From positions 2,542,001 through 2,606,000 of the forward strand of contig NZ_AP025739.1 in NCBI RefSeq assembly GCF_003574315.2: a stretch of 64,000 nt of DNA. Direction: 5' to 3'. The DNA is from Capsulimonas corticalis (GTDB taxonomy: Bacteria > Armatimonadota > Armatimonadia > Armatimonadales > Capsulimonadaceae). Below, piece by piece: positions 1 to 64,000 of this stretch. Position numbers and translations under genes: made by a program. Under the pieces are notes generated by a model that saw only the letters and a list, made by a program, of their open reading frames with translations, was not told where the DNA came from and did not search any database. Every line of letters begins with the position of its first letter. Within the stretch, counting starts at the first letter, position 1.

Positions 1-568
1 CGGAGCTCAAGCCGGCGAACGAGGGCGTGCCGCCCGTCAGGTACGCCACGCCGTCGTCGGTGTGCTTCTCGTGGATCATGATCGACTCCGCCGGGCGTCC
101 GACGGCGGCCATGCTCTGCACATCGTGCTGGATCCATCCGCTGTGTCCCATCCCCATCACGCCCAGCATAGTGTTGGCGCCCGTGGAGTTGAGGTAATGC
201 GAGTAGCCGTTGGCGCTGTAGGAAATGGCGACGCCGTTGCCGGTGTAGACGCTGCCGGCGTTATAGATGATATTGCCGCTGTCGTCCGGGCATCGGAAGA
301 CGCCGTAGCTTTTGACATAAGGCTGCAAGGTCGTCGCCCAGCTATACTGCCAGTTGTCGTTGAGGCCCTGCGGAAACATCTCGTCCGAGTCCTGCACGTA
401 CTGCATGACCGCGACGCCGAGCTGTTTCATATTGCTGACGCACGAGATTTGGCGGGCCTTTTCGCGGGCCTGGGCGAACACCGGGAAAAGGATCGCAGCG
501 AGAATAGCAATTATAGCGATAACAACGAGTAATTCAATCAAAGTAAAGCCACGTTTGTTCTGTTTCAT
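1..568 (-). CDS. Prepilin-like DUF1559 protein, 3' end cut by window
   Basis: The reading frame is open from an ATG at 566-568 down to base 2, so the gene runs off the left edge and only about 189 codons are visible. The N-terminus is a type IV prepilin leader ([12 protein letters not shown]), cut after Gly, followed by one hydrophobic helix and the REKARQISC stretch typical of DUF1559 proteins. The C-terminal VDGHV motif would lie outside the window. A Shine-Dalgarno AGGAG sits about 8 bases upstream of the ATG. It is transcribed divergently from a paralogue at 1190 and has its own strong promoter at 714-742. Such proteins are thought to be exported pseudopilins or surface proteins; the exact role is unknown. 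Confidence 0.85.
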
Positions 569-713
569 GAGTGTGTCTCCTGATCGATCGATCCCAAGCT
601 TTCGCTGGGGCGATGAGCGCGCATTCGGCCGGCTTGCGCCGCGCCAATTTGAAAGGAATGATACCGTGAGTTGTCGATAGCGATTGTGTCATCACCTCTC
701 TTTCACTGAATCG

Positions 714-742
714 AGTATATCACTGGAATCCGCGCTTGTCAA
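714..742 (-). promoter_or_regulatory. Sigma-70-type promoter of the leftmost prepilin-like gene
   Basis: Read on the minus strand: TTGACA (737-742), 17 bases, then TATACT (714-719), preceded by TGA so that it is also an extended -10. This mirrors the promoter of the divergent paralogue. Confidence 0.75.
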
Positions 743-993
743 GAGATTTTGTATATCAATTTATTAAAATCATACTAGTGTCACATATATATCCTATATT
801 AGTATGATATATACGATCGTTTCTGAAGGCGAGGCGCAACGCTGCCGCGAGAGGGGAGAAAAACGCGGGGTTCTGGGAGACTTGGAAATTCCCTGCGCAC
901 ACTGAGAGGCATTCTAGAAACACAGTTTTATATATCACTTATATATCAATGTTAATTTATGTATGATCTATATAGGTTGATTTCATGTTTTTC

Positions 994-1022
994 TTGACAT
1001 CTGACATGCGAAGTGATATACT
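994..1022 (+). promoter_or_regulatory. Sigma-70-type promoter of the prepilin-like gene at 1190
   Basis: TTGACA at 994-999, a 17-base spacer, then TATACT at 1017-1022 within GTGATATACTC. The same 11-mer occurs inverted at 713-723 in the divergent promoter. Confidence 0.78.
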
Positions 1023-1189
1023 CAGTCCTGTAGATACGCAAATGGTCTGTAGAGCGAATGACGTTGATGCCCGCATTCCTACTGTTCTCACCCCCGGCAA
1101 GACGATCCGCGGATACTGCCGACAGGCAGCGCCTCATTTGATTTATCTCAGTCGCCTAATATGTTCTTAAATCCAAACGGAGAAATGTT

Positions 1190-2047
1190 ATGAAACGAAC
1201 CCTGCGTGGTTTCACGCTGATTGAGCTGCTCGTTGTGATCGCGATTATTGCGATTCTTGCTGCAATTTTGTTCCCCGTCTTTGCCCAGGCTCGCGAAAAG
1301 GCGCGGCAAATCAGCTGCTCGTCCAATCTGAAGCAATTGGGTCTGGGGATCCTGCAATACGTTCAGGACAGCGATGAAGTCTTCCCGCCGGCGATGGACG
1401 ACGGTCATCAATGGTCCGACAGCTCCACCGCGCATTGGCAGCAGAAGATCCTGCCCTATATCAAAGCCAACGGCGTGTTCGGTTGTCCGGACGATCCCGG
1501 CGCCGGCCAGGTTGATGCCGCCAATCCATGGAAGGGCGTGATTACTTCCTACGCTGTCAATGGAGTCATCGGTTATTACGGAGACTTTGGCTACCGGCAG
1601 GCGCTGATCGGGGTTATGGGGATATCCGACGCAGGGAACACCTGGTATCCCGCGAACTATCCGGCGGCGCCGCTTTCGAAGATCGGCCGCCCCTCGGATA
1701 CGATCTTGATTGCCGAGCGCCATCAGAGCGATCTCCAGGCGGAAACGCCCGTGGACACCGGTCTCAATGGGAATTGGTCGAACTTTGCCAATGGCGGCGT
1801 CATCGCCGGTCAGCCGTGGGCGTTCGGCACATCTCTTCCGGACAGCACCCGCCCCGCCGCGCAATATCCGAACGGACCGAATGGCGGCGTTTCCGCGCAT
1901 CATTCGGGGAACCTGATGGCGAACTTCCTCTTTGTGGACGGTCACGTGAAGTCGATGCGCCCAAGCCAGACAAATCCGCAGCCCGCCACGGGCTACGATT
2001 CGAATGGACACGCCGACTCGAATAAATGGGACGCGCTGCGCCAGTAA
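1190..2047 (+). CDS. Prepilin-like DUF1559 protein
   Basis: This 285-residue protein starts with a prepilin leader: Gly8 precedes [16 protein letters not shown], the usual site for prepilin peptidase cleavage and N-methylation. One transmembrane helix and a soluble domain follow, ending in [11 protein letters not shown] near residue 245-255, the 'H-x9-DG'-type tail that defines DUF1559. CGGAG about 7 bases upstream of the ATG supports the start. It is probably exported through a type IV pilus or type II secretion-like machine and anchored in the envelope. Large paralogous families of such proteins are usual in Planctomycetota and Armatimonadota; individual roles are unknown. The small lipoprotein gene downstream is probably co-transcribed. 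Confidence 0.88.
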
Positions 2048-2087
2048 ACGCTTGCCCCGGCTTTCCGGCCGGGCTGTCACAAAAAAT

Positions 2088-2112
2088 GCCGGCGGCTGTG
2101 AACGCCGCCGGC
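2088..2112. other. GC-rich hairpin between prepilin-like and lipoprotein genes
   Basis: GCCGGCGGC at 2088-2096 pairs perfectly with GCCGCCGGC at 2104-2112 across a 7-base loop. It is preceded by A6 but has no T-run on the plus side. It could act as an mRNA-stabilising or attenuating hairpin within the operon. Confidence 0.55.
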
Positions 2113-2131
2113 TTCTAGGAACGAACTCAAT

Positions 2132-2374
2132 ATGGACCGCGCCCGAATTCTCCTCTTGACTGCTTTGTGCATCGTGGCTCTCGCCGGATGCGGCCGTCAC
2201 GATAATAACTCCACGGATGATCTTGCTCAGCAGCGTAAGGACGTGATGGGGTCTCCCGCTCCCGCATCGGAACGAGCAAAGATCGATGCGATGCGCGCCA
2301 AGCAAGCGCAGGATATGGCGGCGGCGCAGGCCGCCGCTCAGGCGAATGCCGGGAAAACTCCGGGCAAGCCGTAA
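2132..2374 (+). CDS. Small secreted lipoprotein
   Basis: An 80-residue protein with a classical lipoprotein signal: a charged start (MDRARI), a hydrophobic core and the lipobox LAGC, with Cys19 as the lipidation site. The mature part is short, charged and rich in Ala/Gln (QDMAAAQAAAQAN), and looks extended or helical rather than globular. It lies 84 bases after the prepilin-like gene and before a terminator at 2420-2454, so the two are probably one transcription unit. No enzyme motif is visible; the function is unknown. Confidence 0.75.
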   Translation: MDRARILLLTALCIVALAGCGRHDNNSTDDLAQQRKDVMGSPAPASERAKIDAMRAKQAQDMAAAQAAAQANAGKTPGKP

Positions 2375-2419
2375 AGGCGCAGGCGCGCGGAATGGAAAAC
2401 GCAGCGGCGAGTGCGTATG

Positions 2420-2454
2420 GCTCCGGCGGACTGTGTGTCTCGCCGGAGCTTTTT
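2420..2454 (+). terminator. Rho-independent terminator
   Basis: GCTCCGGCG (2420-2428) and CGCCGGAGC (2441-2449) form a perfect 9-bp stem with a 12-base loop, followed by five T's. It ends the prepilin-lipoprotein unit just before the convergent regulator gene. Confidence 0.85.
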
Positions 2455-2480
2455 CGTCACTCTGCCCGGGAAGGAATGGG

Positions 2481-3671
2481 TTACGCGGCCGGCGGGGCGG
2501 TGGATTTTCGAACGATCAGTTCGCAGGGGAGACGGATCGTGCCGATGGGATAGGCGCCGTCGGGGCTTTCCAGGGATTCCATCAGACGCTCCGCGGCGCG
2601 CTTGCCGGCGGTGTAGATGGGCTGGGCGACGACGGTGATCGGCGGCTGATGGTACTGGAACTGGATCGCGTCGTCGTAGCCGACGACGGAGATCTGCTCC
2701 GGGACCTTGATTTCGTGACGCGCGAGAACGTCCAGAACGAACAGGGTCATCTGCAAGTCGCAGGAAAGGATCGCCGTCGGCAGCCGATTTTCTTCCTGAA
2801 GACGCGACAGCCAGCGTTCGATCAGGACTTCGTGCGAAACGTTGTTGTACGCCGGGTAGAGCAGCAGGTGCTCGGGCGCGATCGAGACCCGCGCGTCCGA
2901 TAGGGCCGCGATATAGCCACAGTAGCGATCGTACAAATTGGATTGCTGCACCGAGGCGTTCACGAGCGCGATCTTGGTGTGCCCCAAAGACAGCAGATGT
3001 TGAACGGCGTCGTAGGCTCCCTGGACGTTGTCCGTGTCGACGGCGGGAAGCTGCTTGTCTTCCTCTGTCACATCCGACGAAATTCCCACCGCCACGATGC
3101 GGCATTTCTGGTTCAACAACCGAATATCGTCGATATCGGACAGGGTGGGCGCGATCACGATCAAGCCGGCGAAGTCTTCGAGAGGCAGGCTCTCGTAATC
3201 GCCGCGCGCGAGGCCGATGTAGTTGACATCCACATCCTTGCCAAAGAACGTGTCCTGGATGCCCTGGAGCACTTCGCTGAAGTACGGGATCTGCCGCGCC
3301 CGGGAGGCGTCCTCGTTCGTGAAGGTGTGCGTGCCAAGGACGACCCCGATGCGGCTTCGGCCGGAGCGGGCCTGCGCGGACGCGTCCGTATTCGCTTCGT
3401 CGCGCGATTTCACGAATGTCCCGCTGCCGACGGTCGCCGAGAGCAGTCCCTCTTTCACGAGCTGGCGGATCGCCTTGTCGATCGTGATATGCGTCGTCCC
3501 CAGTTCCTGGGCGAGGGCGCGGCGTGAGGGCAGGGCGTCCCCGGGCGCCCACACTCCGGTGGCGATCCGCTCCCGCAGCGCATCGGTGATGCGCTGGTAG
3601 AGCGGTTTCGTTTGGCTGGAATTGTCTTCTTTTTTTCGGGACCTTACGGGCGCGGCTTCAGCAGTATCCAA
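2481..3671 (-). CDS. GntR-family regulator with LacI-type sugar-binding domain
   Basis: A 396-residue transcription factor. Residues about 20-95 form a GntR winged helix (LYQRITDALRERI, PSRRALAQELG, GLLSATVGSGTFV). Residues about 105-390 resemble the periplasmic-binding-protein fold of LacI/GalR regulators (IGVVLGTHTF, VVGYDDAIQFQYHQPPITVV). This GntR/LacI hybrid is known from AraR-type arabinose regulators and usually senses a sugar. It is divergent from the GH31/GH36 operon at 3980, so control of that operon is the natural guess. Inverted repeats around the GH31 promoter are candidate operators. The ligand cannot be read from sequence. Confidence 0.88.
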   Translation of the reverse strand: MDTAEAAPVRSRKKEDNSSQTKPLYQRITDALRERIATGVWAPGDALPSRRALAQELGTTHITIDKAIRQLVKEGLLSATVGSGTFVKSRDEANTDASAQARSGRSRIGVVLGTHTFTNEDASRARQIPYFSEVLQGIQDTFFGKDVDVNYIGLARGDYESLPLEDFAGLIVIAPTLSDIDDIRLLNQKCRIVAVGISSDVTEEDKQLPAVDTDNVQGAYDAVQHLLSLGHTKIALVNASVQQSNLYDRYCGYIAALSDARVSIAPEHLLLYPAYNNVSHEVLIERWLSRLQEENRLPTAILSCDLQMTLFVLDVLARHEIKVPEQISVVGYDDAIQFQYHQPPITVVAQPIYTAGKRAAERLMESLESPDGAYPIGTIRLPCELIVRKSTAPPAA

Positions 3672-3979
3672 ATGAGTATCTCAATTCGTCGTGCATTCAT
3701 TCCGCGTTTTGGTCAGACGCCGTATTCCGACAGCAATGTCATGTCGCGGATGAAGATTATCTCATTATAACCTATTCTTGACTGGTTTTGGCTGCGTCAC
3801 TCCTGCAAGCTCTCAAGCAGTCTCCAATCAGCGCCATCTATGTTGGGCGGATCATTGGCCGAAAGACATATTGGGGTATTGAAATTAATATAGTATTGAT
3901 ATATAATAATCCTACAAATCAATACTCTTAATCGCGTTTGGACCGTCGCCGCCGTCATCCATCGAAATTGACACATCCT
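3672..3979. other. Divergent regulator/GH31 intergenic region
   Basis: No gene is seen. On the plus side the GH31 promoter lies at 3879-3907, flanked by the inverted repeat AGTATTGAT (3892-3900) / ATCAATACT (3918-3926). On the minus side there is a TATAAT-like -10 for the regulator (3764-3769) without a clear -35. Two related words, TGAGTATCTCA (3673-3683) and ATTATCTCATTAT (about 3756-3768), could be regulator half-sites. Confidence 0.6.
3879..3926 (+). promoter_or_regulatory. GH31 promoter with overlapping inverted-repeat operator
   Basis: TTGAAA at 3879-3884, 17 bases, TATAAT at 3902-3907. A perfect 9-bp inverted repeat, AGTATTGAT/ATCAATACT, spans 3892-3926 and brackets the -10, a typical place for a repressor such as the divergent GntR/LacI hybrid. 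Confidence 0.65.
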
Positions 3980-6436
3980 ATGAACCACAAACACATTTCT
4001 CTCGCCGCAATGCTCGCGCTCGCCGTTCCCGGAAGCGGCGCCGTCCACGCCGCCGTGAACCCCGCATGGACGGGGCAGGGCGGGGTCATCGAGGTGAGCG
4101 CCTCGGCGTCCCGCAATCTTCAGGCTCGGGCGGTGGACGACGGCGTCGTTCGTCTCTGGATTAAGAACAGCCCCAGGTTTGAACGCCCGCTCTCCCAGGC
4201 GCTGACCGGCGGCGCGCGCAAGGCCGCGCCGCTCAGCGCCACGCTGCAAGGCGGGCGGCTGGCGCTGAAGTCGCCCGCCCTGCAAGTTCAGATCGATCGC
4301 AAGACGCTGGGCTTTACCGTGCTCTCCCAGGATGGAGCGCAGGCGATCCTGCGCGACGCGCGCGTGTCGTTCCAGGACGGCGGGGCCTGGACGCTCGATT
4401 ACACGCTCAGCCCGGATGAGCATCTGCTGGGGCTTGGGCAGGATAACCGTAACGGCGGCAGGCTGGAGCGGCGCGGGACGGTGCGCGATTTGTGGTCGGG
4501 CCAGCAGATCAACTCGGGGAACGTGACGGCGAACTATCCGATCCCTTTACTGATCAGCACCGGGACACACGGCCACGCCTACGGTCTGTTCGTGGATAAT
4601 ACGCATCACATGCGCTTTGATCTCGGGGCGTCGGACAAAAACACAGTGAGCGCGACGGCCGACGGCGGCGAGGCGGATCTCTATCTGATCGATGGCCCAA
4701 CGGTGAAACAAGTCGTGGAGCGTTATACAAAGCTCACGGGGCGTCCGTCGCTGCCGCCGCTCTGGGCGCTCGGCTACTGGCAAAGCAAGTGCGTCTTCTG
4801 GCAATGGAGCGATCTCGACGACGCGGAGCAGCAGCTGACCAAACGCGGCTTCCCGCACGATGTCATGGTGATCGACTACAGCTGGCCCGAATATTTGAAC
4901 GATTACGTGTGGGATAAGCGCTGGTGCGGCAAAGATGTTACGCCCGCTCAGAAAATCCAAAACTACGCCCGGCAGGGAGTTCGGATCGTGATGTCCAACT
5001 CAGGGCCGATGGTTGTGAAGGAGTCGCCGACATTCGAGCCGGGCTGGAAGTCGGGCGTGTTCGCCACCGACGGCAAGGGCAACCCTGTCCAGGCCGGATA
5101 CTACCACGGCGAACTCCTCGACTTCACCTCGCCCAATATGGACGCCTGGCTCTACCCGCAGGTAAAGCCGCTGATCGATTCGGGCGTCGCCGGCTGGTGG
5201 CTGGATCTTACCGAGCCGGAGGGCGACTCGCCCCAGACGGTTTACCAGGGCGGCGGCAGCGCCGGCGTCCACAATCAATACTCGCTGCTGGAAACGCAGT
5301 GGTTCGAAAACGCGCAGCTCAAGGCGAATCCGAACGTCCGCCCTTGGATCCTCACCCGCACCGGCTCCGCGGGCATTCAGCGCCACCATGCGTCCCTCTG
5401 GACCGGCGATACCCATAGCGACTTCGCGACGCTGGCGGCGCATCCCGGCGAGATGCTCAGCTCCGGCCTCTCCGGGATTACCTGGTGGACATCGGACTCC
5501 GGCGGCTTCCTTTCCGGGTTTTATCAGAATGACCAGTACGGCGCCCATGCGCGGCTTTACGAGCGCTGGATGCAGCTTTCCGTGTTCGCGCCAATCACGC
5601 GCGCGCACCATTCGGGGCCGGTTATGCCCTACGAGTTCGGCGCCGCCGCCGAGCAGGGCTGCCTGCGCTATCTCCAGCTTCGTTACAAGATGCTCCCCTA
5701 CATCTATTCCTACGCCTGGGAAGCGAGCCAAACCGGCCTCCCAATCACGCGCGCTCTGGCGCTGGAGTATCCCAGCGATCCCAAATCGCTGACCACTCCC
5801 GGCGACGAATACTTATTCGGCCGCGAAATGCTCGTGGCCCCCGTGCTCCGCGACGGCGTTTCCAGGCGCTCGGTTTACTTCCCTCCCGGCAAATGGATCG
5901 ACTGGGACTATGGCTATGAGTACGACGGCGGCAAAACCTGGGTCGTCGCCGCGCCGCAGAACCACATTCCGGTCGCTATTAAAGCCGGGGCGATCATCCC
6001 CATGGCGCCTCTGATGCGCAATACGTCCGAGAAGCCCTGGGATCCGATCACACTGGACGTGTTTCCGTTTGGGACATCCCACTTCACGATGTACAAGGAC
6101 GACGGCAAGAGCTTCGGATATCAAAAGGGCGAGAGCACGCTCACGAAGTTCACCAGCGTCGCGTCGGCAAGGGCGGTCAAATTTGGGATTGAGGAGTCGA
6201 ACAAGAAGTTTACGCCCAAACGATATATCGTGCGCCTCCATCTGAACAGCGCGCCCAAAGCCGTGACAGTGGATGGGGCGGCGGCGAAGTTCACGTGGGA
6301 CGCGAAAGATCGGGTGCTGACCGTGGAGCTGGCGTCCGGCGCGTCGCGTCGTCACGCCGTCGTAGCGATGCTGGACTCACGGATACTTCCACGGCGGATC
6401 GCTCCCCTGTGGGCATCCGTTCGGGGCGGCGCATAG
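3980..6436 (+). CDS. Secreted GH31 alpha-glycosidase (alpha-xylosidase/alpha-glucosidase type)
   Basis: An 818-residue protein from the ATG at 3980, chosen because it begins a good signal peptide (MNHKHISLAAMLALAVPGSG...VHA); an upstream in-frame ATG at 3938 would add a basic non-signal stretch. It has the GH31 layout: N-terminal beta domain, TIM barrel from about residue 260, C-terminal beta domains. The nucleophile is Asp409 in WWLDLTEPE and the acid/base is Asp477 in SLWTGDTHSD, both canonical. GH31 enzymes release alpha-linked glucose, xylose or galactose from chain ends; the substrate here is not resolved. The downstream GH36-like gene starts 17 bases later with its ribosome site overlapping this stop, so the two are an operon. 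Confidence 0.9.
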   Translation: MNHKHISLAAMLALAVPGSGAVHAAVNPAWTGQGGVIEVSASASRNLQARAVDDGVVRLWIKNSPRFERPLSQALTGGARKAAPLSATLQGGRLALKSPALQVQIDRKTLGFTVLSQDGAQAILRDARVSFQDGGAWTLDYTLSPDEHLLGLGQDNRNGGRLERRGTVRDLWSGQQINSGNVTANYPIPLLISTGTHGHAYGLFVDNTHHMRFDLGASDKNTVSATADGGEADLYLIDGPTVKQVVERYTKLTGRPSLPPLWALGYWQSKCVFWQWSDLDDAEQQLTKRGFPHDVMVIDYSWPEYLNDYVWDKRWCGKDVTPAQKIQNYARQGVRIVMSNSGPMVVKESPTFEPGWKSGVFATDGKGNPVQAGYYHGELLDFTSPNMDAWLYPQVKPLIDSGVAGWWLDLTEPEGDSPQTVYQGGGSAGVHNQYSLLETQWFENAQLKANPNVRPWILTRTGSAGIQRHHASLWTGDTHSDFATLAAHPGEMLSSGLSGITWWTSDSGGFLSGFYQNDQYGAHARLYERWMQLSVFAPITRAHHSGPVMPYEFGAAAEQGCLRYLQLRYKMLPYIYSYAWEASQTGLPITRALALEYPSDPKSLTTPGDEYLFGREMLVAPVLRDGVSRRSVYFPPGKWIDWDYGYEYDGGKTWVVAAPQNHIPVAIKAGAIIPMAPLMRNTSEKPWDPITLDVFPFGTSHFTMYKDDGKSFGYQKGESTLTKFTSVASARAVKFGIEESNKKFTPKRYIVRLHLNSAPKAVTVDGAAAKFTWDAKDRVLTVELASGASRRHAVVAMLDSRILPRRIAPLWASVRGGA

Positions 6437-6453
6437 AGGAGGAACGGCGCGCG

Positions 6454-8154
6454 ATGACAAACAAGATCAGTCGGAGAGACGTATTGACGGGAGCGGCGGC
6501 GCTCGGACTACAGGCGGCGGCCCTGGACTGGGGCGCGGGAGCATCGGCAGTGACGAACCATATCCATCATTCCAAGACCTTTCTCGACATTCTCCGGCCG
6601 CCAGACCATGCGCGCGTATTTACCGATGGCGGCGAACACGAGCTGACGCAATCCGAAGGAGCCTGGCGCTGGGAGGATGTCGATCTGCGCGCGACGCCGT
6701 CGAAGGACGGGCTGGCGATCGCGCTCGCCGCGCCGAAATCGCACGTGCAGCGCGTGCGGCTGCGCTGGAGCGGCGTTCTTCCCACCGATCTTCGTGTCAT
6801 GGGCGACCACTGGGAGCGCTCGTACGGCGACCTGGAGTGGCGCGGAATCTCGCCTGAGCGCGTGCTGCCCTGGTACTGCGCGACCCACGGCGGCGATGTG
6901 ACCCACGCCTACGGCGTGCGGACGCAGCCCGGCGCGTTTTGCTTCTGGCAGATTGACTCCAGCGGCGTGACCCTGTGGCTCGATGTCCGCAGCGGCGGCG
7001 TGGGCGTCGCCCTCGGCGAGCGCACGCTGGAGGTCTGCCACGTCGTCAGCCGCGAAGGCAAACCCGCCGAATCGCCGCATCAGGCGCTCAAGGAGTTCTG
7101 CGTGCGGATGTGCCCAGCGCCGCGCCTGCCCAGCGAGCCGATCTACGGCTACAATGACTGGTATTCGATGTATGGGAACGCCACGCAGAAGACCGCGCTG
7201 GCCGCCGCGCATCAGATCGTCGACCTCTCGCCTACCGGCGCGAACCGCCCGTTCGTCGTGATCGACGGCGGCTGGCAGCCTGACGGCGGCTGTGAAGGCG
7301 ATGTCTGGGATCACGGCAAGGCCGCCTACCCCGACATGCCGGGGCTCGCGGCGAAGATTCAGGAGATTGGCGGGCGGCCCGGCATCTGGGTGCGTCCGCT
7401 CTCGACCTCGGCCGCCACCAAGGAGGTGTTTCGACTGAAACACAATCCCGCCGTCTACGATCCCACCGTCCCCGGAACGCTGGAGAAGGTCGCCGCCGAC
7501 ATCGCGCGCCTGCGGCAGTGGGGCTATGGCCTGATCAAGCACGACTTCAGCACGTTCGATATTTTGGGACGGTGGGGATTTGCGATGGGAGCGCAGCTTA
7601 CGGACGACGCTTGGACCTTCGCCGAAGGCCCCAGGCGGACGAACGCCGAGATCATCAGCGCCCTGTACCGTACCATTCGGACGGCGGCGGGCGACGGCCT
7701 GCTGCTCGGCTGCAACACCGTCGGGCACCTCTCCGCCGGCCTTTTTGAGATGAGCCGCATTGGCGACGACACCAGCGGTCAGAAATGGGAGCGCACCCGC
7801 CGCATGGGCGTCAACACCCTGGCCTTCCGGGCCGCGCAGCACGACACCTTCCACGCCATCGATCCGGACGCCGTGGGATTGACCCGCGATGTTCCCTGGG
7901 CGCTCAACCATCAGTGGCTCGATCTGCTCGCGCGCAGCGGCGCCGCCGTCTTCGTGTCGCTGCCCGACGAAACGGTCACCCCGGAGCAGGCGAAAGCCCT
8001 CAAAGCCGCCTTCGCCCTGGCCGCGACGTTGCAGCCGATCGGGGAGCCGCTCGACTGGATGACGACCACCTGTCCCGAACAGTGGCGATTCGAGTCTGGA
8101 CACGCCAATTACCAGTGGTCCGAACCCGGCGGCGCCTGGCCGTTCACGGTGTGA
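6454..8154 (+). CDS. GH36-like alpha-galactosidase-type hydrolase, Tat signal
   Basis: The ATG at 6454 follows AGAGGAGG (6435-6442) and opens a twin-arginine leader (SRRDVLTGAAALGLQAA), giving 566 residues. The barrel has the clan GH-D pattern: FVVIDGGWQPDGG, then LIKHDFSTFD with Asp364 as likely nucleophile, and SRIGDDTSG with Asp438/439 as likely acid/base. This fits the GH36/GH27 retaining alpha-galactosidases, though the protein is shorter than typical GH36 enzymes and lacks their large N-terminal beta-supersandwich. It is exported folded. Coupled to the GH31 gene, it would remove alpha-galactosyl or related side chains from the same glycan. Confidence 0.8.
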   Translation: MTNKISRRDVLTGAAALGLQAAALDWGAGASAVTNHIHHSKTFLDILRPPDHARVFTDGGEHELTQSEGAWRWEDVDLRATPSKDGLAIALAAPKSHVQRVRLRWSGVLPTDLRVMGDHWERSYGDLEWRGISPERVLPWYCATHGGDVTHAYGVRTQPGAFCFWQIDSSGVTLWLDVRSGGVGVALGERTLEVCHVVSREGKPAESPHQALKEFCVRMCPAPRLPSEPIYGYNDWYSMYGNATQKTALAAAHQIVDLSPTGANRPFVVIDGGWQPDGGCEGDVWDHGKAAYPDMPGLAAKIQEIGGRPGIWVRPLSTSAATKEVFRLKHNPAVYDPTVPGTLEKVAADIARLRQWGYGLIKHDFSTFDILGRWGFAMGAQLTDDAWTFAEGPRRTNAEIISALYRTIRTAAGDGLLLGCNTVGHLSAGLFEMSRIGDDTSGQKWERTRRMGVNTLAFRAAQHDTFHAIDPDAVGLTRDVPWALNHQWLDLLARSGAAVFVSLPDETVTPEQAKALKAAFALAATLQPIGEPLDWMTTTCPEQWRFESGHANYQWSEPGGAWPFTV

Positions 8155-8163
8155 CGCTACGGC

Positions 8164-9051
8164 TCACGGAGTCATCAGAAATCCGTGGGCCATCCCGCCG
8201 CGGTCAAAGTAAAACCCGGCGATCTGGCGCTGGTTATTGATGCTTTGCGCTAGGACCGGCCCGCGCGAGCCGGAGACGGTCAGTCGTTGGAAGACGCCCC
8301 GGCGCCAGAGGTAACAGGGCGCCGGGCTCTGCGGCGCCTCACCCAGGCAATTCCCCACGATGTCGTCCCGGTCGTTGAGGCCGGTTACGATGAAATGCGT
8401 TTGAGCGCCGCTGGTGCGCAGCATCGAACGCCCGCCGTTGATGGAGAGATAGGTATGCTCTCCGTCGCTGTCGCGGTACGTGGCCGCGATATGACCGAGG
8501 TTATTGATGGCGACGCCCAGCATATGGAGATCGCGAACGCCCTTGGGGTCGATGGACATGTACTTTCCCGCCTTCCACAGATAGAGATGCCGCTTACCCT
8601 GGGAATCCGTATAAACGCCCGCGATCTGGTCTTTATCGTTGATGCTGAGGGCGTACGTGTCGGCGGCCCCGGGGTAGTCCATCGGTATCGTCAGGCCGCG
8701 ATCGAGCAGGAAGCCGTGGAAGCCGCCCTTGCGGTCGTAGTAGGACCCGACGATCTTTCCCTGGTTATTCCACGCCGCCGCGCTGGTGGTGGAAAAGCCG
8801 GCGTGCGGAAAGTCGAATGTTTTGTAAAAGCCGTACGACATCTGAAAGTAGTTCGTCGTGAGGCGGATATCGATATAACTCCCCAGAACCTCGCCGCGAT
8901 TGTTGACGCTTCGGAGAAATGTGCCGCCGATCGCTCTCGGCGCGTCAATCGTGGCGCACTTTGCTGGCGGCGGCGATTCCGCTCGGACCCCGGCCGCTCC
9001 GTTCAGATACGCGATCGCGCACAGACCCAATGTCCAGCTTCTCATGATCAT
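8164..9051 (-). CDS. Secreted HAF-repeat protein
   Basis: A 295-residue protein with a signal peptide (LGLCAIAYLNGAAGVRAES) and a series of about 40-residue repeats of the HAF type: NNRGEVLGSYID, NNQGKIVGSYYD...GFLLDRG, NDKDQIAGVYTD, NNLGHIAATYRD, NDRDDIVGNCLG, NNQRQIAGFYFD...HGFLM. These form beta-propeller-like extracellular domains with no known activity. The start lies 3 bases after the stop of the upstream P450 gene, so the two are very probably translated from one mRNA. A second ATG two codons later (9045) is equally possible. Confidence 0.8.
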   Translation of the reverse strand: MIMRSWTLGLCAIAYLNGAAGVRAESPPPAKCATIDAPRAIGGTFLRSVNNRGEVLGSYIDIRLTTNYFQMSYGFYKTFDFPHAGFSTTSAAAWNNQGKIVGSYYDRKGGFHGFLLDRGLTIPMDYPGAADTYALSINDKDQIAGVYTDSQGKRHLYLWKAGKYMSIDPKGVRDLHMLGVAINNLGHIAATYRDSDGEHTYLSINGGRSMLRTSGAQTHFIVTGLNDRDDIVGNCLGEAPQSPAPCYLWRRGVFQRLTVSGSRGPVLAQSINNQRQIAGFYFDRGGMAHGFLMTP

Positions 9052-9054
9052 GGG

Positions 9055-10389
9055 CTATCGCTTTTCCGCCGTCATGCGGATCCCATGCCTGGGCCGAAGC
9101 GTGATGATCGGCATCGTGGCGATGGGATGACCGGGAACAAGCCGAAACCGCCAGCGCTGGGCGAGGGCGGCGAGGACGAGGATCAGCTCCATCCACGCGA
9201 ACTGCTCGCCGATGCAGACGCGCGGGCCGCCGCCGAAGGGATAGTAGGCGAACTTGGGCAGCGCGGCCTCAAACTCGGGCGTCCAGCGGGTTGGATCGAA
9301 GCGCTCGGGATCTTGATAGAAGCGGGCGTCGTGGTGCGTGACGGATTGGGAGACGAGGAAAACCGTTCCCGGAGGAATGGTGTATTCGCCGATGGCGTAG
9401 GGCGTCACCGCGCGCCGCCCAATGACCCAGGCGGGCGGATAGAGCCGCATCGATTCGGCGAGGACTTTGCGCGTGTAGGGCAGGGCTGGCAGGTCGGCGA
9501 TATTAGGGATGCGTCCTCCGAGAGCGCCGGCGAGCTCGGCGTGGAGAGCGGCTTCCGCCTCGGGATGTTCGCTCAGCAGATACCAGGTCCAGGAGAGGGC
9601 GTTGGCCGTGGTTTCGTGGCCGGCGAGGAAGATCGTCATGGCTTCGTCGCGCACCTGCTCGTCGGTCATGCGCGCGCCGTCCTCGTCTTCGTCACGCGCG
9701 GCGAGCAGCATCGAGAGCAGGTCGCCCCGGTCGTCGTCCGTGCGCCGGTGCTCGGCGATCATGCGATAAATCACGGCGTCCAGGCGGGCGCGGGCCGCGT
9801 TGAACCGCCGAACCTGAGGCAGCGGCAGGCGGGCCAGCACATCCGCGAAGGGCAGCATGAGCAGATGGAAAAGCTGAATCGCCTCGCCGAGCGCGGAGCT
9901 GATCTCCGCCGCCTCGTTTTCCACGTCCGCGCCAAAGAGCGTCTTGCCGACGATCCCCAGCGTCAGGCGCATCATCTCTTCCGCCACATCGACCGTGTCG
10001 CCATCCCGCCACCACTGCGCCGCGCGTTCGGCTTCCGACGCCATCACGAGGCCATATTCGGCGATCCGCTGCCGGTGAAACGCCGGCTGCATCATCCGTC
10101 GCTGGCGCAGATGGTAAGGGCCTTCGCTGGTGAGCAGCCCGTCGCCCAGCAGTCGTTTCGCCCGCTGGAGACCCCGCCCTTTATGGAACTGCTTGGCGTG
10201 CGTGACTAATACATCGCGAATGAGATCGGGATGATTGACCAGAAGCATCGGCTGCGGGCCGATCTGAAACGACACGATATCGCCGTAGTCATGCGTCAGC
10301 GAGCGCAGGAAATGGATCGGGTCGCGCCGATAGAGTCGCGCGCTGGCGAAGAGCGTTGCGGACCTGGGACCGGGCGGAAGGGTGGGCAT
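9055..10389 (-). CDS. Cytochrome P450
   Basis: A 444-residue bacterial P450 with all hallmark motifs in order: the I-helix oxygen-activation motif [10 protein letters not shown], the K-helix ExxR in [10 protein letters not shown], and the haem-binding loop [14 protein letters not shown] with Cys392 as the axial thiolate ligand. The overall pattern resembles CYP102/CYP110-type fatty acid or terpenoid hydroxylases. No signal peptide is seen, so it is cytoplasmic and needs a ferredoxin or flavodoxin partner encoded elsewhere. The only linked gene is the HAF-repeat protein downstream. The substrate is unknown; carotenoid modification is conceivable because crt genes occur in this window, but they are not adjacent. 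Confidence 0.92.
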
Positions 10390-10581
10390 CGCGGATTCCT
10401 ATCGCATCGAAGGCGTCTTGGAAATATTATGCCCGAAGTATGCGCGTGGAATTGCGTTCGCACGTTTAATTTCCGCGGACTCTGCGCACAATAAGAAGGT
10501 ACGGCGCGATGAAATCCCGTCGCCATAGGACGATGATCCTCACCGCAGGACGATCAGAGCTCGAGAAAGGCGCCGAATCTT

Positions 10582-11337
10582 ATGACCACCGATCAGATCA
10601 CCAAGCAGTTTTTAGATGCGCTCTTCCGGCTGGAGTCCCGCCGGGATGTGGAAACGATCTCCGCGCTCTTCGCGGAAAACAGCGAGGTCGGCAATATCCT
10701 GGCGCCCGAAAAGTATGTCGGACCCACCGGAGCGCACAAGTTCTGGACACTTTACCGGGACATGTTCAGCGATGTGCACTCCAATTTCCGCAATGTCATT
10801 GCCTGCGAAGGACGTACGGCGCTGGAGTGGACCACGGCCGGCCGCACGCCGGACGGCGCCGCTGTCACTTACACCGGCGTAAGCATCCTGGAGACGGACG
10901 CCCAGCAAATCACGCGCTTCCAGGCTTACTTTGACCCGAGCAATTTGGGACGGCAGATCGAAGCCGCTCCCGCTAACGACACACGAAAGGCGACAGCCAT
11001 GCCCGATACCGATCCCACACAGCCGGTTGAGCCGGTCATCACCGAAGACCCCGCCAGCGACGGCGTCGTCGGCGGCGTTTACACGCCCCACGACACCACG
11101 CCGTTCGACGGCGCGACTATCCCCGGCGAGCACGAACCCGTGGACGCCGACACCACGACCAACACCTACGAACCCGTCGCCTCCAGCGCCGGCAACCAGA
11201 GCAACGTCACGCCGCGCCCCGACGTGTACGACGACGTCGTTCCCGGCCATGATTTGACGCCCGCCCATCACGACGAAAGCCGCGAGCGCGAAAGCGACTT
11301 CGAGTACGACGACGAGGACGCGAAGACGCCGGTGTAG
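10582..11337 (+). CDS. SnoaL-like (NTF2-fold) protein with acidic disordered tail
   Basis: The first 130 residues match the SnoaL/NTF2 alpha+beta barrel (FLDALFRLESRRDVETISALFAENSEV, FWTLYRDMFSDVHSNF). The remaining ~120 residues are low-complexity and strongly acidic with many Pro/Thr (DEDAKTPV at the end). That second part keeps repeating TP/DTT/HD words and has no domain I recognise. SnoaL folds serve as polyketide cyclases, isomerases or plain ligand binders; no catalytic residue set is evident here. An internal ATG at 11000 could begin a separate acidic protein, but the frame is continuous, so I treat it as one gene. Confidence 0.7.
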   Translation: MTTDQITKQFLDALFRLESRRDVETISALFAENSEVGNILAPEKYVGPTGAHKFWTLYRDMFSDVHSNFRNVIACEGRTALEWTTAGRTPDGAAVTYTGVSILETDAQQITRFQAYFDPSNLGRQIEAAPANDTRKATAMPDTDPTQPVEPVITEDPASDGVVGGVYTPHDTTPFDGATIPGEHEPVDADTTTNTYEPVASSAGNQSNVTPRPDVYDDVVPGHDLTPAHHDESRERESDFEYDDEDAKTPV

Positions 11338-11756
11338 GGGGTGGGGACCTGTTCCCTCGTGCTTTAGCGCGTTTCCCACTCGTGTTCTGCCTGCGACGGG
11401 CGCTCCGCGCGTTCCCATGTGACCTACCCTGGCGCTTCGCGGGCCGCTCCCTTGCAAACCCACCCCCGGCCTTCGGCCGACCCCTCCCGCCGACGGGAAG
11501 GGTTTGTAGGATTGCCTCTTACGATGTGCGCCTGCGATAACACACTCTGAAATTACCCTTCCCGTCGGCGGGAGGGGTCGGCCGAAGGCCGGGGGTGGGT
11601 TTGCAAGGGAGCGGCCCGCGAAGCGCCGGGGTAGGTAGGACCTGGGAGCGGCCGGTCGGAGGCCAGGGTAGGTTTGCTCGGGTTGACGCGGAGCGCCGGG
11701 TCGGTTTGCCCCGGGGGTGGGTAGATTCGTATGCAATGGGGGAAATAGGTCACTCC
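11338..11756. other. Repeat-filled intergenic region
   Basis: No gene is supported. The stretch is dominated by the near-perfect inverted repeat at 11422-11636. Shorter, degraded copies of the same words (GGAGCGGCC, CGGAGCGCCGGG, GGGTAGGT, GGGGGTGGGT) lie on either side, especially 11637-11730. It separates a plus-strand gene from the end of a minus-strand gene, so it also lies between converging transcripts. Confidence 0.75.
11422..11636. repeat. 82-bp near-perfect inverted repeat
   Basis: The left arm 11422-11503 and right arm 11555-11636 are reverse complements over 82 bases with one mismatch seen, separated by a 51-base AT-richer centre. Each arm contains smaller palindromes (GGCCTTCGGCC, CCCTCCCGCCGACGGGAAGGG split over positions 11482-11502). 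In RNA this would be a very long hairpin. The form fits a REP/MITE-like dispersed element or a convergent-gene terminator; no transposase is near. Confidence 0.85.
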
Positions 11757-14700
11757 TCACCTCTCCGCCCCAAACTCCACCTCATTCGCCCAGTGCGTCA
11801 TCCAATCGTTGTGAAACGCTAAGAAGTTAACCTTGGACACGCTTCGCCCGGTCGCCAGTTCATAGGACGGCCCGCCGTTGTCGTTTACCCGGAACGAGAA
11901 CTTGATCGTCTGATGGGCGTCGAGGCGCTTGCGCACGAGCGGGATTTCGGACCAGGGCAGGGCGAGCTCGACGATGCGGGTATTGCCGGCGCGCGTCATG
12001 GAGAGTTTGGCGCTTTCGACCGGGCCGCCGTCGATCTTGGCTTTGGGCTGGCGTGGGTAGAAGTGCTTGCGCGGGACGCCGGGCGCGTAGAGGCGCCAGA
12101 CTTCGGTTCCGCCGCCGTGAGCGGGCGCGACGGCGTTCAGGGCGTACTCATAGTCCGTGTCCCAGTACGCCATGAAACCGGGCATGGTTCCTTTCGGGCT
12201 TGCCGCCCAGGGCTTCTTATTCTCCTCCACCACATTGAACGCGATCTGGACATTGTCCGTGCCGCTGCCGGAGGGCAGGGCGGGACTCTTGCGGTACGAA
12301 TAGCGGCGAATGCCGGCTGGCCACGTCAATGGCGCGGCTTTGGTTTTGTCGGCGTAGGAGACGGCGGGGTAAAAGTAATCGTTGTCATCGCGCTGCGCGA
12401 ATCGGATGTTACCGTCGTAGGGCGTGGTGTCGGCGATCTTCGCGGCGAAGTAGAAGTAATGGTCGTCGTAGGCAAGATAACCGGTCGCCTGGCCGCTCGC
12501 GGCGGCGTCGTCGAAGTTTTGGAACGGGAGCCAGGCTTTTTCCGTGATGCTGGCGGCGATGCCGCCGCCGGAGAGAATCTGGGGCGGAACGCCGGTCCAG
12601 TCGTCGAGCTTGCCGTCGACCTGAATGGCGCGATGAGCGATCCAATCGACATGCAGCGTCTCATCGTGCGCTGCGACGCCGTCCGCGCCGGCGTCGAAGG
12701 TCACCGTTAACGGATAGGCGTTGCCTGGGCTTTCGGTTCCCGAGACCTCCAGCGCCACTTCACGCGTCTCATGCGCGGCGAGCTGAAGCGTGGGCGGCGC
12801 GGCGACGGTGAGGCCGCCGAGCTGGACTTGGAGCGATCCGGAGACCGGCCGGTTCAGGATATTGGTGAGCTTCAAACGCAGCGGGGGGTGCTGGGCGATC
12901 GGCGCCGTGAGGTCGCGCGCGATGATCTCGATCGGCTCATACCCCTCGATGCGCGCGGACTTGAGCGCCGCCGTCAGGCGCGCGAAGGAGCCGGGTTTGC
13001 CCGAGGCGCGCAGGAAGTAGCCAAGAGCGTTGAGCGGCGTGGTGAACGGTCCAGGCTGGTGGGGGACCGGGTTCCCGTAGAAGTCGAACAGCCGAAACTC
13101 TCCGCGCGGGTCCGCCACGGTCATCGCGCCGCTGGTCAGCAGGGGATGCGCCTGGATCGCGGCCGTCAGCGCGGCCCGGTCCGCGGCGGGTGCGTCCGCC
13201 GGCAGGGCCGCGAGCTTGGCGCGCGCCGCGACAGCAGCCGCGGCGCCTTCGCGGCTGCGGATGGTGCGGAAGAGCAGTTGGTTGCGGTCGTATATTCCCG
13301 CCAGGTCGCCGCCGACGACGATTGTTCCGTCTTCAGGATCGGGATGTCCGGATTTCGGCAGGCCGTCGAAGACGAAGATCCAGGGAAGGCCGTTGGGGAA
13401 GAGAATTTGCTTGAAGGCGCGCTGGTCCAGGAATGTCTGCACGGCGGCGACGGCGGCGGCCGGCGGCCACGCCTGCACGATATGGATCGGCGCGCCCGCG
13501 CTGTCTTTCAAGTTCGTATTGCCGAAGACATTGCCGCGCCACGTGCCGTTGGCGCGCTGCTGGCCCTGGGCGCGCATCGACGCCGCCATGAGCGCCATTC
13601 GGTCCTCGGAGTTCGCCAGCCAGCTTTCGGTGTCCCACACCTGGACGGGGCCATAGGGCGATTTGCGGTCCCGCCAGGCCGGAATGAGGGAGGGGACGGC
13701 GGCGAGGGGCTGGTAGTGGATGCTGACAAAGTCCAGATGCGGCAGAAAGGCGTCCGTACCGTCGGCGAAGAATTTATCCAGCGCATTGCTGGACGAGCAC
13801 GCGCCGCCGACACGCACCCGAGCGCCGCCTCGCCGCGCTTCGTCCACCCCCGCCGCCATCCGCGTGTACATCTCCCGGTACCGGGTGCTGTCCGCGCCCC
13901 AGCCGGAGATGGAGATCCCTTCCCACGGCTCGTTCCACAGCTCCAGCGCATTGACCGGGCCTTTGGGGAAGCCAAATTCGGTCGCGATGCGCGCGCACCA
14001 CTTCTGAAAGTCGGCGTCGCTGGACGGCGACCAGGCGTAGTCGCCTTTGTTCCCATACATCACATCATCGGCGTCGAGATACGTGCGCAGGCGATCGAGC
14101 GGCTGCGGCGCGAGATTGCCGTCCGCCTCCACTGTCAGCATCACGGAGATGTTGTTATCCTGAAGCAGCTTCAAGCGATCCTTCAGATCCTGATACTGTT
14201 TGGCGAACGCCGGCGAATCCATGGGAAGATAGCCGACCTCCATCCGCGCCGCCTTTACGCCCAGGCGCTTAAAAACGCCGATGCTTTGCTCGTTGATATC
14301 GGCGGGCAAGGGGATATCCATGGAGTTCGTGGGAACCTCCACGCGTCCCGGCTCGGCGGGAAGCGAGCGGACGACCGACGCCGCGAAGGCGCGGCCGGCC
14401 GCGCCCAGATCCAGCACCAGCGCGTACCCGCCGAAGGTCTCGGGGATCGACGGCGTCACGGTCACCTCTCGGGTCTCCCCCGCCGCAAGCGTTACGTCCA
14501 CCGGCGCGTTGCCGCAGTCGGCGATCTTGAAGACATCGGGACGCCAGACATCGCCCGCCCGCCCGCGCGTGCCGTACTGGATGATATCGAGCCGCCCGGT
14601 CGCCGCGATGGCTTTGTCGGAGGTATTCTTGATCCGGAACGTAAAGGAAGGCTTGTCTCCCGGCCAGAGGATATTGGCGAGGACATCCGCTTTGACCTCC

Positions 14701-14858
14701 TCCACCGTAAACTGACTGGCCGGCGAGGCGCCGAACACGCCGCCATTGTCTTTGATTAACCGCGATCCATCCACCATCTGCGCGCGCGCGCCGCTCCCCA
14801 GCGCGCCCATCCATAGCGCGGCCAGTCCCAGCGGCCAAAGCCGTCGTGAAATTCCCAT
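11757..14858 (-). CDS. Secreted clan GH-A glycoside hydrolase with C-terminal CBM9-like domain
   Basis: The start at 14858 begins a signal peptide (MGISRRLWPLGLAALWMGAL...ARAQ) and has GGGGAG about 11 bases upstream; an ATG at 14912 would put 18 extra residues before it. The protein has 1033 residues: an N-terminal beta domain, a (beta/alpha)8 barrel with LELWNEPW (acid/base Glu310) and VQVWDTESW (nucleophile Glu411), a NEW3-like beta region, and a C-terminal CBM9-like domain beginning IQVDGKLDDWTG. The two catalytic glutamates about 100 residues apart fit retaining clan GH-A enzymes (GH5/GH39-like). The substrate is unresolved. A TACCATGGTA palindrome lies upstream at 14907-14916. Confidence 0.8.
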   Translation of the reverse strand: MGISRRLWPLGLAALWMGALGSGARAQMVDGSRLIKDNGGVFGASPASQFTVEEVKADVLANILWPGDKPSFTFRIKNTSDKAIAATGRLDIIQYGTRGRAGDVWRPDVFKIADCGNAPVDVTLAAGETREVTVTPSIPETFGGYALVLDLGAAGRAFAASVVRSLPAEPGRVEVPTNSMDIPLPADINEQSIGVFKRLGVKAARMEVGYLPMDSPAFAKQYQDLKDRLKLLQDNNISVMLTVEADGNLAPQPLDRLRTYLDADDVMYGNKGDYAWSPSSDADFQKWCARIATEFGFPKGPVNALELWNEPWEGISISGWGADSTRYREMYTRMAAGVDEARRGGARVRVGGACSSSNALDKFFADGTDAFLPHLDFVSIHYQPLAAVPSLIPAWRDRKSPYGPVQVWDTESWLANSEDRMALMAASMRAQGQQRANGTWRGNVFGNTNLKDSAGAPIHIVQAWPPAAAVAAVQTFLDQRAFKQILFPNGLPWIFVFDGLPKSGHPDPEDGTIVVGGDLAGIYDRNQLLFRTIRSREGAAAAVAARAKLAALPADAPAADRAALTAAIQAHPLLTSGAMTVADPRGEFRLFDFYGNPVPHQPGPFTTPLNALGYFLRASGKPGSFARLTAALKSARIEGYEPIEIIARDLTAPIAQHPPLRLKLTNILNRPVSGSLQVQLGGLTVAAPPTLQLAAHETREVALEVSGTESPGNAYPLTVTFDAGADGVAAHDETLHVDWIAHRAIQVDGKLDDWTGVPPQILSGGGIAASITEKAWLPFQNFDDAAASGQATGYLAYDDHYFYFAAKIADTTPYDGNIRFAQRDDNDYFYPAVSYADKTKAAPLTWPAGIRRYSYRKSPALPSGSGTDNVQIAFNVVEENKKPWAASPKGTMPGFMAYWDTDYEYALNAVAPAHGGGTEVWRLYAPGVPRKHFYPRQPKAKIDGGPVESAKLSMTRAGNTRIVELALPWSEIPLVRKRLDAHQTIKFSFRVNDNGGPSYELATGRSVSKVNFLAFHNDWMTHWANEVEFGAER

Positions 14859-15006
14859 ATTCGTGGCTGCTCCCCATTGCGCCGCCGCGCGGCCTATGAG
14901 ATATCGTACCATGGTAATTGTACTGGGTTGCGTGAATTTTTGCGGGTAAACTGTGATATTAGGTGCTATATGCTTTAGAAGAGGAGACTACGGATCATTG
15001 AGCGAC

Positions 15007-15513
15007 ATGAAGATGCGACAGGCGCTGAAAGAGCAGCAGCACGCCGGGCTGGCGATGCTTGCGCGGTGCGTGGCTCATTGTCCGGAAGAGATGTGGCTTG
15101 AGGGCGAGCACCCACGAACGTTCTGGCGCATCGCGTTTCACGCCGCCTTCTTTACACACCTTTACTTAGGCCAGAACGAGGCGGCGTTTCAGCCCTGGCC
15201 TGGGCGGCGTGAGGGTATCAGTCAGGGACTCTGGGACTCACCGGGGGATGTCGAGCCATACGAGCTGCCCGAAGGGGCCGATATCTACAAAAAGACCGAG
15301 ATCCTCGAATATATCGAATTTATCGACGCGCTTGTCGATCCCATTGTCGATCATCTCGATCTCGATTCCGACGATTCTGGCTTTGCATGGTACAAGAACA
15401 TAAGCAAGATGTCTCATGAGCTCTTGAACCTGCGCCATCTGCAGGGCCATGTGGGGCAGTTGTCTGAACTGCTGATGCAGAAGAGGATCGATATCGACTG
15501 GATCTCTCAGTGA
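15007..15513 (+). CDS. DinB-like four-helix protein
   Basis: From the ATG at 15007 the product is 168 residues. It has the helix-bundle pattern of the DinB/YfiT superfamily: FWRIAFHAAFFTHLYLG near the N-terminus and LRHLQGHVGQLSELL near the C-terminus, giving two metal-ligand-like His clusters. The family includes bacillithiol/mycothiol-type thiol transferases and metal hydrolases, but most members are uncharacterised. The start is uncertain: GAGGAG at about 14981 is too far from 15007, and a TTG at 14998 in frame is an alternative. It stands alone and converges on the oxidoreductase gene. Confidence 0.65.
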   Translation: MKMRQALKEQQHAGLAMLARCVAHCPEEMWLEGEHPRTFWRIAFHAAFFTHLYLGQNEAAFQPWPGRREGISQGLWDSPGDVEPYELPEGADIYKKTEILEYIEFIDALVDPIVDHLDLDSDDSGFAWYKNISKMSHELLNLRHLQGHVGQLSELLMQKRIDIDWISQ

Positions 15514-15516
15514 CGC

Positions 15517-15546
15517 AAAAACGGCCGGCGGTGTTACCCGCCGGCC
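15517..15546 (-). terminator. Rho-independent terminator of the Gfo/Idh/MocA gene
   Basis: On the minus strand GGCCGGCGG (15538-15546) pairs with CCGCCGGCC (15523-15531) across 6 bases and is followed by a T5 run. It lies 30-60 bases after the stop codon of the oxidoreductase. Confidence 0.8.
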
Positions 15547-15575
15547 ATTCCGTGTTCCTATCGCCAAGAGAAGGA

Positions 15576-16658
15576 CTAGTCGAAGTAGACAGCCTTACCG
15601 GACTTCGCGGACTCGTAGATCGCTTCCAGAATCTGGGAGACGACATAAGCCTGGTTCGGAAGGACGATCGGGTCGGTATCGTTGATGATCGAGTCGATCC
15701 AGAGGCGCGCTTCCAGGGTCGAGTCGTTCTCCGATTTTCCGGAGTAGAACGCGACGCCGCCGGCCTTCAGGTCGACTTCCTGGGTGTAAAGGCGGCTGAA
15801 TTGCTCGCCGTTGATGCGCAGGCCGCCGATCATGTCCGCGCCGCCTTCGGTGCCCGATAGGGAGCACTTGGCTTCGTCCACGTTCAGCGTGTTGAGCGCC
15901 CAGCTGCTCTCCAGGATGATCGTCGCGCCGTTCTTCATCGTGATGAAGCCGAACGCCGAATCTTCCACGGTGAACTTCTTGGGATCCCACGGGCCCCAGG
16001 CGTTCGCGGCGTTCTCACGCTGCGAGAGCTTGTGGTACGACGTGCCCAGGACGGCCTTGGGCTCGTAGTTGTTCATCATCCAGAGGGTGAGGTCGAGCGC
16101 GTGGGTGCCGATGTCGATCAGCGGACCGCCGCCCTGCTTCTCCTCGTCCAGGAACACGCCCCAGGTGGGGACGGCCCGTCGGCGGATGGCGTGGCCCTTG
16201 GCGAAGTAGATCTCGCCGAGCGCGCCGCTGTCCACAACCTTCTTGAGGTGCTGGCTGTCGGCGCGGAATCGGTTGTTGTAACCGACGGTCAGCTTCTTGC
16301 CGGTCTTGATCGAGGCGTCCAGCATGCGCTTGGCGTCGGCCGCGGTCTTCGCCATCGGCTTTTCGGACATGACGTGCTTGCCGGCTTCCAGCGCCGCAAT
16401 GGCGATGTCCGCGTGGGCGTCGTTGGGGGTGCAGACCTGGACGACGTCAATAGACGGGTCCTTGAGCATCTCGCGGTAATCGGTGTAAACCTTGGCGTCG
16501 GGCGTGCCATATTCCTTGGCCGCCAGTTTCGCCTTATCTTCGATGATGTCGACGAATGCGACTTGCTCTACGTTATCCAGCGTAGCAAGGCTGGGCATAT
16601 GCTTGCCGTTGGCGATGCCGCCGGTACCGACAATTGCGATTTTTAAAATCTTCGACAC
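15576..16658 (-). CDS. Gfo/Idh/MocA-family NAD(P)-dependent oxidoreductase
   Basis: A 360-residue protein starting at GTG 16658, chosen because AAGGGGGA sits 8 bases upstream and the Rossmann motif begins at once (KIAIVGTGGIANGKHMPSL). The second conserved motif is VMSEKPMAKTAADAKRM, whose EKP lysine is the usual catalytic residue. A C-terminal alpha/beta domain follows (GGPLIDIGTHALDL). Members oxidise or reduce sugars, inositols or their derivatives at a hydroxyl group using NAD(P)H. With many glycoside hydrolases nearby a sugar substrate is likely but not shown. A promoter lies at 16745-16773 and a terminator at 15517-15546, so it is a single-gene unit. Confidence 0.9.
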   Translation of the reverse strand: MSKILKIAIVGTGGIANGKHMPSLATLDNVEQVAFVDIIEDKAKLAAKEYGTPDAKVYTDYREMLKDPSIDVVQVCTPNDAHADIAIAALEAGKHVMSEKPMAKTAADAKRMLDASIKTGKKLTVGYNNRFRADSQHLKKVVDSGALGEIYFAKGHAIRRRAVPTWGVFLDEEKQGGGPLIDIGTHALDLTLWMMNNYEPKAVLGTSYHKLSQRENAANAWGPWDPKKFTVEDSAFGFITMKNGATIILESSWALNTLNVDEAKCSLSGTEGGADMIGGLRINGEQFSRLYTQEVDLKAGGVAFYSGKSENDSTLEARLWIDSIINDTDPIVLPNQAYVVSQILEAIYESAKSGKAVYFD

Positions 16659-16744
16659 AGACAAATTCCCCCTTCGCGTTAGGAACATTCCCAAGCGCGG
16701 TGTTTAGCGATAGACGCCGCGATCTCCTGCGTCTTCTCGTCCCC

Positions 16745-16773
16745 ATTTTACAATATTTTCTGAGAAATGTGAA
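16745..16773 (-). promoter_or_regulatory. Promoter of the Gfo/Idh/MocA gene
   Basis: Minus strand: TTCACA (16768-16773), 17 bases, TAAAAT (16745-16750), followed by an approximately 80-nt leader. Confidence 0.6.
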
Positions 16774-16828
16774 CAGCTTTTGCGTTAAAGCAGAATGAAA
16801 TTTGCGGATCGAAGCGCTCTGTTTGCGC

Positions 16829-18370
16829 TCAGGCGCCAATTCCATCCCCGGAACGGGCGATTCCCACGACTTTACCATGAATTTGCAGGGCCGATGGGTC
16901 GGGGACCGGGATGGGCGCAAAGTCGGGATTGGAGGGCAGCAGCGTCACTTCGCCGCCGGGCGAGCGATGGAACCGCTTGACGGTGGCGCGGTCGTCCGCG
17001 AACCATGCGGCCACCAGGTCGCCGCTTTGCGCGCTTTCCTGCCGCCGGAGCAAAATCAGGTCGCCGGGGCGCAGGCCGTCGCCGCTCATGCTCTCGCCGT
17101 CGATCGTCAGCAGGAAGTAACTGTCGCTCGGGTTGAGACCAGCCGCGTCGATGTCATAGTACTCCGTCGGCTCCTCGCCCGTCTCGCGCGGCGGCCCGGC
17201 GGCGATATCGCCGTACATCTGAATACGCCGTGTCTCGAAGCGATGTTCGGCCGTGGCCGGCCCCGTCCGAAACTGGAACACGGGCAGGCGCGCCGGCTCG
17301 GCGATCTCTCGCGCGGGAAGGGGCGCCGGGATCATGGGGGACATCGGCGCCGCGGCTGGCTCGGAAGGAGCGTTCGGGAGCGGCGCGGTTTCCGCGATTC
17401 CGGGAGGAATGTGGCCGCGCGACCCGGTGTAGAGCTGCGCGTTATCGAAGAAGAAGTTCTTGACGAAATCCGAGGAGGCGTTCTGCTGCGTCTCCCACAT
17501 CATATAAAGCTTGGCGCTGAGATCGTCGGCCATATGCACGATCAGCGCTTCGGGAAATCGCGGCGTGACCGGCGCTCCGTAGTCCAGGCGTCCGTGGTGC
17601 GAGAGGATGATGTGCTGGAGGGCGTCGCTCATCTCCTCGGAGATATTGTCCATACGTCCCAGCAGCGCCGCGACCTTGCGATAGCCGAGCATCGTATGGC
17701 CCATCAGATGGCCCTGGCGCGTGTATTGATAGCCGTCGCCGCCCTGCTCCAGCTCGTACACCTTGCCGATATCGTGGAGCAGCGCGCCGGCGATAATCAA
17801 ATCGCGGGAGAGATCGCTGGTGCGCCATCGGACAGCCCCATCCACGATGGAGACGGCGAGGTCGGTCACTTCGAGCGAATGCTGCATCAGTCCGTGGGAG
17901 AAGGCGTGGTGCGCGCTTTTGGCGGCAGGCGAGAGGGCGAACTTCTCCCGGAACGCGCCGCTGAACGTCTTTGTGAGCAGCGCGCGCAGTCCGGGATGCG
18001 TCACCTGACGGATGTAGTCGTCGAGGCGCGCCGAAAGCTGCGCCGCCGGTTCGCAGCGAGCCCAATGGTAGAGCGATTCATCGGCGGGTTTGGCGCAGGG
18101 GCGGAGCCAGTCGGTCAGGTGCAGCTGCCGGGAGCCATTGAACTCGGCGACGCGCCCCCGCGCATAGACATAGGTAAAGTGGCGCACATCGACATGTTCG
18201 GAGAGCGACGGATCCCAGCGCACGGCCGTACATTGACCGGTGTGATCCTGAAGCAGGATCTCCAGGCGGCGCTTTTTGCCGGGAGGCTCGTGCAGCGTGA
18301 ATCCCGCGACGACGAACACATCGTCCACCTCGTCATTGACCTGCAAGCCCTTGGCGAATTGCCGTTTCAT
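16829..18370 (-). CDS. YhaM-like OB-fold/HD protein fused to a LexA-type S24 peptidase domain
   Basis: The start is the ATG at 18370, with GAGGA 6 bases upstream, giving 513 residues. Residues 1-90 look like an OB-fold (VFVVAGFTLHE...LEILLQDHTGQCTAVRWD). Residues about 130-320 are an HD domain (AFSHGLMQHSLEV, LLHDIGKVYEL, ILSHHGRLDYGAP, VHMADDLSAKL) as in YhaM/CBF1 3'-5' exoribonucleases. After a Pro/Ala-rich linker (about 325-375) comes an S24 domain: Ala391-Gly392 in GDIAAGPP, Ser427 in DGESM, Lys465 in ATVKRFH. Spacings of 36 and 38 nearly equal LexA's 35 and 37 (Ala84, Ser119, Lys156). There is no helix-turn-helix. The architecture suggests a nuclease that can cleave itself, perhaps under RecA control; that role is inference. 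Confidence 0.88.
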   Translation of the reverse strand: MKRQFAKGLQVNDEVDDVFVVAGFTLHEPPGKKRRLEILLQDHTGQCTAVRWDPSLSEHVDVRHFTYVYARGRVAEFNGSRQLHLTDWLRPCAKPADESLYHWARCEPAAQLSARLDDYIRQVTHPGLRALLTKTFSGAFREKFALSPAAKSAHHAFSHGLMQHSLEVTDLAVSIVDGAVRWRTSDLSRDLIIAGALLHDIGKVYELEQGGDGYQYTRQGHLMGHTMLGYRKVAALLGRMDNISEEMSDALQHIILSHHGRLDYGAPVTPRFPEALIVHMADDLSAKLYMMWETQQNASSDFVKNFFFDNAQLYTGSRGHIPPGIAETAPLPNAPSEPAAAPMSPMIPAPLPAREIAEPARLPVFQFRTGPATAEHRFETRRIQMYGDIAAGPPRETGEEPTEYYDIDAAGLNPSDSYFLLTIDGESMSGDGLRPGDLILLRRQESAQSGDLVAAWFADDRATVKRFHRSPGGEVTLLPSNPDFAPIPVPDPSALQIHGKVVGIARSGDGIGA

Positions 18371-18388
18371 CCCAGTCCTCATCCGCGC

Positions 18389-18423
18389 GACCCCGTGATA
18401 TTTTAGTATACTAGCACGGGGTC
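18389..18423 (-). promoter_or_regulatory. Nested palindrome upstream of the HD/S24 gene
   Basis: GACCCCGTG (18389-18397) and CACGGGGTC (18415-18423) are perfect 9-bp arms around 17 AT-rich bases that contain a second palindrome, TAGTATACTA (18404-18413). It ends 19 bases before the start codon, so it may be an operator overlapping the promoter, or a leader hairpin near the ribosome site. Confidence 0.6.
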
Positions 18424-18518
18424 AAAAAATGAGGCGGGCGGACGAAAAATGAGTAAACAATCGACGATCATCAGTTCGGTAGCGGCGACATTGCGGGCAA
18501 TGTCCAGCGCTTTGCCGC

Positions 18519-19763
18519 CTAAGGCGCTGGATTGACGATTGCGGCGACTTCGGCTTGACGTTCGGTTTTCGGGGCGGGCTTGGACATGTACGGGCGCTCG
18601 AAGGCAAGGTGGAACAGGTAGGCCGCCCCGAGTGAAACAGGGACGCCGACGAGATAAATTAACGCTAGCCGCGAAGCGTCGGAAACATGATGCTGGACCA
18701 TGGTGTTACGCATTTTCTGAAGGATCGGATAATGCACCAGATAGAGGCTATACGAAAATGTCCCGAGAACCATCATGACCCGCGACTCCAATCCCCGGAC
18801 AACCGTCTTATGGAGCCAGCTGGACCGTGGATTATTGGCGCAGGCAAGGATCAGCAGCGCTGTGAATGCTCCGATGATCGGATCGACTGCCCAGGAGAAA
18901 TTATCGGGGTCGAGCCATGAGGGACGTAAGAATGTGATTGAGAGCATCACAATCGCCATGACTGCGAGGACGGTATTTTGCTGATTGGGATTTTTGATCC
19001 AGCGATATTGCGCGATCGGACTGGACAGAACAACCGCCGCAGCCATTCCCATGGCGAAGAGCCCTAAATACCAGGGCGCTGTCCAGCTCAAGTTTGCGGC
19101 CGTTGGAAGAAGGAGAATTGGTGAATAGCCGATGAGGTAGCCAGTAATGACAGCCCACAGGATCCCAAACCGCCGCCAGATCGGAAGCAGTATCAGGGCA
19201 AATAGGAAATAAATCTGCCATTCCCAGGCGGCGCTCCACATGGGGCCGTCGAGGGCCATATTGTATTTGCTGAACAGGTTATGAATCAGCAGTAAATGGT
19301 AGGCAATATTCCGAACGGACAGGTCCGCCTGCTCGGCGCTTTCGTGTTTGGCGAAATGGTGGGAGACGAACAGAATACAAAGCACGAACGCAAGGGCGAC
19401 GTAATAGGGAGGAAGAATGCGTCTCGCCCGTCGCTTCACAAAACCCAGGAAACCTCCCGACAGCGCTCGATCCTTGGAACGCGCCACGGGCAGCATCAAG
19501 CAAAAGCCCGACAGCACGATAAAGACCGCAACCGCGTAATGAGGATAGCTTAGTCCCCGGGTAATAAAATAGAACAGCGGAGAAAATGAGGAGCGGACTT
19601 GCCCTGTGGCGACAGTGCCCAGAGTGAATGCGTGCGCGAGCATCACATAGAGCGCCGCCAAGCCACGCAGACCATCCAAATACTCTAACCGAATCCGATT
19701 GGGCGCTTCGCTCTGCCCGTGTTTTTCGGAAGAGACTGGAATGGTTTTAGTGACGGTGGACAT
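18519..19763 (-). CDS. Acyltransferase 3 family membrane protein (OafA/NolL-like)
   Basis: A 414-residue polytopic protein with about ten transmembrane segments. The opening EYLDGLRGLAALYVMLAHAFTLG carries the conserved RGLA...H of the acyltransferase-3 fold, where the His is thought to be catalytic. FIVLSGFCLMLPVAR and RRARRILPPYYVALAF are also family signatures. Members move acetyl or other acyl groups from cytoplasmic donors onto exopolysaccharide, O-antigen or peptidoglycan sugars. No glycosyltransferase genes surround it, so it seems to act alone. It lies 95 bases upstream of the HD/S24 gene on the same strand. The ACTGGTAATTAT word at 19831-19842 precedes it. Confidence 0.88.
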   Translation of the reverse strand: MSTVTKTIPVSSEKHGQSEAPNRIRLEYLDGLRGLAALYVMLAHAFTLGTVATGQVRSSFSPLFYFITRGLSYPHYAVAVFIVLSGFCLMLPVARSKDRALSGGFLGFVKRRARRILPPYYVALAFVLCILFVSHHFAKHESAEQADLSVRNIAYHLLLIHNLFSKYNMALDGPMWSAAWEWQIYFLFALILLPIWRRFGILWAVITGYLIGYSPILLLPTAANLSWTAPWYLGLFAMGMAAAVVLSSPIAQYRWIKNPNQQNTVLAVMAIVMLSITFLRPSWLDPDNFSWAVDPIIGAFTALLILACANNPRSSWLHKTVVRGLESRVMMVLGTFSYSLYLVHYPILQKMRNTMVQHHVSDASRLALIYLVGVPVSLGAAYLFHLAFERPYMSKPAPKTERQAEVAAIVNPAP

Positions 19764-20035
19764 GGGATAGAGCCTCGCTTCTGCTTGTAAATCTCAGAAT
19801 AGTCTTATTATGCAGCAAATATTGTGCCAAACTGGTAATTATGGAGTATAGACGATTAATATGGCCTGCCGCTTTGTTCCGGATATCGGCGACGCCGCTG
19901 GGAAGCGTGACGAAACTTCGGCCGGCTCGATCCAGAGTTCGTTTGCTAGTCTGAGAATTCGGGTAAAATCTTCGACAGTCGCCTGATAGTGAACTCAATT
20001 CCCGACGATATCGTTTTCAAGGAACCGCATTACCG

Positions 20036-20575
20036 ATGAGATCGCATTTGCGCCCAATGCTTGCTGTCCTTGCGCTTTGCATGACCGCTCCCGCCAATTC
20101 CGCCGTCGCCCAAACGCCTGCTCCCAGCAGCGCTCCCGTTTCCGTCCCCGCCGCCGCGCCGGCGGGCGCGCATCACCACTGGCGTCATTGGCGGCGTTCG
20201 AGCCATTATGGCCATACGGGCCACTACGGGCATCCGTTCGGCGCGGGCGGCGGACACGGGCACACGCTCCGCTGGCATACCGTGCGCGACGGTCACGGTC
20301 ATCGCGTCAAGCAATGGTACTATGCCGATACCGGCGAAAGCGTCTCGGGGCCGGACGCCGGCGACGACAACACGGCGGCGATGCGCGATCTGGACGCGCC
20401 GATGTCGCGCAGCGAGCGCGAGGAGCTGCACGCACAGCGCACCAAGGCCCTCGACCATCTCGCCCAGGTCGAGCAGCGCGTGGAGCACGACCGAATCGAG
20501 CGCGCCAAAAAGGCGAAGGCGCGCTTGCACCGCAACCTCGGCGAAGCGAATTCCAAACCACGCGCCGCCAAATAA
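20036..20575 (+). CDS. Secreted His/Gly-rich protein with C-terminal coiled coil
   Basis: The 179-residue product starts after AAGGAA and has a signal peptide ending near AVAQ. The segment around residues 42-80 is rich in His, Gly, Tyr and Arg (HHHWRHWRRSSHYGHTGHYGH) and could bind metal ions. Residues 115-165 are charged and helical (SRSEREELHAQRTKALDHLAQVEQ). Between them is VKQWYYADTGESVSGPD. I do not recognise a family. The overlapping frames on both strands are also long because of the base composition; this frame is chosen for its signal peptide, start site and protein-like composition. Confidence 0.7.
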   Translation: MRSHLRPMLAVLALCMTAPANSAVAQTPAPSSAPVSVPAAAPAGAHHHWRHWRRSSHYGHTGHYGHPFGAGGGHGHTLRWHTVRDGHGHRVKQWYYADTGESVSGPDAGDDNTAAMRDLDAPMSRSEREELHAQRTKALDHLAQVEQRVEHDRIERAKKAKARLHRNLGEANSKPRAAK

Positions 20576-20587
20576 CGGTCCCCGTCG

Positions 20588-21253
20588 TTACTGCAAACGA
20601 AGATCGCCGGCGTTTAAAGCGTCACCCGCCGCCGGTTCGACGATCTTGGAATGGGCCTCTGCCGCTTTGGCGACTTTCCTCCGGTAATACGCCGCCGCCT
20701 TCGGCGCGCTGCCGCATTTCTCCACGCACCATCGGCGTTTGTGATTCTTCGTCGTATCGTAGAAAACGCGAACGCAGGACGGACATTCACACTGGCGGAG
20801 TAACGACAGATCGGAATGACACAGCAGGTCCACGGCGTCCGCTGCGATCGCCATTCGCCATTGGTCCTCAGGGCGACTGTTCCCGTGGGACTCCTGAAAG
20901 CCCTGCCGCTCATACCCGATCTGCGAGTACGCTGGGGCGGCGCGTAAAATCCCGTTCACCGTTTGCAGGGATTCCGCCGAAGGCGGCCTTTGCTCGATCG
21001 CGCTGTGGACGAGGTCATGAAGGGCGCCCCGCAGCTCGATGGCCTGGGAGAGCATTCCCTCTCGATATTCCCTCTGGTCGCAGAGCTGTGTCCCGGTAAC
21101 CTCCTCAGCCATACGCAGCCATCGCATCAGTTCTTCTCCATCGCTGATAAACTCTATCTCCACCCCCCGCCGCATGCATGCCGTGTTGATGAAGTCGAGA
21201 CAGAGCCGCCCCCCCGCGAACAGGGCGGGAGTATCCAAGTGAAAGTTGTCCAT
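20588..21253 (-). CDS. CGNR zinc-finger / ABATE-domain regulator
   Basis: From the ATG at 21253 the protein has 221 residues; an ATG at 21289 is an alternative. The N-terminal part (FAGGRLCLDFINT...) matches the stress-induced ABATE (DUF1470) domain. The C-terminal treble-clef zinc finger follows (CECPSCVRVFYDTTKNHKRRWC...CG) with its Cys ligands. The eponymous CGNR reads CGSA here, so the last two signature residues have changed. Members are putative transcription factors. It is divergent from GAPDH, and a half-site ATTATGAC lies 8 bases upstream of its ATG, matching the full palindrome in the GAPDH promoter; autoregulation plus GAPDH control is a reasonable guess. Confidence 0.82.
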   Translation of the reverse strand: MDNFHLDTPALFAGGRLCLDFINTACMRRGVEIEFISDGEELMRWLRMAEEVTGTQLCDQREYREGMLSQAIELRGALHDLVHSAIEQRPPSAESLQTVNGILRAAPAYSQIGYERQGFQESHGNSRPEDQWRMAIAADAVDLLCHSDLSLLRQCECPSCVRVFYDTTKNHKRRWCVEKCGSAPKAAAYYRRKVAKAAEAHSKIVEPAAGDALNAGDLRLQ

Positions 21254-21260
21254 TCTTTGA

Positions 21261-21268
21261 ATTATGAC
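21261..21268. promoter_or_regulatory. Half-site ATTATGAC before the CGNR gene
   Basis: An 8/8 match to one arm of the 21-bp palindrome at 21303-21323, placed directly upstream of the CGNR regulator start. Confidence 0.45.
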
Positions 21269-21282
21269 ATGCAAACTGAGAC

Positions 21283-21323
21283 TTGACAAGTGAGAAAATA
21301 GTCCGTCATAATGATTATGACGG
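21283..21323 (+). promoter_or_regulatory. gap: GAPDH promoter with a 21-bp palindromic operator
   Basis: TTGACA at 21283-21288 is followed, after 18 bases, by CATAAT (21307-21312) as the probable -10. A perfect palindrome with 10-base arms, CCGTCATAAT / ATTATGACGG around one central G, covers 21303-21323 and so overlaps the -10. This is a classic repressor position. Confidence 0.72.
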
Positions 21324-21368
21324 ATAAAATGCTGTTTTTGGCGTGAAAATCACGAGTGAGGGAGGTAA

Positions 21369-22382
<1,014 letters not shown>

Positions 22383-22401
22383 GGCATTCGACCGCCAGCG
22401 C

Positions 22402-22866
22402 CTAATCCAGGCCGATCTGAAGCTCCGTGACGTTCTCCGGCGAATCGTAATCGACCCAGTGCTTGTAGATCTCGCGCGACTCCCAGGTCGGCCTCAGTCC
22501 TTGTTCCCCAATCTTGTCCTTCAGCGCCTGATAACCGGTTTGTATGCCCGGCATGCCGCCGATATAGTCCGTCGCAATGCACCGGAAGGGCGGTGTTTCA
22601 TAAATGACAAACGGTCCGTCCTCCTCGTGCGCGGGCCGCTCCCGGAGCGGCAGGGCAAGGCGCAGCGTGAAGATCTTGTCCAGGGTTCCATCCGCGCCGT
22701 CGTAAAGAAATTGGATCGGACCGTCGATGGCGAGCGACTGCTCCTCGGCCGCCACGCCCATTTTCCACGGAACCTCGCCGGCGATTTTCGCGATCTCGGG
22801 AATCGTGATCTCATGCGTCGAGACGAGAAACACCATGGCGGGGACTATCTTGATTTCGATGCTCAT
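22402..22866 (-). CDS. GyrI-like (AraC effector-binding) small-molecule-binding protein
   Basis: A 154-residue single-domain protein with the SOUL/GyrI-like fold of the BmrR/AraC effector-binding family: an opening strand (EIKIVPAMVFLVSTHEITIPE), a central FTLRLALPLRER...PPFRCIATDYIGG, and the closing ESREIYKHWVDYDSPENVTELQIGL, with the Glu of the family pocket. No DNA-binding domain is attached. Such proteins bind or hydrolyse hydrophobic cations, or block gyrase. It lies 10 bases after the J-domain gene and is probably co-transcribed with it. Confidence 0.78.
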   Translation of the reverse strand: MSIEIKIVPAMVFLVSTHEITIPEIAKIAGEVPWKMGVAAEEQSLAIDGPIQFLYDGADGTLDKIFTLRLALPLRERPAHEEDGPFVIYETPPFRCIATDYIGGMPGIQTGYQALKDKIGEQGLRPTWESREIYKHWVDYDSPENVTELQIGLD

Positions 22867-22876
22867 GCGCGGGCTC

Positions 22877-23833
22877 CTAAAGGGGTTTTAACCGCAGGTT
22901 GTCGTTCAAGTTGCGGTACTGTTCGTCCAGCCGCTGGGAATCGGATTTGATATGTTTCAAGGCGTTTTGCTGCATCTTGGGATCGCTCCACGAGAGATCG
23001 TCGATTTCGAGGCGAACCGTGCTGCGCTGGATGAGCATCTCGCGGGCGTCCGCGGTTAGCTGCGTTCGCCATTGCAGACGCTGCGGGGAGGCGCCGGGCG
23101 ATTTGGAGTCGACATTCGCGGCGGACTGCGCCGCCAGAGCAAGTGCGGTGATCTTGGGTTCGACGTCGTCCATGCGCCGCTGAAGCACCTGCTTGATCTG
23201 CTGGATGCGCAGGTCTCCCGACAGCGCGGCGTCCGTGGGCGATTCGCTGGCCGGCGCCGGGGGCGGGGGATTCATCGGGATCGGAGCGAGCGGCGGCCAC
23301 GAGTCCGAGGACGCTTCCGTGCGGGAGTCGAACGCGCTGCCCCCGAGCGACGGCGCGACGCCGGCCCGGTTCTGCGGCGGCGGCTGCGTCCATTCGGAAT
23401 AAACGGTCGCGACGACGGAGATCGAAATCGCCAGGCCGATGGACGCGGCGGCGACCCGCACGCGCTTGCGCTCTTCCCGGGTGAGGGGACGCGTGGGCTT
23501 CCGGGCTGCTTTCGATTTGGCGTGCTTGGGGCCGATTGGTCCTGGCGGCCGAGGATGCGTCGTCGGCCGGTCCGCAACCCGCGCTCCGCCGGGGATGGGA
23601 GCCGCCTGCTCCCGTTCCCACCGCAGATCCAGGATCGCCTTGCGATGCGGATCGGAGAGGATCGCGTACGCCGCGTTTAGCTGCCGCAGCCGGTCTTCAA
23701 ACGCCATGCGGTTCTGGGGATTGAGGTCGGGGTGATTTTCCTTCGCGAGCCGGCGATACTGCTCCTTCACCTGCTCCAGGGAACTCCCAGGTTCAAGCTC
23801 CAGCGCCATATAAGGATCCGGTTCCGCAGTCAT
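22877..23833 (-). CDS. J-domain protein with one transmembrane helix
   Basis: A 318-residue protein. Residues 7-70 form a J domain (YMALELEPGSSLEQVKEQYRRLAKENHPDLNP...FEDRLRQLNAAYAILSDP) with an intact HPD motif for stimulating a DnaK ATPase. A basic Pro-rich linker, one transmembrane helix (ASIGLAISISVVATVY, about 152-168) and a C-terminal region of about 150 residues with predicted helices follow. It lacks the Gly/Phe and zinc domains of true DnaJ, so it is a membrane-tethered co-chaperone of unknown client. It forms a probable pair with the GyrI-like gene. Confidence 0.83.
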   Translation of the reverse strand: MTAEPDPYMALELEPGSSLEQVKEQYRRLAKENHPDLNPQNRMAFEDRLRQLNAAYAILSDPHRKAILDLRWEREQAAPIPGGARVADRPTTHPRPPGPIGPKHAKSKAARKPTRPLTREERKRVRVAAASIGLAISISVVATVYSEWTQPPPQNRAGVAPSLGGSAFDSRTEASSDSWPPLAPIPMNPPPPAPASESPTDAALSGDLRIQQIKQVLQRRMDDVEPKITALALAAQSAANVDSKSPGASPQRLQWRTQLTADAREMLIQRSTVRLEIDDLSWSDPKMQQNALKHIKSDSQRLDEQYRNLNDNLRLKPL

Positions 23834-23901
23834 ACTTTACTTATTCGTAGAAAAACGCGCCGTTTCCTGCTCGCGTGCGCGACGGATTATTGCGATCACG
23901 C

Positions 23902-24921
23902 TCATTTCGCATGAGGTTCGTTTGGACCCAGGCCCCAGGGACTGATGTTTCCATTGCGGCGGTATTCGCGGGGCGTCATGCTCACGAGCTGCTGGAAAGC
24001 GTTGGAGAAGTTCGGATAGGCGGTGTAGCCGAGGCGCTCCGCGATCGTCTTGATCGGCAGGTTCGTTTCCTTGAGGAGCAGGCAGGCGCGCTGGATCTTC
24101 TGCTCCATCAGGAATGTCCGAGGAGATTTGCCCACGCGGCTATGAAACAGGCGCGAGAGGTGTTCGCGGCTGACGCCGATCTGCCGGGCGACATCGCTGA
24201 CGCGCAGGTCCGCGCTCTGGTCGGCGGTAATGATCGCGACGGCCTGCTGGACAAGATCCTGCGACTGGTCTGTGTCTTCGCCGGATTGGCGCGACGCCGT
24301 CAGGGCCATGATCAATTCCGTCACCAGCTCGACCGCCTCATAGAGCTGGGTTTGGTGGATGTGTGTTTGCCCCGGCGTGTACTGAGGCCCTTCGTATCCC
24401 ATCAGGCGCTGGATGATCCGGGATTCTCTGGGCAGCCTGTAGATCGGCCCGTACTTTTGCAGCAGGGCGCGCACCATGACATGCGCCTGCAAGCCATGGA
24501 ACGCGAAGGCGAGGAAGCGCCAGGGTTCCGTGGCCTCCGGCGGATAGTAGTAGCTGGCGAGCGGATTGTTCGTTTCAACCAGAAACGCCTCGCCCGCCTG
24601 GATGACATAGGAGCCGCTGGCGTCGGTGATCCCCCCCGCGCCGGCCAGCGTGTAACAGAAATACCGAATCGCGTCGCCTTCTCGCAGGCGGCAGTCGCAC
24701 CGGTACTCGGGACTGCGCACGACCTGCTCGGAGACCGTCAGCGGGCGCGGAAACAAAGGCGCGTCGCCAAAAATCAGAAAGCCACAATTCCATAGCACTT
24801 CAAAGCTTCGCGAGTGGGTGCGGAAGTAATACTCTTGCTCCTCGCGCTTCGGCTTGACCACGAGCGGCGGGGGTAGAACATCGGGGACTTGGGGCAAATG
24901 CGCGAGTATTTCATGATTCAT
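23902..24921 (-). CDS. AraC-family transcriptional regulator
   Basis: The start is set at ATG 24921; one at 24951 is possible. The 339-residue product has an N-terminal cupin-like AraC ligand domain (RSFEVLWNCGFLIF, AFLVETNNPLASYYYPPE) and a C-terminal double helix-turn-helix (VSDVARQIGVSREHLSRLFHSRVGKSPRTFL, IKTIAERLGYTAYPNFSNAFQQLVSMTPREYRR). AraC regulators with such cupins usually sense sugars. Its upstream region holds ACTGGTAATTAT read on its own strand (24931-24942), immediately before the ATG, a likely autoregulatory site. A prepilin gene is divergent at 25186. Confidence 0.88.
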   Translation of the reverse strand: MNHEILAHLPQVPDVLPPPLVVKPKREEQEYYFRTHSRSFEVLWNCGFLIFGDAPLFPRPLTVSEQVVRSPEYRCDCRLREGDAIRYFCYTLAGAGGITDASGSYVIQAGEAFLVETNNPLASYYYPPEATEPWRFLAFAFHGLQAHVMVRALLQKYGPIYRLPRESRIIQRLMGYEGPQYTPGQTHIHQTQLYEAVELVTELIMALTASRQSGEDTDQSQDLVQQAVAIITADQSADLRVSDVARQIGVSREHLSRLFHSRVGKSPRTFLMEQKIQRACLLLKETNLPIKTIAERLGYTAYPNFSNAFQQLVSMTPREYRRNGNISPWGLGPNEPHAK

Positions 24922-24930
24922 AAGGCTGAT

Positions 24931-24942
24931 ATAATTACCAGT
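24931..24942 (-). promoter_or_regulatory. Candidate operator ACTGGTAATTAT
   Basis: A 12-base word ten bases upstream of the AraC-type start codon. The identical 12-mer occurs inverted at 19831-19842 before the acyltransferase gene; related words lie at 14907-14916 and 54700-54710. Confidence 0.4.
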
Positions 24943-25094
24943 AAGCGCCAACTACGTCAAGAGTTTGTGTTCATATGGCGTTCACGGCGCCGGCGCCGCT
25001 GTCTCACATTACCACAAAACTGCGAGGAATCGCCTCTGGCGGGGCGTCGTGTGCGCATATCACAATACCATAATAAAACGTCACATAGCATGCG

Positions 25095-25123
25095 TTGACG
25101 GGCGCTTGGCTCCGCTCTATAAT
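25095..25123 (+). promoter_or_regulatory. Promoter of the prepilin-like gene at 25186
   Basis: TTGACG (25095-25100), 17 bases, TATAAT (25118-25123), then an approximately 55-nt leader with AGGAG before the ATG. Confidence 0.72.
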
Positions 25124-25185
25124 GAAATTACGTTCATCAGCATCCTCATGGATGTATTCTTCTCACGCACAGGAGCTCGTTATTT

Positions 25186-26049
25186 ATGATTTCCGCACCC
25201 AAGACTTTTCGCTCTCAAGGGTTCACTTTGATTGAGCTTCTCGTTGTCATCGCAATCATTGCGATACTTGCTGCGATCCTCTTCCCGGTCTTCGCCAAAG
25301 CGCGGGAAAAGGCCCGTCAGATCAGCTGCGCCAGCAACATGAAGCAGCTCGGCCTGGGTCTGATGCAGTACGAGCAGGACTCCGATGAGATGACGCCGAC
25401 GCCGGACCTCTTCGGCCAGGGCTGGGCAGAGAAGATGTTTCCCTACGTGAAGAGTCGCGAGGCGTTCGGCTGTCCCGACGACCCGACCGCGCCGTCGCCG
25501 GGCTTCGTCAGACTCTCCTACGCCTTTAACCTGAACCTCTATCCCAAGGGATCGATCTACAGCAACGAAGTCGGGAACGCCGATACGACGATCGGAGCTC
25601 TGGCTGGCATGAACAGCCCGTCCAATACGGTCCAGCTTTTTGAGATCCAGAACCAGTCCGGCGGGCCCTCCGGCCTTCCCGGCGTCCCGCTGGACATGTC
25701 CCAGAACAACAGCGGTTCGGGCAACGGCAGCAACAGCGGCGAGGGCGGCTGGACAATCGCCAGCAACTACAACCACGGCCAGTACGCCACGGGGTCCATC
25801 GGCGGCTACACGCAGCTCCAGAACTTCCACAACACGACGGGAGTCCACACCGACGGCGCCAACTACCTGGCGGTCGACGGCCATGTGAAGTGGCTGCGCG
25901 CCTCCGCCGTCTCCGGCGGCCTGTCCGCCGCGAGCGAGAGCGCCGCCGAGATCCATAACACCGGGTATGGACAGGGCTACGCGGCGGGGACGCAGAGCCT
26001 GACGCAGCAGGACGGCTCCAAAGTCGCGATGACCTTCAGCCCGACGTAA
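25186..26049 (+). CDS. Prepilin-like DUF1559 protein
   Basis: A 287-residue paralogue of the proteins at 1 and 1190. It has the prepilin leader [19 protein letters not shown], the block [29 protein letters not shown], and the tail motif [22 protein letters not shown] lies ten bases before the ATG. The middle region contains a Ser/Gly/Asn-rich loop ([14 protein letters not shown]). It is likely exported and held at the inner or outer face of the envelope. It stands divergent to the AraC gene and upstream of GH92; both neighbours make a role in glycan capture or attachment possible, but that is only context. Confidence 0.88.
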
Positions 26050-26103
26050 ACATCGCCGGCGATTTCGAGAAAGACGCGGAGTGATAATCCGCGCCAAAGC
26101 ACC

Positions 26104-26213
26104 CGGTTATGAAACCCGGGCCTGGGAGCGACAAGAGCCGCTAACCGTCCGGCACGGCGGGCGCCCTTTGGGCGTAGTCGCGAAGCGACTCCAAGGCGTG
26201 GGTTTTATAACCG
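26104..26213. repeat. 110-bp imperfect palindromic element
   Basis: CGGTTATGAAACCC (26104-26117) and GGGTTTTATAACCG (26200-26213) are outer arms with one mismatch. Inside are further matching words (GCCTGGGAG against CTCCAAGGC) and small hairpins GCCCTTTGGGC and GTCGCGAAGCGAC. A CGCGATGCAATCGCG palindrome follows at 26212-26226. No gene is seen between the prepilin stop (26049) and the GH92 start (26312). Confidence 0.65.
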
Positions 26214-26311
26214 CGATGCAATCGCGTGGATTTACACCCGGGGTTCTCGCATGGATTTTACGCTCTCATAAAGCCGCCATACCGATCCTATTCACCGAAA
26301 GCACTCTTCTC

Positions 26312-29092
26312 ATGACGCCTTCTCGCCTTCTCCGCTCCGCGCTCGCCCTTGGCTTGCTGCTGGCGCCTCTCTCCGCGCGGGCCGCCGCGCCGTCTCCCAT
26401 CGCCAGCGTCGATCCGTTCATCGGCTCCGACGGTCATGGGCATACGTTTCCCGGCGCCGTGCTTCCCTTCGGCATGGCGGTCTTAAGCCCGGACACGCGG
26501 ACGGAGACCTGGGACGGCTGTTCGGGATATCTCTACAGCGATCCCGCGATTTTGGGCTTTAGCCACACACATCTTTCGGGAACGGGCGGCGGCTGTTTGG
26601 GCGATGTGATGATCATGCCGACGGTCGGCGCCGTGCATTTCGACGCGGGCAAGCCCGGCGATGGTTATATGTCTCGTTTTTCGCACCAGCGCGAGGCGGC
26701 CCAGCCGGGATATTATCGGGTCTATTTGCAGGATCCGAAGGTGACCGCCGAACTGACCGCGACCGAGCGCTGCGGCTTCCATCGCGACACCTTTCCGGCG
26801 TCGAACGCCGCGCATTTTGTGATCGATCTGGACCATGGCATACAAAACCATGCCTCAGACAGTGAAGTTAAGATCGAGAACAGCACGACGATTTCTGGGT
26901 TTCGCAAATCGAACGGGTGGGGCGGGGATCGAATTGTCTTTTACGTGATGCAGTTTTCGAAGCCCTTCGATTCGGTCACACTGCAAAAGAGCGGTCAGAC
27001 TTTGCCTTTGGGGGCGAGCGAAGCGATGGGCGGCGTGGTCAAGGCGTCCGTGAACTATCACACGAAGGCCGGCGAGGCGATCCTGGTCAAAGTCGGGATT
27101 TCCGGGGTCAGCGTCGAGGGCGCGCGTAGGAATCTCAAGACGGAAATTCCCGCCTGGAACTTCAAAGGCGTTCGGAGCGCGGCCGCGCGGGCGTGGAGCC
27201 GCGTGCTGGACACGGCGCAGGTGACGACGCCGGATCCGCATGTGCGCCGGACGTTTTACACCAACTTCTATCTTTCGTGCATTGGCCCTTCGCTGTTCAA
27301 CGACGTGGACGGCGCGTATCGCGGCCTGGATCATCGGGTCCACACACATCCCAAATTCCAGAACTACACGGCGTTCTCGCTCTGGGACACCTACCGGGCT
27401 GAGCATCCGCTGCTGACGCTGTTGCAGCCGGCGCGCGTGGACGATATGGTCAACACGCTGCTGACCGAATACCATCAGCAGGCGTCGCGCACCACGCCGA
27501 TCTGGCCGCTCTGGGAGAACGAGACCTGGTGCATGATCGGTTATCATTCGGTTTCCGTGATGGCGGACGCCTACTTGAAGGGCTTCCGGGGCTTCGACGG
27601 TGAGGCGGCGTACCAGGCAATGCGCGATACGGCCATGCAGGACCGGAACGGACAGGACACTTATCAGACGCTGGGATATGTCGCCTCGACGCCGGGCATG
27701 CAGGCCGCGTCTAAGACGATTGAGTACGCCGTCGACGACTGGAGCATCGCGTGTATGGCGGATGCGCTCGGCCATCACGACGACGCCAAAATGTTCTATG
27801 CTCGCGCCGCGCACTATGTCAATCTTTACGACGCTGGGACAGGGTTCCTGCGCGGCCGCAAGGCGAATGGCGAGTGGCGTCCCCGATTCGACGCCATCGG
27901 TCAGATTAACGACGAGTACACCGAGGCTGACGCCTGGCAGTACGCCTTCGCTGTGCAGCAAGACGTCTCCGGCATGATCCGTATGTACGGCGGCGACGCC
28001 GCCTTTGCCAATAAATTGGACGCGCTGTTCGCGATGAGCTCGAAGACGCGCATCATTATCCCGGACATTACGGGCCTGATCGGCCAGTACGCGCAGGGCG
28101 ACGAGCAGTGCCACCACATCGCGTATCTCTACGATTACGCCGGTCAGCCTTACAAAACCCAGAAGTGGACGCGGGAGGTGATGCGCCGGGAATATCAAGA
28201 CACCCCCGCCGGCGAGTGCGGCAACGTGGATTGTGGGCAGATGGCCGCCTGGTATGTCTTCAGCGCCCTAGGCTTCTATCCCGTCAATCCCTCCAGCGGA
28301 GTCTATGCAATCGGCAGTCCTGGGGTGGACAAGGCGGTCCTGCATCTCGACGCCAAAAAGTACGGCGGCCGCACGTTCACCGTGATCGCCCAGAACAACA
28401 GTCCAAAGAACGTCTATATCCAATCGGCGATATGGAACGGAAAGCCGTACGAACGCGCCTGGATCACGCATCGCGAATTGACGGGCGGCGGCGTGCTGCG
28501 CCTTGTGATGGGCCCGAAGCCGAACACACGCTGGGGCGCCGCGCCGTCCGTACGCCCCCCGGCCACCATGCCCGCCGGATTTGTCTACCCGAAGTTTCCG
28601 GCTCCGTCGGTGGATAAAATTGCGGCGCTCACGATCCCAATCCATGTCGCCTGCGGAAGCGACGATTCTATCGGCGATTTCGTCTCCGATCCCAACATGC
28701 TGGACGGCCAGCAGAACCGAACCGACGCGGCCGTTGAGACCAGTGTTCCGAACGCTGCGCCAGTCGGCGTCTATCAGAGCGAGCGCTATGGGAACGATCT
28801 GGCGTATCAATATCGCGTCCCCAAGGGCCGCTATACGGTGCGCCTGCACTTTGCCGAAGACTTCGACAAGGAGGCCGGCCAGCGTTTGGAGAACATCGCC
28901 GTCAACGGCGCGACGGTCCGTAAGGACTTCGATATTCTCCAAAGCGCGGGCGGAACGTACAAGGCGATTGTCCTGTCGTTCGCCGGCGTTCGTCCCGGCG
29001 CCGCCGGGGCGATCTCGATCCGAGTCTGGGCGGCGTCCGGCAGCCCGGATCAAAACGCCAAGATCAATGGGATTGAGATTCTGCCGGAATAA
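26312..29092 (+). CDS. Secreted GH92 alpha-mannosidase with C-terminal malectin-like domain
   Basis: The ATG at 26312 begins a signal peptide (MTPSRLLRSALALGLLLAPLSARA), so the in-frame upstream extension through the palindromic repeat is rejected; length 926. GH92 signatures are DPFIGSDGHGHTFPGAVLPFGM, GFSHTHLSGTG, WENETWCMIGYHS, GDEQCHHIAYLYDYAGQPYKTQ (probable acid Glu) and GQMAAWYVFSALGFYPV. GH92 enzymes are calcium-dependent exo-alpha-mannosidases with inversion. Just before GQMAAW the sequence is GNVDC, where many relatives have an acidic residue at the Val. Residues about 765-926 form a malectin-like carbohydrate-binding domain (VACGSDDSIGDFVSD...YQSERYG...FAEDFDKEAGQR). The GH27 gene follows. 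Confidence 0.9.
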   Translation: MTPSRLLRSALALGLLLAPLSARAAAPSPIASVDPFIGSDGHGHTFPGAVLPFGMAVLSPDTRTETWDGCSGYLYSDPAILGFSHTHLSGTGGGCLGDVMIMPTVGAVHFDAGKPGDGYMSRFSHQREAAQPGYYRVYLQDPKVTAELTATERCGFHRDTFPASNAAHFVIDLDHGIQNHASDSEVKIENSTTISGFRKSNGWGGDRIVFYVMQFSKPFDSVTLQKSGQTLPLGASEAMGGVVKASVNYHTKAGEAILVKVGISGVSVEGARRNLKTEIPAWNFKGVRSAAARAWSRVLDTAQVTTPDPHVRRTFYTNFYLSCIGPSLFNDVDGAYRGLDHRVHTHPKFQNYTAFSLWDTYRAEHPLLTLLQPARVDDMVNTLLTEYHQQASRTTPIWPLWENETWCMIGYHSVSVMADAYLKGFRGFDGEAAYQAMRDTAMQDRNGQDTYQTLGYVASTPGMQAASKTIEYAVDDWSIACMADALGHHDDAKMFYARAAHYVNLYDAGTGFLRGRKANGEWRPRFDAIGQINDEYTEADAWQYAFAVQQDVSGMIRMYGGDAAFANKLDALFAMSSKTRIIIPDITGLIGQYAQGDEQCHHIAYLYDYAGQPYKTQKWTREVMRREYQDTPAGECGNVDCGQMAAWYVFSALGFYPVNPSSGVYAIGSPGVDKAVLHLDAKKYGGRTFTVIAQNNSPKNVYIQSAIWNGKPYERAWITHRELTGGGVLRLVMGPKPNTRWGAAPSVRPPATMPAGFVYPKFPAPSVDKIAALTIPIHVACGSDDSIGDFVSDPNMLDGQQNRTDAAVETSVPNAAPVGVYQSERYGNDLAYQYRVPKGRYTVRLHFAEDFDKEAGQRLENIAVNGATVRKDFDILQSAGGTYKAIVLSFAGVRPGAAGAISIRVWAASGSPDQNAKINGIEILPE

Positions 29093-29097
29093 CGTGC

Positions 29098-29126
29098 TTG
29101 ACACCCTTGCGGCGGAGTGATAGAAT
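29098..29126 (+). promoter_or_regulatory. Promoter of the GH27 gene, probably giving a leaderless mRNA
   Basis: TTGACA (29098-29103), 17 bases, TAGAAT (29121-29126) with an extended TGA before it. Transcription would begin near 29133, two bases before the ATG at 29135. Confidence 0.65.
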
Positions 29127-29134
29127 GGGTGACG

Positions 29135-31399
29135 ATGAATGTAACCGCTTTCATAAGCGCCCTCAGGAGTTCGACGTTGCGTGTTTTAAGTCTTGCTTTA
29201 TTGCTTTCCTCGCTGGCGGTTTGCGGCTGCTGCGGTAATCTGTCCGCCGCGCCCAAGCCGCCCTTGGCGGCCATTCATAGTGGCGGCGACGCGCTGGCGC
29301 GCGCTCCCTATATGGGATGGACGACCTGGAACCTCCAAGACGTTCATCTCCCCCAGTATAACAATAAGCACTGGCTGAACGCGACGAATGTCCGCGCGCA
29401 GGCGGATCTCATGCATCGTCTTTTGCAGCCGCACGGCTACGACTATGTCAATATCGACTCCGGATGGGCGGGGCCGTACGACATGTATGGCCGTCCGCTG
29501 CCCGATCTGAAAAAGTTTCCCGGCGGAATCGCCGCGCTGGCGCGCGACTTTCACAAGCGCGGTCAGAAGATCGGAATCTACTGGATCCCCGGCGTGCAGC
29601 GGAGCGTTTACGAAAACAATCCACCCATCTACGGCACGAAGTATCATGTGCGCGACATCGTCGCGCAGCCGCCCGTGGCCGGGAACGCCTTTGGCGACTG
29701 GCACATGAAGATCGACTTTCACAAGCCGGGCGCCCAGGAGTTTATCGACTCCATCACGCGTCTGTTCGCGTCGTGGGGGATCGATTATCTCAAGCTCGAC
29801 GGGGTGGGTCCGGGATCGGACTCAGAGGTGGACAGCCGCGACGATGTCCGGGCGTATTCCGAAGGGCTGCGCAAAACGGGGCGCCCAATCTGGCTGGAGG
29901 TCTCCTGGCGGCTGGATCACCAGCACGCCGCCTTCTGGCAAAAGTACGCTCAGGGCCGCCGCATCAACGACGATATCGACAGCCTGACGCCCAAGATTAC
30001 CGGCTGGAGCCAGATCATGAAACGCTTCCAGGAAGCGCCGCTCTGGAGTGAGGACGCCGGACCGGGCAAGGGCTGGAATGACTTCGACTCGCTCCCGATC
30101 GGCAACGGATCGATGGACGGGCTGACCGAGAGCGAGCGCCGGTTAGTCATGACCTTCTGGGCGATCAACTGCGCGCCGCTGTATAACGGCGACGATCTTT
30201 CCAAGCTCGATTCGTTTGGCCTGAAGCTGCTGACAAACGATGAAGTGATCGCCCTCGATCAAGCCGCGCATCCCGCCGTCCCTATGGTGGGGGGCGCCCA
30301 TCAAGTGTGGCGCGCGGACAACGGCGACGGCTCCTATACCGTCGCTCTCCTCAATCTGGGCGCCGAACCCGCCACCGTCGCCGCCGACTGGAGTTTCCTG
30401 GGCCTCGCCAGCGTCCAGCCCGTGCGCGATCTCTGGAGCTACACAGATCTTGGCCCCCAGCGCAACAAATTCCAGGCGATGCTCCCGCCGCACTCCGCGC
30501 GCCTGATCCGTGTTGGTCGCCCGAGCGCCGTGTCTCAGCGCACGCCGCTGGCGATCTCGGGCCTCAAGGCGTCCAGCCGGTACGGCGGCGTCCAACTGTC
30601 CTGGAACGCGTCTGCCAGCGCGTCGCGCTATATCGTCCGCCGGTCCCGCTCCGCGCATTCCGGCTTCCAGGTTTTGAACGCGCGGGTTACTCAGACGGGG
30701 TATCTCGATCGCCCCGCCGCCGACAGCGCGCCTTACTACTATCAAATTGCGGCGGCGAACGGCGCCGGCGCGAGCGCAATGTCCCAGCCCGTGGGGGCCG
30801 CGCCGGCGCGCGAGGAGCACGACCGCGTGATCAGCATCGACTTTACGGGCGACGCCATCGCGATGGATCAGGACGAGGTCGCGGGCGTCGTCCCGGCGAT
30901 GCACTGGAACACCGCCCCCTGCCGCTACGGCGGTCTTCCCCTGGTGGACTCGGCCGGCTACTCCAGCGGCGCCTGGGTCCAATACGACGCTGGCGGCACC
31001 TTCGCCACGCCCATCCCCGACACGGCGGGCGGCAACCGGATGATGCGCGGCTACCTGGAGACCTACGGCCACGACACCACGAAGATCACCGTCTCCCTGC
31101 TGCCGCCGCTGCTGGCGAAGTACGGCTACGATGTCTACGTCTACTGCGACGGCGGCAACATCGCCGCCACCCGCACCGGCAAGTTCACCATCGGCGATCA
31201 AAGCGTTGAAGTCACCGACAACGCCGGCTCATTCTACAGCGGCGCCTACGCCCCCGCCTCCGCATCCGGCGCCAACTACGTCAAGTTCAGCGTCGCCAAA
31301 GGCGACACGTTCACCCTGCTCGCGACGCCCGTCTCCTCAACCGACGAGAACCTGCGCGCCCCGATCAACGGCATCCAGATCGTGCCGCACGCACGATAA
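29135..31399 (+). CDS. Secreted GH27-type alpha-galactosidase with FN3 and C-terminal NPCBM-like region
   Basis: A 754-residue protein from ATG 29135 (a GTG at 29129 is an alternative). The leader has a hydrophobic core and possible lipobox LAVC. The barrel shows APYMGWTTWN, YVNIDSGWAGPYD, DYLKLDGVG with nucleophile Asp222, and INDDID with acid/base Asp279/280, all as in GH27. A beta-sandwich tail ends the catalytic unit, then a fibronectin type III domain (about residues 475-560) and a last beta domain (about 570-754) that I cannot place with certainty. It removes alpha-galactosyl ends. It follows GH92 by 42 bases but has its own promoter. Confidence 0.85.
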   Translation: MNVTAFISALRSSTLRVLSLALLLSSLAVCGCCGNLSAAPKPPLAAIHSGGDALARAPYMGWTTWNLQDVHLPQYNNKHWLNATNVRAQADLMHRLLQPHGYDYVNIDSGWAGPYDMYGRPLPDLKKFPGGIAALARDFHKRGQKIGIYWIPGVQRSVYENNPPIYGTKYHVRDIVAQPPVAGNAFGDWHMKIDFHKPGAQEFIDSITRLFASWGIDYLKLDGVGPGSDSEVDSRDDVRAYSEGLRKTGRPIWLEVSWRLDHQHAAFWQKYAQGRRINDDIDSLTPKITGWSQIMKRFQEAPLWSEDAGPGKGWNDFDSLPIGNGSMDGLTESERRLVMTFWAINCAPLYNGDDLSKLDSFGLKLLTNDEVIALDQAAHPAVPMVGGAHQVWRADNGDGSYTVALLNLGAEPATVAADWSFLGLASVQPVRDLWSYTDLGPQRNKFQAMLPPHSARLIRVGRPSAVSQRTPLAISGLKASSRYGGVQLSWNASASASRYIVRRSRSAHSGFQVLNARVTQTGYLDRPAADSAPYYYQIAAANGAGASAMSQPVGAAPAREEHDRVISIDFTGDAIAMDQDEVAGVVPAMHWNTAPCRYGGLPLVDSAGYSSGAWVQYDAGGTFATPIPDTAGGNRMMRGYLETYGHDTTKITVSLLPPLLAKYGYDVYVYCDGGNIAATRTGKFTIGDQSVEVTDNAGSFYSGAYAPASASGANYVKFSVAKGDTFTLLATPVSSTDENLRAPINGIQIVPHAR

Positions 31400-31415
31400 A
31401 CGATCTATTGATCTC

Positions 31416-31460
31416 AAAAAATCGCCGTCTGACGTACAATATGTCAGACGGCGATTTTTT
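31416..31460. terminator. Strong bidirectional-type terminator
   Basis: An 18-bp perfect stem (31416-31433 with 31443-31460) with a 9-base loop; the arms end in A6 and T7, so the hairpin closes with A-T pairs and a T-run. It ends the GH27 transcript; DUF1152 begins 15 bases later. Confidence 0.9.
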
Positions 31461-31474
31461 TCCGAGGCGCGCAC

Positions 31475-32428
31475 ATGTCAATTCTGCAGATCCCGATTTT
31501 CAAAACTTTGGACGGCGCGCACAACATCCTGCTCGCCGGGGCCGGCGGCGGCTTCGATATCTACACGGGCCTGCCGCTCTACTTTGCCCTGCGCGCCGCC
31601 GGCAAGCAGGTCCATCTCGCCAATCTGTCGTTTGCGACGATCTATGCGTCGACCGGTCGGCGCATCGGCCCGGCGGTCGTGGAGGTGACGGGAACGACAG
31701 AGGGACCGGAGCAGTACTTTCCAGAGATGTATCTGGCGCAGTGGCTTGCGTCGCAGAACATTTTCGAGCCGATTTATTGTATTGACCGAACGGGCGCGAA
31801 GCCGACGGCGGACGCATATCAATTCCTTGCCGAGCGCTTGCAGCCGGATGCGGTGATTCTGATCGACGGGGGCACGGACAGCCTGATGCGCGGCGATGAG
31901 CCGATGCTGGGAACGCCTCAGGAAGACATCGCCAGCATCGCCGCCGTCGACGCCCTGGACATTCCCACCAAGCTATTGCTCTGCCTCGGATTCGGCGTGG
32001 ATACTTTTCACGGCGTCTGCCATCACTATTTTCTGGAAGCCGTCGCGGACATCACCCGCGCCGGAGGTTTTCTGGGCGCTTGGTCGCTGACGCCGGATAT
32101 GCCCGAAATCGCGCTCTACCAAAAGGCGTTCGATTACGTCGCGCACAAGATGCGCAGCCATCCCAGCATCGTCTCCGGCTCCATTCTCTCCGCGATCGAA
32201 GGCCGGTTTGGCGATTTCCATTCCACGGTCCGCACCGAAGGCAGTCATCTTTACATCAATCCATTGATGACCCTGTACTGGGCGTTTGAGCTGGACGCCG
32301 TCGCCCGCCGCAATCTTTATCTGGACCAGGTCCGCGAGACACAGACGTATCGCGATCTCTCCCTGGCGATTGAAATCTATCGCCAGGGGTTGCCTGACCA
32401 TCTTCCATGGATCGACTTACCGATGTGA
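31475..32428 (+). CDS. DUF1152 domain protein
   Basis: A 317-residue protein matching DUF1152: an N-terminal nucleotide-binding-like loop LLAGAGGGFDIYTGLPLYFAL, then VILIDGGTDSLMRGDE and GVDTFHGVCHHYFLEAVADI. The first motif resembles a Rossmann-like GxGGGxD. The family is widespread but not characterised. GAGG lies 8 bases before the ATG. It directly follows the terminator and converges on the VOC gene. Confidence 0.8.
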   Translation: MSILQIPIFKTLDGAHNILLAGAGGGFDIYTGLPLYFALRAAGKQVHLANLSFATIYASTGRRIGPAVVEVTGTTEGPEQYFPEMYLAQWLASQNIFEPIYCIDRTGAKPTADAYQFLAERLQPDAVILIDGGTDSLMRGDEPMLGTPQEDIASIAAVDALDIPTKLLLCLGFGVDTFHGVCHHYFLEAVADITRAGGFLGAWSLTPDMPEIALYQKAFDYVAHKMRSHPSIVSGSILSAIEGRFGDFHSTVRTEGSHLYINPLMTLYWAFELDAVARRNLYLDQVRETQTYRDLSLAIEIYRQGLPDHLPWIDLPM

Positions 32429-32453
32429 TGGGTATTGAACAAGCGCTGAGGGA

Positions 32454-32924
32454 TTATCCCGCGTACGCTTGCTGGAGGCCGGCGATGTCGAGCTTTTTCA
32501 TTTGCAGCATCGCCTTCATGACCCGGCCGGATTTTTCGGGGTCTGGATCCGACAGCAGTTCGCCGAGGATGGAGGGCACGATCTGCCAGGAAAGGCCGTA
32601 TTTGTCGGTGAGCCAGCCGCATTGGACTTCTTGGCCGCCTTCGGAAAGCTTGGCCCAGAGCGTATCGACTTCTTCCTGGGTTTTGCAGTCCACGGAGAGC
32701 GAGATGGCGGGGGTGAACTTGTAGTGCGGGCCGCCGTTGAGCGCCTGGAACTCGACGCCGTCCAGTATGAAGGACATGACCATCACCTGTCCCGCCGGTC
32801 CCGGTCCGTCCTCGCCGTATCGCGAGAGGCTGAGGATTTTGGAGTTCTGGAAGAGGGAAATATAGAGATTGACGGCTTCCTCGGCCTGATCGTCGAACCA
32901 TAAGAATGTCTTGATCTTTTGCAT
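32454..32924 (-). CDS. VOC-superfamily PhnB-like protein
   Basis: A 156-residue protein of the vicinal-oxygen-chelate fold, PhnB/3-demethylubiquinone methyltransferase-like group: IKTFLWFDDQAEEAVNLYISLFQNSKI, MVMSFILDGVEFQALNGG, FTPAISLSVDCKTQEEVDTLW and GWLTDKYGLSWQIVP. Metal ligands are not all obvious. These small proteins are often annotated as glyoxalase-like but most lack a known substrate. The DinB-family gene lies just upstream on the same strand. Confidence 0.85.
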   Translation of the reverse strand: MQKIKTFLWFDDQAEEAVNLYISLFQNSKILSLSRYGEDGPGPAGQVMVMSFILDGVEFQALNGGPHYKFTPAISLSVDCKTQEEVDTLWAKLSEGGQEVQCGWLTDKYGLSWQIVPSILGELLSDPDPEKSGRVMKAMLQMKKLDIAGLQQAYAG

Positions 32925-32954
32925 GTTGTCGGCTCCTGGCGGGTTGGCGTGGTC

Positions 32955-33458
32955 TTAATGGTGATCCTGGATGTCGCCCCAAATGGTTTGCAGATAGTCA
33001 ATCTGGCGGGCGTGGCCGGAGATATGCTCGGCGGGAAAGGTGACCGCAAAGGCGTAGGGGAACTCGCCAAACGCCGTCCAGATCGTGCTTCCCAGGATCT
33101 CGGGCGTCGCCTGCTCCAGCGCGGCGAGGAGCGATTTGGAAGAGGCGTCAATGCTTTGAATGGCCTCTTCGCGCGTGCAGCCTTTGGCGTCCCGTTCACG
33201 GATTTGGGCGGCGGCTTCCGCCGCCGTGGGCGCGAGCGGCCAGGGCTCGCCGCGCAGCAGCCCGGCGAAGGTGGCGGTGGCGGAGCCGCAGTGCGCGGCG
33301 ATCTGCAGCGGTGTGCGCGCGCTGGGCGACGGGGACCAGTTCAGTTTGTCGTCGGGGACAAAGGAGAAGGTGGTCAGTAGCTGATCGCGCGCGGCCGCGA
33401 CGTTCTGCTTCGCGCGGTCGATCAGTTCTTGGCCGGGGCCTGTGAGTGTCTGTGTCAT
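32955..33458 (-). CDS. DinB-family protein
   Basis: A 167-residue four-helix protein of the DinB/DUF664 group. The helices start ELIDRAKQNVAAARDQLLTTFSFVPDDKLNWSP, and metal-ligand-like His residues occur in LQIAAHCGSATATF and PAEHISGHARQIDYL, the usual three-His pattern. Family members include thiol-dependent transferases; the activity here is unknown. It forms a probable two-gene unit with the VOC gene 30 bases downstream. Confidence 0.8.
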   Translation of the reverse strand: MTQTLTGPGQELIDRAKQNVAAARDQLLTTFSFVPDDKLNWSPSPSARTPLQIAAHCGSATATFAGLLRGEPWPLAPTAAEAAAQIRERDAKGCTREEAIQSIDASSKSLLAALEQATPEILGSTIWTAFGEFPYAFAVTFPAEHISGHARQIDYLQTIWGDIQDHH

Positions 33459-33659
33459 CGTGAGGTTCTCCTTGTATCGTGATTTGCGGAGCGGCTTTGG
33501 CGGCCGCGTTTTCGTTACTCATGAGTTAGTCGCCGGGAGAATGAGGGAATCGACACCATGCGCCGGCGGCGGCAAAAAACTTTTCGTGACGCGCGGCGAC
33601 GTCCAATATGATAAAATCAATGTGTCGTCGCTGTGTACGGCAGTCGGATCGCCTCACTT

Positions 33660-33947
33660 ATGATATTATGCGTTGCTTTTGTAGCCTTCGTCTCCTTTCT
33701 GCTGCTCATTGCCCCCATGCGCCAACTCGGCGCTTATTTCCAGCGTGAAGACAAGCGCCTTGGGGGCGATGACGCCAAACCCCGCCTTGAGCCGTGCGGC
33801 GCGCTGCGGCGTTTGAAGACCTTCGGCGCTTTACTCCGGGATGAAAATCACCCTCAGCATCGGCCCGTGGTGCAGATCGCGCTCCTTTCTTCCGTGGTCT
33901 TCCTCTCTGTTTTGATGATGGCCTGGATCGCGGCGCGGCTGCGATAG
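33660..33947 (+). CDS. Small two-helix membrane protein
   Basis: A 95-residue protein from ATG 33660, with a hydrophobic helix at each end (MILCVAFVAFVSFLLLIAP and VVQIALLSSVVFLSVLMMAW) and a basic hydrophilic middle of about 45 residues. No family is recognised. An extended -10 TGATAAAAT lies at 33609-33617. It could be a hairpin-like membrane protein with both termini on the same side. Its reality rests on the clean start/stop and membrane pattern. Confidence 0.55.
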   Translation: MILCVAFVAFVSFLLLIAPMRQLGAYFQREDKRLGGDDAKPRLEPCGALRRLKTFGALLRDENHPQHRPVVQIALLSSVVFLSVLMMAWIAARLR

Positions 33948-34002
33948 AGCCAGGCGCCGCCGCCATGGGCGAAAGGCGCTTTTTGCGGCCTTGCCGGGCG
34001 TG

Positions 34003-34032
34003 TTGCGTTCCCTCCGCGCAGTGTGATAGAAT
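34003..34032 (+). promoter_or_regulatory. Promoter of the MutL-like gene
   Basis: TTGCGT (34003-34008), 18 bases, TAGAAT (34027-34032) within the 13-mer GTGATAGAATGGG, which also occurs at the GH27 promoter. The ATG at 34031 overlaps this -10, so the later TTG is the start. Confidence 0.55.
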
Positions 34033-34063
34033 GGGGCTATCTTCAGATCGTGGAGCGAATCCT

Positions 34064-35866
34064 TTGACCAACACCAGCAACGTGCGGACCATTCTCGCTA
34101 CCGACTGCGGCAGCACGACCACCAAGGCGATTCTCATTGAAAAGCAGGGCGACGAGTATCGGCTGACGACGCGCGGGGAGGCGCCGACCACGGTGGAGGC
34201 GCCGTTCGACGATGTCACCATCGGCGTGTCGAACGCGGCGCGCGAGGTTGAGGAGCTGTCGGGGCGTAAGATCCTCGACGACAACGGGCAGGTCATCACG
34301 CCGGCGGCTGCCGACGGAAGCGGGGTGGATCTGTACCTGAGCACCTCCTCGGCGGGCGGCGGCTTGCAGATGACCGTGGCGGGCGTGGTCAAGTCGATGA
34401 GCGCGGAGAGCGCCGAGCGGGCGGCGCTGGGCGCGGGCGCGATCATCATGGACGTGATCGCGGTGGACGATGGCCGCAAAGATTACCAGAAGGTCGAGCG
34501 CATCCGCGCGCTGCGCCCGGACATGATCCTGATGTCGGGCGGCACGGACGGCGGCACGGTGACGCATCTGACCGAAATGGCCGAGATGCTGCGTTCGGCG
34601 GACCCAAAGCCGCGTCTGGGCATTGGCCTCAAACTGCCGGTCATCTACGCTGGAAATATCGAAGCGCGCAAATCCGTCGAGGACATCGCCGGCGACATCG
34701 TCGATATCCGCGAAGTGCCGAACCTGCGCCCGACTCTGGACCGAGAAAACTTAGGCCCCGCGCGCGAGGCGATCCACGATCTCTTCCTCGAACATGTCAT
34801 GCAGCAGGCGCCCGGGTACGCGAAGCTCACCACCTGGACCAGCGCAGGCATTATGTCCACGCCGAATGCGGTCGGCAAGATCATGGAAACGATCGCGCGA
34901 GAGCGCAAGATCGATGTGCTGGGCGTCGATATCGGCGGCGCCACCACCGACGTCTTCTCCGTCTTCGGCGGCGTCTTCAACCGCACCGTCTCCGCCAACC
35001 TCGGCATGTCCTACTCCATCTGCAATGTGCTGACGGAGGCGGGGATCGCCAACATCGCGCGCTGGATCCCGTTTATGGCCGACGACGCTTATCTGCGCAA
35101 CCAACTCCGCAATAAGATGATCCGGCCGACGACCATTCCGCAGACCCTGCGCGACCTTCAGATCGAACAAGCCGTCGCCCGGGAAGCGCTGCGCCTGGCC
35201 TTCGAGCACCACAAGTCGCTGGCGCGCGGCCTCAAAGGCGTGCAGACCAAGGCCGGCGTCGAATTCGAGCGCGAAGCGACGGGTAAGACGCTCGTCAATA
35301 TGATTAAGCTGGACATGATCATCGGCAGCGGCGGTGTCCTCTCCCACGCCCCCGAGCGCGCGCAGAGCGCCCTGATGATGCTCGACGCCTACCAGCCCGA
35401 AGGCGTCACCATGCTCGCCGTCGACTCCATCTTTATGATGCCCCAGCTCGGCGTCCTTTCCACGATCCTTCCCGAAGCCGCCACCCAGGTCTTCGAGCGC
35501 GACTGTCTGATCAAGCTCGGCCACGTCGTCGCCCCCATCGGAACGGCCAAGGACGGCGAACCCTGCCTGACCGTCGCCTTCAAAGGCTCCACCACGGAAA
35601 TTGTCCCCTTCGGCCAGCTGCGCCTGATCCATCTCAAGGAAGATCAGACCCAGGAAGCCACCATCACCCCCGCGCGCGGCTTTGACGTCGGGGCCGGCAA
35701 GGGCAAACCCATCACCGTCACCCTCGAAGGCGGCGTCGTCGGCCTCATTCTCGACACCCGAGGCCGCCCGGTCGTCATCCCCAGCGAACCCACCCAGCGC
35801 GTCGCCAAACTCCAAGAATGGCTCCGCGTCCTCGGCCTCGCCGTGCATACGAGCGCGCCGGAGTAG
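34064..35866 (+). CDS. MutL-like (glutamate mutase-associated) ASKHA ATPase
   Basis: The start is TTG 34064 with TGGAG 8 bases upstream; the 600-residue product fits the glutamate mutase MutL family. It has the actin/Hsp70-type ATPase motifs: phosphate 1 ILATDCGSTTTKAILIE and phosphate 2 LGVDIGGATTDVFSVFGG, plus GIMSTPNAVGKIMETIA and VLSHAPERAQSALMMLDA. In clostridia mutL sits between the two subunit genes of adenosylcobalamin-dependent glutamate mutase and may reactivate the enzyme. No mutase gene is in this window, so either it is encoded elsewhere or this protein serves another B12 enzyme. Confidence 0.88.
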   Translation: MTNTSNVRTILATDCGSTTTKAILIEKQGDEYRLTTRGEAPTTVEAPFDDVTIGVSNAAREVEELSGRKILDDNGQVITPAAADGSGVDLYLSTSSAGGGLQMTVAGVVKSMSAESAERAALGAGAIIMDVIAVDDGRKDYQKVERIRALRPDMILMSGGTDGGTVTHLTEMAEMLRSADPKPRLGIGLKLPVIYAGNIEARKSVEDIAGDIVDIREVPNLRPTLDRENLGPAREAIHDLFLEHVMQQAPGYAKLTTWTSAGIMSTPNAVGKIMETIARERKIDVLGVDIGGATTDVFSVFGGVFNRTVSANLGMSYSICNVLTEAGIANIARWIPFMADDAYLRNQLRNKMIRPTTIPQTLRDLQIEQAVAREALRLAFEHHKSLARGLKGVQTKAGVEFEREATGKTLVNMIKLDMIIGSGGVLSHAPERAQSALMMLDAYQPEGVTMLAVDSIFMMPQLGVLSTILPEAATQVFERDCLIKLGHVVAPIGTAKDGEPCLTVAFKGSTTEIVPFGQLRLIHLKEDQTQEATITPARGFDVGAGKGKPITVTLEGGVVGLILDTRGRPVVIPSEPTQRVAKLQEWLRVLGLAVHTSAPE

Positions 35867-35899
35867 GGGAGGCTACGCCTTTATCTAACTGACATGTTA

Positions 35900-35938
35900 T
35901 TGACAGCGGTGTCAACACAATGATATAATTGTGTTGAC
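35900..35938 (+). promoter_or_regulatory. Promoter and operator of the nucleotidyltransferase/HTH pair
   Basis: TTGACA (35900-35905), 18 bases, TATAAT (35924-35929) with extended TGA. A perfect inverted repeat, GTCAACACAAT (35911-35921) and ATTGTGTTGAC (35928-35938) with a 6-base centre, covers the -10. This is the layout of a self-repressed toxin-antitoxin promoter. Confidence 0.82.
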
Positions 35939-35966
35939 GCCGCTTGGTGTGTTCATTGGACCATTT

Positions 35967-36419
35967 ATGACGCTGCCAGAATTTGATCGCCGAGGAATGC
36001 TTCCGCCGGGAATTTACTCCGTCAATTGGTTAGAATTTACGGAGCGGTTTGGGAATTCACCAAGGCGTAAACAATTGCTTGATGGTTTGCTCATTGCATT
36101 GCGTTTGCTGCAATCGGCGGGATGCGGATTGGTGTTTGTCGATGGAAGCTTTGTGACGGCCAAGCACACTCCTGGCGATTATGACGCCTGCTGGGGCGTT
36201 AAGGGCGTTGACCCTGATTTACTGAACCCTGTGTTCTTGAATTTCGACAACGGCCGCGCCGCGCAAAAAGAACGCTTTGCCGGAGAATTCTTCCCGGCGG
36301 AACTCCCCGAAGGTGAGAGTGGCCAGACGTTTCTAGATTTTTTTCAGACAAATAAAGATGACGGCTCCCGCAAGGGAATCGTGTGCTTAAATCTGGACAT
36401 TCTAGATCTCGATGAATGA
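35967..36419 (+). CDS. DUF6932-like nucleotidyltransferase-fold protein, probable toxin
   Basis: A 150-residue protein from ATG 35967; an in-frame GTG at 35931 lies inside the promoter/operator and cannot be the start of the mRNA-encoded protein. The key motif is GLVFVDGSFVTAKHTPGDYDACW: a GS followed by D-x-D, as in minimal nucleotidyltransferases of toxin-antitoxin modules. The opening segment LPPGIYSVNWLEFTERFG and the FAGEFFPAELPEGESGQTFLDFFQ tail fit DUF6932 proteins. It is followed 16 bases later by an XRE-type gene, and the pair shares a palindromic operator. Base composition is lower in GC than the surroundings, hinting at transfer. Confidence 0.75.
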   Translation: MTLPEFDRRGMLPPGIYSVNWLEFTERFGNSPRRKQLLDGLLIALRLLQSAGCGLVFVDGSFVTAKHTPGDYDACWGVKGVDPDLLNPVFLNFDNGRAAQKERFAGEFFPAELPEGESGQTFLDFFQTNKDDGSRKGIVCLNLDILDLDE

Positions 36420-36435
36420 TTGACGGAGTAAGAAA

Positions 36436-36873
36436 ATGATTCGTAATGAACGGCAGTATCGCATTACTAAGACACAAGCGGCGAATTTTGAACGGGCTCT
36501 GGCGAACATCATCGAATCAGAAGCTTTGCAAAAATCATCTCTCCATCCAGTGTTGCAAAAAGCTCAGCAAGATGCATTGCGAAGTCAACTGGAAGATCTG
36601 CGGGGGCAGCTTCAAGAATATGACGCATTGCAGTCAGGACAAAACGTATTCCATGTCTCAGGGACATTTGACGCCTTGCCGAGCGCGCTGATCAAAGCGC
36701 GTATCGCACAGGGATTAAGTCAGAAAGAGCTGGCCTTAAGGATGGGATTAAAAGAACAGCAAATACAGCGCTATGAATCGACTGGTTATGCCGCCGCCAG
36801 CTTTGAACGTCTGAGCATGGTCATTAAGGCGTTAGGTGTGTCGGTGACTGAGGATGTCCGGTTTATTTCCTGA
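36436..36873 (+). CDS. XRE-family HTH protein, probable antitoxin
   Basis: A 145-residue protein with an N-terminal helical/coiled-coil part (residues 1-75, FERALANIIESEALQ..., RSQLEDLRGQLQEYDALQ) and a C-terminal XRE helix-turn-helix (LIKARIAQGLSQKELALRMGLKEQQIQRYESTGY). GGAGTAAG stands before the ATG. HTH-at-the-C-terminus antitoxins of this type occur next to nucleotidyltransferase-like toxins and repress their own promoter. The palindrome at 35911-35938 is the likely binding site. Confidence 0.82.
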   Translation: MIRNERQYRITKTQAANFERALANIIESEALQKSSLHPVLQKAQQDALRSQLEDLRGQLQEYDALQSGQNVFHVSGTFDALPSALIKARIAQGLSQKELALRMGLKEQQIQRYESTGYAAASFERLSMVIKALGVSVTEDVRFIS

Positions 36874-36881
36874 ATGATGAT

Positions 36882-37631
36882 TTGCTTAACGCCCCTCTGA
36901 TAACCTTGAGTAACCCACTAACCGCCGAAGACGCGCTCGCCCATCTGACCGCCCATGCCGATCCACGACGCGCGATCAGCATGGGCCGCTACTTCAAGAC
37001 CGGCCCCGGCGAGTACGGCGCCGGCGACACCTTCCTGGGCCTATCCGTCCCGTCCGTTCGAGCCATCGCCAAACGATTTCACACGCTGAGTCTGAGCGAA
37101 ACGGAAGACCTGCTCCATGCTCCCGAGCACGAAGCCCGTCTGACGGCGCTGCTTATCCTCGTGCATCGCTATCAAAAAGGCGCCGCGCAAGAGCGCGCCG
37201 CGATCTTCCGCCTCTATCTTTCGAACACCCAATATATCAATAACTGGGACCTCATCGACGGGACTGCCGAATACATCGTCGGCGCCCATTTGTACGGCGG
37301 CGACAAGCAAATCCTGATCGATTTCGCCCACTCCTCCGACCTCTGGCAGCGCCGAATCGCCATGCTCTCCTGTTTTCACGACATCAAGCTGGGCGACGCC
37401 GCGTCCGCCTTCACGATCGTCAATATTCTGAAAAACGACTCCCATGACCTGATCCAAAAGGCCGTCGGCTGGATGCTCCGAGAGATCGGCAAACGCTGCT
37501 CCCGCGCCGAGCTTGTCGCCTGGCTGGCGCAAGATGACCACTACAAAACGATCCCACGCACCGCGCTGCGCTACGCCATCGAACATTTCAGTCCGGAGGA
37601 GCGACAGGCGTATTTAAAGGGAGGCGTCTAA
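36882..37631 (+). CDS. AlkD-like DNA alkylation repair protein
   Basis: A 249-residue all-helical HEAT-repeat protein of the AlkC/AlkD family: YFKTGPGEYGAGDTFLGLSVPSVRAIAKRF, INNWDLIDGTAEYIVG, SSDLWQRRIAMLS, HDLIQKAVGWMLREIGKR and ALRYAIEHFSPEERQAYL. AlkD removes alkylated purines (3mA/7mG) without base flipping; the conserved WD...D and WQRR residues of the active groove are present. The start is weakly defined: TTG 36882 is used, and TTG 36906 is possible. It lies 8 bases after the antitoxin gene, possibly coupled. Confidence 0.82.
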   Translation: MLNAPLITLSNPLTAEDALAHLTAHADPRRAISMGRYFKTGPGEYGAGDTFLGLSVPSVRAIAKRFHTLSLSETEDLLHAPEHEARLTALLILVHRYQKGAAQERAAIFRLYLSNTQYINNWDLIDGTAEYIVGAHLYGGDKQILIDFAHSSDLWQRRIAMLSCFHDIKLGDAASAFTIVNILKNDSHDLIQKAVGWMLREIGKRCSRAELVAWLAQDDHYKTIPRTALRYAIEHFSPEERQAYLKGGV

Positions 37632-37632
37632 A

Positions 37633-38220
37633 ATGCTCGCGATCGGCATGGCGAATGATCCATGTCCGCGTCTCTGGACGCGGGCAAATTACTACAAAGC
37701 CTCGGAAACAGGGGTATTCGCCCCTGAGGAGCGTTTGGAATTAATCGAAGGGATAATTTTCGTTAAAACGCCTCAAAGCTCCCCGCATTCCACCTCTGTT
37801 CGCGCGACGACGGAAGCCCTTGCGGACGCTTTTGGCGATGGCTATGAAGTTCGTGCGCAGCTTCCTTTGGCGCTCAGTGACCGTTCGGAGCCGGAACCTG
37901 ATGTGCTGGTTGCTCCAGGATCGTGGCGAACCTACGAAGATCATCACCCCGGCGCTTCTGAAACTCTGCTCGTCGTGGAAGTTTCCGACAGCACTCTCCA
38001 TTACGATCGCACACGCAAAGCATCCCTCTACGCCGCCGCCGGAATTGGTGAATACTGGATCGTCAATCTTGTGGAGCGAACGTTGGAAGTTCGCCGCGCG
38101 CCTGAGCCTGGATTAGGATATCGTGAGGTAATAATCTTAAGCGATGGCGATGTGTGTACACCGCTCTCGGCGCCGAACGCGTCGATTTTGGTGAGGGATT
38201 TACTGCCCACCTCGGTATAG
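37633..38220 (+). CDS. Uma2-family (DUF820) putative endonuclease
   Basis: A 195-residue protein of the Uma2 family, related to the PD-(D/E)XK nuclease fold: ERLELIEGIIFVKTPQSSPHSTS, EPEPDVLVAPG, LLVVEVSDSTLHYDRTRKASLYAAAGIGEYWIVN. The Glu, Pro-Asp and Glu-Val-Ser-Asp positions match the expected metal-binding E/PD/ExS-D set. Large families of such genes exist in cyanobacteria and Armatimonadota; the biological role is unproven. It starts one base after the previous stop. MANDPCPRLW (37648) is an alternative start. Confidence 0.87.
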   Translation: MLAIGMANDPCPRLWTRANYYKASETGVFAPEERLELIEGIIFVKTPQSSPHSTSVRATTEALADAFGDGYEVRAQLPLALSDRSEPEPDVLVAPGSWRTYEDHHPGASETLLVVEVSDSTLHYDRTRKASLYAAAGIGEYWIVNLVERTLEVRRAPEPGLGYREVIILSDGDVCTPLSAPNASILVRDLLPTSV

Positions 38221-38258
38221 ACGGCGGTGCGGCCACCGATTCCGGGTAAGACGTTCCT

Positions 38259-38780
38259 ATGCTGAACTCTTTTCTCAAGAAACCCCTGTTTTCGCTGTGC
38301 GCCGTCGCCGCCGTTCTGTTATCGCCTCACACGCTGAAGGCCGCCGCGCCTTCGGCTGACCGCGTCGCCACGGAGACGGCGATCAAGGTCATTTACGATG
38401 ACATTAACGCCGATTTCAATCGGCGCGACCTCTCGCACATGATGGCGTACTTCACCCCCGATTACACCGAGATCGACGAGAAGGGCACCCGGCATACCAA
38501 AGAACAGGCCCGGGAAGGCTACCAAAAGCAGCTCGGCCAAATCACGACCATCCAAAGCCATTACACCATCCAAAGCGTGACGCCGACGCCCGCCGGGACA
38601 CTGGTGGAGATGCATCTGCACTCGGACGGAACCGGCCAGAAGCGGATCCTATTCGCCAAGCTCCACGGTTCCTTCACGAGCGATCTCCAGGTCCGCGACC
38701 TGTGGGTAAATACCCCAGACGGCTGGCGAATCCAGCACCGTCAGACGCTTCAGAACGACCTCAAGGTGCATCCGCGCTAG
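38259..38780 (+). CDS. Secreted SnoaL/DUF4440-like NTF2-fold protein
   Basis: A 173-residue protein with a signal peptide (LFSLCAVAAVLLSPHTLKAAAP) and one NTF2-like domain: ETAIKVIYDDINADFNRRDLSHMMAYFTPDYTEIDEKG, then KEQAREGYQKQLGQITTIQSHYTIQSVTP and VRDLWVNTPDGWRIQHRQTLQNDL, the closing W-R motif of DUF4440. No catalytic set is clear; periplasmic ligand binding is the safest description. It is isolated, ahead of the convergent DUF2314 gene. Confidence 0.8.
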   Translation: MLNSFLKKPLFSLCAVAAVLLSPHTLKAAAPSADRVATETAIKVIYDDINADFNRRDLSHMMAYFTPDYTEIDEKGTRHTKEQAREGYQKQLGQITTIQSHYTIQSVTPTPAGTLVEMHLHSDGTGQKRILFAKLHGSFTSDLQVRDLWVNTPDGWRIQHRQTLQNDLKVHPR

Positions 38781-38791
38781 ATGCTTCTCTC

Positions 38792-40123
38792 TTAAAGTTC
38801 CCCGCCGCGCAGGGCGTGGGTGGTGTATTCGCCTTCGCGGGCGCCGTCGAGAGTGGTGATCAGCCAGTCGAAGACTTGGGCTTCGGAGATCTGAACGGGC
38901 TGGCCGACGCGCAAATGCAGGCAGTATTGGGGATCGTTGACGAGCGTTCCTGAGATCTGGTCGCCGCGCCATGTCTTGACCGCGATCCACATGAACTCTT
39001 CACCCTCGGCCCCGCGTCTCGGAAAACCGTGCTTCATGTAAAGCGTGGTCCCCGGAGGAAGAGCGTTTTGGAAGCGCTGCTTGACCGCCGACAGTTCGGC
39101 GACCGCCCGAAGGTGCGCCGTTTCCATGGTTTCCGAGCCGCCTTCAATCAGCTGGACTTCGTCGCTGGAGCCGAACAGATCTTCCAGCAGCGTATACAGC
39201 CAGCTGGATGTCTTTGTATTCCCCGGCGCGGGTGGCCCGATAGTGAGCATCATCTCGCTGCCCCGCCAGCTTCGCTCCTTTGTCAGACGCACTGTCGACC
39301 ATCCGCGAACGCCTTCGCCGGGCCGATCTTCTTCCCCGTCTTCCTTGCCGTAGGCGCGGACGACATCCTCCGCGCCGACACGGATTTCCGGACCGACTTT
39401 CAGCAGCTTGAGCGGCTCTTTCCGGCCGTCGGTTTCGCGCGCCGTGATGCTGATTAGCCGGCTCGCAACGCCGTTCATCGCATTCATGAGCACGGACGCG
39501 CATCCCGGCGGCACGTTCTTGATCTGGAGATTCGGCAGGCCAAACTTCTCCATTCCCTTGGTCGTCATCCACCCTTCGCCGCGCTCGTTCGCGGAGAAGG
39601 GGATCACAATCTGCTGGGTCAGCGCAAATCTCCCATCGCCGGGGATCGATTCTTCCAAGAGAGTTGTGGGAAGGATTTGGCTCGTCTGGGCGTCGTACAC
39701 GACGCCGTTCAGGCCGTGCGCCATTCCCAATGCGGCGGCGTGGGTGGAGTGCAGGCCGAACCACGGATGCCGGACGGCGTCGCTACCCGCCAGCATCACC
39801 AGATGCGTCGCCGCCGCAGTCCGCCGCTCCTCCAGCTCTCCCATGCCCATCGCCCGCAGCATGTCCATCGGCGGCATTGGCGTATCCCGCACGGGGCGAA
39901 CCTCGACCCGCAGCATCGGACTTTGCAGATACTCCAGCGCAGCGCCCCGCATTGGCAGCTCCATCCACCGTTCGATCCAGGCCCCAGCCATCGCGCGAAG
40001 CGCCGCATCGCTCGGCGGCTCGCCGGCGCTACGGAAATAGACGCCAAATCCCACCGTCAGAATGTCCGGGAGCTTAATCTCCACCGGGACATTTGAGAGC
40101 CTGCCAAAAAACGGAAATCGCAT
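38792..40123 (-). CDS. DUF2314 C-terminal domain protein with a large unknown N-terminal region
   Basis: The ATG at 40123 is used because CCGGAGGA lies 7 bases upstream and an extended -10 lies at 40142-40150; length 443. Residues 1-320 contain no domain I recognise (GGMRFPFFGRLSNVPVEIKLPDILT at the start). Residues about 355-440 match DUF2314: KHGFPRRGAEGEEFMWIAVKTW, GTLVNDPQYCLHLRVGQPV and ISEAQVFDWLI. DUF2314 occurs alone or in proteins of REP/immunity style, but with no settled function. No signal peptide. Confidence 0.7.
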   Translation of the reverse strand: MRFPFFGRLSNVPVEIKLPDILTVGFGVYFRSAGEPPSDAALRAMAGAWIERWMELPMRGAALEYLQSPMLRVEVRPVRDTPMPPMDMLRAMGMGELEERRTAAATHLVMLAGSDAVRHPWFGLHSTHAAALGMAHGLNGVVYDAQTSQILPTTLLEESIPGDGRFALTQQIVIPFSANERGEGWMTTKGMEKFGLPNLQIKNVPPGCASVLMNAMNGVASRLISITARETDGRKEPLKLLKVGPEIRVGAEDVVRAYGKEDGEEDRPGEGVRGWSTVRLTKERSWRGSEMMLTIGPPAPGNTKTSSWLYTLLEDLFGSSDEVQLIEGGSETMETAHLRAVAELSAVKQRFQNALPPGTTLYMKHGFPRRGAEGEEFMWIAVKTWRGDQISGTLVNDPQYCLHLRVGQPVQISEAQVFDWLITTLDGAREGEYTTHALRGGEL

Positions 40124-40141
40124 GCCGCCGTCCTCCGGGCC

Positions 40142-40150
40142 TATTATATC
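40142..40150 (-). promoter_or_regulatory. Extended -10 of the DUF2314 gene
   Basis: Minus strand TGATATAAT. The predicted mRNA start is about 12 bases before the ATG at 40123, leaving just enough room for the GGAGGA ribosome site. Confidence 0.5.
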
Positions 40151-40297
40151 ATGAGTTTTGCTGGCGGGATCCACGTCAAAAGATTGCTCGCAACCCATTT
40201 GCTGGAATTCGCGTTTCATGAGATAGAAGGCTGTGAGGGTCATATCCTTCGATGGAGATCAGCACAATGATATGCTCGCTGTGTGGGGAGATCGAGA

Positions 40298-41107
40298 ATG
40301 CTTGATGAGCTTGGAAATGTCGAAAATCTGCGCGGCCGCGTGCTTGGGCCTGATGGGAAACCGTCTTCAAACGCTCATATCCTGTTGTACATGATGTTTT
40401 CCGAGGAGATCGATATCGACTTGTGGCCGCAGATGTCTTTCTTGGGAACAGACGCCGACGGCGGTTTTTCCGTCGAGATGCCTCCCGGAGTTCTGAGTGT
40501 GCGGCTCAGAGCTCGCGATGGGCATTTCGTGACGCGCGAAGCCCTGGCGCTTACGATGCCCGCCAACGATGTCACTTTACAGCTTGATGAGAATGCGGCC
40601 GTGTCGCTGACCGGGATTGTGCGGAATGAAGAAGGGCAGGCAATCGCTGGCTCTCTTATTGTGTGGTATCTGTATGAAGTTCACAGCGGCTTTGGCTACC
40701 CAGCAAGAACGCAAGACGACGGAAGATTTCTGATAGGGGATCTCTGGCCCGACTTATCCTACGGCGTTGAAATTCATGCGGAGGGATACGAACTTACGAG
40801 ACGCTACGACCTTACGGCGCCGCCGCCGGGAGAGACGTGTGATCTGGGCGCGATTTCTCCACAAAAAGCACTCTACCATGTGGCTGGACAACTCCTGGAT
40901 GAATGGGGGGCGCCGGTCGCGGGCGTTCTTGTCACCGCCGAAGGCCCGCAAACGCATCTTCGACAGCAAGTCAGCGACGCCGATGGCCGGTTTCATATTA
41001 CCGGCGTGGGGTCGGGGAGCGTGGACATCAATGTTCTTCACGGCGAACGAAGCGCGTGGATGCGCTTGCAGGCAGGAGATCCGGACGTGAAAGTGATCGT
41101 GAAATGA
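40298..41107 (+). CDS. Carboxypeptidase-regulatory-like (CarboxypepD_reg) repeat protein
   Basis: From ATG 40298, with GGGGAG upstream, a 269-residue protein made of three similar beta-sandwich units: NLRGRVLGPDGKPSSNAHILLY...DGGFSVEMPPG, SLTGIVRNEEGQAIAGSLIVWY...DDGRFLIGDLWPD, and HVAGQLLDEWGAPVAGVLVTAEGP...ADGRFHITGVGSG. Each has the G-x-V...G...I-A-G and D-G-F/R-F pattern of the carboxypeptidase regulatory domain. No signal peptide is visible, which is unusual since most such proteins are extracellular. It is probably a structural or binding protein. Confidence 0.72.
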   Translation: MLDELGNVENLRGRVLGPDGKPSSNAHILLYMMFSEEIDIDLWPQMSFLGTDADGGFSVEMPPGVLSVRLRARDGHFVTREALALTMPANDVTLQLDENAAVSLTGIVRNEEGQAIAGSLIVWYLYEVHSGFGYPARTQDDGRFLIGDLWPDLSYGVEIHAEGYELTRRYDLTAPPPGETCDLGAISPQKALYHVAGQLLDEWGAPVAGVLVTAEGPQTHLRQQVSDADGRFHITGVGSGSVDINVLHGERSAWMRLQAGDPDVKVIVK

Positions 41108-41126
41108 CGGCGCATTTGCCATTGCT

Positions 41127-41280
41127 TTATCTGAAATATCCGACAATCATCACAAACCCCTGCGTCGCCATCAAAGTTGTTAGTCGGTAGAAGAACAACT
41201 TCTCTAGCGGCAGCAGGCCCGTGTAGATCCCGGGCACGCCGTTGGGACCGACGCCCCACAGTATCCACGAAATCTGTGCA
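41127..41280 (-). pseudogene. Decayed fragment of a lycopene cyclase (CrtYd-like) gene
   Basis: Read on the minus strand this stretch encodes VPGIYTGLLPLEKLFFYRLTTLMATQGFVMIVGYFR and a stop, closely like VLGIYAGPLPLEEFLFYGVT...MAAQGFVMIVGYLR in the intact gene at 41921-42250. The DNA is also alignable (CATCACAAACCCCTGCG in both). The frame has a stop about 30 bases above the homology and no start codon, and the upstream two-thirds is missing. It is a truncated duplicate left beside the functional cyclase; the gene at 41361 lies between the two copies. Confidence 0.82.
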
Positions 41281-41360
41281 TCCGTTTGATGAATTTTGCG
41301 TTATAGTCTGCATGACATGGGCAATCTCGTCTTTAGGGAGTGTTTAAAGGAGCAACAAAA

Positions 41361-41903
41361 ATGTCGAGAAAAGCGGTGGGCGGCGTTATTTTCGCGGTCA
41401 TCGTTGTTGGGGCCATCTATTTATTTGCCGACAGAAAGCCTGCTTGCGCCGCCCCCACTCAGGAAACGTTAGAGCTTGCAAAGTCGAGTCAAGAAGAAGG
41501 GATAATGACGTCGGACGATTATCTCAAACTGATGGATATCCGCGATAAGATCGACTCCATCGGCGTCATTTCCAATCGGGATCTTGCTTGGGCGATCAAT
41601 CTCATGAAAACGCCTCTCGTTGATGGCGGTCAGGAGGCTGCGCTTTTGCATATGGAAGTGCTGAGCAGGCTGAGACGAATCAAGACTTTCGCGCCCAATC
41701 AAAAGGACAAAATCTACAATGCCGCCCTTCAAATTCTTCCAAGCCGCTGGACATCAGGCTTAGACGAAATTGAGTTTGCAAAAACTATGAAACAGCTTGG
41801 AGCCAAGCGAGCAATCCCGTATCTCATCCCATTTTTAAGCGATTCGCGTAAGCTCGTGAAGGAAAATGCCCAGAAGGCGCTTGCTTCACTGGAACACGGT
41901 TAA
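41361..41903 (+). CDS. Membrane-anchored HEAT-like protein of unknown function
   Basis: From ATG 41361, which has AAGGAG 8 bases upstream, a 180-residue protein with an N-terminal anchor or signal helix (AVGGVIFAVIVVGAIYLFA) and a helical soluble part. Its end (AIPYLIPFLSDSRKLVKENAQKALASLE) is one HEAT repeat; the middle (DYLKLMDIRDKIDSIGVISNRDLAWAINLM) is helical. I do not recognise a family. It sits between the cyclase fragment and the intact cyclase and is lower in GC than the neighbours, so it may have come in with the rearrangement. Confidence 0.68.
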   Translation: MSRKAVGGVIFAVIVVGAIYLFADRKPACAAPTQETLELAKSSQEEGIMTSDDYLKLMDIRDKIDSIGVISNRDLAWAINLMKTPLVDGGQEAALLHMEVLSRLRRIKTFAPNQKDKIYNAALQILPSRWTSGLDEIEFAKTMKQLGAKRAIPYLIPFLSDSRKLVKENAQKALASLEHG

Positions 41904-41920
41904 GGCGTGAGCCGGCGCCT

Positions 41921-42250
41921 TCATGCGCCGCGTCTTCGCTCTCTCAGATATCCCACGATCATCACAAACCCCTGCGCCGCCATCACGTTGGTCACGCCGT
42001 AAAAGAGAAACTCCTCCAGCGGTAGCGGACCTGCGTAGATTCCCAGCACGCGTTTAGGGTCGACGCTCCAGATGCCGTGGCCGAGGGCGAGGGCGTCGCA
42101 GGCGCCGAGGTAGAGAGTGGCGAGGGTGGAGACGGCGATTAAGAGGCGTCGGCGTTTCCAGAGCTCGCGGCCGGCGACGAGCCACTGGATGATGATGACG
42201 GGGAGCGCCCAGAGGAGTTCGTACATGAGGTAGGCGTGCGGGGTGTGCAT
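41921..42250 (-). CDS. Lycopene cyclase subunit, CrtYd-type
   Basis: A 109-residue integral membrane protein with three transmembrane helices and the conserved PLEEFLFYGVTNVMAAQG, the acidic motif of heterodimeric lycopene beta-cyclases. Its ATG follows the stop of the partner gene without a gap (TAA then ATG), so the two are translationally coupled. In actinobacteria CrtYc and CrtYd together convert lycopene ends into beta-rings; the same proteins occur fused in archaea and fungi. Here they diverge from crtI/crtB. The degraded copy at 41127-41280 is homologous to this gene. Confidence 0.83.
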   Translation of the reverse strand: MHTPHAYLMYELLWALPVIIIQWLVAGRELWKRRRLLIAVSTLATLYLGACDALALGHGIWSVDPKRVLGIYAGPLPLEEFLFYGVTNVMAAQGFVMIVGYLRERRRGA

Positions 42251-42577
42251 TTAGAGGTCATCGCCTCCGGAGAGGCGTCGGTTTTGGGCGAGCCAAATGG
42301 TGAGCAGGCAGATGAGGATGCTTTGCAGCCCATAGAAGGCGTATTCCTCCCAGGGGAGGAAGCCGAGGAAATGGCTGCGCGGGGCGAAGACAGAGTCGAA
42401 GGTCCAGAGGCCGATGCGGGCGGCGTGGTTGTCCCAGGGGGCGGTGTAGAGGAAGGCGAGGGCGCAGACAATCGCGCCGGCGAGGGCGTGGCGGCGCCGG
42501 AACTTGCGCCGCAGCGCGGCGGCGAGCAGAAGAATGGGGACGACGAGGAAGATCAGCAGGAACCCGGCGTACGTCAT
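42251..42577 (-). CDS. Lycopene cyclase subunit, CrtYc-type
   Basis: A 108-residue membrane protein with three helices and the family motif FLPWEEYAFYGLQS, equivalent to PWEE/PLEE in other lycopene cyclase domains, plus YTAPWDNHAA. It is the first gene of the cyclase pair. A TATAAT sits on its strand only five bases before the ATG (42583-42588), so its mRNA may be nearly leaderless, and the palindrome GCTATTATAGC (42580-42590) covers that -10 between the divergent crt genes. Confidence 0.83.
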   Translation of the reverse strand: MTYAGFLLIFLVVPILLLAAALRRKFRRRHALAGAIVCALAFLYTAPWDNHAARIGLWTFDSVFAPRSHFLGFLPWEEYAFYGLQSILICLLTIWLAQNRRLSGGDDL

Positions 42578-42579
42578 AT

Positions 42580-42590
42580 GCTATTATAGC
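42580..42590. promoter_or_regulatory. Palindrome GCTATTATAGC in the divergent crt promoter region
   Basis: An 11-base perfect palindrome in the 80-base gap between the cyclase genes and crtI. It contains a -10-like TATAAT for the minus strand and an extended TGCTATTAT for the plus strand, so one site could control both directions. Confidence 0.5.
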
Positions 42591-42657
42591 TTAGGACGGG
42601 CTCCGTTATCGCGCGTAATGCGTGAGGAGATCGCCTTAGAAAGTATCTTCGTTTTCC

Positions 42658-44148
42658 ATGTCACAAAAGAAGGTCGTGATCGTCGGCGCCGGGATCGGCG
42701 GACTGGCGACCGCCATGCGTCTACAGGCGCGGGGCGGGTTTTCGGTGACGGTGCTGGAAAAGAACGCGGCCGCCGGGGGGCGGTGCAACATTTGGGAGTC
42801 CGAGGGGTATCGGTTTGACACCGGGCCCTCGCTGCTTCTGATGACGGATATCTATCGCGAACTGTTCGCGTTCTGTGGCGCGGACTTCGACGCGCTTGTT
42901 CCCCTGATCAAGATGGAGCCGAACTACGGCGTCCACTTCGGCGATGGCTCGTTCATGACGATGTCCAGCGATCTGCCGACAATGATCGCCGAGCTGGAGC
43001 GTATCGAGCCGGGATCGGCGGCGGGCTACTATCGCTTTTTGGAGGACGCCAGCCGCAAGTACCGCCTCGGCCGGTCTGAGTTTGTGGAGAAGGACTTTCG
43101 CACGGCGGGCGACTTCTTCACGGCGCACAACTTGGGGCTGCTCAAGAAGCTCAACGCGCTGGATAAGCTCTACACCCACGTTTCCCAGTTCTTTAAAGAC
43201 GATCGATTGCGCCAGGCGTTTTCGATGCAGTCGATGTATCTGGGCATCTCCCCCTTCGACGCTCCCGCTGTCTATACGCTGCTTCCCTACACCGAACTGG
43301 CCGAGGATGGTCTGTACTATCCCAAAGGCGGTCTCTATACGCTGCCGCGCGCGATGGTCCAGGTCTGCGGAGACCTTGGGGTGGAGATCCGGACGGAGCA
43401 GACGGTCCAAGAGATCGTGGTTCGGGACGGGAAAGCGGTCGGCGTGCGCGTCGGCGGCGAGGTGATTCCGGCGGACATCGTGATCTCCAACGCGGACCTC
43501 CCCTACACCTACACGGATCTGCTGGAGGCGCGGCCGAAGCGTTATGAAGAAGCTTCATGGCGCAAGCAGGCGTTTACTTCGTCGGCCTTCGTCATGTATC
43601 TGGGAACCGATCGCCGCTATCCCGCGCTTCATCACCATAACTTCTATCTTTCGAGCGACTACAAGCGCAACTTCGAGGAGATCTTCGACGCCAAAGTCGC
43701 GCCGCGCGATCCGTCGTTCTATATCAACGCCCCGGGCCGCACGGACCCGTCCGTCGCGCCGGAGGGCGGGGACAATCTCTTTGTGCTGGTCCCGATCCCG
43801 CATCTCACGAAGCAGCAGCAGTGGACGGACGATCAGATCGCGCAGTTCCGGGAGAAAGTCTTCGATCGGCTGGAAGCGCGGGGGCTGACGGATCTGCGCA
43901 AGCATGTCGTGGTGGAGCGCATGGTGACTCCGCACGACTGGGAGCGGCTGTATCGCTTGAAATTCGGCGCGGCGTTTGGACTGTCGCACGGAATTTTTCA
44001 GGTTGGGTACTTCCGGCCCGCGAACAAAGCCCCACATGTGGGTAACCTGTACTTTGTGGGGGCGAGCACCGCGCCGGGGACTGGCGTGCCGCTTGTCTGC
44101 CTGGGAGCCAAGCTCGTCTCCGAGCGTATCGCAGCGGACGCCGCTTAG
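42658..44148 (+). CDS. crtI: Phytoene desaturase
   Basis: A 496-residue FAD enzyme that converts phytoene to lycopene (or neurosporene/related products). It opens with the dinucleotide-binding fold VVIVGAGIGGLATAMRL...VLEKN and closes with the bacterial-type CrtI signature YFVGASTAPGTGVPLVCLGAKLVSERI. GGRCNIWESEGYRFDTGPSLL is also characteristic. Length is normal for CrtI. It has no good Shine-Dalgarno sequence; a GAGGAG lies too far upstream. The phytoene synthase gene follows 15 bases later, so the two form an operon divergent from the cyclase genes. Confidence 0.93.
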   Translation: MSQKKVVIVGAGIGGLATAMRLQARGGFSVTVLEKNAAAGGRCNIWESEGYRFDTGPSLLLMTDIYRELFAFCGADFDALVPLIKMEPNYGVHFGDGSFMTMSSDLPTMIAELERIEPGSAAGYYRFLEDASRKYRLGRSEFVEKDFRTAGDFFTAHNLGLLKKLNALDKLYTHVSQFFKDDRLRQAFSMQSMYLGISPFDAPAVYTLLPYTELAEDGLYYPKGGLYTLPRAMVQVCGDLGVEIRTEQTVQEIVVRDGKAVGVRVGGEVIPADIVISNADLPYTYTDLLEARPKRYEEASWRKQAFTSSAFVMYLGTDRRYPALHHHNFYLSSDYKRNFEEIFDAKVAPRDPSFYINAPGRTDPSVAPEGGDNLFVLVPIPHLTKQQQWTDDQIAQFREKVFDRLEARGLTDLRKHVVVERMVTPHDWERLYRLKFGAAFGLSHGIFQVGYFRPANKAPHVGNLYFVGASTAPGTGVPLVCLGAKLVSERIAADAA

Positions 44149-44163
44149 AAAACCTTTTTTATC

Positions 44164-45027
44164 ATGCCGTCAACGGAGCTGGATCGCGCCTACGATCTCT
44201 GCAAGCGCATCAACGCGCACCATGGCAAAACGTATTACTTCAGCACTCTCTTCTTCCCACCCGAAATCCGTCGAAGCGTTCACGCCCTTTATGGGTTTGT
44301 GCGCTATCCCGACGAGATCGTGGACAACCCTCAGCCGGGCGATGATCCCCGGCGCGGCCTGACGGAATACCGCGACGCCACCCGCATGGCGCTGAAGATG
44401 GGGCGCTCCGACAACCCGGTCCTGCATGCCTTCGCCGATGTCGCCGCGCGCTATCGCATTTCCGAACAGTATCCGCTGGCCTTTCTCGACGCCATGGCGA
44501 TGGACCTCACCCGCTCTCGCTATGAGACATTCGACGACCTCAAGACCTACACCTACGGCAGCGCCTCGGTCGTCGGCCTGATGATGTGCCGCGTGATGGG
44601 CGTCACCAACGAGCAGGCGCTCGTCCACGCCCACGATCTGGGTCTCGCGATGCAGCTCACCAACTTCTGGCGCGACATCGGCGAGGACTGGCGCGACCGC
44701 CAGCGGATTTACATACCCCAGGAAGAGATGCGTCGCTTCGGCTACACCGAAACCATGCTCGCCAACGGCGTCGTCAACGACGCCTTCCGCGACCTCATGC
44801 GCTTCCAGATCGCCCGCGCCCGCGAATACTACGCCAGCGCCGACCTCGGCATGTCCAGCATTCCCCCGCGCAGCCAGCTCCCCGTCAAACTTGCCCGCCA
44901 CCTCTACGCCCAGATCCTCGACAAAATTGAAGAAAACAACTACGACGTCTTCGCCCGCCGCGCCCGCACCACGGCCTTCGAGAAAGCCACCGCCTTCGTA
45001 CGCCTGCGCATGAGCGGGGCTTCGTGA
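44164..45027 (+). CDS. crtB: Phytoene synthase
   Basis: A 287-residue squalene/phytoene synthase-fold enzyme that joins two geranylgeranyl diphosphates into phytoene. The aspartate-rich motifs are present: DEIVDNP (first, in FVRYPDEIVDN) and DIGEDWRDRQRIYIP (second, preceded by QLTNFWR), which bind the diphosphate-Mg clusters. YTYGSASVVGLMMCRVMG is the usual central helix. It ends 15 bases downstream of crtI in the same operon. With crtI and the divergent cyclase genes it supports a cyclic C40 carotenoid pathway. Confidence 0.93.
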   Translation: MPSTELDRAYDLCKRINAHHGKTYYFSTLFFPPEIRRSVHALYGFVRYPDEIVDNPQPGDDPRRGLTEYRDATRMALKMGRSDNPVLHAFADVAARYRISEQYPLAFLDAMAMDLTRSRYETFDDLKTYTYGSASVVGLMMCRVMGVTNEQALVHAHDLGLAMQLTNFWRDIGEDWRDRQRIYIPQEEMRRFGYTETMLANGVVNDAFRDLMRFQIARAREYYASADLGMSSIPPRSQLPVKLARHLYAQILDKIEENNYDVFARRARTTAFEKATAFVRLRMSGAS

Positions 45028-45158
45028 GTCTATGCCGTTTAAGGTGAGGCGCAGGCGGTTATACGCCGGTCGGATCGCGCTCCGTCATCTGCATTGACGT
45101 CCTCCTAAAATCGTTTCGCTTGCTTGTTCATCAAGCACTGTCGAATCTCCTGGAAATA

Positions 45159-45211
45159 TCACGGTAAAGTCACGGAGCAGTCACGACTCTCTCACGAGCG
45201 GCGTCTAGAAT
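45159..45211 (+). promoter_or_regulatory. Four TCACG repeats at 11-bp spacing upstream of a -10
   Basis: TCACG begins at 45159, 45170, 45181 and 45192, exactly 11 bases apart, inside units of the form (G/C)TCACG(A/G)nnnn. A TAGAAT -10 follows at 45206-45211 and there is no good -35. This is the geometry of OmpR/PhoB-type response-regulator sites (Pho boxes are 11-bp direct repeats), which replace the -35. Confidence 0.72.
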
Positions 45212-45226
45212 GCTCCTGAAATTGAT

Positions 45227-45260
45227 TGGGCTCTGCGCCTCCGATGGGGCGCAGGGCCCT
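45227..45260 (+). other. Leader hairpin of the 45292 gene
   Basis: GGGCTCTGCGCC pairs with GGCGCAGGGCCC across a short loop in the 5' leader, about 30 bases before the ATG. It may be structural or control translation; the AGGAG ribosome site follows it. Confidence 0.4.
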
Positions 45261-45291
45261 GTAAAAACGCCGTTCACAGGAGAACACAGAC

Positions 45292-46659
45292 ATGTCGCCA
45301 ACGTTCAAACGATCGCTTGCCTCGATCGCTTTCTTAACTTTGATGGGAGCCTCCGCTGTCCAGGCCAAGACCGCGTGGATCAACTGGGTCATCTCGCCGT
45401 CGCCGGCGATTGGCGGGGTGACCACGCTCCAGCCGACGGATGATTTCTCGCTGATGGGCGCTCACTTCGCGGTCAGCCCACGTAACCCGCCGACACAGGA
45501 CACGGTTCACATCGAGCAGTATTTCAGTACTCCATACTCCAAAGGCTATTTTGATGTCACAACCAGGCATCCTTCTTCCGGCACGGACATGCAGCTGAAC
45601 CTGACGCCGCTATACCTTCCTGATGGCGTGTACTACGTGCAGCTTGAGACGCCTGGCTATGGTCTTTCGAATCGTATCAAGTTCCAGATCACAAGCCCGC
45701 GCAACTACCCGGCGCAAATCTCCGCGACCTCTCATCCCGCCATTACGGGACAGGACTTTACAGTGTCGGGGCTGGGAATTCCGGATTACTGCTATATGTC
45801 CTTTGTTCCGGTGAATAATCCCTACCTTCCCACGCAGAAGGTCGGGGATGTCTCCTCGCGGTTTGGGCTGTACGCATTCACGAAACTCCCGGATACGCTC
45901 TGCGATGGGGATTATCTTGTGTCGTTGGTCTCGGGCGATGGTAAGGTGCAGACCAATTCGCTGCCGGTGACCGTGGTTTCCGCCAAGTCGCCGGGCTATG
46001 TGACCTATGTCCAGGGGTACCACTGCGTCAAGAAGATGAGCACGTTCGGCGGCGACGACACGTATTTCCTGGGGCTCGCCTATAATAGCCGCTACAACTC
46101 CAAAACCTGGGGGACACAAGTGGAGGAAGGCGTGACCGCCGGTAACAATATCTGGGACAGTGTCGACCTTGTGACGGCGATGGACAAAGACGGTGTCGAA
46201 ACGGTCGATCTGCATCCCGCCTCCACGATCTATCTGGTCGGGCTTGGACAGTCGAACAACTACTATTGGGACTTCTTTTATGGGCGAACGTGGGATTACA
46301 GCAAGTACCATCTGAATGGGAATAACGTCTACCAAAATACCTGGGGCACGTTCAAAATGGATAAATTTGAAACTCAGATCGACATCGATAGTTATCTGAA
46401 CGACAACAACTCTCCATCGATGAAAGCCATACAGTTGCAGATCGACGAGGAGTATGCGATCACGCATACCGGCGGCGATGACGTGATCGGCGTGCAGCAG
46501 CTAAAGTGGACGCCGCAGGATGTCGAAAAAGCGCGCCAGATGAACGGCTATCACGACGTCATGAAGATCGTGGACATGTATGGACACGGAAGCCACTATC
46601 AGCTGGAGTGCCACCTGATCCGCGTGTACCCCGGCAGTGCTTACAAGACCTGGTATTAA
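45292..46659 (+). CDS. Large secreted protein of unknown function
   Basis: A 455-residue protein with a clear signal peptide (FKRSLASIAFLTLMGASAVQAK). The mature part has two or three beta-rich segments (residues 25-130 and 140-230, with IPT-like lines such as ISATSHPAITGQDFTVSGLGIPD and CDGDYLVSLVSGDGKVQTNSLPVTV). A C-terminal region of about 220 residues is rich in Tyr/Trp/Asn/Asp (NNYYWDFFYGRTWDYSKYHLNG). I recognise no enzyme motif. CAGGAGA precedes the ATG. The upstream Pho-box-like array suggests response-regulator control, and the hairpin at 46680-46720 ends the transcript. Confidence 0.75.
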   Translation: MSPTFKRSLASIAFLTLMGASAVQAKTAWINWVISPSPAIGGVTTLQPTDDFSLMGAHFAVSPRNPPTQDTVHIEQYFSTPYSKGYFDVTTRHPSSGTDMQLNLTPLYLPDGVYYVQLETPGYGLSNRIKFQITSPRNYPAQISATSHPAITGQDFTVSGLGIPDYCYMSFVPVNNPYLPTQKVGDVSSRFGLYAFTKLPDTLCDGDYLVSLVSGDGKVQTNSLPVTVVSAKSPGYVTYVQGYHCVKKMSTFGGDDTYFLGLAYNSRYNSKTWGTQVEEGVTAGNNIWDSVDLVTAMDKDGVETVDLHPASTIYLVGLGQSNNYYWDFFYGRTWDYSKYHLNGNNVYQNTWGTFKMDKFETQIDIDSYLNDNNSPSMKAIQLQIDEEYAITHTGGDDVIGVQQLKWTPQDVEKARQMNGYHDVMKIVDMYGHGSHYQLECHLIRVYPGSAYKTWY

Positions 46660-46679
46660 AAGCTAACCGCTGCTGGAAA

Positions 46680-46720
46680 CGAGAAATTGCCAGGCTACAT
46701 GACGGCCTGGCAATTTCTCG
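46680..46720. terminator. Perfect 16-bp hairpin between converging genes
   Basis: 46680-46695 and 46705-46720 are exact reverse complements (GAGAAATTGCCAGGC type) with a 9-base loop. The flanks lack a long T-run, but the position, between the stop of the secreted protein and the stop of the PA14 gene, fits a bidirectional terminator. Confidence 0.75.
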
Positions 46721-48745
46721 TCAATGCCCGTTCAGATCGTCCGTCTTCGGATACGAGAAGCAGCTTTGCGGCACGTATTCCTTGAGCTGATGCAGGCTTT
46801 CCCAGTAAAGCTTGATGATCTCGACGCTGTTGCCGTTCTTTTCGTAGTATTCGATCACGATCGGGTACGCCTGGCCCGCCTTCATATCCATCTGCGCGGC
46901 GTCTTCCGACGCCGCGTGGATCGACCAGTTGTCGATCAGCAGTTTGCCGTCGATGTAGAGCCGGACGCCGTCGTCGGAGGCGGTGTAGAACGTATAGGTT
47001 TCGGAGAAGCGCGGCGTGATCTTGCCGGTCCAGCGGATCGAAAACGGCTGGCGCGCCGGCATGCGCGGATCGACAATCTTGCGCGTCCAGTTGAAATTGA
47101 TATTGGCGTCCGGGCGCTGGAACAGTGGCTGCTCGAAGTTTTTGCCCAGATAGTATTGGCCGAGCAAACCGCTGCCGTCGCCGCCGCCATCGACTTTGCC
47201 CTTGCCTTGGATTGTTTGGCCCTTCGGTTTTTGGGCATGCTCCGGCGTCCAGGGCAGGTTCCCACGCGCGCTATGAGAGCCGATGGACACGGGCGTCAGG
47301 AGGAACGCCACCTGCGTGGACTTGTCTTGTTTCGGCGCGGGCGATCCCTGATGCGCCTTGGGGCTGACGACCAGACGGCGCATCGCTTCCGGAACCAGCG
47401 CGCCGGGAATCTCGCCGCTGGGCGCGTTGTCTGTAGTCGGCAGGTGCAGCTTGTGGACCGGGGCGCTTCGCTCATGTCCGGGATCGGCCCCCTGAACATC
47501 GCCCGGCGGCAGGGCGGTGACCGGGCCGCGCGCCAGACGGTCGTAGTTATTCTGAAGCCGCTGCTGTGCGGCGCTCGATTGACCGGACGCCTGCGCCGCC
47601 CTGTCAGTCGCGGGGCGAGAAGACTGGCCGGCGCGCCCCGCTGGCTTCTCGCCGCCGGGCGTGCGCCTGGAGCCATTCGGCGTGGTCAGAGCCTGGGCGC
47701 CGGCGGCTCGATTGCCTGTCTCCGGGCTCGTGCCGGTTTGTCCGTGCGTCGCTTCGGCTGGAGCGCCTCGGCGGTCGGCGCCGGTTTGGCGCGTCGCCCC
47801 GCCGGATGTTTGCGTATTTCCTGAGTCCGGCCCGGATTTCTGATTTCCGCTCGCATTCTGCGGACCGCGCCGCGCGCCCGGATTTGCGCCTTCGTGTACC
47901 GGAACGCCGCCCACCGGCCCATGCTGAGGCAGCGCGGCGTCTTTACCTCCCAGCGGCTGACGGTCGCCTGGCCGCGCTCCGCCTCCGTGCGGACCGTTTG
48001 GGGTGGTGCGCGAGTCGCTCTGGCCGCCCGCGCCGCGCGGCGCGCCCTCCGCGCGCCGTCCATTCGAGCCGCGCTGTGGGTCGGCGTTCTGCGGACCGTT
48101 TGCCCCCTGCGGTGAACCTGTCTGCTGACGATCGCCGCCGCCGACGGTTTTGTCGGCGGCCGCGCCATCCTGAGCTTTTTCCCCTAAACGTGTGGTGACG
48201 CCCTGATCGTCTTTGGGAAGGGACGCCACACGAGTGTCCGGCGCGGAGCTGGCGGGCGCTTTTTCCGCTGTTTGCGGCGGAGGCGCGGTGGCTGGAGATG
48301 GCTTTTCCGGTGTGACGGGCGCGGGCTTATGGTCCGGGAGTTTGAGCGCGTCCGCCTGGATGCGGCGCCGCGCGGCTTCTTGAGCCTGCTCCCGCTGCGC
48401 GAGGCGCTGCTCGTGTGCGGTCAAGCGGCGCTGGGGTTTGAGGCTGGCTTTGGCCGCCGCGCCGGAGGCTGCCGGGGCGCCGTCCGGGCCGAGCGGGCTG
48501 TTCGCGGCGCCGGAGGCCGCCGCGCTTTCGTTTTTGCCTGCGCCGGATCGATTTTTCCCCGTCGCCGAGCTTTCGAGCGGCATCGCTTCCAATTGGATCA
48601 GGCGCGTGGGGAGGGGCGGCTTTGTCTGCCGCGTGGCGGCGTGCGTTGAACGCCAGGCGTCGGTTGTCCCAAGCCAGCAGACAGCGCCGGCGTTCAGGCA
48701 GAGCGCGAGGAGAAATGATTTGCGCAGAGATTTATCGGTCCACAT
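46721..48745 (-). CDS. TonB-like protein with a disordered linker and C-terminal PA14 domain
   Basis: A 674-residue protein. Residues 9-27 are a single N-terminal membrane helix (KSFLLALCLNAGAVCWLG), then about 450 residues of low-complexity Ala/Pro/Gly/Gln sequence. Residues about 520-650 form a PA14 domain (GLLGQYYLGKNFEQPLF, NFNWTRKIVDPRMPARQPFSIRWTGKITP, YTFYTASDDGVRLYIDGKLLIDNW). The order helix-linker-domain copies TonB, but the TonB C-terminal domain is replaced by PA14, a beta-barrel often bound to glycans. The TonB/TolA helix His is Asn here. The ATG lies within the last codons of the second exbD, so translation is coupled to the ExbB/ExbD operon. Confidence 0.85.
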   Translation of the reverse strand: MWTDKSLRKSFLLALCLNAGAVCWLGTTDAWRSTHAATRQTKPPLPTRLIQLEAMPLESSATGKNRSGAGKNESAAASGAANSPLGPDGAPAASGAAAKASLKPQRRLTAHEQRLAQREQAQEAARRRIQADALKLPDHKPAPVTPEKPSPATAPPPQTAEKAPASSAPDTRVASLPKDDQGVTTRLGEKAQDGAAADKTVGGGDRQQTGSPQGANGPQNADPQRGSNGRRAEGAPRGAGGQSDSRTTPNGPHGGGARPGDRQPLGGKDAALPQHGPVGGVPVHEGANPGARRGPQNASGNQKSGPDSGNTQTSGGATRQTGADRRGAPAEATHGQTGTSPETGNRAAGAQALTTPNGSRRTPGGEKPAGRAGQSSRPATDRAAQASGQSSAAQQRLQNNYDRLARGPVTALPPGDVQGADPGHERSAPVHKLHLPTTDNAPSGEIPGALVPEAMRRLVVSPKAHQGSPAPKQDKSTQVAFLLTPVSIGSHSARGNLPWTPEHAQKPKGQTIQGKGKVDGGGDGSGLLGQYYLGKNFEQPLFQRPDANINFNWTRKIVDPRMPARQPFSIRWTGKITPRFSETYTFYTASDDGVRLYIDGKLLIDNWSIHAASEDAAQMDMKAGQAYPIVIEYYEKNGNSVEIIKLYWESLHQLKEYVPQSCFSYPKTDDLNGH

Positions 48746-49205
48746 GGCCCGGATCCTGTCCTGTATCGCCGGCGTCGGTCTTGACGCGCTCGGTCGCGAT
48801 CACGATCGGCGCGCTGCTTCCGGCGCGGGTCATTGTCTCGTTGACGATATCCATCACCGAAATCAGGGTTTGCGTGCTTTGCGTCGGCGCGACGTTCACC
48901 ACGACCGCCGCGCCCGGACGCCGGGCGAGCTCTTGCTGCAAGGCCGTCGGCATATCGGCGGGAGCGATGGGGCGCGCGTTCAAATAGTAGCGCCCGTCCG
49001 GCGCGACCGACAGCGTCATCCGGGCAGGCGTTTTGCCAGGCGCGCCTGCGGCGGCGCTGTCCGTGGGGACATTGAGGCCCAGTCCCTGCATCTTCACCAT
49101 CGAGAGAGTCGTGAACATGAAGAACACCAATAAAAAGAAGATGGTGTCGATCATGGGGACGATCTCAATCCGCGCCTTGCGCAGCTTGGGCTGTGGAAAC
49201 TTCAT
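48732..49205 (-). CDS. exbD: ExbD/TolR-family protein (second copy)
   Basis: A 157-residue proton-channel partner with the ExbD pattern: a short basic N-terminus (FPQPKLRKARIEIVP), one membrane helix carrying the essential Asp in MIDTIFFLLVFFM, and a periplasmic domain. It starts at 49205, overlapping the preceding exbD by four bases (ATGA), and overlaps the PA14 gene by 14. ExbB and ExbD turn proton flow into movement of a TonB-type protein; the PA14 protein is the natural partner here. The periplasmic part has a Gly/Ala/Pro-rich loop (AAGAPGKTPARM). Confidence 0.9.
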   Translation of the reverse strand: MKFPQPKLRKARIEIVPMIDTIFFLLVFFMFTTLSMVKMQGLGLNVPTDSAAAGAPGKTPARMTLSVAPDGRYYLNARPIAPADMPTALQQELARRPGAAVVVNVAPTQSTQTLISVMDIVNETMTRAGSSAPIVIATERVKTDAGDTGQDPGHVDR

Positions 49206-49624
49206 GGACGCTGCGCCCCCAGGTTTCGCGGCAGGGTGGCGACCATCACCTTCGCGGCGTCCGCCTGTTTCGCCAGATCGAACAGCCGCAGAAAGTGGGA
49301 CGCCGGCAGCGCCTTGTCACAGTTGATCAGCACCGTCACATTCGGATCGGACTGCACGCGCCCGCGCAGCATCGCCAGAAGCTGGGGCTCCGTGCAGCGG
49401 GTTCGGTCCAGAAACAGCGCGCCATCGCTCGCCGCCGTCAGCACGACTTGGTTTTGCGGCTTTTGATTCGCCGTTTCACTTTCCGGCAGCGACACGTGCC
49501 GGGACTTCAATGGGACCATGGAGAGACTGGCGATCATAAAGAAGACCAGCAGAAAGAAGATGGTGTCGATCATCGGGACGATCTCGATCCGCGCCCGCTT
49601 GATCTCAGGCATTGGCATCTTCAT
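49202..49624 (-). CDS. exbD: ExbD/TolR-family protein (first copy)
   Basis: A 140-residue ExbD/TolR homologue: MPMPEIKRARIEIVP, then a helix with the conserved Asp in MIDTIFFLLVFFMIASLSMVP, then a periplasmic domain ending in ASHFLRLFDLAKQADAAKVMVATLPRN. It starts at 49624, 20 bases inside the end of the exbB gene, and overlaps the second exbD by four. The two ExbD genes share their N-terminal half almost completely, indicating duplication. Confidence 0.9.
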   Translation of the reverse strand: MKMPMPEIKRARIEIVPMIDTIFFLLVFFMIASLSMVPLKSRHVSLPESETANQKPQNQVVLTAASDGALFLDRTRCTEPQLLAMLRGRVQSDPNVTVLINCDKALPASHFLRLFDLAKQADAAKVMVATLPRNLGAQRP

Positions 49625-50258
49625 ACGCCGGCTCCTCCGCTGGGCGGCTGGCGATGATCTCGATCGCCCGCGTCGCCCCGCGCTCCATCGCCGCCACCAC
49701 GGCGCGCGCCTGCTCGCCGAGCGCGTTGTACCCCACCAGCGTCACGATGGCGATGGCGAGGCCGGTGGCCGTCGCGATCAGCGCCTGGCCGACGCCGCCC
49801 GTGATCGCCGCCGGGCCGCCGAGCGACCTTGGATCGCCGACCACATTGAACGCTCCGATCATCCCCGTGACCGTTCCGAGCAGACCCAGCAGAGGAGAGA
49901 CGGTGATGATCGTGTCCAGAACGCCAAGGCGCTGCGTGATCTTGGGCGTTTCTTCCTGCGCCACCACTTCCAGGGACCGTTCGATCGCGGGAACGTCCCG
50001 ATGCCGATTGCTCACGGCGTGCGCCAGCACCCGGCCCACCGGGCCGCCATGGCTCCGCGCCGTGTCCAGCGCCTCGTCGTAGCGCTCATCGTGCATCAAC
50101 TGCATCACACGCGCCACGAGCAGATCGGCGCCGCCCAGCGCGCGCCGCAGCGCTCCCGCCCGTTCGATCATCACCGTCGTGGACAAAATGGCGCAAACAA
50201 ACAGTGGCCACATCACCGGACCGCCGCGCAGCAGGAACTGAAGCCCGTGGACAAACAT
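49605..50258 (-). CDS. exbB: MotA/TolQ/ExbB proton channel protein
   Basis: A 217-residue inner-membrane protein with three transmembrane helices: one near the start (GGPVMWPLFVCAILSTTVMIERAGALRRAL) and two near the end (ITVSPLLGLLGTVTGMIGAF and QALIATATGLAIAIVTLVGYNAL). The order and the GLLGTVTGMI motif are those of ExbB/TolQ. It is the first gene of the operon exbB-exbD-exbD-PA14. A promoter was not clear in the gap up to 50494, which also serves the divergent symporter. Confidence 0.92.
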   Translation of the reverse strand: MFVHGLQFLLRGGPVMWPLFVCAILSTTVMIERAGALRRALGGADLLVARVMQLMHDERYDEALDTARSHGGPVGRVLAHAVSNRHRDVPAIERSLEVVAQEETPKITQRLGVLDTIITVSPLLGLLGTVTGMIGAFNVVGDPRSLGGPAAITGGVGQALIATATGLAIAIVTLVGYNALGEQARAVVAAMERGATRAIEIIASRPAEEPAYEDANA

Positions 50259-50434
50259 TGCACTCTCCTCGGCGTCGATCGCTCAAATTGCCAGATTGAC
50301 GCCGAATAATAGTACCATATAGATCTATTTTCGATGCGTCGAGCGCGCTGCACGCCATCTGAGGCGCGATGACGCGAGGAAAAGTTTCCTTAGGCTGGTA
50401 AAACATAAGAAATCATGTTAAGATAGTGAGAGCG

Positions 50435-50450
50435 CCGTAAACGATTACGG
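50435..50450 (+). promoter_or_regulatory. LacI-family-type operator before the symporter
   Basis: CCGTAAACGATTACGG is a near-palindrome (CCGTAA/TTACGG arms) with a central ACG, the pattern used by LacI/GalR regulators. It lies 44 bases before the symporter start and about 12 bases after a TAAGAT-like -10. Confidence 0.5.
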
Positions 50451-50493
50451 TATGGTGTCTTGGAAATAACCGGTCAGGAAAGGCGGCGGCGTA

Positions 50494-52539
50494 TTGAATC
50501 TCAGTTGGATCGATTGGATGATCGTGATCGCAGCCATCGTTGTGATCCGTCTTGTCAGCTGGAGCACGCGCTCGCTGATGCGAGGCGTCGCGGACTTTTT
50601 GTCGGCGAACCGGGTCGCCGGGCGCTATCTGCTGACGATCTCGGGCGAGATGGGCAACTTCGGCGTCATCACGCTGGTCGCCGGGTGGCAGGCGTTCACC
50701 TCAGCAGGTTTCGTCAACTTTTGGTGGCCGCTGATGTACATGCCGCTCAGCATCGTCTTCATCATGACGGGCTGGGTGTTCTATCGGCTTCGCGAAACCC
50801 GGGCGCTGACGGTTGGCCAGTTTCTTGAGATGCGGTACAGCCGGCGCTTTCGCGTCTTTGCGGGAGGATTGTGCTGGCTTTCGGGGATTATCAACTTCGG
50901 TATCTTTCCCGCCGTCGCCGCGCGCTTTCTGATTTATTTCTGCGGCCTGCCGGACACATTCCCCGTGCTGGGGCTGCATATCGCCACCTATCCCGCGCTG
51001 ATGGTGGCGGATCTGGGGATGGCGCTCTACTTCGTTCTCGCGGGCGGTCAGATCTCGGTCATGGTGACGGAGTGCGCGCAGGGAATGATCGCCTGCGTGG
51101 CCTATGTCGCCATCGCGGTGGCCGCGCTGCTGATCGTGCCGTGGCATCGGGAAGTCGCGGCGCTGCAAATGGCGCCGGCGAACGCGTCGATGCTCAATCC
51201 CTTTCACACGACCCAGGTGAAGGATTTCAATCTCTGGTACTACCTGATCCAGTTCTTCATTTCGATTTACTGTTATCAGGCGTGGCTGGGCGGTCAGGGA
51301 TTCATGACGTCCGCCCGCAATCCGCACGAGCAGCGGATGGGCGCGCTGATCTCCAACTGGCGCGGCGTTCCGCTGGGCATGATGAGCATCGCCCTGCCGC
51401 TGGCGGGATACACCCTGCTGCACTCGCCGCACTACGCCGCCCAGGCGGCCTCGGTGAACGCCGTGCTGCATCAGATCAGCAATCCATCGGTCCAGAACGA
51501 AATGCTGATCCCGGTGGCGCTGGCGCATCTGCTGCCGGTGGGGATCAAAGGTCTTGTGGCGATGATCGTGGTGTTCCTGTCGTTCACCTGTCACGACACC
51601 TATCTGCACGCCTGGGGAAGCATCTTTGTGCAGGACGTGCTGCTGCCTCTGCGCAACCGTCCGCTGGAGCCGCATCAGCAGATTCGGTGGCTGCGCTGGT
51701 CGATCTTCTTCGTGGCCGTCTTTATCTTCGTGTTCAGCATGGTCTATTCCGAAACCGACAAGATCAAGATGTTTCAGGCGATGACGGGCGTGATCTGGCT
51801 GGCCGGCGCCGGCTCCGTGATGATCGGGGGCCTGTATGGGCGGTTTGGAACGGCGGCGGGCGCCTACTGCGCCATGGCGGCGGGCGGCGTGCTGGGGATC
51901 GGAGGGCTGCTGCTGCCGCTCTACTGGCAGTCTCACCATCTCGGCGAGTTCCCGATCAATGGGCAGTATATGATGCTCCTCGCCAGTCTGGTCTCCATCG
52001 TGCTCTACGTGAGCGTCTCCTTCGCCACCGGAGGGCTTCGGCGTCCGTTCAATCTGGAGAAGATGCTGCATCGGGGCGTTTACTCCACCGATCCGCACGA
52101 GCATGAGGTGAAATCCACGCTGACCAATCGCTGGCTGGAGCTGCTGGGGATGGGCAAGGAGTTCTCGCGCGGCGATCGTTTCCTGGCGATCTTGTACGCC
52201 TGCACGACTCTGGGAACGTGGCTGCTCTTTATCGGCGTCTGCGCGGCGCACTTCTTGTTCCATACCATCACCGACCAGTTCTGGATCAACTTCTGGCATA
52301 TCTATCTGATGGTGATGCTGTGCGTGAGTATTCCCGTGCTGATCTGGTTCACGATCGGCGGCGTGCTCGATATCCGCAACCTCAAAGAGACGCTGAAGAC
52401 GGCCGTGCGGGACGACACCGACGACGGCCGTGTGGTTCACGAGGACAGTGACCGGCTTGGCGGGACGGTCGTGGAGACGCCGGCGCAGATCGCCATCGCC
52501 GACCAGGCCGCGAAAGTCGCTTCGCACTCCTCCGAGTAG
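50494..52539 (+). CDS. Sodium:solute symporter (SSS) family transporter
   Basis: A 681-residue membrane protein of the SSS family, here starting at TTG 50494 with AGGAAAGG ten bases upstream; a later ATG at 50518 is an alternative. About 13 transmembrane segments are seen. Family signatures are the unwound helix near SANRVAGRYLLTISGEMGNFGVITL, VGQFLEMRYSRRFRVF, FISIYCYQAWLGGQGFMTSARNP and the late HDTYLHAWGSIFVQDVLLPLR. It couples Na+ entry to uptake of a sugar or other solute. The LacI-like operator and the glycoside hydrolases nearby favour a sugar. A terminator for the converging S53 gene follows. Confidence 0.88.
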   Translation: MNLSWIDWMIVIAAIVVIRLVSWSTRSLMRGVADFLSANRVAGRYLLTISGEMGNFGVITLVAGWQAFTSAGFVNFWWPLMYMPLSIVFIMTGWVFYRLRETRALTVGQFLEMRYSRRFRVFAGGLCWLSGIINFGIFPAVAARFLIYFCGLPDTFPVLGLHIATYPALMVADLGMALYFVLAGGQISVMVTECAQGMIACVAYVAIAVAALLIVPWHREVAALQMAPANASMLNPFHTTQVKDFNLWYYLIQFFISIYCYQAWLGGQGFMTSARNPHEQRMGALISNWRGVPLGMMSIALPLAGYTLLHSPHYAAQAASVNAVLHQISNPSVQNEMLIPVALAHLLPVGIKGLVAMIVVFLSFTCHDTYLHAWGSIFVQDVLLPLRNRPLEPHQQIRWLRWSIFFVAVFIFVFSMVYSETDKIKMFQAMTGVIWLAGAGSVMIGGLYGRFGTAAGAYCAMAAGGVLGIGGLLLPLYWQSHHLGEFPINGQYMMLLASLVSIVLYVSVSFATGGLRRPFNLEKMLHRGVYSTDPHEHEVKSTLTNRWLELLGMGKEFSRGDRFLAILYACTTLGTWLLFIGVCAAHFLFHTITDQFWINFWHIYLMVMLCVSIPVLIWFTIGGVLDIRNLKETLKTAVRDDTDDGRVVHEDSDRLGGTVVETPAQIAIADQAAKVASHSSE

Positions 52540-52566
52540 CGCGAAGCGTCGCCATTCGCATCCATG

Positions 52567-52605
52567 AAAACGGCCCCATTGCCTGAAAGCAAGGCAATGG
52601 GGCCG
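52567..52605 (-). terminator. Terminator of the S53 peptidase gene
   Basis: CGGCCCCATTGCCT (52571-52584) pairs with AGGCAATGGGGCCG (52592-52605); the minus-strand copy ends in TTTT. The stem is long enough to work for the symporter too. Confidence 0.78.
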
Positions 52606-52630
52606 TCTGTCGTCTGCGTTTTCGGTGTTT

Positions 52631-54616
52631 TTACTTAGCCGTTACAAAGGACAGCACGGGCGACGTCACGGACGCTCCGGCGGCGCGGGAGGTCACCGTG
52701 TAGAAGTAAGTCACGCCGCGCATCAGGCCGTTGACCGTCACTTGATGGGCCGTGACCTGGCTGGAGTTCGCCACGCTGCGTGACAGGCTGTTGGGCGAAG
52801 GGCCGTACGACAGCACGGAGTCGGAGGCGATGTTGGTTCCCCAGGCGACCAGCGCCACGGTGCGCGCCACTTGCGGCCGGGGCGTTCCGATCAGCGAGAT
52901 CACCGGAGTGGCGACGGTTGTGCTGGACGCCGCGAGGTCGGCGATCAGGCCGGCGCCCTTGAAGGATCCCCATCCGGTCGCATTGTCATATCCAGCGAAG
53001 GCGGGATAGAACAAGTTCGTGCTGCCGTCGTGGATGTCGTAGAAATCCTGAGTGTAGCGTGAGTTCTTGCCGATCTTATAGATCGCGGGATTGATGAACC
53101 CGACCGGTCCGGCGCCGCTGGCGGCGCGCTGCTGATTGACGAGCGCCGTGAAGCCCGCCCAGAGGGGAGCCGCGCAGCTGGTGCCGCCGAAGATGCACCA
53201 GCCGCCTTTGTAGAAGACCGAGTAACCGGTGTACGGGTCCGAGTTCAGCGCGACGTCCGGGACATTGCGCGCGGCGGCGGAGACGCCGACACCGGCCTGC
53301 CAGTCCGGCTTCGACCACACGGCGCTGACGCCGCCGCCGCCGGCTCCGGAGCCGATGCTTCCATGGCTCCAGGTGCTCTCTTTCTTGTAGGTCCCATCTG
53401 CGTTCAGGAAGAGCTGCGTGCCGCCGACGCTGGTGATGTACGGCTGGGACGCGGGATCCTGAACGGTCAGGTTCTTTCCATTGTCGAACGCGCCGGCGTC
53501 GCCGGACGCCGCGAAGATCGTCTGGCCCTGCGCCGCCATCTGACGGAACGCCGTGTTTTCAGCGGTCCGGATGGGAATGCTGCACGACGGCTCGGTGATT
53601 CCCCAGGAAGTGCTCACCTGTTTGGCGATATTATCGCTGGCGATCCGGCTGTACGCCGCGATCACGCCGGCGGCCGTATTCGGCGCCTCATAAACCATGA
53701 TCTTGCTGGCGCCCGGCGCCAGGGCCGTCATCAGCTCGATATCCAGCGTGACTTCGGCGGCGTTGACGCCCGGCTGACCGGACGCGCCCCCGACCAGCAC
53801 GTTCTGGAGCGGAACGCCGGGGAGCTTATACCCGCTGGTGAAGCTGGCGATGTCGCTCGGGTCATAGCCATCCAATTGGAAGAGACCGAGCACCTGCCCG
53901 TGACCGTCGAGCTTTGTCGCCGAATTGGCGAGTGTGAGGTTGTTCAGCCCATAGGCTTTGGTGATATCCGAAGGTGAGAGCGCTCCGCCGGGGCCTGTGC
54001 CGACTTGGTAGGGCTGCAGCGCCTGCGCCATGGCCTGCGGGACGAGATAGCTCTGCGGCGCCCAGTGCGCCGATTCGTCCAGACCGACGATGCCGCTGAT
54101 CTGCGCGGCGATCGCCGCCGGCACGCTCGGATCGGCGTTCGCGACCCGAAAGAGCGATCCGTTCGCCGCTCGGAAGGAGTGCATTTGCAGCCCCAGCGAT
54201 CGCTCCACGACGCCGTCCGGCGCCTGCACGGTCACCAGAGTGCGGTTGGGATATGTCTCGGTGATGGCGAAGCCCTGCGAGCGAGCGTAACGGATCACGG
54301 CGGCGTAAGATTCTTCCGTCGGCGCGTATCGATCAATAAACTGCTGCGTGGTGAGAAAATGGCCGTACTGCGGATCCTTGGGATCGTATAGCCGGTGGAT
54401 TTGGTCGGCGAGCTGCGCCTCATTGCGCAGTGGGAGAGACAGCGCCAGCGTCAGCGGCTGCGCCACCGGAGCGCGGCTGACCCAATGAGCCCCGGCCAGC
54501 GCAGGAGAAAGATGGCCGCGCAGCACGACCGTCTGAGCCTGCGCCGGCGCGGCGGCGCCCAGGCAAGCCAGCAGGGCGAGCGAGGCGCGTCGTACACTGA
54601 TCGTCGTTTTATTCAT
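52631..54616 (-). CDS. Secreted pro-kumamolisin-type S53 serine-carboxyl peptidase with FN3 tail
   Basis: The ATG at 54616 opens a signal peptide (VRRASLALLACLGAAAPAQAQ), giving 661 residues. Residues about 40-190 are the pro-domain (LSLPLRNEAQLADQIHRLYDPKDPQYGHFLT). The catalytic part shows the sedolisin triad: Glu288 and Asp292 in EVTLDIELM, and Ser480 in FGGTSCAAPLW; the oxyanion Asp is in SGDAGAF. YDNATGWGSFKG near 555-565 is the calcium loop. The last 90 residues resemble a fibronectin type III domain. The enzyme is secreted as a zymogen, works at acid pH and digests proteins. A TTACCAGGTAA site lies upstream (54700-54710). Confidence 0.9.
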   Translation of the reverse strand: MNKTTISVRRASLALLACLGAAAPAQAQTVVLRGHLSPALAGAHWVSRAPVAQPLTLALSLPLRNEAQLADQIHRLYDPKDPQYGHFLTTQQFIDRYAPTEESYAAVIRYARSQGFAITETYPNRTLVTVQAPDGVVERSLGLQMHSFRAANGSLFRVANADPSVPAAIAAQISGIVGLDESAHWAPQSYLVPQAMAQALQPYQVGTGPGGALSPSDITKAYGLNNLTLANSATKLDGHGQVLGLFQLDGYDPSDIASFTSGYKLPGVPLQNVLVGGASGQPGVNAAEVTLDIELMTALAPGASKIMVYEAPNTAAGVIAAYSRIASDNIAKQVSTSWGITEPSCSIPIRTAENTAFRQMAAQGQTIFAASGDAGAFDNGKNLTVQDPASQPYITSVGGTQLFLNADGTYKKESTWSHGSIGSGAGGGGVSAVWSKPDWQAGVGVSAAARNVPDVALNSDPYTGYSVFYKGGWCIFGGTSCAAPLWAGFTALVNQQRAASGAGPVGFINPAIYKIGKNSRYTQDFYDIHDGSTNLFYPAFAGYDNATGWGSFKGAGLIADLAASSTTVATPVISLIGTPRPQVARTVALVAWGTNIASDSVLSYGPSPNSLSRSVANSSQVTAHQVTVNGLMRGVTYFYTVTSRAAGASVTSPVLSFVTAK

Positions 54617-54917
54617 GGTTCCGGGACCTTTAATACGCTTGGATTTCAAATGTCCGCCGGAGCCTCAGCAGTATGTGCATTGCAATTATCCCAATAAGAT
54701 TACCAGGTAATAATTTCCATGGTTTGCGATCTTGGAGAAGTGAGATATTGCGATGCACACGCCGGGTGAGATTCTGCGGCGGCTGCGCTTTTGGGCGCAA
54801 CTTCATTATCGGAAGCGGTAAAAAGAACAGGCAGATGACAAAACTACGGGGATTGAGTCGGAGTCCGAAAAACAAGTGAAAAGCAGAGGGAAAGTGGCTC
54901 GGTCTGAGTCGGAAAGG
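54617..54917. other. Upstream region of the S53 gene and tRNA-Arg
   Basis: No gene is seen. It holds the TTACCAGGTAA palindrome at 54700-54710. A pair of related words, GTGCATTGCAATTA at 54675-54688 and ATTGCGATGCACA at 54747-54759, could mark an imperfect inverted repeat. I see no clear promoter consensus for the S53 gene. Confidence 0.5.
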
Positions 54918-54993
54918 TGGTCCCCCCGGCAGGATTCGAACCTGCGGCCGACAGTTTAGAAAACTGTTGCTCTATCCGCTGAGCTACGGAGAG
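54918..54993 (-). tRNA. tRNA-Arg (TCT)
   Basis: A full cloverleaf on the minus strand from 54993 to 54918. The acceptor 5' strand CTCTCCG pairs with CGGGGGG (two G-U pairs), the anticodon stem ACAGT/ACTGT holds loop TTTCTAA with TCT at positions 34-36, and the T-stem GCAGG/CCTGC holds TTCGAAT. CCA is encoded at the 3' end. Confidence 0.93.
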
Positions 54994-55023
54994 ACGAAGC
55001 GCGCATTGTGTGAGAGGGAAAAC

Positions 55024-55098
55024 TGGAGCGGGCGACGAGGCTCGAACTCGCGACATTCTGCTTGGAAGGCAGACGCTCTACCACTGAGCTACACCCGC
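55024..55098 (-). tRNA. tRNA-Gly (TCC)
   Basis: Minus strand 55098 to 55024. Acceptor GCGGGTG pairs with CGCCCGC, the anticodon loop CTTCCAA carries TCC, the T-loop is TTCGAGC and CCA is encoded. It lies 30 bases upstream of tRNA-Arg; the two may be one transcript. Confidence 0.93.
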
Positions 55099-55145
55099 AA
55101 TGTCGATATTATACCTGATGTTACGAAAATCTGTACGCTTCGCGC

Positions 55146-55177
55146 AAAAAAAGACCTCGCCCCATTGAGGGGCGAGG
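55146..55177 (-). terminator. Terminator of the GH51/GH44-like gene
   Basis: Minus strand: CCTCGCCCC (55069-77 region: 55169-55177) pairs with GGGGCGAGG (55155-55163) across 5 bases, followed by TC and T7 (55146-55152). Confidence 0.88.
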
Positions 55178-55204
55178 CCGTGGCCGTCAAAGTGGCCGCT
55201 CCAT

Positions 55205-58200
55205 CTATTCCTGGATCGTCAGCACCGGCTGGCCGGACGTGGCTTCCTTGCTGTTGAAGCAGAAGTAAACGCCATCCGTTCCTGGATCGCTCACCTGAAG
55301 GGTGACGATCTGGCCGATCTTGTCCGCCAGATAGCTGGTCAGATCCCAGGTGTAGACGCCCGGGGTGCTGGTCACCTGTGTGGTCGCCGCAAGCGTTCCG
55401 GTGCTCAGGTCCGCCGCCGTCAGCCAGCCGGCCGCCAGCGCGCTGTTCCAGGTCAGAGTCGACTCGGTCCAGCTGGTGTCGCCGATCCCGTAGACGCTCA
55501 GCGGAGCCTTGCCGGCGGTGCCGTTCGAGTTGAGTGTCAGGGCTAACTGGGCCGAGGTGATCGGGCTGGTGACCCCGGTCAGATCGAACTTCAGATAAGC
55601 CGTGCGGTGATAGATGCTGGTCGCGGTCGAATCGCGCTTGACAGTGATCTGCGTTTCCGCGCCGTGCTTGACGGTGTCCGCCGCGAGCGAGTTTACATAG
55701 GAGTCCGCGACAGGGGCGAGGTTCAAGACCGTCGGCGCCGGATCGGTCGGCGTCACCGGGATGATCGGCGTCGCGCCGCTCGATGGCGTGGTGGTTACCG
55801 TCAGCGCCGGCTGTCCGGACGTGGCTTCCTTGCTATTGAAGCAGAAGTAGAGGCCGTCGGTTCCCGGATCGCTCACCTGAAGGGTGACGATCTTACCCGC
55901 CTTGTCGGCCAGGTAGCTGGTCAGGTCCCAGGTGTAGACGCCCGGGGCGCCGTTGACCTGAGTGACCGCAGCGAGCGTTCCGGTGCTCAGGTCCGCCGAT
56001 GTCAATCCGCCAGAGGCCAGCGCGCTGCTCCACACCAGGGTCGATTCCGTCCAGGTCGTGTCGCTGACGCCGTAGACACAGAGCGGAGCCTGGCCCTTGC
56101 TGCTATTCGCATTCCCGGTCAGCGAAAGCTGAGCCGAGGTAATCGGGCCGGTAAGGTTGGTCAAGTCGAACTTCAGATAGGCCGTGCGTCGATACGTGCT
56201 CGTCGAGCTGGAATCGCGCTTGACGGTGATCTGTGTCTCCGCGCCGTGCTTCACGCTATTGGAGCCGAGGGAGATGACGTAAGAATCCTCGATAGGAGCC
56301 AGCGTCGTCGATGTCGGGGCCGGCGTCGTTACCGGCGTCCATCCGGGAGCCGGAGGCAGTACGATCACCGTCATCGAGTACGGCGCGAACGTGTAAGCCA
56401 GGCTTGTCCCAGTGGTGGGGATCGTTCCGTGCGTCAGGTCCGCGCCGGAGGCGTCTTCGTCCATGCCGTATTGATAGACGTCTGCCTGGACGTCGGGCAG
56501 GAAGCTGCCCAGGGTGATGTTGCCGGTGAGCGGGGTCGCGGCGGATTTATTGATCACCAGCAGCGCGAGCTCTCCCGTTTGCAGGCGCGCTCCATAAGCG
56601 GAGAGCTTGTTGTAATCCGAGGTTGTGGTGAGCACGGAGTCGCCGCCACGCGCCCAGTGAGTCAGCAGCTCAAGCGCTCGGAAGGTCGGGTAGGGCGTGT
56701 TCACCGGAGTGTCGGATCGATCGCCGATCGATAGGATGCCGTAATCGCCAAACTTGCGCCAGCCGTAGAGGCTGGGGTTCATATTGGTTCCGGTTTGCGA
56801 AGAGTTGTGCAGATCCCACCACAAACAGGCGTTGAACTCCGTTTGGGCGACCCGGGCGGTGTTGTCCGCGAGGAACAATCCGTTTACCAGACTGACGCTT
56901 TGCTTGCCGGGCGACGAAGATACGGAGTTCGTTTCCGTGGCCGCCAGTTCGATCGAGCTGGAGATCGGGCCGACGTAGTCGGTCAGAATTTGCCTGAGAT
57001 TGGCGGCGGGGGCGTCCCAGCCGGACGCGGTCAGCAGCAGCGAATCGTCCGATTCGTATCCCGGGCTCTGGGCGTACCGATGGTAGATCAGAAAGTCCGG
57101 CAGCGTGTAGAGTTTTCGCAGGTTGTAGAGAACGACCGGAGCCCATCCATGATGCGTAGTGTCGCCGGTGGTCAGGTTGAGCGAGGGATGGGATACCGTG
57201 GGATAAGAATCGATCCCGGGCGAGACGACGACGCCGACCTTAATCGTCGGGTCGACACTGCGCATTTTTGTCAGGAACTGGCTCGCGCCAATGGCGTAGT
57301 AATACGGATCGTGAGGCGATCCGGAAAGGCCGCTGCCTGAGGCTCCGTGCTTGTCGTTTTCCCACGACCCATAGCATTCGTTGCCAATCTCCCAATATTT
57401 GACTCCAAAGGGAGCCGGGTGCGAAACGCGAAGGAAGTTGTAGCCGTCATCGGTGGCGAGCGGGGCGGCGCCTCGAATGCCGGCCCAGAACCCGACGGTC
57501 TTCCAGTCCTTGGATTTCGTGTCCGTTCCGATTGTCTGCGTGGAGGCTGCATCGCCATTGGCGTACGCGACCCACGCGGCCGCCATTTGCGGGGTGCCGC
57601 TGCCGTAATCGACGGTGATATAAGGCTGAGCGTTCGTCGCTTCCGCGACTTTCATGAAACTAGGGAACGTGGAAGCCCAGCGGGAAGTCCCGCCGTCGGA
57701 CTTGCCGGTACTCCAGTTGTAGGCGTCGGAGGTCGATCCGCCCGGGAAGCGCAGAGTTGCGGCGCCCACGCTTGTCAGCGCGTTGCGTGTGGACTGCGTG
57801 GAAAGCTGCTGGTCCCAGACGGCGGTGTTCATGCCGTAAAGCCGGGCGTCCATGGTGCGCACGACCGTGTTGTTGTCCACGAAGATATTCGCGCTGGTGC
57901 GGGCGGGCACGGTGCTGCCGATCAGGGTGATGTTGTCGACATAAAATGTCGGCTGAGATTTGCCGGTGACGTCGCTGATCCAGAAGCCATCGAGCGTCAG
58001 CTTATCGTCAACGCCGAGCGCGCTGAGCGGGACGGTGACCTGGGTCCAGGTGTTCGCCGCGAGCGCGGGGATGGCGACGGCGGTTTTTTGAGCGCCGTTC
58101 AATAGGCCGTACACGGCGAGCTTCTGCCCGCCTGTTGGGCCGCCATTGATCCAAAAGGAAACGGCGGTGTAGTTGCTGCTGTCGATTGCGGTATGGTGGA

Positions 58201-58426
58201 CGTACAGGGCTTGATAGGCGCCCGCCGTCACGCTGATGGATTTGCTTCCGCCCTGGACCGTGGCGGCGCTCCCGTAATTCAGGGTTGCCCATCCGTAATT
58301 GAGCCAGCCGTTTTCCAGGCTGTCGTCATATATAATTTGATCGCTGGTCTGTGCGTGCGCAGACGGCTGCGCCGCCGCGAGGGCCCCAAGAGCGGCCGCC
58401 GCGATCATGGTCTTGCGAAGGGACAT
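55205..58426 (-). CDS. Secreted GH51/GH44-like hydrolase with two CBM96-type modules
   Basis: A 1073-residue protein with a signal peptide (MIAAAALGALAAAQPSAHAQ) and TAGGAG before the ATG. Residues 27-175 form a beta-sandwich carbohydrate-binding domain. Residues about 180-690 are a clan GH-A barrel with YWEIGNECYGSWE (acid/base Glu350) and LAATETNSVSS (nucleophile Glu498), plus ARLYGMNTAVWDQQ and LRFPGGSTSDAYNW, typical of alpha-L-arabinofuranosidase or xyloglucanase-like enzymes. Residues about 700-880 and 900-1073 are twin DNRLRE/CBM96 modules (DSYVISLGSN...KHGAETQITVKRDS). The upstream region holds a CRE-like site and a TTGACAC palindrome. Confidence 0.85.
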   Translation of the reverse strand: MSLRKTMIAAAALGALAAAQPSAHAQTSDQIIYDDSLENGWLNYGWATLNYGSAATVQGGSKSISVTAGAYQALYVHHTAIDSSNYTAVSFWINGGPTGGQKLAVYGLLNGAQKTAVAIPALAANTWTQVTVPLSALGVDDKLTLDGFWISDVTGKSQPTFYVDNITLIGSTVPARTSANIFVDNNTVVRTMDARLYGMNTAVWDQQLSTQSTRNALTSVGAATLRFPGGSTSDAYNWSTGKSDGGTSRWASTFPSFMKVAEATNAQPYITVDYGSGTPQMAAAWVAYANGDAASTQTIGTDTKSKDWKTVGFWAGIRGAAPLATDDGYNFLRVSHPAPFGVKYWEIGNECYGSWENDKHGASGSGLSGSPHDPYYYAIGASQFLTKMRSVDPTIKVGVVVSPGIDSYPTVSHPSLNLTTGDTTHHGWAPVVLYNLRKLYTLPDFLIYHRYAQSPGYESDDSLLLTASGWDAPAANLRQILTDYVGPISSSIELAATETNSVSSSPGKQSVSLVNGLFLADNTARVAQTEFNACLWWDLHNSSQTGTNMNPSLYGWRKFGDYGILSIGDRSDTPVNTPYPTFRALELLTHWARGGDSVLTTTSDYNKLSAYGARLQTGELALLVINKSAATPLTGNITLGSFLPDVQADVYQYGMDEDASGADLTHGTIPTTGTSLAYTFAPYSMTVIVLPPAPGWTPVTTPAPTSTTLAPIEDSYVISLGSNSVKHGAETQITVKRDSSSTSTYRRTAYLKFDLTNLTGPITSAQLSLTGNANSSKGQAPLCVYGVSDTTWTESTLVWSSALASGGLTSADLSTGTLAAVTQVNGAPGVYTWDLTSYLADKAGKIVTLQVSDPGTDGLYFCFNSKEATSGQPALTVTTTPSSGATPIIPVTPTDPAPTVLNLAPVADSYVNSLAADTVKHGAETQITVKRDSTATSIYHRTAYLKFDLTGVTSPITSAQLALTLNSNGTAGKAPLSVYGIGDTSWTESTLTWNSALAAGWLTAADLSTGTLAATTQVTSTPGVYTWDLTSYLADKIGQIVTLQVSDPGTDGVYFCFNSKEATSGQPVLTIQE
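55218..56390. repeat. Tandem 582-bp duplication encoding the two CBM96-type modules
   Basis: The DNA from about 55218 is repeated at an offset of 582 bases (194 codons): GACGTGGCTTCCTTGCT...TTGAAGCAGAAGTA recurs at 55800 onward. The identity is high even at synonymous sites, suggesting a fairly recent duplication or gene conversion. Confidence 0.8.
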
Positions 58427-58514
58427 TTATCGAACTCCTAACGAGGGAACTCAAAGTGGTTGTGATTGTCGCGATTGCACACACATGTGGAGTCGCATAC
58501 GGTTAGAACATCCA

Positions 58515-58529
58515 TTGACACAGTGTCAA
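58515..58529. promoter_or_regulatory. Palindrome TTGACACAGTGTCAA
   Basis: Seven-base perfect arms around one A, located 16-30 bases downstream of the -10 of the GH51/GH44-like gene, a position suited to repression by a dimeric regulator. Confidence 0.55.
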
Positions 58530-58579
58530 TAGCTGATCCAACAGTATTATAGGTACGTTGAGTGGAAATCTTCAGCAAA

Positions 58580-58595
58580 CTGAAAGCGCTTGCCT
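58580..58595. promoter_or_regulatory. CRE-like LacI-family operator
   Basis: CTGAAAGCGCTTGCCT contains AAGCGCTT and fits the TGNAANCGNTTNCA-type operator of LacI/CcpA regulators. It lies about 30 bases upstream of the -10 on the minus strand, suited to activation or carbon control. Confidence 0.5.
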
Positions 58596-58894
58596 GCTAA
58601 ATTGGTAGGGGTGAATTCAATGTTTACTACTCCTTAAAGCGGTTGTGTTTGCTGTTATTGCATTACAATCTGGCTTGAACTGACGACGCAAAATAGACGG
58701 CAAAATAAATGCGATGTCGGATCAAAGGAGTATTTCAAGGTGAACAGGAGCAGCGCCTTGGGATAAACGGTCAAGCTTAATAATATATATGCCCGCTTGC
58801 GGATGTATTTATTATACGGCGCCTTTACCGGTTTTCGCAAATTGATTGGGGATTTTTTTGGGAGTGATTCTGACAAAAAAAGAGAAGCGGAATT

Positions 58895-59209
58895 TTATTT
58901 CTTTCTGTCGGTGAGCGCCAGAAGCTGCTCGACGAACTTCGCTTGCTCGCTTCCTTCTTTCCCGATCAGCCATTGCTCGAAAAGCCTGCGGCTCTCGTGC
59001 GGCAGCACGCCGCCGATGATTTCCGGCATGGAGGTTTCAGGGCTGTCGGGCGGGCGGACGCGCTGCGTTCCGTTGTCGGCGGGAGCTTGCAGGCCAAAGA
59101 TCACCGTTTTGACGCCGGCCTCCATGGCGGCGCCCAGGCGCATGACGCACGGCTCCGGCGTCGAAACGAGGATCGCGTCGTCCGCCATTTTACGCGATAG
59201 GGCGGTCAT
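58895..59209 (-). pseudogene. 5'-truncated, degenerate nucleoside (CMP/tRNA-type) deaminase
   Basis: The 104 residues from ATG 59209 match the C-terminal half of a cytidine/guanine deaminase-like protein: DDAILVSTPEPCVMRLGAAMEAGVKTVIFGLQAPADNGT...MPEIIGGVLPHESRRLFEQWL. The first half with the HAE zinc/proton-shuttle motif is absent: the sequence upstream in frame is unrelated. The PCxxC zinc ligand pair reads PCVMR, losing the second Cys. It can still be translated from an internal ATG but cannot be an active deaminase. Confidence 0.72.
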
Positions 59210-59423
59210 AGGGGGTCTCTTTTCGATGGATCCATCATTGGGATATACCGGGGGAGACGGTCCGTGAAACCTGGCCGCCGTGATATTATGATGCGAAATT
59301 AATGTGAAATTATTCCGTTTTTGTGGAACAAAGCTACGCATCTTGCCGTCAAATGGTCTGAGATGTCTTGTGTGCTATCAACCGCTGACGCATTTTATGC
59401 AGAAGAGCACGCTAAGGAACGAT

Positions 59424-61907
59424 ATGAACGTCCGCGCCCATAAGAATGTCGTTTCAGATCCGCTCCCAGGCGCAAACTTGGCGGACGCCGAGGACGCCAA
59501 ACGTCAGGCGCGGATCCTGCACGCCGTCCTGTCCAGCCCCTCCGATTTCATCTTCGTTCTGGATCTTCAAGGCCGTCATCTTTTTGTCGGGGAAACAGCT
59601 TTGCGCGCGCTTGGCGCGGAGCGCGAGGCGATCCTGGGCAAAACCCTGTTCGAGATCCCGCTTCCCGAGGCGCTGGCGCAGCACGTCCATCAGTGCTTCC
59701 AGCAGACCGTCGCGACAGGGCAAACGCTGCAAAGCGAGATGGAGGCGCTCACTCCGTTCGGGCAGCGCCGGTTTCAGTACCTCTACACGCCTCTCTTCTC
59801 CGAGAACTCCGAGATCGAAGCGGTCCTCGTCAATAGCCGCGATGTCACCGATGAGCGCCGGGTGCTGGACGCGCTTACGGAAAGCGATGTTCGCTTTGAA
59901 ACACTGCTGGAGCGCTGCCATGACGCCATCGCCGTCTCGAAGGACGGCGTCCATATCTTCGCCAATCGCGCCTACGCGAATATGTTTGTCTGCGACAGCC
60001 CCGACGAAATTCGCGGGCTTCCTGTTTTAGATTTGATTGCGCCGTCCGCGCGGGAGAGCATCGCCGCGCGGATCCGTCTTCGCGGCGCCGGCGGCGCCGT
60101 GGAGACGATCTATGTGACGCGCGGCCTTCGCCGGAACGGCGAGGAATTCGACATGGAGACGCGCGTCTCCACATACCAGTGGCGCGATGAGATGTATACG
60201 CTCGTGATCCTGCGCGACGTCTCCGAGGAGCGCCGGCGAGATTCGCTCCAGCGCGAGCAGACGGCCGCGCTCAAGAGTCACCAGGATTGGCTCGAAACCG
60301 TGCTGAACCTGCTGCCGGTCGGCCTGCTTTTCGTGGAGCCGGGAACGGGGCGCGTGGTGTTCGCCAACCGTACGGCCGATGAGCTTGCCGGCGGCGGCCT
60401 CGTGTCCGGGCTTGCGGCCGATGAGGGCCGCGATAATTATCCCTGTTTCGACCACTCCGGCCGGCGGCTGACGATGGACGAGCTGCCGTCGACGCGCGTG
60501 GCGCGCGGCGAGTCGCTGCGCGGCCTGGAGATTATCTGGCGGACGCCCTCGGGCGACCGGCCGCTGCTGGTGTTCGGCGACACGATCCCGGCGCTGCACG
60601 GCCACGACGAAATGGGCGCCGTGGTGTTTCAGGATATCGGCGAGCAGAAGGACTTGCAGAAGCAGCTCGCGGCGTCCTACGAACGGGAATGGCTGATCAA
60701 TTGGATCGGGGCGACGATCCGCGGGACGATGAACTCTTCCGAGATCCCCGCCGCGACGGTGGCCGCGCTGGGGTCCGCGCTGCGCGCCGATCGTTGCTAT
60801 TTCATCTTTTACGATTTAGAGCAGGGGCGTTCGTGGATCAATGACGAGTGGCGTTCCGGGGATCTGAGCTCGCTGGTGGGGGAGCACGAGCTTTCCTGCC
60901 ACGATCAGATCCTGGAAGCCTATCAGCGCTCCGTCGGGCAAACGCTGATCATCAGCGATATTGTCTCCGACACGCGCTTCTCCGGGATCGCGGACGAAAT
61001 GGCGCGTCTTGGCCTGAGGTCGGGGATCCGGGTGCCGCTCTATGAGGGGCAGACGCTGGTGGCGGCGCTTGTGGTGACGATGGCGAACTCGGGACGGGAA
61101 TGGACACAGGACGAGGTGGCTCTCACGGAGGCGGTCGCCTCCGTCTCGCGGACCGCCGCCGAGGCGGCGCGCACCCTCGAACGTGAGCGCAATATCGCGA
61201 ACAACCTCCAGAATGCGCTCAAGCCGGCGCCTCCGCCGTCCGTGGCGGGATTGGACGTCGCCGATTTCCATCGGGCCGCGCTGGACGAAGCCAGCGTCGG
61301 CGGGGACTTTTACGATGTCTTCGCCTTGAAGGAGGGAGTGACGGCCCTTGTGCTTGGCGACGTCTCCGGCAAGGGACTGGCCGCCGCCGCCCAGGTGGCT
61401 ACCGTGCGCAACATGCTTCGCACCGTGCTTTATCTGCACGAAGATCCGGCGCAGGCCGTCACGACCCTGAACGGCCTGGTGGTGACCCACGATCTGCTGC
61501 GTGGCTTTGTCACTTTGTTCGTGGGCTGCTATGACTCCGACAGCCGCACCCTGACCTATGTTTCCTGCGGACACGAACCCGGACTTCTGCAAGGGGCGGA
61601 CGGCGGCGCCGTCTGCCTGCTGCCGGCGACCGGGCCAGTGCTCGGGATCGACGCCAACGCGTCGTTTACCGCCGAGCGTTACACGCTGTCTCCAGGGGAT
61701 CGGTTTTTGGTCTATACGGACGGGCTTTCGGAAGCCGGTCCCGACCGGTCGAACCTGCTCGGCTCCGAGGGCCTCGCCGCCATGCTGGAGGCGAAAGGCG
61801 ACCCCAGCGCGACCGCGCTCATGGCCCGCGTGATGGATGGGGTCAAAGCGTGGACGGGCGGCAGCCTGCGGGACGACGCCTGCATGCTGGCGTCCGTGGT
61901 GGCCTGA
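59424..61907 (+). CDS. PAS/GAF-sensing SpoIIE-type serine phosphatase
   Basis: From ATG 59424, with AAGGAA 6 bases upstream, an 827-residue cytoplasmic protein. It holds three PAS-like domains (about 30-145, SSPSDFIFVLDLQGRHLFVGE; 150-270, ERCHDAIAVSKDGVHIFANRAY; 290-400, NLLPVGLLFVEPGTGRVVFANRTA), a GAF domain (415-565, DRCYFIFYDLEQGRSW), and a PP2C/SpoIIE phosphatase (590-825, ASVGGDFYDVFALKEGVTALVLGDVSGKGLAAAAQ, YTDGLSEAGPDRSN). The metal-binding Asp residues of GGDFYD, LGDVSGKG and TDGLSE are present. It should remove phosphate from an anti-sigma antagonist in a partner-switching system, but no RsbW/RsbV genes are near. Confidence 0.9.
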   Translation: MNVRAHKNVVSDPLPGANLADAEDAKRQARILHAVLSSPSDFIFVLDLQGRHLFVGETALRALGAEREAILGKTLFEIPLPEALAQHVHQCFQQTVATGQTLQSEMEALTPFGQRRFQYLYTPLFSENSEIEAVLVNSRDVTDERRVLDALTESDVRFETLLERCHDAIAVSKDGVHIFANRAYANMFVCDSPDEIRGLPVLDLIAPSARESIAARIRLRGAGGAVETIYVTRGLRRNGEEFDMETRVSTYQWRDEMYTLVILRDVSEERRRDSLQREQTAALKSHQDWLETVLNLLPVGLLFVEPGTGRVVFANRTADELAGGGLVSGLAADEGRDNYPCFDHSGRRLTMDELPSTRVARGESLRGLEIIWRTPSGDRPLLVFGDTIPALHGHDEMGAVVFQDIGEQKDLQKQLAASYEREWLINWIGATIRGTMNSSEIPAATVAALGSALRADRCYFIFYDLEQGRSWINDEWRSGDLSSLVGEHELSCHDQILEAYQRSVGQTLIISDIVSDTRFSGIADEMARLGLRSGIRVPLYEGQTLVAALVVTMANSGREWTQDEVALTEAVASVSRTAAEAARTLERERNIANNLQNALKPAPPPSVAGLDVADFHRAALDEASVGGDFYDVFALKEGVTALVLGDVSGKGLAAAAQVATVRNMLRTVLYLHEDPAQAVTTLNGLVVTHDLLRGFVTLFVGCYDSDSRTLTYVSCGHEPGLLQGADGGAVCLLPATGPVLGIDANASFTAERYTLSPGDRFLVYTDGLSEAGPDRSNLLGSEGLAAMLEAKGDPSATALMARVMDGVKAWTGGSLRDDACMLASVVA

Positions 61908-62194
61908 GCGTCGTCGCCTTCTCCCTTCGTTCGGCTCCAGGCGACGCAGCCGTCGTCATATCAGGATTTACCTCATAGTAGTTGTTATTTATAGATGTTA
62001 CGCTGGCAACGTATCCGCATAACATCAGTTATTAAAATAGCGATATGCTATCCAGTCCCCAGTAAATGGCCGATTCTTTTCCGCTTTTCGCTAAACAAAT
62101 CCCGCATGGAACATTTTGGGGAGCCGCTCTGTCTGTCTTGTAACGGCAAGATCAACGCGATCTTCTCTGACCGATAGCAACTTTGGAGGAAACG

Positions 62195-62641
62195 ATGTCG
62201 AACAAATATAAGATTTCCGTAGCGGTTATTGCTGGAATTGCAACCTTGGGCTTGGCGAGTCTGACGGCGGCGAAGCCGGCGGCCGCCGCGAACCCGGCGC
62301 ATACGCTGACCGCGCAGGCGCGGTCGAATTGGGACGGCGGCTACGATCAGAACAACTGGCGCGATCGCAACGTCCAGTCTGCGAGTTTTAGGGATCGCCT
62401 GCGCAACGCCGAGCGTGAGCGCCGCGAGCGTGAAATTCGCGAGCGCGAATGGCGCCGCAATCACGACCGTGATGACCAGCGCAATTGGGACCGCGACCAC
62501 GCTCGCGACGATCGCAATCAGTGGGATCGCGGCAACCACGATGGCTGGGATAAAGACCACAACGGCCATCGCGATCGTGACGACCGCCACGACCGCGACG
62601 ACCATCGCAATTGGGACCGGGATCAGGATCACAACCGCTAA
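62195..62641 (+). CDS. Secreted highly charged Asp/Arg/His-rich protein
   Basis: From ATG 62195, with GGAGGAA before it, a 148-residue protein. It has a signal peptide (VAVIAGIATLGLASLTAAKPAAAAN) and a mature part built of near-repeats of D, R, H, N and W (RDDQRNWDRDHARDD, DRDDRHDRDDHRNWDRD). Such sequence has no globular fold and resembles other low-complexity envelope proteins that may bind metals or stress ligands. Function unknown. The previous 287 bases (61908-62194) hold no further gene. Confidence 0.75.
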   Translation: MSNKYKISVAVIAGIATLGLASLTAAKPAAAANPAHTLTAQARSNWDGGYDQNNWRDRNVQSASFRDRLRNAERERREREIREREWRRNHDRDDQRNWDRDHARDDRNQWDRGNHDGWDKDHNGHRDRDDRHDRDDHRNWDRDQDHNR

Positions 62642-62680
62642 TCCGCTGCCTGAGGGGATGATGCGCCGCAGCCCGGGCGG

Positions 62681-63391
62681 CTACGCCAGGGCTGCGACGA
62701 CGCCGGCCGCGATCAGCGCGGCGGCCCAGAGTCCATCGAGGTTGAACCAGGTTTTGCGCAGCAGCGACAGCCCCAGTTTTTCGTAGACGACGATGGCGAC
62801 CACTCCCGCGACCAGCAAGTGGCTGAGGGTATGGAGACCGACCGCGCCCAGGGAGGACCAGACGCCAGGGACGGCGTGGACCGCAGCGGAGGCGGGATGG
62901 GCGAGCATGGGGCAATTCGCCGGCATGTTCGCCATTGCCTGTCGTGAGAGGGCGGGCGCGGCGGCGGCCGGCTTGCCGATCTCCAGCAAGACAGGGACCA
63001 GCATGAGCCCAGCGCCATGCGCGGACGCCATGAGAAACGACCATGCCGTCAGATCCCGAAACCCGACGCGCATCCCCACCCAGCGCGGATGCCGCGTGCG
63101 GAGGAGCTTGTAAGCGCCGAAGCCGCAGAGGCCGGCCGCGAAGACCCACTTCACCGCCGCAACCGGCAGCACATAGCGCGCCGCGATGACCAGCAGCGCG
63201 ACGGCGGCGATGGACGCCGCGTGGCCGAGCGCGATCGGCGGCAGCGCGCGCAGCACCGCCGACCGCTTCTTCTCCTGCAAGCCGAGCGAGACGGCGAATA
63301 GCCAGCCCATGCCGGGATTAATTCCATGAAACGCGCCGAGAAGCGCCAGCGTGATCCAGGGCCAATCGCCGTGGAGTGCGGGAAGGTGCAT
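62681..63391 (-). CDS. Multi-pass membrane protein linked to the SBP56 gene
   Basis: The start at ATG 63391, with GGAG 6 bases upstream, gives 236 residues; a longer in-frame extension to 63778 would run through the SBP56 gene on the same strand and is rejected. About six transmembrane helices are visible. The first carries WITLALLGAFHGINPGMGWLFAVSLGL, distantly like the His-containing helix of NicO/UreH/TauE-type transporters. It is 11 bases downstream of the selenium-binding protein gene, so it belongs to that operon; a role in metal or sulfur handling is a guess. Confidence 0.72.
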   Translation of the reverse strand: MHLPALHGDWPWITLALLGAFHGINPGMGWLFAVSLGLQEKKRSAVLRALPPIALGHAASIAAVALLVIAARYVLPVAAVKWVFAAGLCGFGAYKLLRTRHPRWVGMRVGFRDLTAWSFLMASAHGAGLMLVPVLLEIGKPAAAAPALSRQAMANMPANCPMLAHPASAAVHAVPGVWSSLGAVGLHTLSHLLVAGVVAIVVYEKLGLSLLRKTWFNLDGLWAAALIAAGVVAALA

Positions 63392-63402
63392 GGCGGGCTC
63401 CG

Positions 63403-64000
63403 TTACGGGAAGCAGTAGGAGTCGGAAGAGGCGTCGCCTCCCTCCAGACGAACCTGGTGCGGGCGCTCGTCGGGAAAAGCCCGGAAAAACTTCGGATCGG
63501 GCGTCAGCCCGCCGCCGGGATCGACATCCAGCTTGGCGAGCCAGCCGTCCAGCCCGTCCGGATAGAACTGCTGGTCCCAGCTGGCGTAGAGCGAGTTCGT
63601 CAGATAAACCCGCTTGCCGTCGCGGCTCACCTCCACCATCTGCGGGCCGCCGTTCAGCGGCCCGGTGCTGGGATGCGCCGCGCGCCGCACGATGCCGCCC
63701 AGATGCACTGATCCGGTCTCCTTCGGCGCGAAGGGGTCCGTCACATCGTATTGTTTCAATTCCCCCGTTCCCCAGCACGAGACGTAGAGAAACTTATCCT
63801 CCAGATCCAGGTTGATGTCCGTGACCAGCGGCGGAACCGCGCCGAATGGCTTGAGGGCCGGCGGCAGCAGGTCCACATCGGCCGGTTCGGCGGGAATCTC
63901 GATCACTTTGCGGATCTTCCATTCATTTTTCTCCCGATACCACGCCCAGACGGACGCCGAGAGATCCTTGATCGAGACGACCACGCCGACGAAGCCGTAA
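63403..64000 (-). CDS. Selenium-binding protein SBP56 / methanethiol oxidase type, 5' end cut by window
   Basis: The frame is open to the right edge (YGFVGVVVSIKDLSASVWAWYRE), so only the C-terminal ~199 residues are seen. The pattern FLYVSCWGTGELKQYDVTDPFAPKETGSVHLGGI, QMVEVSRDGKRVYLTNSLYASWDQQFYPDGLDGWLAKLDV and PHQVRLEGGDASSDSYCFP is that of the SBP56 seven-bladed propeller, which in bacteria oxidises methanethiol with copper. The end agrees with the family. A membrane protein gene follows 11 bases later. Confidence 0.9.
   Translation of the reverse strand, partial: YGFVGVVVSIKDLSASVWAWYREKNEWKIRKVIEIPAEPADVDLLPPALKPFGAVPPLVTDINLDLEDKFLYVSCWGTGELKQYDVTDPFAPKETGSVHLGGIVRRAAHPSTGPLNGGPQMVEVSRDGKRVYLTNSLYASWDQQFYPDGLDGWLAKLDVDPGGGLTPDPKFFRAFPDERPHQVRLEGGDASSDSYCFP

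Follow-up and report, generated by a model that had tools for sequence, protein, structure and literature searches.

S24 domains are known to serve as self-cleaving switches in repressors and in UmuD, a polymerase subunit. In Escherichia coli LexA, the cleavage residues are Ala84, Ser119, and Lys156, and the C-terminal domains of LexA dimerize; UmuD, an S24 domain that lacks an HTH, is cut with the help of RecA and is activated by cleavage. After autocleavage, LexA-like proteins carry exposed degrons for Clp, Lon, and FtsH, and in IrvR, a LexA-like regulator of Streptococcus mutans, the degron is exposed by self-cleavage that is independent of RecA (PMC7101444). The nuclease YhaM of Bacillus subtilis degrades both single-stranded RNA and single-stranded DNA with Mn, and the active form of S. 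aureus YhaM is a hexamer, which may be built as a trimer of dimers (PMC11347170).

Here we describe a gene of Capsulimonas corticalis in which a YhaM-type OB-HD part and a LexA-type S24 domain are fused in a single reading frame. The gene was identified in a window of 64,000 nucleotides (the whole stretch of DNA that was analyzed). Among open-licence papers, we found none that describes a protein with the OB-HD-S24 order, in line with the original prediction, which was made from the letters of the window and knew of no such protein.

An OB-HD-S24 fusion protein

The fusion gene is located on the minus strand (Table 1), and the plus-strand frame across 16829-18370 is a spurious open reading frame. 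The start Met at position 18370, with GAGGA located 5 nt upstream, is the same as that used in the Capsulimonas relative.

Table 1 Features of the fusion gene and its upstream region, in window coordinates
Feature	Position	Strand	Evidence
OB-HD-S24 coding sequence, 513 aa, stop included	16829..18370	-	Shine-Dalgarno-like GAGGA before Met
Stop codon	16829..16831	-	
OB-fold domain, residues 1-100	18071..18370	-	Pfam PF01336 (0.0073); model strands 14-85
HD phosphohydrolase domain, residues 101-312	17435..18070	-	Pfam HD (3.2e-15); Foldseek YhaM 9h3f
Pro/Ala-rich linker, partly disordered, residues 313-379	17234..17434	-	pLDDT; low conservation
LexA-type S24 domain, residues 380-507	16850..17233	-	Pfam S24; LexA structures; Foldseek
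Predicted scissile bond Ala391-Gly392 in MYGDIAAGPP	17195..17200	-	Ala-Ala-Gly in 9/10 fusions
Ser427, predicted nucleophile (DGESM)	17090..17092	-	Ser in 10/10 fusions
Lys465, predicted general base (ATVKRFH)	16976..16978	-	Lys in 9/10 fusions, Arg in the tenth
Predicted promoter element GCTAGTATACT (-10 TATACT)	18405..18415	-	Consensus resemblance; shared with Capsulimonas relative
Inverted repeat GACCCCGTG-N17-CACGGGGTC with perfect 9-bp arms, overlapping the predicted promoter	18389..18423		One match in the window vs 0.05 expected by chance (up to 3 mismatches)

The original prediction had read the N-terminal half of the protein as OB-HD of the YhaM type and the C-terminal half as a LexA-type S24 domain, and both assignments are borne out by sequence matches and by the structural model. 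The NCBIfam YhaM profile (NF010007) matches residues 8-314 (1.4e-39) with 136 bits, below the equivalog cut-off of 460, so that, judging by the sequence, the protein is a divergent YhaM homolog and not an equivalog. The NCBIfam lexA profile (TIGR00498) matches residues 382-507 (4.1e-26) with 92 bits, below its equivalog cut-off of 111, and the match to the Pfam family Peptidase_S24 (2.3e-24) scores 85.8 bits against a cut-off of 23.3. Among the PDB sequences, the matches are YhaM (9h3f, 2.2e-35) and LexA (about 1e-15). The Pfam OB family is matched by 6 of the 10 fusions described below. Among the Pfam and NCBIfam matches of the fusion protein, there is no HTH family, and the earlier statement that the protein is not a repressor appears reasonable. 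The motifs GDIAAGPP, DGESM, and ATVKRFH are present exactly as claimed, as are the spacings, 36 residues from Ala391 to Ser427 and 38 from Ser427 to Lys465.

In the AlphaFold models of the window protein and of the fusion from the distant genome G059 (mean pLDDT 85.3 and 87.6, respectively), the OB-HD and S24 parts are well defined and the linker is poorly defined. In the window protein, the OB strands are modeled with pLDDT of about 90, residues 335-357 of the linker fall below 50, and the cleavage loop is of low confidence (pLDDT 60 for the block 391-400). Foldseek searches with both models retrieved YhaM 9h3f first (TMt 0.83 and 0.89), with LexA next; the best LexA matches of the window protein include RecA-bound LexA (8gms_A and 8s7g_A) and the mutant 1jhe_A (TMt 0.88-0.89). 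In the model, the C-terminal half folds like S24. The OB domain of the G059 protein also resembles ssDNA-binding OB folds. Both models represent monomers in which the relative placement of the domains is uncertain (pTM 0.64 for the window protein and 0.71 for G059).

Spread of the fusion across Armatimonadota

A protein search was followed by a profile search of 291 Armatimonadota genomes, with the homologs coming mostly from draft genomes. The profile search yielded ten single-frame OB-HD-S24 proteins from three families, which extends the architecture well beyond the window, as the original prediction had suggested looking for. The fusion is encoded in two Capsulimonas genomes (G000, the window's genome, and G021), three further genomes of the same family (G020, G023, and G024), three of the same order (G017, G018, and G019), and two of a distant family (G058 and G059). 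The ten fusions score 578-673 bits compared to 303 for the best complete standalone YhaM, a clean gap; outside the genus, their identity to the window protein is only 26-31%. The nearest public relative of the window's genome is a metagenome-assembled genome of Capsulimonas sp. The fusion persists as a single polypeptide in part of Armatimonadota, and we consider this architecture and its conservation virtually certain. Because the same order recurs in one frame in nine other genomes, ten in all, and the window's genome is a single contig of 7.6 Mb, a sequencing join, which had been named as a possible source of the fusion, is excluded, and the homologs refute an assembly or annotation artifact, the probability of which is very small.

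An eleventh fusion candidate, the second YhaM-type gene of G021 (L052, G021:C383, 970-3382), scores 336 bits and is truncated at the first S24 strand by the end of its contig. It starts about 119 bp behind dnaN, the gene for the DNA polymerase III beta subunit, shares 33% identity with the fusion across the aligned region, and may represent either an additional copy or a binning error. No YhaM-type protein other than the fusion was found in the window's genome. In five genomes of the same order (G008, G009, G010, G015, and G016), only S24 matches and no YhaM-type match are listed, and the YhaM-type nuclease seems to be dispensable or replaced there.

Phyla other than Armatimonadota were covered by a shallow scan of 84,980 species with single-sequence patterns, which recovered only the same-genus relative. 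Among viral contigs, phages, and plasmids, there were matches to standalone YhaM or to S24 only, never to both over most of the protein, and a mobile or viral origin was rejected. No clear OB-HD-S24 fusion was detected among viral structures either; one viral structure, A0A1U9WR93, gives an ambiguous alignment over 467 columns, with an rmsd of 28.5 A and 15% identity. The long C-terminal tails of the G061 and G063 proteins, checked for decayed S24 domains, contain only low-complexity sequence.

Conservation of the active sites and evolution of the fusion

The HD residues His154, His164, His199-Asp200, His225, His253, His258, and Asp282 are identical in all ten fusions, the pair His199-Asp200 corresponding to H192-D193 of S. 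aureus YhaM. On the S24 side, the conservation of Ser and Lys, which the original prediction had singled out, was checked across the homologs (Table 1): the full set of Ala-Ala-Gly, Ser, and Lys is intact in nine of the ten fusions, with spacings of 33-36 (Ala-Ser) and 37-40 (Ser-Lys). In the tenth fusion, from G020, the cleavage segment is missing and Lys is replaced by Arg, and the S24 domain of this protein is the longest branch in the S24 tree (2.07). Such joint loss would be expected if Lys and the cleavage segment work together.

Comparison of the two Capsulimonas genomes places the strongest constraint on the S24 domain (92% identity, dN/dS about 0.03), followed by HD (0.13), OB (0.16), and the linker (0.20), which is the least conserved stretch (62.5% identity to the Capsulimonas relative). 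With synonymous divergence of 0.8-1.7, near saturation, these dN/dS values are rough, but the order of amino acid identities is unaffected.

The HD tree separates 40 standalone YhaMs from a group (support 96) that unites the eleven fusions with four proteins lacking S24. Since S24-less members nest in this group, a clade made up of fusions alone is rejected (AU p 0.0017); the fusion label changes four times on this tree, consistent with a single gain followed by three losses. None of the fusions is placed within the same-order LexA groups in the S24 tree, where a clade uniting all fusions is not rejected (p 0.27). The simplest reading of both trees is one old fusion with apparent later losses of S24, although several independent gains are possible. 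Short S24 proteins without HTH that are UmuD-like (VAAGFPSPAED motif) are present in G010 (L182) and G018 (L183).

Promoters and gene neighborhoods

No convincing LexA box was found upstream of the fusion in Capsulimonas. The candidate that looked promising, a CGAAC-like site (CGAACTGATGATCG) at about -108, lies in a coding-readable stretch, and the version in the relative scores at background, so that LexA control through this site appears doubtful. The inverted repeat over the predicted promoter is absent from the Capsulimonas relative. GCTAGTATACTRAA was discarded as a genome-wide operator: it occurs exactly only once, and the reversed-pattern control yielded more near matches. The window's genome encodes RecA and three separate HTH-S24 LexA paralogs (L001, L002, and L003), with CRAAC-N4-GTT-like boxes upstream of L002 and L003, in tandem in L003.

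Most fusion loci lack a clear LexA box. SOS-box-like sites that resemble the lexA promoter of G058 are located beside the -10 element in G058, G059 (two sites), and G018; their single-site scores are matched by 4-12% of random stretches, so that these sites are suggestive only. In the 92%-complete draft of G059, HTH-type LexA was not found, and the fusion is the only S24 match above 40 bits. In G018, a 15.5 kb contig (G018:C167; L041 and L198) carries both recA and the fusion, with a distance of about 5.4 kb, an asparaginyl-tRNA-synthetase-like gene, and a cinA-like gene between them.

Across the fusion loci, there is no conserved DNA-repair neighborhood; the neighbors vary between families and are mostly housekeeping genes. 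In Capsulimonas, the neighbor encodes a GFO/IDH/MocA oxidoreductase; in G023 and G024, the neighbors include RNase III and, in G024, also a poly(A)/CCA-type polymerase; in the family f11, hrcA is found near the fusion in G058 and an HrcA-like ORF in G059. For an anti-phage defense model, only generic HD matches to Cas3, Cas10, and dGTPase were obtained.

A possible self-cleavage switch on a nuclease

The best explanation of the sequence matches and the structural models appears to be a YhaM-type 3'-5' exonuclease, comprising the OB and HD domains, to which a flexible linker attaches a self-cleaving S24 domain of the LexA type. We infer that the bond between Ala391 and Gly392 is cut by the protein's own S24 domain, so that the intact nuclease, residues 1-391, would be detached from the S24 core; self-cleavage as such is highly probable. 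By analogy with LexA, UmuD, and CI, a RecA-ssDNA filament would be the most likely trigger, and on balance, this is probably the case; because the RecA-independent IrvR exists, a RecA trigger cannot be assumed for the fusion. The cut would leave an -IAA or -VAA C-terminus, a potential Clp degron as in LexA-like proteins; Ala-Ala-Gly is generic to S24 domains, however, and adds no independent support for a degron. DNA damage would then remove a 3'-5' single-strand nuclease able to erode the 3' ends that RecA needs. We lean slightly toward such an off-switch because 3' ends would be protected if the nuclease were destroyed as RecA filaments assemble. Nevertheless, the predicted released fragment is a whole YhaM that would be active without S24, so that cleavage need not inactivate the nuclease and an on-switch is nearly as likely. 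For control of the nuclease by RecA-assisted self-cleavage in either direction, we see just short of an even chance.

Several other readings of the fusion have to be weighed against the RecA-assisted switch. Self-cleavage might proceed without RecA, constitutively or under other stress, and set the half-life or the assembly of the nuclease. This is rather unlikely, although IrvR provides a precedent (PMC7101444), the scarcity of clear LexA boxes and of repair genes around the fusions points the same way, and RNase III, the poly(A)/CCA-type polymerase, and hrcA are among the neighbors; conversely, the S24 domain is closer to LexA than to CI or UmuD, the characterized S24 paradigm is RecA-dependent, and the weak SOS-box-like sites adjoin the -10 elements in three genomes. 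With either trigger, an S24 dimer could keep OB-HD locked in an inhibited assembly such that the cut frees YhaM to form an active hexamer, a version of the on-switch that we consider possible but somewhat doubtful. It is favored by the activation of UmuD upon cleavage and by the fact that fragment 1-391 amounts to a complete standalone YhaM plus linker, and an added dimer could disturb the assembly of a YhaM hexamer, but S24 dimers could equally stabilize a trimer of dimers, and monomeric models with uncertain domain placement bear little on assembly.

It is quite improbable that S24 is only a dimerization or docking module in which the protease chemistry is a relic. The remnant in G020 demonstrates that a form without the cleavage segment or Lys can persist; however, its decayed site goes together with fast evolution of the whole domain, some relatives nested in the tree have no S24 domain at all, and elsewhere the site and the dyad have remained intact over deep divergence, in the domain that is the most constrained within the genus. 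Even less probable is a role of the HD part in acting on nucleotides or signaling molecules rather than as a nucleic-acid exonuclease: the chemistry of HD domains varies widely and weak matches to many HD families were obtained, but the full OB-HD length is best matched by YhaM, by profile as well as by structure, all HD ligands are kept, and the OB domain of a distant member resembles those that bind ssDNA.

The RecA-assisted switch would amount to a single-protein, non-transcriptional arm of the SOS response, in which a RecA filament makes the nuclease shed its S24 tail and changes nucleic-acid turnover with no repressor involved; we put this forward tentatively. More generally, DNA damage or other stress may control a nuclease directly by self-cutting, not via a gene repressor. 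Should RecA drive the cleavage, the effect of DNA damage on the nuclease would be direct and irreversible, and a single mutation, S427A, would uncouple the nuclease arm from the other parts of the SOS response. Natural controls are available in close relatives, which have a standalone YhaM or, in one case, a decayed S24 domain.

Comparison with known systems

In the fusion, an S24 domain sits on a degradative enzyme, and its active site is conserved over deep divergence. With YhaM/CBF1 (NF010007; structures 9h3f and 9o7t), the fusion shares the OB and HD domains over residues 8-314, the HD ligands, and the fold (TMt 0.83-0.89), but YhaM stops after the HD part, whereas the fusion continues with the linker and S24. 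IrvR, the LexA-like regulator, is a DNA-binding repressor and not an enzyme. UmuD carries only a short N-terminal arm where the fusion carries a nuclease domain. The S24 domain of the fusion matches LexA better than CI or UmuD: with the LexA C-terminal domain (PF00717), it shares the Ala-Gly site, the Ser-Lys dyad, spacing within one residue of that in E. coli LexA, and the fold (TMt up to 0.89), but LexA has an N-terminal winged HTH, whereas in the fusion, which has no HTH, the N-terminal partner is the nuclease.
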